DNA of 32,816 bases from an uncultured Mycoplasmatota bacterium (lineage in GTDB: Bacteria > Bacillota_I > Bacilli_A > RF39 > UBA660): the NCBI GenBank assembly GCA_947569245.1, contig CANORV010000011.1, forward strand, positions 1 through 32,816, given 5' to 3'. The notes beneath the pieces are model-generated. The model searched no databases, had not been told where the DNA came from, and was given only the letters and a program-made list of their open reading frames with translations. This document shows, piece by piece, positions 1 to 32,816 of the stretch (its first letter is position 1; every line of letters starts with the position of its first letter). The translations under genes were made by a program, and so were the position numbers.

Positions 1-35
1 ATTATAACTACTATGATACTTTTCTTTTTCTTCAT
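1..35 (-). CDS. Start of a gene leaving the window (partial)
   Basis: An ATG at 35-33 opens a reading frame that runs off the left edge, reading MKKKKSIIVVI. The basic start followed by hydrophobic residues looks like the beginning of a signal or membrane segment. A purine-rich stretch GGTAGGGAT lies just upstream of the start codon. Only 11 codons are visible, so neither the product nor the reality of the gene can be fixed. It lies downstream of the terminator-like hairpin at 83-113, as expected for a new transcription unit. Confidence 0.35.
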   Translation of the reverse strand, partial: MKKKKSIIVVI

Positions 36-82
36 ATTTTATCCCTACCTTTATTATATAATAACACATAGAAACATAAATT

Positions 83-113
83 AAAAGAAAAAATAATCAG
101 TTAAATGATTATT
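83..113 (-). terminator. Rho-independent terminator after the HAD pseudogene
   Basis: On the minus strand an 8-bp stem (AATAATCA / TGATTATT, loop of 6) is followed directly by a run of T residues broken by one C. It lies about 35 bases past the stop of the decayed HAD gene at 148, where a transcript from that gene would end. The stem is AT-rich and so not very stable. Confidence 0.6.
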
Positions 114-147
114 AGCAATTTTACACCTTTTAATATATATAAATAAA

Positions 148-857
148 TTACATTTTCTTCTTTAGTATCATTGGAATATCCCTAAATTCTGTTACAACTG
201 CTGTTGCTTTATCATACAATTCCTGCTTTTTTCCATCATAATCCACTAAAATAGACTGAATACCAGCATTTCTACTAGGAACTATATCTACTTCACTATC
301 ACCAATATGTATTACATTTTCTACTTTCAAACCTAATTTATAAGTAGCTACTAGAAAACCAACTTTTGTAAACTTAATATAATTATTATCATAAGCATAA
401 ATACCTTTAAAATATTCCGTTAGGGCATATTTATCTAACTTTTTTAATGCCTGTTTATAAAACCAATTAGTATAACAATATAAAACATAATCATGACTTA
501 ATTTAGCAATAGAAAGATTTATCCCCTCTTCAATCATCGTAAAATCTGCTTCTTTTAAAAACATTCTTCTTCGAAAGTCATTTCCTGATATTCCATTTTA
601 TTTTAAAATTTCAATTGTATTTTCAAGTATTGCTCCATAAATTTCTTCTTGACATTCACTAGATGTAATAAGATGAATATCAAAATAACTAACGGCTTTG
701 AAAAATTGTTGCAGTACTTCATCACTATATTGGATATTATATTCTGCTAGAACGAGGCCAAAAAATTTGGTACACTAGTCCACTGTGTAATAGTTCCATC
801 AATATCAAAAGATAACATTTTTGTTTCATTTATATTTAATTCATTTTTAAGTATCAT
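148..857 (-). pseudogene. Decayed HAD-family hydrolase
   Basis: This is a HAD-superfamily phosphatase broken in two places. Translation from ATG 857 (preceded by TTGGAGTGGCTT) gives MILKNELNI... with catalytic motif I FDIDGTIT, then stops at TAG 747-749. The frame continues one phase over near 770 (TKFFGLVLAEYN...), which implies a one-base indel at about 765-780. It then meets an in-frame TAA at 598-600, after which the remaining 138 codons are open and carry motif IV HIGDSEVDIVPSRNAG. The full protein would be about 235 residues, normal for this family, and the substrate cannot be told. The isolated ORF at 148-564 lacks the nucleophile Asp and should not be annotated as a working enzyme. 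It lies just downstream of the kinase-like array, in the same direction. Confidence 0.8.
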
Positions 858-939
858 AAGCCACTCCAAAATTTATTATATTCTATCATAGAAAATTCAA
901 AAAACAATTACTTCCTTATTTTAAAAAATAATTTTCTCT

Positions 940-1689
940 TTACATTTTCTTAACTAGACTTCTTATTGTATCACTACTAGTCATATAATCAGCAAAAAGA
1001 TTTGATAATCTACTAGACTCATCGAATTGATTTAAATCACTATCAATTCTCTTTTTTAATAGTGCTAATTTTTTCTTATTAAATAACAATAAATTTTCAA
1101 TATTTTTCCAAATAACAGTATAACAAATATCTAAATTTTGAATTCTAATTGATTTTTTTATAGTTTCATCTGTTATATTATTTTCATCGATATCTTTTAA
1201 AATTAATGGTATATCAATTTTATAAAAACTATTTTCTCTAGAAATAATGACATAACTACTAGTATCTAAAAAATATAAAGTACCATTGTCTCTTCTATTA
1301 TAAAAAACATCATGCATCAGGCAAAAATTATTTGCAAAAGCTAGGCTATCATTTTCTAGTAGTCTAAAATTATTAACTACTTGCTCTTTTGTAACATCAA
1401 CAGAAGAATGCTTGAATATTTCTCTTTTTTTAATTACTTCATTTGCATACCCTAAATACTTACCATCTACATCTCTAACTATTTTTCGTGGTGGAATAAT
1501 TCTATCTGTTTTAATTGTAGTAAAAAAGCAGTCCTTTTTTTCTTTTTTTTCACGGTCTACATAATCATAATATATTTTTACAGCTTGATCTTTATACCTA
1601 AATACTTTTCCTTCTACACCTGAACCTAAATAATTTTTTAAATTACTTATATCTAGATTAATCTTTTGATTGTCTATATAGCAAATCAT
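940..1689 (-). CDS. Kinase-fold paralog 1, type A (array member)
   Basis: This 249-residue protein shows the hallmarks of a compact protein-kinase/aminoglycoside-phosphotransferase fold: a glycine-rich loop GSGVEGKVF (22-30), an AVKIY lysine (K38), a segment IIPPRKIVRDVDGKYLGY like the hinge region of bacterial kinase-like proteins, a catalytic-loop HD (126-127) with N131 four residues later, and a metal-binding Asp in FLDTSS (D142). It is the last of five tandem paralogs. Its start ATG overlaps the stop of the preceding gene by one base (TAATG), implying translational coupling. It is closest to the paralog at 2466-3134. Its substrate is unknown. With Lys, Asp, Asn and Asp all present it may be active, but the spacing in the catalytic loop differs by one residue from the usual D-x4-N. 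The family assignment is motif-based inference. Confidence 0.75.
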   Translation of the reverse strand: MICYIDNQKINLDISNLKNYLGSGVEGKVFRYKDQAVKIYYDYVDREKKEKKDCFFTTIKTDRIIPPRKIVRDVDGKYLGYANEVIKKREIFKHSSVDVTKEQVVNNFRLLENDSLAFANNFCLMHDVFYNRRDNGTLYFLDTSSYVIISRENSFYKIDIPLILKDIDENNITDETIKKSIRIQNLDICYTVIWKNIENLLLFNKKKLALLKKRIDSDLNQFDESSRLSNLFADYMTSSDTIRSLVKKM

Positions 1690-2414
1690 TATCTTCCCCT
1701 CTTTGTCTTACATAAATCTTTTACATATTCTGAAACACTATCATATCCTACTGTTTCTTTTTCTAACATCTTAACACATCCCAATACTTTTGCCATCTTT
1801 TGAAAATCTGAATACACCTTTCTAGTTAAGCTTTCAGATTCACACACATTAGCAATTTCATCAGAAATTATTTCACCTATTAAGATTTCCAATTCATCAA
1901 AATTATTTTTTTCTATTTTTCTTTTGGTTAAACAATTAGAAAAATCAACGCTAAAACAGCTAACATCAAAAATATTTAAATGGCCATTATCAATCATATT
2001 ATGAACTCCAAAATCTCCAACTATTACCTTTTTTTTACTCAATGTAAATATATCATTTTCTATTTCTTCAATATCAGTAAAAAAGTCCAAAACAGATTTT
2101 TCAAGAATTCTTTTTAACGATTTATTCCTTTTTTGTAATTCCTTTAAAGTTTTTATATAAACGGTTTTATATCCCGAATATAATTTGTTTTCATCATAAA
2201 TAATATCAACAGGTAAAAAGATTCGTTTAGTATTGATATCTATTAGATACTTACAAGAATCTTCATCTATATAATCAGAGTCATCTTTATAATGTATTTT
2301 ATATACAAAACCATTTTTTTCATAACATATTCCTTCTGCTGTTTTATCTTCATTAATATTTCGAATATCTTTTTCATTTAAATCTATTTCTTCCTGATTA
2401 CAATAATATTTCAT
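1689..2414 (-). CDS. Kinase-fold paralog 2, type B (array member)
   Basis: This 241-residue protein belongs to the second subtype in the array. The glycine loop is reduced to AEGICYEKNG, followed by the probable ATP lysine in VYKIHY (K39). The catalytic loop GDFGVHN (133-139) matches the HGDLHxxN pattern of phosphotransferase-type kinases, and the metal Asp sits in NIFD (D150). The C-terminus has a conserved block MLEKETVGYDSVSEYVKDLCKTK shared with the two other type B members. No signal peptide or membrane segment is visible, so the protein is probably cytoplasmic. It overlaps the downstream type A gene by one base. Function and substrate are unknown. The loss of glycines in the loop leaves open a pseudokinase role. 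Confidence 0.75.
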   Translation of the reverse strand: MKYYCNQEEIDLNEKDIRNINEDKTAEGICYEKNGFVYKIHYKDDSDYIDEDSCKYLIDINTKRIFLPVDIIYDENKLYSGYKTVYIKTLKELQKRNKSLKRILEKSVLDFFTDIEEIENDIFTLSKKKVIVGDFGVHNMIDNGHLNIFDVSCFSVDFSNCLTKRKIEKNNFDELEILIGEIISDEIANVCESESLTRKVYSDFQKMAKVLGCVKMLEKETVGYDSVSEYVKDLCKTKRGR

Positions 2415-2465
2415 GAACTTTCACCACCATTTAGGAATATCTTATTAAAACAATTAAAAAATTAC

Positions 2466-3134
2466 TTACTTTCTTAAAATATATTCTTTTATTGTTTCAC
2501 CCTTTTTTAACAAATTATCAAAATTTTCTAAATTAGAAAATAAAAAATTAGTCCTATTTACTTCTTCAATACTAGTAATTTTTTCATTACTATTCTTTAC
2601 TACAAAATTATATAATGCTCTTTTAGTATAAGCTATATTATTACTTAGAATTTTCTCTGTTTGATTATAAAAAACTTCATTACTTTTATCAACATGAATG
2701 TAACTACTAGAGTCAATAATATATAATTTTCCATTATACCTTATATTAAAATCAAGATCATTCATTACAAAATCATTATTACTAATAAGTGGAATATCAT
2801 TTTCCAAAAGTTCATGTATATTTTCACTTAAATCTTCCTTTGTAGCATCTAAAATTGATTTTTCGGAAGACAAATCAATATATTTCATTTTATGACCACA
2901 GTATTTTTGATTAATACCATATATTAAATCTTCAGGTATAATAACAAACTTTGTTTTCATAGTACTAAAAATTCGATCACATTCTTCGTGATTTATATAA
3001 CCCATTCTAATACTTTCTTTATTATATATTTTTATAGCACTATCTTTATATTTATAAACTTTACCTTCTGTTCCTTTACCAATTAATTTAAAAGGATTCA
3101 AAAAAATTTTTTTATTGCCTAAAACATATATCAT
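2466..3134 (-). CDS. Kinase-fold paralog 3, type A (array member)
   Basis: At 222 residues this is the shortest array member, and it has the most canonical glycine-rich loop, GKGTEGKVYKY (19-29). The ATP lysine is in AIKIY (K35), the catalytic loop is NDLDFN (D126, N130), and the metal Asp is in YIIDSSS (D141). The hinge-like segment IIPEDLIYGINQKYCGH matches the other members. The start at 3134 is supported by AAAAGGAG about 7 bases upstream. The 113 bases before it are AT-rich and could hold a weak second promoter, but no clear -35/-10 pair is visible. It resembles the 940-1689 protein more than its direct neighbours, so types A and B alternate in this part of the array. Confidence 0.75.
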   Translation of the reverse strand: MIYVLGNKKIFLNPFKLIGKGTEGKVYKYKDSAIKIYNKESIRMGYINHEECDRIFSTMKTKFVIIPEDLIYGINQKYCGHKMKYIDLSSEKSILDATKEDLSENIHELLENDIPLISNNDFVMNDLDFNIRYNGKLYIIDSSSYIHVDKSNEVFYNQTEKILSNNIAYTKRALYNFVVKNSNEKITSIEEVNRTNFLFSNLENFDNLLKKGETIKEYILRK

Positions 3135-3247
3135 TTTTATCTCCTTTTAATGTAATTAATTTTTATTTTTCTCTTATAATACATTCTTTTATTATTTTAC
3201 TTATAATAATTTATTATTACTAAATCAATTTATCTTTTTATTACTTT

Positions 3248-3970
3248 TTAACGATTACATATTTTCTTATATGTTTTAGAAACATCTTCACAGTACTCTT
3301 TGATACTGTTATATCCTTTTGTTTCTTTTTTTAGCATATTACTAAAACCTATATAAAAAGCCTTCTTATCTAAATAGCTTAGAATCCTTACGAGTTCACA
3401 GCTAGTTGAATCTTTCATTTGTTCTATTATAATATTTCTTATTAATAAATCTATTTCTTTACAATTTCTTTTATTTATTTGTGAATTTGTATATATATCA
3501 CCACAACCAGATACTTTATAATCTCCAGCATCAAAAATATTTATATGACCATTATCAATCATATTATGTATACCAACATCTCCTAATAAAACTTTATTTT
3601 CTTCTAAGATTCTTTTATCATCTTCTATTTCATCAATATCAATAAAGAAATCATTAGTTGATTTTTCAACAATAGGTGTTTCTCCTTCTTTTAATGGCTC
3701 AATGAATGTTGCTTCATAGCCACAATATTTATGGTCTTTGCTATATATAAGATTAGTTGGTAAAAAGATATGCTTAAGATTGATCTTTGTTAACTTTTCA
3801 CAAGCATTTTCTAAGAGATAATCTTTTAAATCATTATAGTAAATTTTATAGACTTTTCCATCTTTTTCATAACAGATACCTTCTTTTGTTTTTACTTTAT
3901 TTTTACTTGATAAATTCGTAAATGATTGGTCAGAAAAATCTAAAACTTTACCATCACAAAAGTATTCCAT
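3248..3970 (-). CDS. Kinase-fold paralog 4, type B (array member)
   Basis: A 240-residue type B paralog. It contains KEGICYEKDG followed by KVYKIYY (lysine K42), the hinge-like IFLPTNLIYSKDHKYCGY, catalytic loop GDVGIHN (130-136), and metal Asp in NIFD (D147). The C-terminal block MLKKETKGYNSIKEY is the same as in the other B members. The N-terminal MEYFCDGKVLDFSD closely matches that of the neighbouring gene at 3987-4730 (MLYFCDGKKLDFND), evidence of recent tandem duplication. Only 16 bases separate the two, so they are surely cotranscribed. No function can be assigned beyond a kinase-like fold. Confidence 0.75.
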   Translation of the reverse strand: MEYFCDGKVLDFSDQSFTNLSSKNKVKTKEGICYEKDGKVYKIYYNDLKDYLLENACEKLTKINLKHIFLPTNLIYSKDHKYCGYEATFIEPLKEGETPIVEKSTNDFFIDIDEIEDDKRILEENKVLLGDVGIHNMIDNGHINIFDAGDYKVSGCGDIYTNSQINKRNCKEIDLLIRNIIIEQMKDSTSCELVRILSYLDKKAFYIGFSNMLKKETKGYNSIKEYCEDVSKTYKKICNR

Positions 3971-3986
3971 TTCTTTTTATCCTTTC

Positions 3987-4730
3987 TTATAACTTTAAAA
4001 TTTTAGTTTTACAAAGATCTTTTGAAAACTGATTTATACTTTCATATCCAGAAGACATCTTTTCTAACATTTCTAAATAACTAAAATTTTTTTTACTAAT
4101 ATTGGCTTGGTTCTTGATATATAAATGGAACTTATATAAATTGCCTAATCCACAAATACTCATAAGTTGACTATTAATAATATCTTTAACTAAAAATTCT
4201 AATTCAGCTTGATTATATTGATATATATCTTTTGACTTCATATCTATTGGATTATATTCATATCTTCCTGGATCAAAAATGTTTATATGGCCATTGTCAA
4301 TCATATTATGAATACCAAAATCATGAACTACAAACTTAACTTCAGATAAAAGGTTCAAATCTTTTTTTATTTGTTGTATATCTTGAAAAAAGATATCAAC
4401 TTCTTTATCAACTATTTTTATATCATTTTCTTTTAATGGTTCAATAAATTCGGTTTTATATCCTGAGTAGTTTCCTTCATCATCCATTATTAATGCTATA
4501 GGTAGAAACATACGTTTTGTTTTAATAAGCTTTAACATCTTACAAGCATTTTCTTGTAGAACAACGGCTATATTTTTTCTAAGTGTTTCTTCATCAAAGT
4601 GAATCTTATACACAAATTTATCCTTTTCATAGCATGTTCCTTCTCCTACTAAAGAAGAATACTCTCTTTCTATTACTTTAAAACTACTATCATTAAAATC
4701 TAATTTTTTTCCATCACAAAAGTATAACAT
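3987..4730 (-). CDS. Kinase-fold paralog 5, type B (first gene of array)
   Basis: This is the promoter-proximal member of the five-gene array (247 residues). It shows GEGTCYEKDK with KFVYKIHF (K42), hinge-like MFLPIALIMDDEGNYSGY, catalytic loop HDFGIHN (H136, D137, N142) and metal Asp in NIFD (D153). HDFGIHN is the nearest of the five to the HGDxxxxN loop of aminoglycoside and choline kinases. The start at 4730 follows GGGGTTGAGGTAA. A strong promoter sits at 4762-4790. The C-terminal block MLEKMSSGYESINQF ends in DLCKT as in the other B proteins. The substrate is unknown. Confidence 0.75.
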   Translation of the reverse strand: MLYFCDGKKLDFNDSSFKVIEREYSSLVGEGTCYEKDKFVYKIHFDEETLRKNIAVVLQENACKMLKLIKTKRMFLPIALIMDDEGNYSGYKTEFIEPLKENDIKIVDKEVDIFFQDIQQIKKDLNLLSEVKFVVHDFGIHNMIDNGHINIFDPGRYEYNPIDMKSKDIYQYNQAELEFLVKDIINSQLMSICGLGNLYKFHLYIKNQANISKKNFSYLEMLEKMSSGYESINQFSKDLCKTKILKL

Positions 4731-4746
4731 TTACCTCAACCCCTAT

Positions 4747-4779
4747 ATAAAAGTAGTTTGTATTATAACATACTTTTAT
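4747..4779. repeat. 9-bp perfect inverted repeat over the array promoter
   Basis: The arms ATAAAAGTA (4747-4755) and TACTTTTAT (4771-4779) are perfect inverted copies separated by 15 bases. The spacer contains the -10 box of the kinase-array promoter, and one arm covers the expected transcription start. This is the geometry of a repressor operator. It could also form a hairpin in DNA, but being AT-rich it would be a weak RNA stem. No regulator is identified. Confidence 0.5.
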
Positions 4780-4790
4780 TATTTCGGCAA
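4762..4790 (-). promoter_or_regulatory. Sigma-A promoter of the kinase-like array
   Basis: On the minus strand TTGCCG (4785-4790) and a perfect TATAAT (4762-4767) are separated by exactly 17 bases. Transcription would start near 4755 and read into the gene starting at 4730. Confidence 0.75.
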
Positions 4791-4791
4791 G

Positions 4792-4818
4792 AAAAAAACG
4801 ACTATATGTAATCATTTT
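4792..4818 (-). terminator. Terminator-like hairpin just upstream of the array promoter
   Basis: On the minus strand AAAATGA (4812-4818) pairs with TCGTTTT (4795-4801), including one T-G pair, and is followed by more T residues (seven in all). It would insulate the array promoter from read-through. It resembles the hairpin at 5403-5427 in sequence. Confidence 0.4.
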
Positions 4819-4913
4819 GTGATAATGTCAGTGTACAAGTGTATTTTACTTCCTGTAGGAACATTTGATAAGTTGGGTGGAGATAATCTTCTTAACAGAA
4901 GGGAGGCAATACA

Positions 4914-4997
4914 ATGAATAAGAAGGATTTTTTAATTCTATCTTTAGTAATAATTATCTTCCTTTTACTATTCTTACTATTTATAGTTTTAATATAA
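4914..4997 (+). CDS. Small hydrophobic membrane peptide (27 aa), type I toxin-like
   Basis: ATG 4914 opens a 27-codon frame, MNKKDFLILSLV..., ending in TAA 4995-4997. A short basic head is followed by about 20 uninterrupted Leu/Ile/Val/Phe residues, a single transmembrane helix. A strong ribosome binding site, AGAAGGGAGG, sits 8-9 bases upstream. A stable hairpin follows 6 bases after the stop (5004-5028). The 5' leader contains GTTGGGTGGA (4872-4881), which can pair with the 5' arm of that hairpin. Size, hydrophobicity and RNA layout resemble type I toxins such as Fst/TxpA, but the sequence matches no family I recognise and no antisense RNA promoter is evident. It may instead be a small membrane regulator. 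Confidence 0.6.
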   Translation: MNKKDFLILSLVIIIFLLLFLLFIVLI

Positions 4998-5003
4998 AAG
5001 AAA

Positions 5004-5028
5004 TCCACCTAACAATGATTTAGGTGGA
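5004..5028 (+). terminator. Hairpin after the small peptide gene
   Basis: TCCACCTAA (5004-5012) and TTAGGTGGA (5020-5028) form a perfect 9-bp stem with a 7-base loop. The tract after it is A/T-rich but has no clean U run, so its role may be 3'-end stability or structural regulation as much as termination. The 5' arm can alternatively pair with 4872-4881 in the leader. Confidence 0.6.
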
Positions 5029-5201
5029 AACCAATTTAATTTGGCAACACTCAACATGCAATTATTGACTGTTCCTTTTTATTTTATGCAAGTTCCCTTG
5101 GCATTTACATAACAACACAAAAACGTGCTTTTGACAAGTCGTTTTCTATTGCTACTCGAAAGTTCTAGTTATCCTTAAATCTAGTTCAATATAATTACCA
5201 C

Positions 5202-5408
5202 TTAAAGTAATATTTTTAAAATATCTCCGATTTCTTTCCAATTATTAACTCTAATAATGCCTTGGTTTTTCAATTCTTTATAACTTAAATCTTTATTATG
5301 CCATGCAGTTGTCAATAGTTTAGTTTCTGCACCTTCAATATTATTTATTTCATCATCAATTTTTATATTGCAATTAACTATTGTTTTATAAACTGTAAAT
5401 ATAAAACG
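5202..5408 (-). pseudogene. Remnant of a second deoxyribonucleotidase-like gene
   Basis: An uninterrupted 68-codon stretch with no start codon aligns with the C-terminal third of the HAD nucleotidase at 12706-13287. Here RFIFTVYKTIVNCNIKIDDEINN matches KIIFTGSKDLIECDIKIDDKFSN there, and both continue ETKLL...HN...ELK..G(I/V).RV..W.EI. Upstream in the same frame there is a TGA within six codons, so the N-terminal two thirds with the catalytic aspartates are missing. It is best read as the decayed 3' end of a duplicated gene. The next gene's stop lies only 18 bases upstream. Confidence 0.75.
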
Positions 5409-5427
5409 ACTATTAATTAGTCATTTT
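5403..5427 (-). terminator. Terminator of the Asn-rich membrane protein gene
   Basis: On the minus strand AAAATGACTA pairs with TAGTCGTTTT around a 5-base loop: ten pairs, one of them T-G. It starts at the stop codon of the gene ending at 5426, and its 3' arm ends in four T residues followed by more A/T sequence. Confidence 0.5.
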
Positions 5428-6214
5428 ATTTGAAACTTTGATACCATTCACTAATTGCTTCTTTGCTGCTTCCTGCAACACCTTTAATAAACTCCCAATC
5501 TATTTTTAATATTTCTTTCATATTTTTAAAATCTGCTCTTGCTTGATTACAAGTAGCACTACCTACCATTTCACAGGCTTTATTAGTAAGTTCTAAATAC
5601 ATTATTACTACTTTGGCTTTTAAAGAGTCAAACCCATTTTTTATTGTTTGTTTATAATCTGGAAAGTATGAGTCAATTTTTTTATCGATACTTAAAGCAA
5701 TTTGACATATTTTTAATTTTGTTGCTAGTGTTAGTTCTTTGAAGGTATATCCCTTTATTTCTTTATCATAAAATAGGAAATCTACTATTGTTGTAAAACC
5801 AGATTTTAATTTATCTGTTATTTTAGCCTTATCTTCTACATTACTATAAGTTGTAATCATTCTTTCAGTTGATTCAAAATAGCTTACTACATCTTCTTCT
5901 TTTCTTTGATTAGGAGTTTTTTCATTAGAAGAACTAGTGTTATTATCATTAGTGTTATTATTGTTATTATTCTCAGGTTTAGTTTCATTATTATCACTAG
6001 AGTTACTGCTGTTGTTATTGTTATTACTATCGTTATTGTCCTTATCTTGGATTTCATTTTTTATATTATTATTACTACTATTACTATTTGTTTCTTTATT
6101 TATATTTGATTCGTTATTACTTAAAGATTTATAAACCACTGGAGTTAATATAACAAAAACAATTAATACTGCAAGTACTAATATTAAATATTTGTTCTTT
6201 TTTAATTCAGACAT
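5426..6214 (-). CDS. Membrane-anchored protein with Asn/Ser-rich linker
   Basis: This 262-residue protein has one N-terminal membrane segment (about 9-28) after a basic head MSELKKNK. A low-complexity linker of mostly Asn, Ser, Asp and Glu follows (about 32-103), then a C-terminal region of about 155 residues that looks mainly helical. The topology suggests a domain held outside the membrane on a flexible tether. The C-terminal part contains two Cys (KICQIA; CEMVGSATCNQ gives more) and matches no family I recognise. The linker arises from AAT/AAC-rich repeats (about 5906-6130) and is likely variable in length. The start follows AGGAAGTG, and a clear promoter lies at 6245-6273. It forms a single-gene unit with its own terminator. 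The function is unknown. Confidence 0.7.
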   Translation of the reverse strand: MSELKKNKYLILVLAVLIVFVILTPVVYKSLSNNESNINKETNSNSSNNNIKNEIQDKDNNDSNNNNNSSNSSDNNETKPENNNNNNTNDNNTSSSNEKTPNQRKEEDVVSYFESTERMITTYSNVEDKAKITDKLKSGFTTIVDFLFYDKEIKGYTFKELTLATKLKICQIALSIDKKIDSYFPDYKQTIKNGFDSLKAKVVIMYLELTNKACEMVGSATCNQARADFKNMKEILKIDWEFIKGVAGSSKEAISEWYQSFK

Positions 6215-6244
6215 AATGATACACTTCCTAACTAAATTTACTAT

Positions 6245-6273
6245 ATTATACCATGAATGAATTAAGATGTAAA
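6245..6273 (-). promoter_or_regulatory. Sigma-A promoter of the Asn-rich protein gene
   Basis: On the minus strand TTTACA (6268-6273) and TATAAT (6245-6250) are spaced by 17 bases. The predicted start of transcription is about 25 bases before the ATG at 6214. Confidence 0.75.
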
Positions 6274-6305
6274 TTAATTACTTTTTTTCTAACAGTATTT
6301 TATAG

Positions 6306-8915
6306 TTAAACATTTCTACTATAATTATTATGCCTAAGAAAAACTTTTCTAATAAAATCAACTGGTATAACAGTTGCTGCTAAAATTGTCATAAAGAAAA
6401 ACTCATTTATAGTTAATCCATAAGTTCTAAACAGACTTCCACCAAAATAAATTAGATAAATTTGGACAATGATAATAAAAATGATTACAAAGATGAAAAC
6501 AATATTTTTTCTCAAATTATAAAATAAATTTAATTTATTGGTTCTTGCATTAAATGAATTAAAAATTGACATGAAAATAAACAAACCAAAAAAAGCTGTC
6601 ATTAGGTAACGGTTATCAACACTTGCTCTAATCATATGTTTTACAAAACTACTTTTTAAAAACCAGAGACATAAAATAGAAGAATAAATTCCTGTAAATA
6701 CTATTTCACTAATCATGTACTTATTTAAAATATTTTCATCTTTTTTCTTAGGTTTTTCTTTCATATAAGAAACAAGTGGTGCCTCATATGAAAAAGCAAG
6801 TGCAGCAAGTGAATCCATTATCATATTAATCCAAAGCATTTGAATTACTGTAACAGGTGATTCAATACCAATAAATGGTCCTAGTATTGATAAGCTTATA
6901 GCACACATATTGATGGTAAGTTGGAATATAATAAATCTTCTGATACTTTTAAATATTGTTCTTCCAAAGAGAATTGCTCTTGTTATAGAATAAAAATTAT
7001 CGTCTATTATAACAATATCACTAGCTTCTTTTGCAACTTCTGTTCCACTTCCCATAGCAAAGCCAACATCTGCAAGTTTTAAAGCTGGGGCATCATTTAC
7101 TCCATCTCCTGTCATACCTACAACTAACTTTTCTTCTTTTGAAAGTCTTACAAGTCTACTTTTATCTTGTGGAAGACTTCTTGCAACTACTTTAAGATTT
7201 GGTAAGATTTTTTTGACATCATTATTACTTAATTTATTTAATTCATCACTAGTAAGAATAATATCATCATTTGTTTTTATGATACCTGCTGCTTCTGCAA
7301 TACTTTTAGCGGTATCTTTATTATCCCCTGTTATCATAACAACATTTATTCCAGCGTCATTAACTAATTCTATAGCTTCTTTAATTCCTTCACGCAATTC
7401 ATCTTTTATTAAAACTATCGATAAAAAGGTTAAATTCTTTAAGGTATTAATATCATTTTTATCAGAGGTAGCAAGAACTAAAAGTCTAATTCCTTTACTT
7501 GTTAAAACTTTTATTTCTCTTTCTATTTTATCTTTATTAAAAAGAATTTTATTACCATTATCACTATAACAAGTAGTACATCTTTTTAGAAGTAGTTCTG
7601 GTGAACCCTTAATAAACTCTGTTTCATGTTTATAATCGATAATAGTACTTGCATATTTTGTTTTACTATTAAAAGGCTTCTTTGATAATTTTGTATATCC
7701 TGGTATATCTTTAGTAATAAATTTTCTTAGTGCTCTATCTGTTATATTTCCTCCAATTATTTTGCCATCTACTTTTTCACTTTCATTGTTATAGGTTAAT
7801 GACAAATTTACTAACTTATATAGTTCACGATATTCTTCTAGTTCACTTTCAGTTTGAAAAGTTTTTCCACTTGCAGAAATGATACCTACTACTTCTAATT
7901 TTCCACGAGTTAAAGTACCTGTTTTATCCGTAAATAAAATGTTTAAGGAGCCTGCTGTTTCAATACCTACTAATTTTCTAACTAAAACGTTGTTTTTTAA
8001 TAATCTTCTCATATTTGATGATAAAACTAAAGTAATCATCATTGGTAAGCCTTCTGGTACAGAAACAACTATAATGGTAACAGCAAGAGTTAAAGCATGA
8101 AGGATACTTCCTAATAAAATTCTTAGATCTGTTACTTCATTTAATATTAGTTCTTTATTAAAACTATTATCAATAATTAGTTCTTTAAATAAGTATGATG
8201 CTGCTACAAGAATTGCTGATATATAACCAATTCTACTAATTATTTTGGCTAAATTTGCCAGTCTTATTTTTAAGGGACTATCACCTGGTGTTTCTTCTAG
8301 TTCACTGGCAATATGTCCATATAAAGTATTTTTTCCAACATTGGTAACTTTAAAAAAAGAAGTACCTTGATATACGATACTTCCTCTATATACTTTATTT
8401 TCATTTTTAATAATTCCTGATGGTGGTTCTTTATATTGCTCTTTAGCTTCTCCGTTTAAGCTAGACTCATCAACGCTTAGTCTACCTGATGTAATAATAC
8501 CATCTGCTGGTACTTTGTCCCCTGTTTCTAATTTGATAATGTCACCTACTACTACTTCGTCAATTAATATTTCAGTTATTTTATTGTCACGAAGTGCTTT
8601 GCATTTTATTTTCGAAAACTCTTCTTGTAATCTTTCAAAAGCTTTTTCACTTCCATATTCTGAAATAGTTGAAATTAAACTAGCTACTAAGATAGCAATT
8701 GCTATACCAAGCGTTTCAAACCAATCAAAGTCTTTAAAAAGAAAAACTGTTTTTATCATTAAGGCAACTAGTAATATTCTTATTATCGGATCTCCTAGTG
8801 TTTCAATGAATTCTTGGATAAAAGTATTTTTTTTATGACTTAGTATTTCATTTGAACCGTAGTTTTTTCTAGATACTTCTACTTCTTTACTTGTAAGTCC
8901 TGTTTCTTTAATCAT
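6306..8915 (-). CDS. P-type cation-transporting ATPase (P2, Ca2+-type)
   Basis: This 869-residue P-type ATPase is an ATP-driven cation pump in the cytoplasmic membrane. It shows the phosphorylation site DKTGTLT (330-336), the P2-type membrane motif VPEGLP (286-291), the hinge motif TGDGVNDAP, MITGDNKDTA in the nucleotide/P domain, and about ten hydrophobic segments: four before the catalytic loop and six in the C-terminal 230 residues. Length and motifs fit bacterial Ca2+ pumps of the PMCA/SERCA type. The actuator loop reads SLNGEAKE where SLTGES is usual; the Glu is kept but the flanking Thr and Ser are not. It lies 47 bases downstream of feoB in the same direction, with AGGAGG before its ATG, so it is likely cotranscribed with feoAB. 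The context leaves open Mn2+ or Fe2+ as cargo instead of Ca2+. Confidence 0.9.
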   Translation of the reverse strand: MIKETGLTSKEVEVSRKNYGSNEILSHKKNTFIQEFIETLGDPIIRILLVALMIKTVFLFKDFDWFETLGIAIAILVASLISTISEYGSEKAFERLQEEFSKIKCKALRDNKITEILIDEVVVGDIIKLETGDKVPADGIITSGRLSVDESSLNGEAKEQYKEPPSGIIKNENKVYRGSIVYQGTSFFKVTNVGKNTLYGHIASELEETPGDSPLKIRLANLAKIISRIGYISAILVAASYLFKELIIDNSFNKELILNEVTDLRILLGSILHALTLAVTIIVVSVPEGLPMMITLVLSSNMRRLLKNNVLVRKLVGIETAGSLNILFTDKTGTLTRGKLEVVGIISASGKTFQTESELEEYRELYKLVNLSLTYNNESEKVDGKIIGGNITDRALRKFITKDIPGYTKLSKKPFNSKTKYASTIIDYKHETEFIKGSPELLLKRCTTCYSDNGNKILFNKDKIEREIKVLTSKGIRLLVLATSDKNDINTLKNLTFLSIVLIKDELREGIKEAIELVNDAGINVVMITGDNKDTAKSIAEAAGIIKTNDDIILTSDELNKLSNNDVKKILPNLKVVARSLPQDKSRLVRLSKEEKLVVGMTGDGVNDAPALKLADVGFAMGSGTEVAKEASDIVIIDDNFYSITRAILFGRTIFKSIRRFIIFQLTINMCAISLSILGPFIGIESPVTVIQMLWINMIMDSLAALAFSYEAPLVSYMKEKPKKKDENILNKYMISEIVFTGIYSSILCLWFLKSSFVKHMIRASVDNRYLMTAFFGLFIFMSIFNSFNARTNKLNLFYNLRKNIVFIFVIIFIIIVQIYLIYFGGSLFRTYGLTINEFFFMTILAATVIPVDFIRKVFLRHNNYSRNV

Positions 8916-8962
8916 AGAAAATCCTCCTGATAAAGAATATTATATTGTTTTAAGATTTATTC

Positions 8963-11020
8963 CTAAAAGATACTAAAAAGAATTTTTGTTATGAAACATA
9001 AAGTAAAGCCACAGACTGTTGGAATTAATATAGATAACATAGTCCATTTTAAACTACCAGTTTCTTTTTTTATGGTAAGACAGGTAGTAGAACATGGCCA
9101 GTGCATAAGTGAAAAGAGAATAGTACAAATAGCTGTTGTTATTGTCCAACCATTATTTACTAGTAATTGTTTTAATTCAATAAGGGATGTAAAATCTGTC
9201 ATTACTCCTGTTGATAAATAACTCATAATAATGATTGGCACTACGATTTCATTAGCAGGAAATCCTAAAATAAAGGCAAGAAGAATTACTCCATCTAAAC
9301 CGATGATATTAGCAAATGGATCAAGAAAATTAGATAAATGTAGAAGAATGCTAGTATCATTTATATTTATATTGGCAAATAAATAGATGATAATTCCTGT
9401 TGGAATGGCAACTATTACTGCTCTAGATAAAACCCTTAAAGTTCTATCTAAAATACTTCTTATGATAACTTTTAAGTATTGTGGTTTTCTATACGGTGGA
9501 AGTTCTAAAGTAAAGGATGATGGTTCTCCTTTTAGAATAGTTCTTGATAAAATATTTGATACGAATAACGTTGTAAAGATACCAAGTAAAATTACTCCTG
9601 TTAAAAATAAAACTTTTAATAGGTTTGCTTCTTTTGAAAAACCGACAAAGAACATGGTAATTATAGCAATAATTGTAGGAAATCTTCCATTACAAGGAAC
9701 AAAGTTATTAGTAAGAATTGCAATTAATCTTTCTCTTTTTGAATCAATTATTCTGCAACCTGTTACACCTACGGCATTACACCCAAAGCCCATACACATT
9801 GTTAAGGCTTGTTTTCCACAGGCATTACATTTTTTAAAGCATTTATCTAAGTTAAAGGCAATACGTGGTAAGTATCCTGAGTCTTCTAATATGGTAAAAA
9901 GAGGGAAAAAAATAGCCATTGGTGGAAGCATAACTGATACTACCCATGTAAGTGTTTTATATGCACCAAGAACAATTACATTAGTTAAAAATTCAGGAAA
10001 GTGAAGATAATTAAATATTGAAATAAGTGGTTCTTCTAATGATGAAAAAAAGTCAAATAATAAATCAGATGGATAATTGGCTCCTATTATTGTAATATAG
10101 AAAACGACTATTAATAAAAGTAACATAATTGGAATTCCTGTTAGTTTACTAGTTAAAATTTTATCTAATTTAGTTTGTCTTTTTAAGTAGTCTTTATTAT
10201 TAAAAGTAACTGTACTACTAGCAATTTCTTCAGATTTTAAAACGATACTTTTTACAATTTCATCTTTTAATTCATCTATTTTTATATCACTATCTAGTAA
10301 TTTAACTCGAATTTTTTTGACCATATTTTCTATTTTTTTTCGATTCTTTATTTTTAAAAATTTATATAAATCTTCTCTTATCTCTTCATTGTCATCTAAT
10401 AGTTTTATGGCAATGAAGCGTGTTTCAATTTTTGTTTTATTAAGTGGTTTTATTACTTCAATCAATTCTTTTATTCCCTCTTCTATTACTCTTTTATAGC
10501 GTATTTTTGTTGGAGTTTCTTTTACTTTTTTAGTAGACACTTCATCTATTTTTTTAAGTAATTTATCGAGATTCTTTTTACTTCTTGCTGTACATCCAAC
10601 AACAGGTACACCTAATTTTTTCTCAAGCAAATTAAAATCAATGTCAATTTTCTTTTTTTTAGCTTCATCTAATAAATTGATACAGACAACAACATCATCT
10701 GTTATTTCTAGTATTTGTAAAACAAGATTTAGATTTCTTTCTAAGCAAGTTGCATCACAGACAACAACTACACAGTCATGTTTATCATACATTATGGCAT
10801 CTCTTGCAATTCTTTCTTCTTCGGAATGAGAAATTAAAGAATATGTTCCTGGTAAGTCATACATTTCGTAAGTGTTTTTGTTATATTCAAAGATACCACT
10901 AGCAAGACTTACTGTTTTACCAGGCCAATTTCCAGTGTGTTGATGCATTCCTGTTAAGGCATTAAAAACGGTAGATTTTCCAACATTTGGATTTCCTATT
11001 AAGGCTATATTATATTTCAT
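8963..11020 (-). CDS. feoB: Ferrous iron transporter FeoB
   Basis: FeoB imports Fe2+ across the cytoplasmic membrane using a fused N-terminal GTPase. The 685-residue protein starts with GNPNVGKST (G1, 9-17), then DLPGTYSL (G3, 55-62) and NLLDEA (G4, 115-120). A helical spacer domain follows, then the gate-type membrane domain with the hallmark CMGFGCNAVGVTGCR and NNFVPCNGRFP segments, and a second gate region NEIVVPIII. Its length is typical for the family. The gene overlaps feoA by 11 bases, a sign of tight coupling. The C-terminus contains HWPCSTTCLTIKKETGS, usual in FeoB. Control is probably by the divergent DtxR/MntR-type regulator. Confidence 0.97.
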   Translation of the reverse strand: MKYNIALIGNPNVGKSTVFNALTGMHQHTGNWPGKTVSLASGIFEYNKNTYEMYDLPGTYSLISHSEEERIARDAIMYDKHDCVVVVCDATCLERNLNLVLQILEITDDVVVCINLLDEAKKKKIDIDFNLLEKKLGVPVVGCTARSKKNLDKLLKKIDEVSTKKVKETPTKIRYKRVIEEGIKELIEVIKPLNKTKIETRFIAIKLLDDNEEIREDLYKFLKIKNRKKIENMVKKIRVKLLDSDIKIDELKDEIVKSIVLKSEEIASSTVTFNNKDYLKRQTKLDKILTSKLTGIPIMLLLLIVVFYITIIGANYPSDLLFDFFSSLEEPLISIFNYLHFPEFLTNVIVLGAYKTLTWVVSVMLPPMAIFFPLFTILEDSGYLPRIAFNLDKCFKKCNACGKQALTMCMGFGCNAVGVTGCRIIDSKRERLIAILTNNFVPCNGRFPTIIAIITMFFVGFSKEANLLKVLFLTGVILLGIFTTLFVSNILSRTILKGEPSSFTLELPPYRKPQYLKVIIRSILDRTLRVLSRAVIVAIPTGIIIYLFANININDTSILLHLSNFLDPFANIIGLDGVILLAFILGFPANEIVVPIIIMSYLSTGVMTDFTSLIELKQLLVNNGWTITTAICTILFSLMHWPCSTTCLTIKKETGSLKWTMLSILIPTVCGFTLCFITKILFSIF

Positions 11021-11252
11021 AGCATTCCTCCACTACAATATTTTTAGCATCACTATTTCTAATAGCTATTAATGTTCCTCTAATCCTATAAAGAGTTGGG
11101 TCTTTAAAAGGAGCAGTTAAAACGTTTTCTATTTTGGTTCCAGGTATAAAACCAATATCTAAAAGTCTTCTTCTAATAGAACCAGTATTATTCAATTTTT
11201 TTAAAATAACTGTATCAGCTATCTTAACTTTATCTAAAGTATATTCAATCAT
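11010..11252 (-). CDS. feoA: FeoA, SH3-like partner of FeoB
   Basis: This 80-residue protein carries the FeoA pattern of a small beta-rich SH3-like domain: SIRRRLLDIGFIPGTKIENVLTAPFKDPTLYRIRGTLIAIR, including the typical RLLDIGFxPG turn and the DPxxYRIRG strand. FeoA binds the cytoplasmic side of FeoB and is needed for Fe2+ uptake. The start at 11252 is preceded by AAAGAGGATTGATTTT. It is the first gene of the feoA-feoB-ATPase unit and diverges from the regulator starting at 11347. Confidence 0.93.
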   Translation of the reverse strand: MIEYTLDKVKIADTVILKKLNNTGSIRRRLLDIGFIPGTKIENVLTAPFKDPTLYRIRGTLIAIRNSDAKNIVVEECYEI

Positions 11253-11286
11253 AAAATCAATCCTCTTTAATATAATTTAATAAGTC

Positions 11287-11306
11287 AAGTTTCCTATAAC
11301 TAACTT
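11287..11306. promoter_or_regulatory. Candidate metalloregulator operator between feoA and the DtxR-type gene
   Basis: A 20-base imperfect palindrome with AAGTT/AACTT outer arms and a TA/TA centre (7 of 10 pairs match) lies in the middle of the 94-base divergent intergenic region. It could control both directions. It does not match a published DtxR or MntR box exactly, so the assignment rests on position and symmetry. Confidence 0.4.
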
Positions 11307-11346
11307 CACTTTTAATATATGTAAATATTTAAGAAAGGGAACCCTT

Positions 11347-11754
11347 ATGGATGAATTTTATACATTGAATGGATATAGATTAAAAAGTAATTACTTTTTA
11401 ACAGAAGCTCAAGAAGATTATTTAGAAATGATTTACAGAATTTATCTAGAAAAAAAGATTGTTCACATTAAAGACATTGCAAACAATCTAAATGTCAAAA
11501 ACTCTTCAGCTTCTAAAATGGTTAACAAATTAAAAGATAAAAACCTCTTAATTTTTCCAAAATATAAAGATGTTACTCTAACTGAAAAAGGAGTTAATGA
11601 AGCCAAATATTTATTAAAAAGACATATGATTTTAACTAATTTTTTTAAAAAATTAAATGGTGCTGATTACAAATTAGAACTAGTTGAAAAAATAGAACAT
11701 TTCGTAGATTATAAAACTATTGAAAATATTGATAATTTACTTAAGAAAATGTAA
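11347..11754 (+). CDS. DtxR/MntR-family metal-dependent repressor
   Basis: This 135-residue protein is a winged-helix regulator that senses Fe2+ or Mn2+. The helix-turn-helix is IKDIANNLNVKNSSASKMVNKL (41-62), followed by the wing KYKDVTLTEKG and a dimerisation part. The residues that bind metal in Bacillus MntR (D8, E11, H77, E99, E102, H103) line up here with D24, E27, H93, E114, E117 and H118; the alignment was made by eye. The protein lacks the C-terminal SH3 domain of DtxR/IdeR, as does MntR. The ATG follows AAGAAAGGG. It diverges from feoAB and probably represses it and perhaps itself. Its 3' end overlaps the convergent gene at 11741 by 14 bases. Confidence 0.85.
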   Translation: MDEFYTLNGYRLKSNYFLTEAQEDYLEMIYRIYLEKKIVHIKDIANNLNVKNSSASKMVNKLKDKNLLIFPKYKDVTLTEKGVNEAKYLLKRHMILTNFFKKLNGADYKLELVEKIEHFVDYKTIENIDNLLKKM

Positions 11755-12670
11755 TAAATGTTTTAAATAGCTTTTTATAAAATATAGAGTCTCCAGCTGT
11801 TTTAAATGATAAAAAAACTTTTTTTAAATATGGATTTTCACCAAATGATTCTGCTAAGAAAACAATTAAAAAAATTCCAAATGTAAATTTATTTTTATCT
11901 TCTAAACTTGGTACTTCAATTGTTAAATTAAAGTTATAAGTAAGATCATAATTATTTAAAACATTATAATAAGTATATAATAGTTTTTCCTCTTCAAAAG
12001 ATGTAACTTTTTTATTTGATGAAAGTGCTTTAGTATTTTTAAATATTTTTGTATTCAATACAATACTTTCACTAGTTTCTTTAAAGAAAACAAAGTTTTT
12101 AAGTAGTTTTTGAATATTTTTAAAATTACATCCAAGAGGTGTCTGTTTATAATAAAGTTTAGCAAGTTTTAAAAAGTAATAATTCATTGGTATATAGTCA
12201 TTATCAAAATAAAGGTTAGTACTTTTACAAAAAGGACATAAGCATATATTTCTTTTATTTATATAACTTATTTTATCAACATAAAAAACATTAAGACAAT
12301 TATAACAAGCTGCAATATTATTATTTTGTATTTTTTCTTTATATGGTCTATTTCCACTTAAGTTTTTTATTTCTTCTAACATTTCACTAAGTGTGTAATC
12401 AGTAGTTGGCATAGAATTATCTGGTATTTCTAAAAGTTTATTAATAATCAAAACAATTTTATTTAATGATGACTTTTTATAATATATAATATAATGTAAA
12501 AGTATAATTAGTTCTTCTTCTTTTAACAAATTAATATCAATAAGAAGTAATGCTTCTCCTTCTTTTTTAGTGATTTTTTTTATGCAAAAAAAGAACTTCA
12601 AGTCATTTTTTAATAGATTTAATTCTGTAACTTTTATGTGTTTATATTTTTCTAAATACCAATATTTCAT
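11741..12670 (-). CDS. Unknown protein with internal zinc ribbon
   Basis: The protein is of unknown function. I choose ATG 12670 (309 residues) because a GGGGGG Shine-Dalgarno-like tract sits 7 bases before it; an upstream TTG at 12685 would run through that tract. The N-terminal 115 residues are Leu/Ile-rich and may form helices. CYNC and CPFC (Cys 122, 125, 145, 148) form a likely four-cysteine zinc ribbon. The C-terminal half is rich in Asn, Phe and Lys, with a hydrophobic stretch FTFGIFLIVFLAES that is too short to call a membrane helix. The layout (ribbon in the middle, no catalytic motif) suggests nucleic-acid or protein binding, but this is only inference. It converges on and overlaps the dtxR-type gene by 14 bases. 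Confidence 0.65.
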   Translation of the reverse strand: MKYWYLEKYKHIKVTELNLLKNDLKFFFCIKKITKKEGEALLLIDINLLKEEELIILLHYIIYYKKSSLNKIVLIINKLLEIPDNSMPTTDYTLSEMLEEIKNLSGNRPYKEKIQNNNIAACYNCLNVFYVDKISYINKRNICLCPFCKSTNLYFDNDYIPMNYYFLKLAKLYYKQTPLGCNFKNIQKLLKNFVFFKETSESIVLNTKIFKNTKALSSNKKVTSFEEEKLLYTYYNVLNNYDLTYNFNLTIEVPSLEDKNKFTFGIFLIVFLAESFGENPYLKKVFLSFKTAGDSIFYKKLFKTFITFS

Positions 12671-12677
12671 TTTATTA

Positions 12678-12692
12678 CCCCCCAAAAAAAAA
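12678..12692 (-). promoter_or_regulatory. Homopolymeric T9G6 ribosome binding site
   Basis: On the minus strand nine T residues (12684-12692) run into six G residues (12678-12683), 7 bases before ATG 12670. The G run can pair with the CCUCC anti-SD using one G-U pair, at ideal spacing. No other ribosome binding site is present, so this tract decides the start. Confidence 0.6.
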
Positions 12693-12705
12693 TAAATAGT
12701 GTTAA

Positions 12706-13287
12706 TTATAATTCTTCGATATCATCATTAAGAAGAATTTTTTCTATTTCTAACCAATCTTTAACTCTTCTAACGCCTCTTTCTTTTAATTCAAAATCAC
12801 TATATTTTTGATTATGATAAGTATCAAGTAATAGTTTAGTTTCTCCATATCCTTTAAGATTTGAAAATTTATCATCTATTTTTATATCACATTCAATTAA
12901 GTCTTTAGAACCTGTAAATATTATCTTTCTTGGATGAATAAATGGTAGATTTTTATTTATCCATTGATGTTTTAAAGTTGCTACCTTTCCACTTTCATAT
13001 ACTCTTCTCATATCAACATAAGCACTACAAATATATACATCGTATTTTTTAGTAAGTTTTTCAATTACTTCGATTGCATTTGGTATTACTTTAACATATT
13101 TATAGACATCTACATATTTATAAAAATAATCCAAGTATTCTTCACGTCTATCTTCTGGTATTAAACTTTCTACATAATAATCTTCTAAATCATCATATGT
13201 ATAGTTTGTATCTAAGTATTCATTTAATACCTCAAGATATCCACCAGTACAAATTGTATCATCTAAATCTATCATTACTTTCTTCAT
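12706..13287 (-). CDS. 5'(3')-deoxyribonucleotidase-like HAD phosphatase
   Basis: This 193-residue HAD phosphatase of the NT5C type removes phosphate from (deoxy)nucleoside monophosphates in the cytoplasm. Motif I is MIDLDDTIC, with nucleophile D7 and acid D9. Motif II is IYICSAY (Ser in ICSAY), and the C-terminal IKIDDKFSN provides the metal-binding Asp pair. NT5C-type proteins such as Bacillus YorS/YqfW share this length and layout. The start follows AATAGGTGGTAAA. A promoter at 13303-13331 and its own upstream insulation suggest separate expression. A decayed copy of the C-terminal third lies at 5202-5408. Substrate preference cannot be read from sequence. Confidence 0.8.
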   Translation of the reverse strand: MKKVMIDLDDTICTGGYLEVLNEYLDTNYTYDDLEDYYVESLIPEDRREEYLDYFYKYVDVYKYVKVIPNAIEVIEKLTKKYDVYICSAYVDMRRVYESGKVATLKHQWINKNLPFIHPRKIIFTGSKDLIECDIKIDDKFSNLKGYGETKLLLDTYHNQKYSDFELKERGVRRVKDWLEIEKILLNDDIEEL

Positions 13288-13302
13288 TTTACCACCTATT
13301 AA

Positions 13303-13331
13303 ATTTTAACATAAATTAAATGTTTCTACAA
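13303..13331 (-). promoter_or_regulatory. Sigma-A promoter of the nucleotidase-like gene
   Basis: On the minus strand TTGTAG (13326-13331) and TAAAAT (13303-13308) are spaced by 17 bases, placing the transcript start about 10 bases before the ribosome binding site. Confidence 0.65.
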
Positions 13332-13346
13332 CCATTGTAACTAATG

Positions 13347-13386
13347 AAAAAAATAGTACTTAATTTACTAATATTAAGTACTATTT
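13347..13386 (-). terminator. Strong terminator after the G-tract surface protein gene
   Basis: A perfect 14-bp stem (AAATAGTACTTAAT at 13351-13364 with its complement at 13373-13386) and an 8-base loop are followed on the minus strand by seven T residues. It ends the transcript of the gene at 13554-15137, about 170 bases past its stop. The space between, 13387-13553, shows no gene. Confidence 0.8.
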
Positions 13387-13553
13387 ATCACATTTAAATT
13401 GCATAATGTCTCTTATGTAATTTTCTCATCTGTTTCATATCGTCTTAACTATACAAAATAAAAGTAAACAATTAAATCTGCCTACTTTTATCATATAACT
13501 TCAATATAGTTATCTTTACATATCTAATTTATTTTTTAATAAATACTAAAACA

Positions 13554-15137
13554 TTATTCAACTAATTCTAACTCAAATGGATTTTCTTGACTTCCAACAC
13601 CAGATACTATTTTAACATTAGATTTCAAGTATAGTGATGGATGGATATCTATTCCACTATAATGGGCTGAAAAATATAAAGTTCCACCAATACTAACTGT
13701 ATAAACCTTCATGTCTGACGTATTTATTAATGTAGTCATAGTCCATTTTGGGTCACGTGGACTTATGCTATTAATCCAAGAATTTGTACTACAATCATTT
13801 AATCCTGACCCACTAGACCAATCAGACATAGAATTAGAAAGACAAGTTACCCTCATTGTAGTTTCACTTCCACTTGTTGAATAACCATAATCACTTGGAT
13901 ATATAAGTCCTATCTTTCCCTTCCAAGTAGTAGGATTTCCTTCTTTTACATCACTACTACGTTCTTTTTCATAAAATGAACTTGCTAATTTAGATACGTT
14001 TTTTACATCAAAACCTCCTAAATTCCATATTGTATCTGCTATCATTGAAATACTTGCTGTATCTTGAAGACCTGTAGTACTAAAATCACAAGCTGTAGTT
14101 TTTGAATATTGTCTATAATAGCATAATCCCTTTGATTTATTCCAATAAAGACTTCCTCCAACACTTTCTGTTTCATATCCAGGATTTAACAACTTCATTA
14201 CACTAGATCTTGCCCAGTCACTATTATTATCATACAATCCATCCCAGGAATATTCTCCTATTGACTCATTTCTCACAATTTTAATTCTTGCTTCACCTGA
14301 ATCTTCTTCATTTGTTTTCATGTTGTTCATAACTCCAATAATTCTCCATAGTTCATTATTAAATCTAACATAGTTATTTGGATTTGCTCCAATATATCTT
14401 AAATTATGATCAACAGTTTCATCATCTTCTACTATTTCTCCTTCTGTTGCATTATTCTTGATATATGCTAATACTTCTTTACTTATACTTCCAGATGGAT
14501 TATCATCTTCACCTGGTCCTGGTGTTGGATTTGTTCCACCTTCTCCAAGTGCTGTTGTAATTGTTACTTTTGTATTGAAAATTCGATTCATAATTTCATT
14601 ACTTGCTGGAGTATTTTCATCAAGCCATATTCTCAAATAATATGTTTTTTGTTGTTTTGACTCAATTGTTCCAGTTGAAAGCTTATATGAACTACTTGCT
14701 TCTTCCAATGTTTTTTGAGTCGTTTCATATTCACTTAATAAACTAGATGAATTTGTTTCACTAGATTCTTCTAATAACACTCTTATATGTTCATACTTTT
14801 CTAATGTTGTGGTTTGTAGTATTTCCAAATTAATCTGATAACTTGCTTCTTTTTCACATGTATTATCTATGGTGAATTCATATGGTATTAATTCTTTTCC
14901 TTCTGCTTCTGTTAATGGATATGCATTTCCTATATCGATTGCATTTTTATCACTAAAACTTATAGCAAAACAACCAATTGTAAGTCTGTTTTCATCAGTT
15001 TGTTTTAATGTTATTTGCCATAGAGCAAAACTAGTACCAATTACTAGTACTAAAGTTAAAAGTATTAAGGGTATGATTACTTTACTTTTATTTGTAAAGC
15101 TCCCCCCCCCCGACTGTTTAGACATATCTTCTGTCAT
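13554..15137 (-). CDS. SipW-tag-like surface protein with G10 tract (candidate phase-variable)
   Basis: This 527-residue protein is probably surface-attached or secreted. After a Gly-Ser turn comes a membrane/signal segment (about 19-39) ending in GTSFALWQITLKQT, then RLTIGCFAISF. This resembles the SipW-tag start of TasA/camelysin-type proteins. A beta-rich domain follows to about residue 195, then a Pro/Gly linker NPTPGPGEDDNPSG, then a domain beginning YIGANPNNYVRFNNELWRIIGVMNN that recurs in Bacilli surface proteins and ends in ...GSQENPFELELVE. No catalytic motif is seen. The start at 15137 follows GAAGGAGTG. Codons 9-12 contain ten consecutive G residues, and a length change would truncate the protein. 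It has its own promoter (15208-15236) and terminator. No sipW gene lies in the window. Confidence 0.8.
   Translation of the reverse strand: MTEDMSKQSGGGSFTNKSKVIIPLILLTLVLVIGTSFALWQITLKQTDENRLTIGCFAISFSDKNAIDIGNAYPLTEAEGKELIPYEFTIDNTCEKEASYQINLEILQTTTLEKYEHIRVLLEESSETNSSSLLSEYETTQKTLEEASSSYKLSTGTIESKQQKTYYLRIWLDENTPASNEIMNRIFNTKVTITTALGEGGTNPTPGPGEDDNPSGSISKEVLAYIKNNATEGEIVEDDETVDHNLRYIGANPNNYVRFNNELWRIIGVMNNMKTNEEDSGEARIKIVRNESIGEYSWDGLYDNNSDWARSSVMKLLNPGYETESVGGSLYWNKSKGLCYYRQYSKTTACDFSTTGLQDTASISMIADTIWNLGGFDVKNVSKLASSFYEKERSSDVKEGNPTTWKGKIGLIYPSDYGYSTSGSETTMRVTCLSNSMSDWSSGSGLNDCSTNSWINSISPRDPKWTMTTLINTSDMKVYTVSIGGTLYFSAHYSGIDIHPSLYLKSNVKIVSGVGSQENPFELELVE
15102..15111. repeat. Homopolymer C10/G10 inside a coding region
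   Basis: Ten C residues on the plus strand (G10 in the coding strand) encode the Gly-Gly-Gly of the surface protein starting at 15137. With nine G the frame stops about seven codons after the tract (TAA); with eleven G it stops four codons after (TAA). Such a run is very unlikely by chance in this AT-rich DNA and is a typical slippage site. Confidence 0.85.
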
Positions 15138-15207
15138 AAAAAAATCACTCCTTCAACTAAAAAATATAAAAACTGCATGTTACATTTTCCATATTTTTCT
15201 TAAAATA

Positions 15208-15236
15208 ATTATCCCACTTTTTATACTATTTGTAAA
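15208..15236 (-). promoter_or_regulatory. Sigma-A promoter of the G-tract surface gene
   Basis: On the minus strand TTTACA (15231-15236) and GATAAT (15208-15213) are spaced by 17 bases. The leader would be about 60 bases long. Confidence 0.7.
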
Positions 15237-15296
15237 CTATTTTTTAGAATAATTTTGATTATTACTGTTAAATAAACAACAATATTTTATCTTCAT

Positions 15297-15329
15297 ATAA
15301 AAACCTCATTCCTTTTACCAAAGAACGAG
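15297..15329 (-). terminator. Terminator of the DUF285 surface gene
   Basis: On the minus strand CTCGTTCTTT (15320-15329) pairs with AAAGGAATGAG (15305-15315) around a 4-base loop, with two G-U pairs, and is followed by GTTTTTAT. It lies 40 bases past the stop at 15370. Confidence 0.7.
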
Positions 15330-15369
15330 ATTCATCTGAAAAAAAGTTAGTTATTTTTATATGACATTT

Positions 15370-16665
15370 CTATGATACTAAGCTTCCCTTTAAAACATTT
15401 GAGTTTTCTGATTTTGTTTCAATCATTTGATCAACTAAGTCAGATGTTTCACTAGTATAGTTTACTGCTATTTGTGAACCATCTGTAACTGCAGCAGCAA
15501 AAAACATATTAGAATATGAAGTAACTTTAGTACTCATTATAGTTATTGTTGTTGTTAGATTATTACATTGATAAAACATATCAAACATATCTGTTACTTT
15601 ACTTGTATTAAAACTACTTAAATCCAAACTGGTTAAACTATTACATTGATAAAACATACCATTCATATCTGTAACTTGACTTGTATCAAAACTACTTAAA
15701 TCAAGACTGCTTAAACTCAAACAAGCACAAAACATACCACTCATATCAATAACATTAGATGTATCAAAATACTCTAGTCCCTCAATACTGGCTAGTTTTA
15801 TAAAATTATAAAATAAATTTGAACTGTCTTCATTTGCTCTTACTCCACCATTTCCTTGTATATAGATAGTATGAGTACTATTATCTTCATTTAACACAAC
15901 ATATGCCATTACTTGTTTTTCTAAATCTTCCTTATCACTTGATATATTAAATGATTCTACTGCTCCTTCTACCTCATGAATATTATCTTCAAAGACAATT
16001 CTAGTTGTTGATGACTTATATTTCCATATTTCTTCTTCATAACTACTAGTTACACTTTGTAGTTTAGCAAGATTTGAATTATGTACAAACTCTCCAGTAA
16101 CAGTTACCTTTCCTTGCCACAAAGCATTCATTACTTCATCTACTGCTTCTGTATCTATATCCATCCATAATCTTAAACTAAATTGCTTCTTTTCTTTATT
16201 ACCAAGTGTTCCTTGATATAACTTATAAGCTGTTGTTGCATCACTAATTACTTTTTCCTCATTTATATGTTTTTCTAGTAATTTATCTAAAAATAATTCA
16301 CTCTCTCCACTTACTAAATTTGCTTTTAAATATTTATCTGCTAAAGTCTTTTCTTCAGTTGATAATGTTTCTAAATTAATTACATAATTAGTATCTGTTG
16401 TACAAATATTTTCTAATATAAATGTATATGGTTCTAATAACTTACCATCTGCATTACTTGTAGGTGTAATATCAGTTATATTAATTGCATCAGTTTCCTC
16501 AGTTAGTGTTAGTTTTAAACATCATGTTGTTATAACATTAGTACTAGATTGCTGTAATGTTATCTGCCATAAGGCATAACTTGTTCCAATTATTATAAAT
16601 AATGAAACTACGATAAACATTGGAATAACTATCTTTTTATTCTTATACCATTTTTCTTTTTTCAT
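15370..16665 (-). pseudogene. SipW-tag-like surface protein with DUF285 repeats, interrupted by TGA
   Basis: From ATG 16665 (ribosome binding site AAGGAG) one frame runs to TAG at 15370, 431 codons, interrupted only by TGA at 16522-16524 (codon 48). The start is MKKEKWYKNKK, then a membrane segment and GTSYALWQITLQQ, closely like the neighbouring protein's GTSFALWQITLKQ. The TGA falls where the neighbour has Gly in TIGC (here TT-stop-C), so a single GGA-to-TGA change explains it. The C-terminal part has three repeats of the DUF285/BspA type (SLDLSSFDTSQVTDMNGMFYQC and variants, about 265-360), found in surface adhesins of Mollicutes and gut Firmicutes. No internal start with a ribosome binding site exists before codon 168. 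It is a recent pseudogene, a read-through gene, or a sequencing error. Confidence 0.75.
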
Positions 16666-16689
16666 AATACTCTCCTTATCCTAATTCAA

Positions 16690-16718
16690 AGTATAACAAT
16701 TGATAAATTTTTGTACAA
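16690..16718 (-). promoter_or_regulatory. Sigma-A promoter of the interrupted DUF285 gene
   Basis: On the minus strand TTGTAC (16713-16718) and TATACT (16690-16695) are spaced by 17 bases, about 25 bases before the ATG. An intact promoter suggests that the gene was lost only recently, or is still expressed. Confidence 0.7.
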
Positions 16719-16720
16719 GT

Positions 16721-16761
16721 AAAAAGACTAATATTATAAGATTTTACGTTAATTAGTCTTT
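16721..16761 (-). terminator. Probable terminator upstream of the DUF285 promoter
   Basis: AAAGACTAAT and ATTAGTCTTT form a 10-bp perfect stem with a 19-base loop. On the minus strand the second arm ends in five T residues. It could end transcripts from the gene at 17070 and insulate the promoter at 16690. The large loop makes it less certain. Confidence 0.5.
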
Positions 16762-17069
16762 ATTACAATTGTTAAAAATTAACATCAATTTATTTATCAA
16801 TCTGAACTAAAAGATTTTATATTGAAATTTTTAAATACTTCAACAAATTCATTTATATATAACAATTAATCTATATTATATTCTAAGCATTACTTTAAAA
16901 CTATAAATCATCAAATCCTTCCATTAAGTATGACTTTTTAATAAACTATTTTTAAACTACACTACTATTTCAACTCTTCTATTTTACTTAAAAAATATTC
17001 ATTTGAATTATCTACCATTGACTATCTTCCTTTATTAATAAAAAAGTAAATACACCTAATATGTATCTA
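16762..17069. other. Non-coding stretch with decayed coding traces
   Basis: There is no intact gene. On the minus strand ATG 17018 with AAAGGAAG before it opens only 17 codons (MVDNSNEYFLSKIEELK) before a stop. Another short open stretch further on (around 16800-16860) reads YINEFVEVFKNFNIKSF. These may be the remains of a small gene that has lost its frame. Apart from the hairpin at 16721-16761, nothing else is seen. Confidence 0.35.
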
Positions 17070-18044
17070 CTAAATAATTTCTAATTGTTGATTTTGTTGT
17101 ACAGCTTTACTATTAACTATATATTGATATTCTTGCTTTGGTAAATCCTGTATTGCTTGATATTCTTTTTGACTCTGCTTATTATCATAATTTACCTTTA
17201 TTTCTTTTTGTCTTTCTATCATCTGTGGTCTAAAATACTTTAAAATAGTCTTTTGGTTTTCTATACAAAAATCAACAAATTCTCTTAAATTTGCTTTTTT
17301 AAGATTTTTATCATATTCATAATTATCAACTTCAAATGCTATTTTATCTCTCATCATATAACTAGTAAAATCTTCTTTTTTAATTCCCAAATACATTAAC
17401 CAGTATGGATAAATTTGTCTTTTTAGAGAACTTATTGCTTTATGTCCTTCACTGTAACTACTTTTACCACTGAGTCTCGTAAAAAGCTCATTGTCAATTG
17501 CAAGTTCTAAAATAGCTTCTTTTATTACTTTGTATTTATCATCTATTTGACTAAAATTAATAGAAAGTAGTTTTTTAATAATTTTAGAAACAGTCCTATT
17601 ATAGTCTACTCTGTCTTCTCTTTTACCCCATCCAATTGTTAGAGAATTATTTTTTCTAATAACAGTATCCATGTTAGGGTCCATTACCAAAACATTATAG
17701 TTTTCTTCTAATTGGACCTTTAAAATACTATTTAAGTATTTGTCAATTTTCTTTTTATTATGGTCATAAGCTTCCATTATATTTTTTCTGTTTAACTGAG
17801 CATTTTCCTTAATACTTTTAAATAGCTCTGTTTCAAATATTAAATTATATAATGTGTCATCATCAGGAATAAAATTTTCATAGTCTTCTAATAAAATATT
17901 TTTATCATTTTCTATTTCATTGTACTGGTTTTTATATGTATTCCACATTTTTTCCTTAACTTGTTGGCTTTCTTTAGAAAGTGATGATCCAAAAAGTATA
18001 TTCCATGTAAGAAGGTAATCATTAGTAGTAAAGTTTATCTTCAT
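17070..18044 (-). CDS. Unknown cytoplasmic protein
   Basis: No family is recognised. I choose ATG 18044 (324 residues, MKINFTTNDYLLTWNILFG) rather than the upstream ATG 18092. AGGGGATG lies just before the later start, and the probable promoter -10 box (18081-18086) would leave the earlier start outside the transcript. The protein is charged and mostly helical, with many Lys/Asn/Glu and no membrane segment or signal peptide. A short conserved-looking segment reads NNSLTIGWGKREDRVDYNRTVSKIIKKLL near the middle. The C-terminus is Gln-rich (KQSQKEYQAIQDLPKQEYQ). It stands alone between a broken PHP gene and a non-coding stretch. Confidence 0.6.
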   Translation of the reverse strand: MKINFTTNDYLLTWNILFGSSLSKESQQVKEKMWNTYKNQYNEIENDKNILLEDYENFIPDDDTLYNLIFETELFKSIKENAQLNRKNIMEAYDHNKKKIDKYLNSILKVQLEENYNVLVMDPNMDTVIRKNNSLTIGWGKREDRVDYNRTVSKIIKKLLSINFSQIDDKYKVIKEAILELAIDNELFTRLSGKSSYSEGHKAISSLKRQIYPYWLMYLGIKKEDFTSYMMRDKIAFEVDNYEYDKNLKKANLREFVDFCIENQKTILKYFRPQMIERQKEIKVNYDNKQSQKEYQAIQDLPKQEYQYIVNSKAVQQNQQLEII

Positions 18045-18080
18045 ACTTTCACATCCCCTATCCTTAGTATCTTTAATACC

Positions 18081-18109
18081 ATGATAACACAAGTTTTAGA
18101 AAAATTGAA
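18081..18109 (-). promoter_or_regulatory. Probable promoter of the unknown gene ending at 17070
   Basis: On the minus strand a weak -35 TTCAAT (18104-18109) and a good -10 TATCAT (18081-18086) are spaced by 17 bases. The start of transcription near 18074 supports ATG 18044 as the start codon. Confidence 0.45.
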
Positions 18110-18184
18110 CGAAATTTGTTATATTTTCTTTATTTTTTTCTTTTATTCTAGCAAAGTTAACAATAAGCAAATATCTGGTGTATC

Positions 18185-18981
18185 TTATTCATGATACCAA
18201 GTAGCTAATTTAATATGTTTTTTAGCTATTGGACCATGATAATTGCTACCCCCTGTTCTTAAAAGATTATACTTTTTGGCTTTTCTTTCTGCTATATCAT
18301 AATGTTCTTTTGTGTAACAACTATGTCCTGTTTCTATTCCCATAAGTCCTAGTGTAATTAATTCTTTTAGGAATACTTCCATTTCTTCTTCATTTTTATT
18401 AAGTGTTTTAAAGTGAGCTGACACTGGTATTCCGTCTGCCTTTTTTATTGTATCTATAACTTTTTCTTTTGATAAAGAAAAACTACTTTCTTGTATTGGA
18501 AAATCTTTGTTATCCAAATACTTATCAAAGGCCTCTTTAAACTCAGTTACATAATGATATTTCAAAAGTAAATTGGCTATGTATGGCTTTCTGACATCTC
18601 CTACTGCATTATCAATATTAGTTATTTCTTCTTGTGGGAAATTAATACCTATCTTTTCTAATTTTTTTAAAATATATTTGGCTCTTTCCTTTCTTTTTCT
18701 TCTAATTGTATTTAATATTTGATTTAAATTATCACTATTAAAATCAATATTATATCCTATAATGTGAAGTTTTCCATTTTGATATTTTCCTTCCATCTCA
18801 AGTGCTAGAATTATTGTTATATTTCTATTTAATGAACAAGCAAGTTTACTTCCATCAATACTGTTATGATCAGTAATTGCTAGGTATCTTAGCTTATTTT
18901 CTTCTGCCTTTTAATTAGTTCTTTAGGGGATAATCATCCATCAGAGTAATTTGTATGTGTGTGTAAATTGTACTTCATCAT
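18185..18981 (-). pseudogene. Broken PHP-domain phosphoesterase
   Basis: The gene resembles PHP-type nucleotidases such as YciV/RNase AM, which use a metal cluster to cut phosphate esters. From ATG 18981 (or 18978) the frame reads the PHP signature YNLHTHTNYSDG and then meets TGA at 18934-18936. After LSPKELIK a one-base frameshift near 18910 leads to AEENKLRYLAITDHNSIDGSKL, carrying the second PHP motif ITDHNS, and then to the open 203-codon part (18185-18796) with KLHIIGYNID, the helical insert, and the C-terminal metal motifs IPVSAHF, GIETGHS and GGSNYHG. Two lesions separate the N-terminal metal ligands from the rest. It sits 12 bases after dnaE. The 203-residue ORF alone is not a complete enzyme. 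Confidence 0.8.
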
Positions 18982-18993
18982 AATATACCTCTT

Positions 18994-21963
18994 TTACCTT
19001 TTGTATAGTATTTTTATATTTCTTACAATAATTTGATATTTATCGAATCTCTTTTCAATTTGACCATTTACCATAATTATATCACCAGTTTTAACACTTG
19101 ATGCTTCTTGATACAATTTAGGAAATACTGTTAAATCAATATTTTTGTATTCATCACTTCCTGTTATAAACATCATTTTTTCTTTTGTTTTAGTTTCGAT
19201 TGTTTTAATTCTATCTACTAAAATTATTGCTGTTATAGTTTTATTGAAATATTTTTCAACTTCGTTAATATTTATTGCAGAAGGATTAGTATTCTTGTAC
19301 GTAGTCACAGGATGATTACTTAAATATACGCCAAATAATTCTTTTTCTTTTAAAATTAGTTCCTCTTTTTGATATTCTTCTACTACTTCTATTTCTGGTT
19401 TTAAAACAAATGATGGATCTAAATCTTTAATGAGTTCAACATAGTTTAAAATGTTATCTAGATTATTTAGTAATGTTTTTTGATTATATCCAAAAGATGA
19501 AAAACATGAAGCATCTATTAATGATTCCATTATTTTTTTACTAATGTTTTTAGGGTTTTTTATTAAAAAATCAAATATGTCAGTATATCCTGAATCCCTA
19601 TTTTTAATAATTTCATTACTGGCAACCTGACCGATATTTCGAATATTTATAAGAGGAAATCTAATTCCTTCTTTTTCTACTTTGTAATAGTTTAAGCTTT
19701 TATTAATATCAGGCTTTAGTATTTTAATATTTTTTTGTTTTAACTCTAAAATATACTCTTTTGTTTTTATCTCACTTCCCATGACCGATGTTAAAAGATT
19801 ACTGTAAAAATATTTAGGATATCTCGATTTTAGGTAAGCCATTTTAAAGGCTATAACTGAATAGGCAACAGAGTGTGATCTATTAAAACCATAATTAGCA
19901 AAGTTTAATATTAAGTCATATACTTGTTTACTAATTTCCTTGGAATATCCTCTTTTTATACTTTGGCTTATAAATTTTTCTTCTTCACTTTTTAAAACAT
20001 CATATTTTTTCTTACTCATAGCACGTCTTAATATATCTGCTTCTGCATAAGTATATCCTGCTAATGTACTGGCAATTTGCATAATTTGTTCTTGGTAGAT
20101 AATTATACCATAGGTACTCTCTAGAATAGGTTTTAATGATTCATCTAAATAACTTATTTCTTCTTCCTTATGCTTTCTTTTAATATAGGTGTCAATATTA
20201 ACAGCAGGCCCTGGTCTAAATAAAGCTATTGCTGCAACGACATCTTCAAATGTTGTCGGCTTTAATTTTCTTAAAAAATTTCTCATTCCATCACTTTCAA
20301 ATTGAAAAATACCAGTTGTATCAGCTTCATTAAATATTTTCATTGCTTCTTTATCGTCTAATGGAATATTACGAAAATCAAGTTCCAGGTTTTCATTATT
20401 TTTTAAATCTTTTAAAATATTCATAATAGTTGTTAAATTTTTAAGTCCAAGAAAATCCATTTTAAGAAGTCCTAACTCTTCTAAGTATTCCATTTGATAT
20501 CCTGTTAAATATAAATCATCACTAATAGTTAGAGGAACTACCTCATCAAGTGATTTTTGACACATTACAATTCCTGCTGCATGTTGTGATGTATGACGAG
20601 GAAATCCTTCTATAAAGCATGCAATTTTATACATTAATGTCAGTTTGTCTTCACTATCAATTAGCATTTTAAATTCACTGTTTTCATTATAAAAATCTAA
20701 TAATTTCTTTTTAGTTATAGTTGGAATTAGTTTAGTTATTTTATCAACTTGATATATAGGTACGTTTAAAACTCTAGACACATCTCTTATTGCTTGCTTT
20801 GGGGCAAGGGTTCCAAAAGTTACAATACCAGAAACATTTTTTTGACCATATTTTTCTTTGACATAATTAATAACTTGGTCTCTATATATATCTGGAAAAT
20901 CTATATCAATATCTGGCATAGTTATTCTTTCAGGATTTAGGAATCTTTCAAAGAATAAATTATATTTAATTGGGTCAACATCAGTTATTCCTAAACAATA
21001 TGATACAAGAGAACCTGCTGCACTTCCTCTTCCTGGTCCTACCAAAATTTTATTATTTTTGGCATATTTAACATAATCATATACGACAAGAAAGTAATTT
21101 GAAAAGCCCATCTTTTTAATGATATCTAGTTCATATAACAATCTTTTTTTATATCTATCATCGATAATATTATTTAATCTTCTATTTAATCCTTTAATAG
21201 CAAGACTGATTAAATATTCATGAGTGTCTATGTTGTTTTCTGTTTTATAAACAGGAAGTAATAGTCCTTCACTTTTTATTTCTAAATTACATTTACTTGC
21301 AAGTGTATTTGTTTTATTAATTACTGCATCTGATATAGATAAGTCTTCTTTTGGGTTTATAATATAATGGTTATTATTGATATCATAAATAAAATCATCA
21401 ATATCGACATCGGCAATTGTTTTACCATCTCTTATCATATATAAATATTTTAGATATTCTTTGTTTTTCTTATATAAATATAATGTTTTATTAATAAATA
21501 CTAAATTAGTTGTTATTTCTTTAGCTTCTTTTTCTTCTTCTGAGTTTTTTATTCCTAGATATATTTCATCGAGATTTACTAATTTTTTATATAATTCAAC
21601 TGATGAAAATGGAACTATATGTATTAAATCATCCTTATATTTAAGAAGCTCATCTATTTCTACGCTTCTATTTAAAGTTTCAGATATAGTTGTCAATTTT
21701 AAAAGGTTTTTATAACCATTATAATTCTTAGCATATAAAAGAATTGTGTCATTTTCAGCACATAACTCTAAGCCAATTATTGGTTTTATATTATTTTTAA
21801 GACATTTATGATAAAACTCCATTGTAGCAAACATGTTATCATCACAGATAGCAAGACTTGTTAGATTATAATCTTTAGCAAAAGTAATTAAATCGTCAAT
21901 TTTTATTAAGCTAGAAAGTAAAGAATAATTTGTTTTCACATATAACTGTTGATATTGGTACAC
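18994..21963 (-). CDS. dnaE: DNA polymerase III alpha subunit, DnaE type
   Basis: DnaE is the replicative (in Firmicutes, primer-extending) DNA polymerase. The start is GTG 21963, preceded by AAAGGAGGAATATT, giving 990 residues. An upstream TTG at 22029 is excluded because it is itself the -35 box of the promoter. The order is: PHP domain (1-about 200), palm/catalytic core with VGPGRGSAAGSLVSYCLGITDVDP and the catalytic aspartates in PDIDIDFPDIYRDQV, FPRHTSQHAAGIV, finger motifs, helix-hairpin-helix (NIGQVASNEI), and an OB-fold near the C-terminus. The PHP metal motif is lost: YVKTNYSLL replaces HLHTHYSLL, and AICDDNM replaces the usual TDHGNM, so no proofreading by this domain is expected. 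B. subtilis DnaE likewise lacks proofreading. It is followed directly by the PHP pseudogene. Confidence 0.95.
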   Translation of the reverse strand: MYQYQQLYVKTNYSLLSSLIKIDDLITFAKDYNLTSLAICDDNMFATMEFYHKCLKNNIKPIIGLELCAENDTILLYAKNYNGYKNLLKLTTISETLNRSVEIDELLKYKDDLIHIVPFSSVELYKKLVNLDEIYLGIKNSEEEKEAKEITTNLVFINKTLYLYKKNKEYLKYLYMIRDGKTIADVDIDDFIYDINNNHYIINPKEDLSISDAVINKTNTLASKCNLEIKSEGLLLPVYKTENNIDTHEYLISLAIKGLNRRLNNIIDDRYKKRLLYELDIIKKMGFSNYFLVVYDYVKYAKNNKILVGPGRGSAAGSLVSYCLGITDVDPIKYNLFFERFLNPERITMPDIDIDFPDIYRDQVINYVKEKYGQKNVSGIVTFGTLAPKQAIRDVSRVLNVPIYQVDKITKLIPTITKKKLLDFYNENSEFKMLIDSEDKLTLMYKIACFIEGFPRHTSQHAAGIVMCQKSLDEVVPLTISDDLYLTGYQMEYLEELGLLKMDFLGLKNLTTIMNILKDLKNNENLELDFRNIPLDDKEAMKIFNEADTTGIFQFESDGMRNFLRKLKPTTFEDVVAAIALFRPGPAVNIDTYIKRKHKEEEISYLDESLKPILESTYGIIIYQEQIMQIASTLAGYTYAEADILRRAMSKKKYDVLKSEEEKFISQSIKRGYSKEISKQVYDLILNFANYGFNRSHSVAYSVIAFKMAYLKSRYPKYFYSNLLTSVMGSEIKTKEYILELKQKNIKILKPDINKSLNYYKVEKEGIRFPLINIRNIGQVASNEIIKNRDSGYTDIFDFLIKNPKNISKKIMESLIDASCFSSFGYNQKTLLNNLDNILNYVELIKDLDPSFVLKPEIEVVEEYQKEELILKEKELFGVYLSNHPVTTYKNTNPSAININEVEKYFNKTITAIILVDRIKTIETKTKEKMMFITGSDEYKNIDLTVFPKLYQEASSVKTGDIIMVNGQIEKRFDKYQIIVRNIKILYKR

Positions 21964-22000
21964 AATATTCCTCCTTTCTTTGCTGTTTCTTCTAATATTA

Positions 22001-22029
22001 ATTATAATACCTAAACATGTGTTCGTCAA
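22001..22029 (-). promoter_or_regulatory. Sigma-A promoter of dnaE
   Basis: On the minus strand TTGACG (22024-22029) and a perfect TATAAT (22001-22006) are spaced by 17 bases. The leader is about 30 bases long. Confidence 0.8.
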
Positions 22030-22123
22030 TCGTATTTACTAAATTTTATAAAAGTTTCTAATAATTTTAAATATTTAAATCATTCTTTTTTCCATATCCT
22101 ATAAGGAAATTATTTATAAATGA

Positions 22124-22152
22124 TTGACTTTAGTTAGATATTATGATAAAGT
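22124..22152 (+). promoter_or_regulatory. Sigma-A promoter of rpmB
   Basis: TTGACT (22124-22129) and TAAAGT (22147-22152) are spaced by 17 bases, about 43 bases before the rpmB start codon. This is a plausible promoter for the single-gene L28 transcript. Confidence 0.65.
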
Positions 22153-22194
22153 TATAAGCGCAAGTTAATTTATGTATAAAAAGGAGGAAATACC

Positions 22195-22395
22195 ATGGCA
22201 GTTAAAGTTTCAAACAAAAAGCCACTATTTGGAAATAAACGTTCTCATGCATTAAATGCTACTCGTAAGAAGCAAGGAGTTAATCTTCAAGTTGTTACTT
22301 TGGAAGATGGAACTAAAGTTAGACTTAGTGCTCGTGAACTTAGAACTCTTAGAAAAGATGAAAAAATTGAGAGTAAAGAAGATATGGCAGCATAA
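22195..22395 (+). CDS. rpmB: Ribosomal protein bL28
   Basis: This 66-residue protein of the large ribosomal subunit is recognised from PLFGNKRSHALNATRKKQGVNLQ (8-30), the GxxVSHAxNKTKRRxxPNLQ pattern of bL28, and KVRLSARELRTLRK near the end. It lacks the zinc-binding cysteines of some bL28 proteins (the C-minus form). The start follows AAAAGGAGG. The acidic tail DEKIESKEDMAA is slightly longer than usual. It is convergent with rpe across a shared terminator, a typical Bacilli neighbourhood (rpe near rpmB). Confidence 0.93.
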   Translation: MAVKVSNKKPLFGNKRSHALNATRKKQGVNLQVVTLEDGTKVRLSARELRTLRKDEKIESKEDMAA

Positions 22396-22397
22396 AA

Positions 22398-22430
22398 AAC
22401 TTCAACATTATTTGTTGGAGTTTTTATTTT
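22398..22430. terminator. Bidirectional terminator between rpmB and rpe
   Basis: AACTTCAACA (22398-22407) pairs with TGTTGGAGTT (22413-22422), ten pairs with one G-U and a 5-base loop. It is followed by a T-rich tract on the plus strand and by TTTTTT on the minus strand. The rpe stop codon at 22424 overlaps its edge. Confidence 0.8.
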
Positions 22431-23062
22431 ATACTTTTTAATATTTTAATACTTTCTTCATAGTTATCACTATTAGTTATATAGGAACCTGCTACTAACA
22501 TATCAGCATCTTTTACTAAATCTTTTGTTTTATTGTTTATGCCACCATCTACACTAATAACTGGATTTACATTATATTTTTGACATAATTCTTTTATCTT
22601 TAATAGTCTTTCTTCTGATTCAGTAATAAAATTTTGTCCCCCTTTTCCAGGTGTTACTGACATTAAAAGAATCATATCAATACTAGTAATATATTCTTCC
22701 AATTCATTTATATCAGTCTCTGGACTTATAGCAAGACCATTTTTAATATTATAACTTCTAATTAGTTTTAATAACTTTTTAGTTTTTTTCTTTCCTGCTT
22801 CAATGTGAAACACCATGTAATCAACGTTTAAACTTTTAAATTTTTTAATATATTTTTTTACTCTTTTAACCATTAAATGAATATCTAGTTTTTTAGTAGA
22901 AATTTTATTAATTTCTTTTACTTCTTTAATGCTTAAACTTTTATTCTCTGTGAATTTTCCATCCATAAAATCAATATGTAGAAAGTCTGCACTGGTTTTA
23001 TTTATTTTTTTTATACCAGATATTTTATCTTTACAAGACAAAATTGAAACAGAGATTTTCAT
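22424..23062 (-). CDS. rpe: Ribulose-phosphate 3-epimerase
   Basis: Rpe interconverts D-ribulose 5-phosphate and D-xylulose 5-phosphate in the pentose phosphate pathway. The 212-residue TIM-barrel protein shows the family signature FLHIDFMDGKF (about 28-38), with metal His and catalytic Asp, then DIHLMV, MVFHIEAG, and the phosphate-binding SVTPGKGGQ and ISVDGGINNKT. Its length is typical. The gene begins one base after rsgA ends and is the last gene of the rlmN-prpC-prkC-rsgA-rpe run, just as in many Bacilli. Confidence 0.94.
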   Translation of the reverse strand: MKISVSILSCKDKISGIKKINKTSADFLHIDFMDGKFTENKSLSIKEVKEINKISTKKLDIHLMVKRVKKYIKKFKSLNVDYMVFHIEAGKKKTKKLLKLIRSYNIKNGLAISPETDINELEEYITSIDMILLMSVTPGKGGQNFITESEERLLKIKELCQKYNVNPVISVDGGINNKTKDLVKDADMLVAGSYITNSDNYEESIKILKSIK

Positions 23063-23063
23063 A

Positions 23064-23897
23064 TTACCACTTCTCTCTTATAAATTTTTGGTAGTTTTTA
23101 TAGCGTGATTTTAAAATATTACCAAGTTCAACTTCTTTTTTTACTTGACATTCTTTTTCATTCAAATGATTACAATCTTTGTATGGGCATTTATATTTTG
23201 AAAATTCTATAAAGGATTTTTTTATATCATTTTCAGATAAGTCTTTAAAGTCAACTGATGAAAACCCTGGTGTATCTAGTACTTTTCCCTTAGCAATAGG
23301 AACTAATTCAACATGTCTCGTTGTGTGTTTTCCTCTACCTAGGGCTTCTGATATTTCACCTGTTTCAAAATTTAATTTTTTATCTAATTTATTTATAAGT
23401 GTTGATTTACCTGAACCAGTTTGTCCAGTAAAGACTGTAGTCTTATTTTTAAATAATCGTTTTATTCTAAAAATATTTGTGTTTTTTAAAACAGTATAAC
23501 CAATTTTTCTATAGTATTTTATATATGTATTTATTTCTTTTTTTTCGGCTTTACTTAAAAGGTCATATTTAGTTATACAGATTATTGGCTTTATATTATT
23601 ATTTTCTAAAACTACTAAAAGTTTGTCTAAAAGATTAGTAGAAAAGTCTGGCTTTTTACAGCTACTTACTATAAAAGCTTGATCAATATTTGCTACTAAT
23701 GGTCTAACTAAAATATTTTTTCTGTCTTTTATTTTTAATATGTATTTATCATCTTTATTAAATTCACAAAAGTCTCCTACAACAGGGGTAATGTTTTCAT
23801 TTCTAAATTTACCACGAGAATGGCACTCATAAATAGTGCCATCCTTGGTTTTTACAAAGTATAAGTTACTTAATATTTTAACTATTTGTCCTTCCAT
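23064..23897 (-). CDS. rsgA: Ribosome small subunit biogenesis GTPase RsgA
   Basis: RsgA (YloQ/CpgA) is a late 30S assembly GTPase. The 277-residue protein has an N-terminal OB-fold (RGKFRNENITPVVGDFCEF), then a circularly permuted GTPase with G4 TKYD (109-112) before G1 GQTGSGKS (158-165), the G3-type DTPGFSS (208-214), and a C-terminal zinc-knuckle with C237, C242, H244 and C250. The order of motifs is diagnostic. In B. subtilis the homologue is phosphorylated by PrkC, whose homologue is the preceding gene. The intergenic gap is 11 bases. Confidence 0.95.
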   Translation of the reverse strand: MEGQIVKILSNLYFVKTKDGTIYECHSRGKFRNENITPVVGDFCEFNKDDKYILKIKDRKNILVRPLVANIDQAFIVSSCKKPDFSTNLLDKLLVVLENNNIKPIICITKYDLLSKAEKKEINTYIKYYRKIGYTVLKNTNIFRIKRLFKNKTTVFTGQTGSGKSTLINKLDKKLNFETGEISEALGRGKHTTRHVELVPIAKGKVLDTPGFSSVDFKDLSENDIKKSFIEFSKYKCPYKDCNHLNEKECQVKKEVELGNILKSRYKNYQKFIREKW

Positions 23898-23908
23898 ACC
23901 AATTCCTC

Positions 23909-25735
23909 TTATTGTTTATTTTCTTTATCACTACTACTTGAAGATGGTGATTGTGTAGTTGTAGGTGATGGTGATTCACTTGGTGATGGAGAAGGTTTTT
24001 GGTCATAATCTTCTTTTTCAGCTACTTCTATTTTAAATGTTGCACCTTTAATAATTGGTGTTTTAGCTGTACGTGATTGACTAATTATTTTTCCTTCTTC
24101 ATATTCTGTTGTTGGTATGTAGTCAATTGTTAATTTTAATTCATATTTATCACAGAAGGCTTGCACATCTTCTACTGTCCATTCTTCTAAAACCATATCA
24201 GGGTATGATTCAACGATATTTGGAATATATAGAATTATTTTATCATTTTCTTTGGCTTCACTATCTGGTTTTAAACTTTGATCAATAATTTCTTGTTCAT
24301 CCCAATCTTTTTCTTCCATATCAACATCTTTTTTTTCTATTTGTACTTGTAATTTATAAACGTTTTCAAGTAATGTTTTTATTTCTATGTAATTTTTACC
24401 AGTATAGTCCTCAATTTTATATGTTCCGCCACCAATTGATTCATAAATAGTTATCTTTGAGCCTTTTTTTATACTTCTTCCTTTACCTGGAGATGTTTTT
24501 ATAACTTTTCCTATTTCTACTGTGTTACTTTTTTCTTTAATTGTTTCAAGTTCAACTTCAAAGCCTTGTTTTTTTAGTTCATTTTCGGCTTCTACTACAG
24601 TTAAATTATAAACATCTGGCACTTTTACATCTGGTACTTTTTTTCCCATTATCATGAAAAGAGAAAGTCCTCCTATTAGTAAGATAGCAACAATTGATAC
24701 TAAAATGATTATAGCTTTACTTGATTTTGAATTATCTTCTTCGTCATTATATTCATCATTTTCTACTGGTGTTGCAATTACTTCTTCTGGTGGTTCTTCT
24801 TTTTCTTTAACTTTTATTTTAACTTCTTCTTTGACTACTTTTTTAACAGGTTTTACTTCTTCTGACTCAATTTCTGGATATTTAAAGATTAGTCTTGATT
24901 CACTCATTCTATCTTCATTTAAAACGGTCAGCAAATCAGCATGCATTTCTTTTGCATCACTATATCTATTTTTAGGATTTTTGGCTGTTGCTTTTAAAAT
25001 AACATTTTCAACACTTTGAGGAATAGCATTGTTTTTCTTTCTGATACTTGGAATAGGGTCTCTCATTTGTTTTAAGGCAATTTCTACAGCATTTTCACCT
25101 TTAAATGGCAAAGCTCCAGTTAATAATTCATAAAAGACAATTCCCATAGAATATATATCACTTCTTATTGTACAACCTTTACCACTTGCTTGTTCTGGTG
25201 GCAAATAATGTACTGACCCCATAACAGAGTTAGTTTGAGTCAACTGTGTAGAATTTAGAGCCATTGCTATTCCAAAATCCATTATCTTTATCATACCATC
25301 ATCTTTAATCATGATGTTTTGTGGTTTTAAGTCACGATGAATGATATAACTATCATGTGCATGAGATATTCCGTCAGTTACTTGAAGCATAATATCAATT
25401 GATTCACTTAAAGTTAGACTGCCACGTTTTTTTATTAATTGTTTTAAGGTTTTTCCTTCTACATATTCCATTACAATGTAAAAGGTACCATCATCTTCTC
25501 CAACGTCATAAATTTCTACAACACTTGGATGAGATAGTGATGATGCCGATAATGCTTCTCTTTGAAAGCGTCTTACAAATTTTTCATCATTGGATAAGTC
25601 TCCTCGTAAAACTTTTATTGCTACTTTTCTATCAAGGATGGTATCGTATGCCAAATAAACATTGGCCATCCCACCTTCACCAATATTCTTAATGATTTCA
25701 TAACGATCATTAATTCTTTGCCCCTTCTCTATCAT
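23909..25735 (-). CDS. prkC: PASTA-domain Ser/Thr protein kinase
   Basis: This 608-residue membrane kinase phosphorylates cytoplasmic proteins in response to muropeptides or lipid II in relatives. It has a Hanks-type kinase domain with glycine loop GEGGMANVY (19-27), ATP lysine K41, catalytic HRDLKPQN (133-140, D135), DFG (153-155) and the APE region, then an acidic/basic linker, a transmembrane helix (about 340-363) and three extracellular PASTA domains beginning VPDVYNLTVVEAE. The tail is Ser/Pro/Thr-rich (PSPSPSESPSPTT), a low-complexity extension that would lie outside the cell. The gene is one base from prpC. It is intact, with all catalytic residues. Confidence 0.95.
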   Translation of the reverse strand: MIEKGQRINDRYEIIKNIGEGGMANVYLAYDTILDRKVAIKVLRGDLSNDEKFVRRFQREALSASSLSHPSVVEIYDVGEDDGTFYIVMEYVEGKTLKQLIKKRGSLTLSESIDIMLQVTDGISHAHDSYIIHRDLKPQNIMIKDDGMIKIMDFGIAMALNSTQLTQTNSVMGSVHYLPPEQASGKGCTIRSDIYSMGIVFYELLTGALPFKGENAVEIALKQMRDPIPSIRKKNNAIPQSVENVILKATAKNPKNRYSDAKEMHADLLTVLNEDRMSESRLIFKYPEIESEEVKPVKKVVKEEVKIKVKEKEEPPEEVIATPVENDEYNDEEDNSKSSKAIIILVSIVAILLIGGLSLFMIMGKKVPDVKVPDVYNLTVVEAENELKKQGFEVELETIKEKSNTVEIGKVIKTSPGKGRSIKKGSKITIYESIGGGTYKIEDYTGKNYIEIKTLLENVYKLQVQIEKKDVDMEEKDWDEQEIIDQSLKPDSEAKENDKIILYIPNIVESYPDMVLEEWTVEDVQAFCDKYELKLTIDYIPTTEYEEGKIISQSRTAKTPIIKGATFKIEVAEKEDYDQKPSPSPSESPSPTTTQSPSSSSSDKENKQ

Positions 25736-25736
25736 T

Positions 25737-26477
25737 TTATCTACCTTCCTTTTTTCTTTCTAAATATGCAACCGAAATATTATCTAATCCCCCACGATTA
25801 TTGGCTTTTCTTACTAGCCAAATAACCTTTTCTTCTACAGTTAAATCTCCTAATAAAACTTTTTCTATCTGCTTTTCTGTCAACATGTTAGTTAAGCCAT
25901 CACTTGATAATAAAATAGCATCTATTTGCGTATCACAATCAAAAATATCTATATCTATTGGGTCATTTGCACCAAGAGCTTTCATTAAAATATTTTTTCG
26001 TGGATAGTTTTTAGCTTCTTCTTCAGTGATTTTACCACTTGCTACTAAGAAATTAACTAGAGTATGATCGTAAGTTATTTTATGAAGTTTTTCATTTTTT
26101 AATACAAAACCACTTGAATCTCCAATGTTTCCGAATAAGATGTATTTTTCTGTACTAATACAAACAACTAAAGTAGTTCCCATTCCTTTACTATTTTCAT
26201 GGTCATCTACATATTTAAAAATTAATGTGCTGATTTTTTTTACTGCTTCTCTTAGCCACTTAATAGCGTCTTCTTTAGACATATTTTTAAATGTCTCTTT
26301 AAAATGTTTGGACAAATAGCTTGTTGCTATACTACTAGCTATCTCTCCAGCACGATGACCTCCCATACCATCTGCTAAGGCTAAAAGATAATCACCATCT
26401 TCATTTGCTAAAATAATAACACTATCTTCGTTATGACTTCTTACTTTTCCTGTATCAGTTAGATAAAACGATTTCAT
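25737..26477 (-). CDS. prpC: PP2C-type Ser/Thr phosphatase
   Basis: PrpC removes phosphate from targets of the PASTA kinase and tempers its signal. The 246-residue protein holds the PP2C metal motifs SHNED (14-18), ADGMGGHRAGE (35-45), GSLGTT-like GMGTTLVV, GDSSGF and DGLTNML, all in order and at usual spacing. It is cytoplasmic, with no membrane segment. It lies one base after rlmN and one base before prkC, so the kinase and phosphatase are coexpressed. Confidence 0.95.
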   Translation of the reverse strand: MKSFYLTDTGKVRSHNEDSVIILANEDGDYLLALADGMGGHRAGEIASSIATSYLSKHFKETFKNMSKEDAIKWLREAVKKISTLIFKYVDDHENSKGMGTTLVVCISTEKYILFGNIGDSSGFVLKNEKLHKITYDHTLVNFLVASGKITEEEAKNYPRKNILMKALGANDPIDIDIFDCDTQIDAILLSSDGLTNMLTEKQIEKVLLGDLTVEEKVIWLVRKANNRGGLDNISVAYLERKKEGR

Positions 26478-26478
26478 A

Positions 26479-27498
26479 TTAATCCTCCTTCTTACTTCTT
26501 AGTTGCCCGCAAGCAGCACTTATTTTAGAGCCAAATTCTCTTCTTATTGTAACATTGATTCTTTCTTTTTTTAATATATCATAGAATTTGTCTATTGATT
26601 CTTTACTACTTCTTTTATAGGAAATATTACTTGTTTCGTTATATGGAATTAAGTTTATATAACAATTCATATTTCTTACTAAATTAGCTAAATTGATAGC
26701 ATCTTCTTTTGTATCATTAATACCACTTAGTAAGATATATTCAAAAGTTACTCGACGATTCGTAAGTTGTATATATTTTTTTAATACTTTAATTAAATCT
26801 TTTAATGGATATACTTTATTGATTGGCATAATAGTTAGTCTTTTCTCATCGGTTGCAGCGTGTAGGCTTATTGCTAGATTTACTTGGTATGGTAATTTAG
26901 AAAACTCTTCTATTTTTGGAATTATTCCACATGTTGATACTGTTATGTGTCTACTGCCAAGAGCAAGTGCTTTTGGGTGGTTGATTATTTCAATAAATTT
27001 AACTAGGTTGTCATAGTTATCAAATGGTTCACCGATTCCCATTACAACAACATGACTTATTCTAATTTTTTTTAGATTTTCAACAAGTAGTATTTGTTCA
27101 ACCATTTCACCAGTTGTTAAATTACGAATCTTTTTTAGTCTACCGCTTTCACAAAATTTGCAGCCCATGTTACACCCCACTTGGGTAGAAATACAAAGGC
27201 TATTACCATAATCATGATTCATTAAAACAGCTTCTACTTTTTCATTATCACTTAGTTTAAACAAGAATTTGCTAACGTCTTTATCATTTTCGGTTTTGGT
27301 AATTTCTAGATTATTGATAGTAAAATCTTCTTCTAAACTAGCAATCACCTCTTTTTTTAAATTGGTCATGTCATTAAAGCTATTTACTTTTTTTATATAT
27401 AACCAATCAAAGATTTGGGTTGCTCGAAACTTTTTGTCGTTTTTTTCTAAAAAATAATTTTCCAAGTCAACTAAACTCATGTCATATATATTTTTCAT
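26479..27498 (-). CDS. rlmN: Dual-specificity 23S rRNA/tRNA methyltransferase RlmN
   Basis: RlmN is a radical SAM enzyme that methylates C2 of A2503 in 23S rRNA and A37 in some tRNAs. The 339-residue protein has the cluster motif CNMGCKFC (C109, C113, C116), the N-terminal RNA-binding domain, the GMGEPFDN segment typical of RlmN/Cfr, and the methylated C-terminal cysteine in AACGQLR (about C330). It is the promoter-proximal gene of the rlmN-prpC-prkC-rsgA-rpe unit. The ATG follows a weak purine-rich stretch. Confidence 0.95.
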   Translation of the reverse strand: MKNIYDMSLVDLENYFLEKNDKKFRATQIFDWLYIKKVNSFNDMTNLKKEVIASLEEDFTINNLEITKTENDKDVSKFLFKLSDNEKVEAVLMNHDYGNSLCISTQVGCNMGCKFCESGRLKKIRNLTTGEMVEQILLVENLKKIRISHVVVMGIGEPFDNYDNLVKFIEIINHPKALALGSRHITVSTCGIIPKIEEFSKLPYQVNLAISLHAATDEKRLTIMPINKVYPLKDLIKVLKKYIQLTNRRVTFEYILLSGINDTKEDAINLANLVRNMNCYINLIPYNETSNISYKRSSKESIDKFYDILKKERINVTIRREFGSKISAACGQLRSKKED

Positions 27499-27519
27499 TT
27501 CTTCACATCCATTATGTTA

Positions 27520-27528
27520 ATTATAGCA
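27520..27528 (-). promoter_or_regulatory. Extended -10 promoter of the rlmN-rpe operon
   Basis: On the minus strand a perfect TATAAT (27520-27525) is preceded by TGC, the extended -10 form. No good -35 is seen at 17 bases. It lies 22 bases before the rlmN start, so the leader is short. Confidence 0.6.
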
Positions 27529-27632
27529 TAATCATAATTCTTGAGGAAATAATATCTGATAATTATAACTGAACTGTAAGATTAAATTAGGAAAATTTAA
27601 GAAAAATTTACATTATTTTACAGGAATAATAG

Positions 27633-27675
27633 AAAAAATGGGTGCTACTAAAAGTTAAAGTATCACTCATTTTTT
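27633..27675. terminator. Terminator between the priA and rlmN operons
   Basis: AAAAAATGGGTG (27633-27644) and CACTCATTTTTT (27664-27675) pair with one G-U. After a C/T mismatch the inner TACT/AGTA extends the stem around a 9-base loop. Both strands end in runs of T. It closes the transcript of the gene ending at 27737. Confidence 0.8.
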
Positions 27676-27736
27676 AGGTAATTAAAATATTGTTTTGTTA
27701 TTTTACGTCTTATGATTTTAGTTATAATTGATAAAA

Positions 27737-28486
27737 TTATTTTATATCAAAGTCTTCTTGTTTTTGATAATCGAAATACTCTAGTACTATTTTCAAAGTA
27801 TCTGTATTATTTCCTGTTACAATTCTTTGATAATTATTAAAATCAAGTTCCATCTTTGTAATATAGTCATTCTGATAATAAATAGAAATAAAATCACTAT
27901 CATAATTTGCAAATTCATCATACAAAATATCTGGTGCATAAATATCTAAAATGTCTATTGGATCTATTTCATAATTTATCTTTCCTTCTTTTTCTTCAAA
28001 TATGGACATTTCTAATAATGCTTGTAAATTTTTGATGTTAGTATATTTTAAATTATCTGATGGGACGCTAGTAAATTGGAAGTTTCCATTTTGAAGAATT
28101 AAATAATCATTTCCTAGTCGAGCTGCTTCAATTGTTTGGTTATTGTTAATGATTGTAAATTTTTCTTTATTAGAATATATTTTACCTGTTATTTTTTCTT
28201 TATATTGTGGTAGTTCAAAGGTATAGATATATGCATAATTGTTATTATTTAAGTATTTTATTCCTTTTATACTACTTTCATTATTATCAATTATATTATT
28301 ATTTGGCTTATTATTAGGCTTATTATTTTTATTACTAGGTTCATTATTATTACTATTTCTTAGTGGTATAATTAAAGCTGTAAAAAATAAAATCATTAGA
28401 ACGAGCATAATACCATTTTTAATTTGATCTTGTCTAGTTATTTCTTCATTATTATTCTTTTTTTTATTTTGATTAAATATCTTCAT
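27737..28486 (-). CDS. Membrane-anchored protein with Asn-rich linker, unknown function
   Basis: This 249-residue protein has a short Lys/Asn-rich cytoplasmic head, a membrane helix (about 26-42), an Asn/Lys/Pro linker (about 44-70, NKNNKPNNKPNNN) and an external beta-rich part of about 175 residues with alternating Tyr and Ile (NYAYIYTFEL, DFISIYYQNDYITKMELDF). I recognise no family. It lies 16 bases after fmt, where the Bacilli neighbourhood usually has rsmB, so it belongs to the priA-fmt transcript. Its external domain suggests a wall-related role, but that is only inference from topology. Confidence 0.65.
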   Translation of the reverse strand: MKIFNQNKKKNNNEEITRQDQIKNGIMLVLMILFFTALIIPLRNSNNNEPSNKNNKPNNKPNNNIIDNNESSIKGIKYLNNNNYAYIYTFELPQYKEKITGKIYSNKEKFTIINNNQTIEAARLGNDYLILQNGNFQFTSVPSDNLKYTNIKNLQALLEMSIFEEKEGKINYEIDPIDILDIYAPDILYDEFANYDSDFISIYYQNDYITKMELDFNNYQRIVTGNNTDTLKIVLEYFDYQKQEDFDIK

Positions 28487-28502
28487 TCTTGATACTTCCT
28501 TT

Positions 28503-29441
28503 TTATTTTAGTACTTTTCCCAAAAGTTCATCACCTGTTTTGCCATTTAAATATTCTTTTACTGTCATTCGTTTTTTTCCTTCAAATTGAAATTCTTTAA
28601 TAATAATTTCACGGTCTTTGGTACTTACACCAAGGCCGTCTTTGTATATTTTAGAAATTTCCCCATTTTCTTTAGTAGTAAAGAAACTATCTGATAATTC
28701 GGCTTTATATATTTTAATGATTTTATTATCGATATAAGCAAATGCTCCTGGTGTTGGAGAAAGTCCTCTGATTCTATTATATATGTCAATTGATGATTCA
28801 TTAAAGTTTAGATGTTCTTCTTCTCTTGTTATATTGTAAGCATATGTTACCTCATTTTCATCTTGTTTAATTGGTTTTATATTTTTATTTATTATATCAG
28901 GAATTGTTTTTAGGAGAAGGTCTTTTCCCATAAGACTTAATCTATCATGCAAACTTTCTAAATTATCATCTGGTTTAATAACAGTTTCTTTTTGACTAAT
29001 TATATCACCAGCATCCATTTTTTCAACCATATACATTATTGTTATTCCTGTACGTGGATAGTTATTAATAATTGCCTTATGGATAGGGGCTCCTCCTCTT
29101 AATTTTGGCAGTAGTGATGCATGAACATTAATGCAGCCATATTGTGGAAATTCTAAAATCTCTTTTGGTATTATTTGCCCATAAGCACAAGTTATGATTA
29201 TATCTGCTTTTGTATTTAATATTTCTTGATAGTCAGTTTTTATTTTTGCAGGTTGAAAAATAGGAATTTTCTTTTTTAAAGCAAGTTCTTTAATTGGAGA
29301 AAATTTTATTTCTTTATGCCTTCCTACACATTTATCTGACTGGGTTACTACTAATACAACTTCATAGTTTTCAATTAATCCCTCAAGTACTGGAACACTA
29401 AAATTTGGTGTTCCCATAAAAACAACACGAATTTTTTTCAT
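28503..29441 (-). CDS. fmt: Methionyl-tRNA formyltransferase
   Basis: Fmt formylates initiator Met-tRNA with 10-formyltetrahydrofolate. The 312-residue protein has the N-terminal MGTPNFSVPVLEGLI, the catalytic signature INVHASLLPKLRGGAPIH with N105 and H107, the loop Asp in MEKMDAGDI (D143), and a C-terminal tRNA-binding OB domain starting about residue 205. The start ATG overlaps the preceding stop (ATGA). The def gene that usually accompanies fmt is not in the window. Confidence 0.96.
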   Translation of the reverse strand: MKKIRVVFMGTPNFSVPVLEGLIENYEVVLVVTQSDKCVGRHKEIKFSPIKELALKKKIPIFQPAKIKTDYQEILNTKADIIITCAYGQIIPKEILEFPQYGCINVHASLLPKLRGGAPIHKAIINNYPRTGITIMYMVEKMDAGDIISQKETVIKPDDNLESLHDRLSLMGKDLLLKTIPDIINKNIKPIKQDENEVTYAYNITREEEHLNFNESSIDIYNRIRGLSPTPGAFAYIDNKIIKIYKAELSDSFFTTKENGEISKIYKDGLGVSTKDREIIIKEFQFEGKKRMTVKEYLNGKTGDELLGKVLK

Positions 29442-30088
29442 TTTTTTCTCATCTCCTCAACGAAATCTAAATAAATTTCTTTTAATTTTTCTTTTTCTTT
29501 TCCCTTAAGCTTATTATAAGGATTTTTCTGACTTTCGATACTTCCAATATGATGATTAATGATAGTTCCCTTTTTTACAAAATAAACATCTGGTACATAT
29601 AATCTTAATTCATCAGTAGGTGTTTTTCGTAAATATTTATTTAAATACGATATTGTATTTTTCAAACTCTCATCATCTAATTTTTCTATATCAATATAAT
29701 AGATTGGTAAATTATTTTCTACTCCAACTTCAACTACTGTCTCTACGACATTACGGCACCAAGGACAACTTGGATATCCGAAGTAAAATATTCCTGTTTC
29801 TTTACTAATTAAGTTAATAAAATCAGAATTTTTAACGTATTTGACATTATTTTTAGTTGGTATATCTACTTTTATTGTTTTTCCATTTGAATAAGGGGTG
29901 ATATTATATAATGAATATTGATCTTTAAACTTTAATTCATCCCCTCTAAAGTTAAGATAAAGTCCTAAAATCAGTAAAAAAAACATTATAGTTATAATTG
30001 TTGATAATATTATTCTTTTGTGGTTTAGCCTCATACCTTTTTTCACTACTTTCATGTCTATTATAATATATTTTTTTATAAAAGTCAT
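29438..30088 (-). CDS. Membrane-anchored thioredoxin-like protein
   Basis: This protein of up to 216 residues has one membrane helix (about 24-44) and a thioredoxin-fold domain with the active site SCPWCRNV (C108 and C111) preceded by IFYFGYP. That is the usual spacing for thiol-disulfide proteins facing outside the membrane. Conserved-looking DVYFVKKGTIINHHIG resembles the cis-Pro side of the fold, though Pro is replaced. The true start is unclear: the ATG at 30088 overlaps the priA stop (ATGA) and has no clear ribosome binding site; later Met codons at 30055 and 30034 are possible. It ends in an ATGA overlap with fmt. It is a candidate bacteriocin-transport accessory-like or TlpA-like redox protein. 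Confidence 0.75.
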   Translation of the reverse strand: MTFIKKYIIIDMKVVKKGMRLNHKRIILSTIITIMFFLLILGLYLNFRGDELKFKDQYSLYNITPYSNGKTIKVDIPTKNNVKYVKNSDFINLISKETGIFYFGYPSCPWCRNVVETVVEVGVENNLPIYYIDIEKLDDESLKNTISYLNKYLRKTPTDELRLYVPDVYFVKKGTIINHHIGSIESQKNPYNKLKGKEKEKLKEIYLDFVEEMRKK

Positions 30089-32274
30089 CCGATATTACGG
30101 GGATTAAAATCAATATCTATTTTTACTTTATTATTTATCTTGTAATGTTCATCCATTTTTTCTAGGACATTATATAAAGATTCTTCTTTTTTATATTTTA
30201 TAATAATTTGAAACCTATATACATTATTTACTCTAAAAACGTTAGCAACCGATGGACCTAGTATCTTAGAATTCAAAAGGTTTCTTTTTAAATAGGTAAA
30301 AATTTCATTACTGATGTTTTTAGCAGTTTCATAATCTTTACTCATTATTTTTATTAAGGTAACGTAAACATACGGAGGATAGCTTAACATTCTTCTAATT
30401 TTCATTTCATTTTCAAAGAAACCAAGATAGTCATGTGTTTTTACATATTTTAAAACGTAGTGATCTTTATTGTATGTTTGAATTATAACCTTACCTTCTT
30501 TCTCTCCTCTACCACTTCTTCCTGCTACTTGATTTAGTAAGTCGAATGTCTTCTCACTACTTCTAAAGTCTGGAATATTCAAACTGGTATCAGCATTGAT
30601 TACACCTACTAAAGTTACATTTTCAAAGTCTAATCCTTTGGCAATCATTTGTGTTCCTAAAAGTATTGAGTACTTTTTATCTTCAAAATCCTTAATAATT
30701 TTTTCATGCTGTCCCTTTTTACTAGTAGTGTCAACATCCATTCTAATGACTTTATAATCTTTAAATAGAATGCCTAGTTCTTCTTCTACTTTCTCAGTTC
30801 CAAGTCCTAAATTAAGCATTGCCTTTTCATGACACTCTGGACATATTTCTTTTAATTTGGTTCCATAGCCACAATAGTGACAACGAAGCATATTGTTTGT
30901 TTTATGATAAGTTAGACTAATATCACAATTGGGGCATTTTTCAGTATATCCACAATTACGACAAGTACTAAGTGATGAATAGCCTCTTTTGTTAAGAAGA
31001 AGAATCACCTGTTCACCTTTTTCAAGAGTTTTCTTCATACTAATTTTTAACATATCAGAAAAATAGGAATTTTGCTTTTTTATTTCCTCTGAAAGATCTA
31101 CAATTTCTACTTTAGGAAGTGGTTTTTCATTAACCCTTTTAGTCATTGATATTAAATGATAGATACCTTTTATTCCTCTAGCATACGATTCAAGAGTCGG
31201 TGTTGCACTACCTAATACAACTGGACAATTATGATATTTTGACCTTTCTATTGCTACGTCTATAGCACTATACTTAGGATTTTGTTCTTGCTGCTTATAA
31301 CTATCTGTATGCTCTTCATCAACTATTATAATACCGATATTTTTAAGTGGTGCAAATATAGCACTTCTAGCACCAATAACAATTTTCACTTCACCTTTTG
31401 CAATTTTTCGATATTCATCATACTTTTCTCCATCACTTAATCTGCTATGAAGAATAGCTATATTATTACCAAAACGTGATAAAAAACGATTTACTATTTG
31501 TTCCGTTAAAGATATTTCTGGAACTAATACAATACTCGTTTTATCTTCCTTAAGAAGAATTTCTATTAACTCCATATAGACTTCTGTTTTACCTGAACCT
31601 GTAACACCATGTATTAAAAAGATCTCTTGATGGTTTTTGTATTTTAATATTTCGTTTACTACTTGTTGTTGTCTTTCTACTAAGGGGTGTTTTTCTTTGA
31701 TAGTATAAGTCTTTTCTAAACGATATTTTTCTTTAAAAGTTTCTTTTATAACATTTTTATTTAAAAGTGTCTTTATACTACTTGGTGATATCTCTTGAAG
31801 TATTTTTTTACTAACTTGTTTTTCTTTTTTTAATATATCTATAATAGTCTGTTGCTTTTCATTTAGTTTAAAATCTATTTTTATATTATCATTTAGTATT
31901 ATGTATGATTCTTGTTTTTTATTTATATTTACATTATTTCTTGCTTTTAAAGCTTTAGGTAGCATTATTTGATATGCTGATATTAAAGTACAAAGAGTCG
32001 TCTTTTTTAAGTATTTTCCAAGTTCTAATAATTCCTCATTTAAAATAGGTTCTAAATCTACTACTTTGATTATTTCTTTTAATTTTATATCTTCTATTTG
32101 ATTATCAGTTTCTTTGTTTATATCCAAAACAAACCCCTCTAATATTTGGTTTCCAAATGGTACTTGAACACGGATTCCAACACTAATAAAACTTTCTAAA
32201 TTCGAAGGAACAAGATAGGTAAATGTTTTATCAATATTTTTATTTGACAATTCTACTAAAACTTGTATTTTCAT
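30085..32274 (-). CDS. priA: Primosomal replication restart helicase PriA
   Basis: PriA recognises stalled forks and reloads the replisome. The 729-residue protein has the N-terminal 3'BD domain, Walker A GVTGSGKT (223-230), DEEH (319-322), the SATPTLES motif, two zinc clusters with eight cysteines between 438 and 481 (CRNCGYTEKCPNC and CHYC...CPEC), then GTQMIAKGLDF and QVAGRSGRG of the helicase C-lobe. All hallmarks and the normal length are present. A promoter lies at 32295-32323. It leads an operon of priA, thioredoxin-like, fmt and the unknown at 27737. Confidence 0.96.
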   Translation of the reverse strand: MKIQVLVELSNKNIDKTFTYLVPSNLESFISVGIRVQVPFGNQILEGFVLDINKETDNQIEDIKLKEIIKVVDLEPILNEELLELGKYLKKTTLCTLISAYQIMLPKALKARNNVNINKKQESYIILNDNIKIDFKLNEKQQTIIDILKKEKQVSKKILQEISPSSIKTLLNKNVIKETFKEKYRLEKTYTIKEKHPLVERQQQVVNEILKYKNHQEIFLIHGVTGSGKTEVYMELIEILLKEDKTSIVLVPEISLTEQIVNRFLSRFGNNIAILHSRLSDGEKYDEYRKIAKGEVKIVIGARSAIFAPLKNIGIIIVDEEHTDSYKQQEQNPKYSAIDVAIERSKYHNCPVVLGSATPTLESYARGIKGIYHLISMTKRVNEKPLPKVEIVDLSEEIKKQNSYFSDMLKISMKKTLEKGEQVILLLNKRGYSSLSTCRNCGYTEKCPNCDISLTYHKTNNMLRCHYCGYGTKLKEICPECHEKAMLNLGLGTEKVEEELGILFKDYKVIRMDVDTTSKKGQHEKIIKDFEDKKYSILLGTQMIAKGLDFENVTLVGVINADTSLNIPDFRSSEKTFDLLNQVAGRSGRGEKEGKVIIQTYNKDHYVLKYVKTHDYLGFFENEMKIRRMLSYPPYVYVTLIKIMSKDYETAKNISNEIFTYLKRNLLNSKILGPSVANVFRVNNVYRFQIIIKYKKEESLYNVLEKMDEHYKINNKVKIDIDFNPRNIG

Positions 32275-32294
32275 AAAACTTCACCTCTATTTAT

Positions 32295-32323
32295 ATTATA
32301 AACTATTTGTATTTGTTTTTCAC
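32295..32323 (-). promoter_or_regulatory. Promoter of the priA operon
   Basis: On the minus strand GTGAAA (32318-32323) and a perfect TATAAT (32295-32300) are spaced by 17 bases. The ATG at 32274 follows GAGGTGAAGTTTT. Confidence 0.65.
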
Positions 32324-32371
32324 TAACATTTTGATTGCCTTATAATAATCATATTAATATTTTATTAGTAC

Positions 32372-32400
32372 TTGGCAAATAATTATCTTTATCTTATAAT
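32372..32400 (+). promoter_or_regulatory. Sigma-A promoter of the gene at 32422
   Basis: TTGGCA (32372-32377) and a perfect TATAAT (32395-32400) are spaced by 17 bases. Transcription would start only a few bases before the ribosome binding site GAGGTGAT, so the leader is very short. Confidence 0.75.
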
Positions 32401-32421
32401 AAATTTTTATGAGGTGATAAT

Positions 32422-32811
32422 GTGCTAGAAGAAATTATTAAGAGAAATTATCAAGATTTAGAAATGTTTGTTAGAGATTTAAAACTAAATAATAGTATAG
32501 TAAAAAAATATACCAATAATCTTATTTTAAAAGAAAGTAGTTTTGTTGAAATGACTTATATGTTAGGTGGTATTAAAGAAACTTTTAATACTCGTTTTAT
32601 TATTCTTTCTAATAAAGCAAACAACATGGAAGAATTAGAGGTTGATACTAACTGGGGTCTTTATGTTATTTCTACTAATAGTTATTTTAGAGTTTTAGAT
32701 AATTTTAAAATAGGTAAAATAAATATCATTATATTACTACATATATCTAATAGTGATATAGAGGTTCTTTGTCAAGTAGTGTTGGTGAAGCCAAAAACTG
32801 ATGATAAATGA
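32422..32811 (+). CDS. Unknown 129-residue protein
   Basis: A GTG start at 32422 follows GAGGTGATAAT, and the frame ends with TGA at 32809-32811. The protein begins VLEEIIKRNYQDLEMFVRDLKLN, a charged helix, and then seems beta-rich (FNTRFIILSNKANNMEELEVD, NWGLYVISTNSYFRVLDNF). There is no membrane segment or cysteine cluster. It is divergent from priA and has its own strong promoter. I do not recognise the family. A ligand-binding or regulatory role is possible, but nothing in the sequence shows it. Confidence 0.65.
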   Translation: MLEEIIKRNYQDLEMFVRDLKLNNSIVKKYTNNLILKESSFVEMTYMLGGIKETFNTRFIILSNKANNMEELEVDTNWGLYVISTNSYFRVLDNFKIGKINIIILLHISNSDIEVLCQVVLVKPKTDDK

Positions 32812-32816
32812 ATTGT

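Follow-up and report, generated by a model that had tools for sequence, protein, structure and literature searches.

A G10 tract at the beginning of a surface-protein gene

Ten consecutive G residues early in the gene for a membrane-anchored protein raise the question of whether the run is accidental or, as proposed in the initial annotation of this DNA, an on/off contingency locus. In the window, i.e. the whole stretch of 32,816 nt analyzed, the putative slippage switch lies at 15102..15111 on the minus strand (C10 on the plus strand), within an ORF encoding 527 aa (15137..13554, minus strand), where its first G is the last base of codon 9 (TCG) and the remaining nine make up codons 10-12 (GGG GGG GGG). 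The tract was the sole G/C run of at least 7 nt in the entire window; four seven-base matches were observed as against a mean of 0.07 in 100 dinucleotide shuffles, and an extrapolation from run lengths predicted approximately 0.005 runs of at least 10 in a window. Since these counts were far below those observed, a chance origin was rejected, as the annotation had anticipated. GGG accounts for 5% of the glycine codons in the 14 other window ORFs, and the tract has three of them in succession. In silico reading of the alternative frames revealed that a G9 allele meets a stop codon 7 codons past the tract, giving a 19-residue product (MTEDMSKQSGGGALQIKVK), and a G11 allele meets one 4 codons past it, giving a 16-residue product (MTEDMSKQSGGGELYK); a single-G change therefore switches the gene off in either direction, and the early stops claimed beforehand were reproduced.

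The gene (13554..15137, minus strand), which is in frame (ON) in the assembly, is preceded by a ribosome-binding site, AAGGAG (15148..15153, minus strand), read from the sequence 10 nt ahead of the ATG. The best-scoring site of a regional scan was a promoter-like TTTACA-17-GATAAT with TG before it (15208..15236, minus strand), in a region where the number of such sites did not exceed chance. In an AlphaFold model with a mean pLDDT of 80, the protein was predicted to consist of a membrane anchor helix at residues 18-40 (15018..15086), immediately past the tract, and two domains, namely an N-terminal beta domain common to the paralogues (residues 46-198; 14544..15002) and a C-terminal domain representing the variable part of the family (residues 240-527; 13557..14420), all encoded on the minus strand. 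A fold search with the whole model returned partial matches at most, and a PDB sequence search using the N-terminal profile returned no significant match. Directly upstream of the tract gene lies a tract-less paralogue with DUF285/PARCEL repeats (15370..16665, minus strand), which carries an in-frame TGA at 16524-16522. Elsewhere in the window, at 940-4730 on the minus strand, five tandem divergent paralogous ORFs with kinase-like motifs (such as GDFGVHNMI and HDFGIHNMI) were noted.

Homologous tracts in paralogous genes of the same genome

The genome assembly containing the window is AT-rich and comprises 1,399,522 bases in 94 contigs at 72% completeness. It holds 16 G runs of at least 7. Four are G7 and unrelated, none is G8 and the other twelve are G9/G10; of these twelve, 11, none longer than G10, occupy one homologous site in paralogous surface-protein genes, a few codons past the start and just ahead of a conserved (Y/S)FTN motif and a membrane helix. 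The twelfth, a G9 run on contig C38, was set aside because the in-frame ORF around it (L032:6296-7582) is unrelated and carries the run close to its C-terminus, in frame within WVKRGGGSYNTGSESGMFAF and not as a 5' switch; we take this ORF to resemble C-type-lectin-fold or formylglycine-enzyme-like proteins.

Among the 11 tract genes, that of the window alone is in frame. An extra G is required by two genes on contig C5 and by those on C8 and C50, and one G fewer by those on C14, C40, C42, C76, C85 and C19, the last of which was read by eye with a GTG start. Seven OFF genes are visible in full and give frames of 441-573 codons once opened by the gain or loss of one G, and the other three run off contig ends. 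While 17 of the 18 tract-less paralogues inspected were in frame, the same was true of 1 of the 10 tract genes to which an ATG start could be assigned (Fisher p = 1.4e-5), and the tract therefore marks a special class of genes. The notion that only one gene is on at a time was also considered and found no support, as one in frame out of 11 gave p = 0.075 against one third, and 6 of 24 coding tracts sampled were in frame. A profile search located dozens more N-terminal modules elsewhere in the genome. The paralogues have this N-terminal part in common and diverge in sequence beyond it, some having a C-terminal domain with a sub-threshold DUF6273 match and others C-terminal DUF285/PARCEL leucine-rich repeats.

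Maintenance of the OFF genes

For the genes on C14 and C40, both OFF, dN/dS was 0.31 overall; it did not exceed 0.18 in the first 400 residues and was 0.4-0.5 in the final portion. These values, which report past and not present expression, indicate that the OFF genes are maintained. The same pair is mosaic, with near-identical DNA for residues 100-200 and 67% identity around residues 400-500, a pattern that suggests recombination between copies. An intact MutL is encoded by this genome and by most of its relatives, and the idea that the tracts arose because mismatch repair had been lost was therefore rejected; the presence of MutL may reduce slippage rates.

Relationship to TasA and SipW proteins

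The initial annotation had called the window protein SipW-tag-like. Taken formally, this description failed: TIGR04088, the NCBI SipW-tag model, gave no match to the protein at E ≤ 10 and a weak match to 1 of 26 relatives (E 0.034), and the camelysin model PF12389 likewise gave no match to the protein and a weak one to 1 of 16 relatives (E 0.018). In a looser sense it stood. On contig C22 of the same genome (L279:1713-4722), three small proteins with membrane segments are followed by a SipW-type signal peptidase (TIGR02228, E 8.8e-25), and one of the small proteins is homologous to the N-terminal domain of the window protein (E 3e-13; 98% in a profile comparison). As this homologue adjoins the peptidase, TasA/SipW-like is a fair label for the window protein by context, not by formal model. 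This operon, with its three small TasA-like proteins and its SipW-type peptidase, is a likely export system for the window protein family. The best PDB match of the beta domain was the archaeal bundling pilin 7ueg (E 9e-5), with a low TM of 0.33-0.36; this pilin is presumably linked to TasA.

Tracts in related species and across the family

In a second species of the genus (each related species is represented by one genome), three genes carry the tract at the same position and all are OFF, and a fourth copy has an interrupted tract, GGGGGGAGGGA, and is in frame as if locked. In the sister genus g13 (G013), the same proteins have homologues (best E 5e-57), and there the tracts sit in the promoter spacer, TTGACA-Gn-TATCCT. 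Nine of these promoters are near-identical, TTGACAAATAT(G/A)C-Gn-TAT(C/T)CT, with n = 9, 9, 9, 10, 11, 11, 13, 14 and 14 (one G9 run being cut by a contig end), and the tracts yield spacers of 16-21. The tract is thus kept in homologues at differing lengths, G9/G10 among the paralogues and G9-G14 in the g13 promoters, and the occurrence of coding and promoter switch types on one protein family points to selection for switching. The contingency-locus interpretation of the initial annotation, which had also suggested looking for a G tract at the same place in homologues, was well supported: such tracts were present in the second species as well as in ten paralogues, whose frames vary and are intact where the contig continues, and the sister genus has them in its promoters.

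Runs of at least nine G were found in 105 of the 193 genomes sampled from the same GTDB family, at least 10 of them in each of 30 genomes and a maximum of 76 in one genome of 1.3 Mb, although the total of 1033 tracts does not represent independent events, since many tracts per genome are related copies; the other families of the class had 17 such runs over 23 genomes. Positions were read for 181 distinct tracts from 36 genomes, a sample biased to tract-rich genomes. Promoter-like spacers contained 97 of the 181 (against 3.7 when the flanks were shuffled and 1 when the opposite strand was read), 5' coding DNA contained 24 (6 in frame and 18 off), and 35 preceded a gene by no more than 150 nt. 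Of the 127 assignable tract-gene proteins, 121 had a hydrophobic segment among their first 75 residues, as compared with 4 of 23 other window ORFs.

Not every G run of the family need be a length switch, since all 25 sampled tracts of genus g22 were exactly G9. In this genus (G022; L071-L090), approximately 25 copies of caactGGGGGGGGGtgc(a/g)ataca were observed, most of them 30-60 nt ahead of genes for secreted or membrane proteins and with no good -35 at 17 nt; the G9 run may act there as a fixed promoter or activator element, and not as a switch of variable length. Runs of G9-G11 were also seen near the start of pilin-like genes, FTLIELLAVIVI, in L058, L104, L106 and L107 (G031) and in L208, L220, L232, L247 and L248 (G116). 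These genes, of which some G031 copies are in frame and some out, could be a second class of phase-variable surface genes.

Alternative explanations of the G runs

If RNA polymerase or the ribosome slipped on the G run, some full-length protein would be made whatever the frame of the DNA. Every fully visible OFF gene indeed has an intact frame, and polymerase slippage on poly-A is reported to rescue frameshifted genes in Buchnera (quoted in PMC2831843). However, different copies require +1 and -1, the copy with the interrupted tract in the second species is in frame, and sister genera have such tracts in promoter spacers, where frame is irrelevant, and we consider this explanation unlikely. 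It is very improbable that the OFF copies are decaying pseudogenes with the G tract as a functionless leftover hotspot, as the in-frame proportion of 1 in 11 and the stop codon of the tract-less neighbour might lead one to suppose, given the 441-573 open codons behind the tract, the dN/dS of 0.31, and the retention of the tract in the second species and its renewed appearance in homologue promoters. Errors of sequencing or assembly, for example dark-cycle poly-G, might be suspected from a source that resembles a draft metagenome bin and from three tract contigs that stop 26-50 bp past the tract. They can be dismissed with near certainty, because the runs have conserved sequence on either side, at a homologous site common to eleven genes and found again in the assembly of the second species, promoter-like flanks are restricted to one strand (97 vs 1), and the contig breaks come after a repeated N-terminal module.

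Proposed switching mechanism

In our judgement, the G10 tract is very probably a contingency locus of the slipped-strand type and one of at least 11 such switches in the genome. According to the proposed mechanism, replication slippage would add or remove one G in the tract; with G10 the frame would be kept and the surface protein made, and with G9 or G11 a peptide of 16-19 residues would result. All of the at least 11 switches belong to genes of one multigene surface family with differing outer domains and sit in its N-terminal anchor module, so that the cells of one clone would bear different sets of surface proteins. In promoter-spacer tracts on the same class of genes, tract length would set the -35/-10 spacing. 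The sequences show the tracts with their positions and frames, the intact OFF genes, the retention of tracts in related species and the differing lengths among paralogous copies; from these we infer that slippage occurs within one population, that the proteins are exposed at the surface, and that host immunity, phage or attachment exerts the selection. Considering the eleven runs in this genome, mostly off, together with the family-wide runs, this uncultured lineage probably uses DNA slippage to reshuffle its surface. On a wider scale, we lean towards the view that the whole uncultured family runs one of the densest known poly-G repertoires (up to 76 runs of at least 9 G in a 1.3 Mb genome), in which coding and promoter tracts would be interchangeable on a shared TasA/SipW-type anchor module with varied outer domains, producing combinatorial clonal surfaces.

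Comparison with known systems

Cultured pathogens provide the best-known cases of homopolymer phase variation, and among gut commensals the best-known ones are a few G tracts of Bifidobacterium. If lineage-wide switching is true, uncultured small-genome Bacilli/Tenericutes vary their surfaces through this same mutational mechanism, and annotation pipelines will label such tract genes frameshifted or absent. The poly-G phasomes of Neisseria and Campylobacter comprise many G tracts per genome, with coding and promoter-spacer switches. This abundance and both switch types are shared by the present lineage, whereas the proteins and the organisms are unrelated, and switching was measured there and is inferred here from sequence.

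Homopolymers in 5' coding DNA act as switches generally in prokaryotes (PMC2831843), and in Bifidobacterium breve replication slippage at G tracts switches the pili of a gut commensal (PMC9187656). The sortase-dependent pili of B. breve resemble the present case in that a surface gene of a gut commensal has, close to its start, an intragenic G tract of approximately 10; tract length there decides whether two ORFs fuse, and mixed lengths were measured in the population (PMC9187656). B. breve differs in belonging to another phylum and in having two pilus clusters per strain and sortase substrates, while the present genome has eleven paralogues with a TasA/SipW-type anchor and a putative switch. 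The Mycoplasma systems, such as the gsmA G tract of M. agalactiae and the vaa poly-A of M. hominis, likewise place homopolymers in the 5' coding or promoter region of surface genes in small, AT-rich, Bacilli-related genomes (quoted in PMC9187656 and PMC2831843); they involve few loci each, whereas the present lineage has many G tracts per genome and retains MutL. With the TasA/SipW biofilm-fibre system, the window family shares a short N-terminal anchor with a beta domain, and a SipW-type peptidase after three small anchored proteins, but it bears extra C-terminal domains and the G-tract switch. In a literature search of incomplete coverage, poly-G switching was not found described for RF39-like or other uncultured Tenericutes/Bacilli, or for SipW/TasA-type proteins. 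The mechanism is a known one; what appears to be new is the lineage, the protein class, the combination of coding and promoter switches on one protein family, and the scale.
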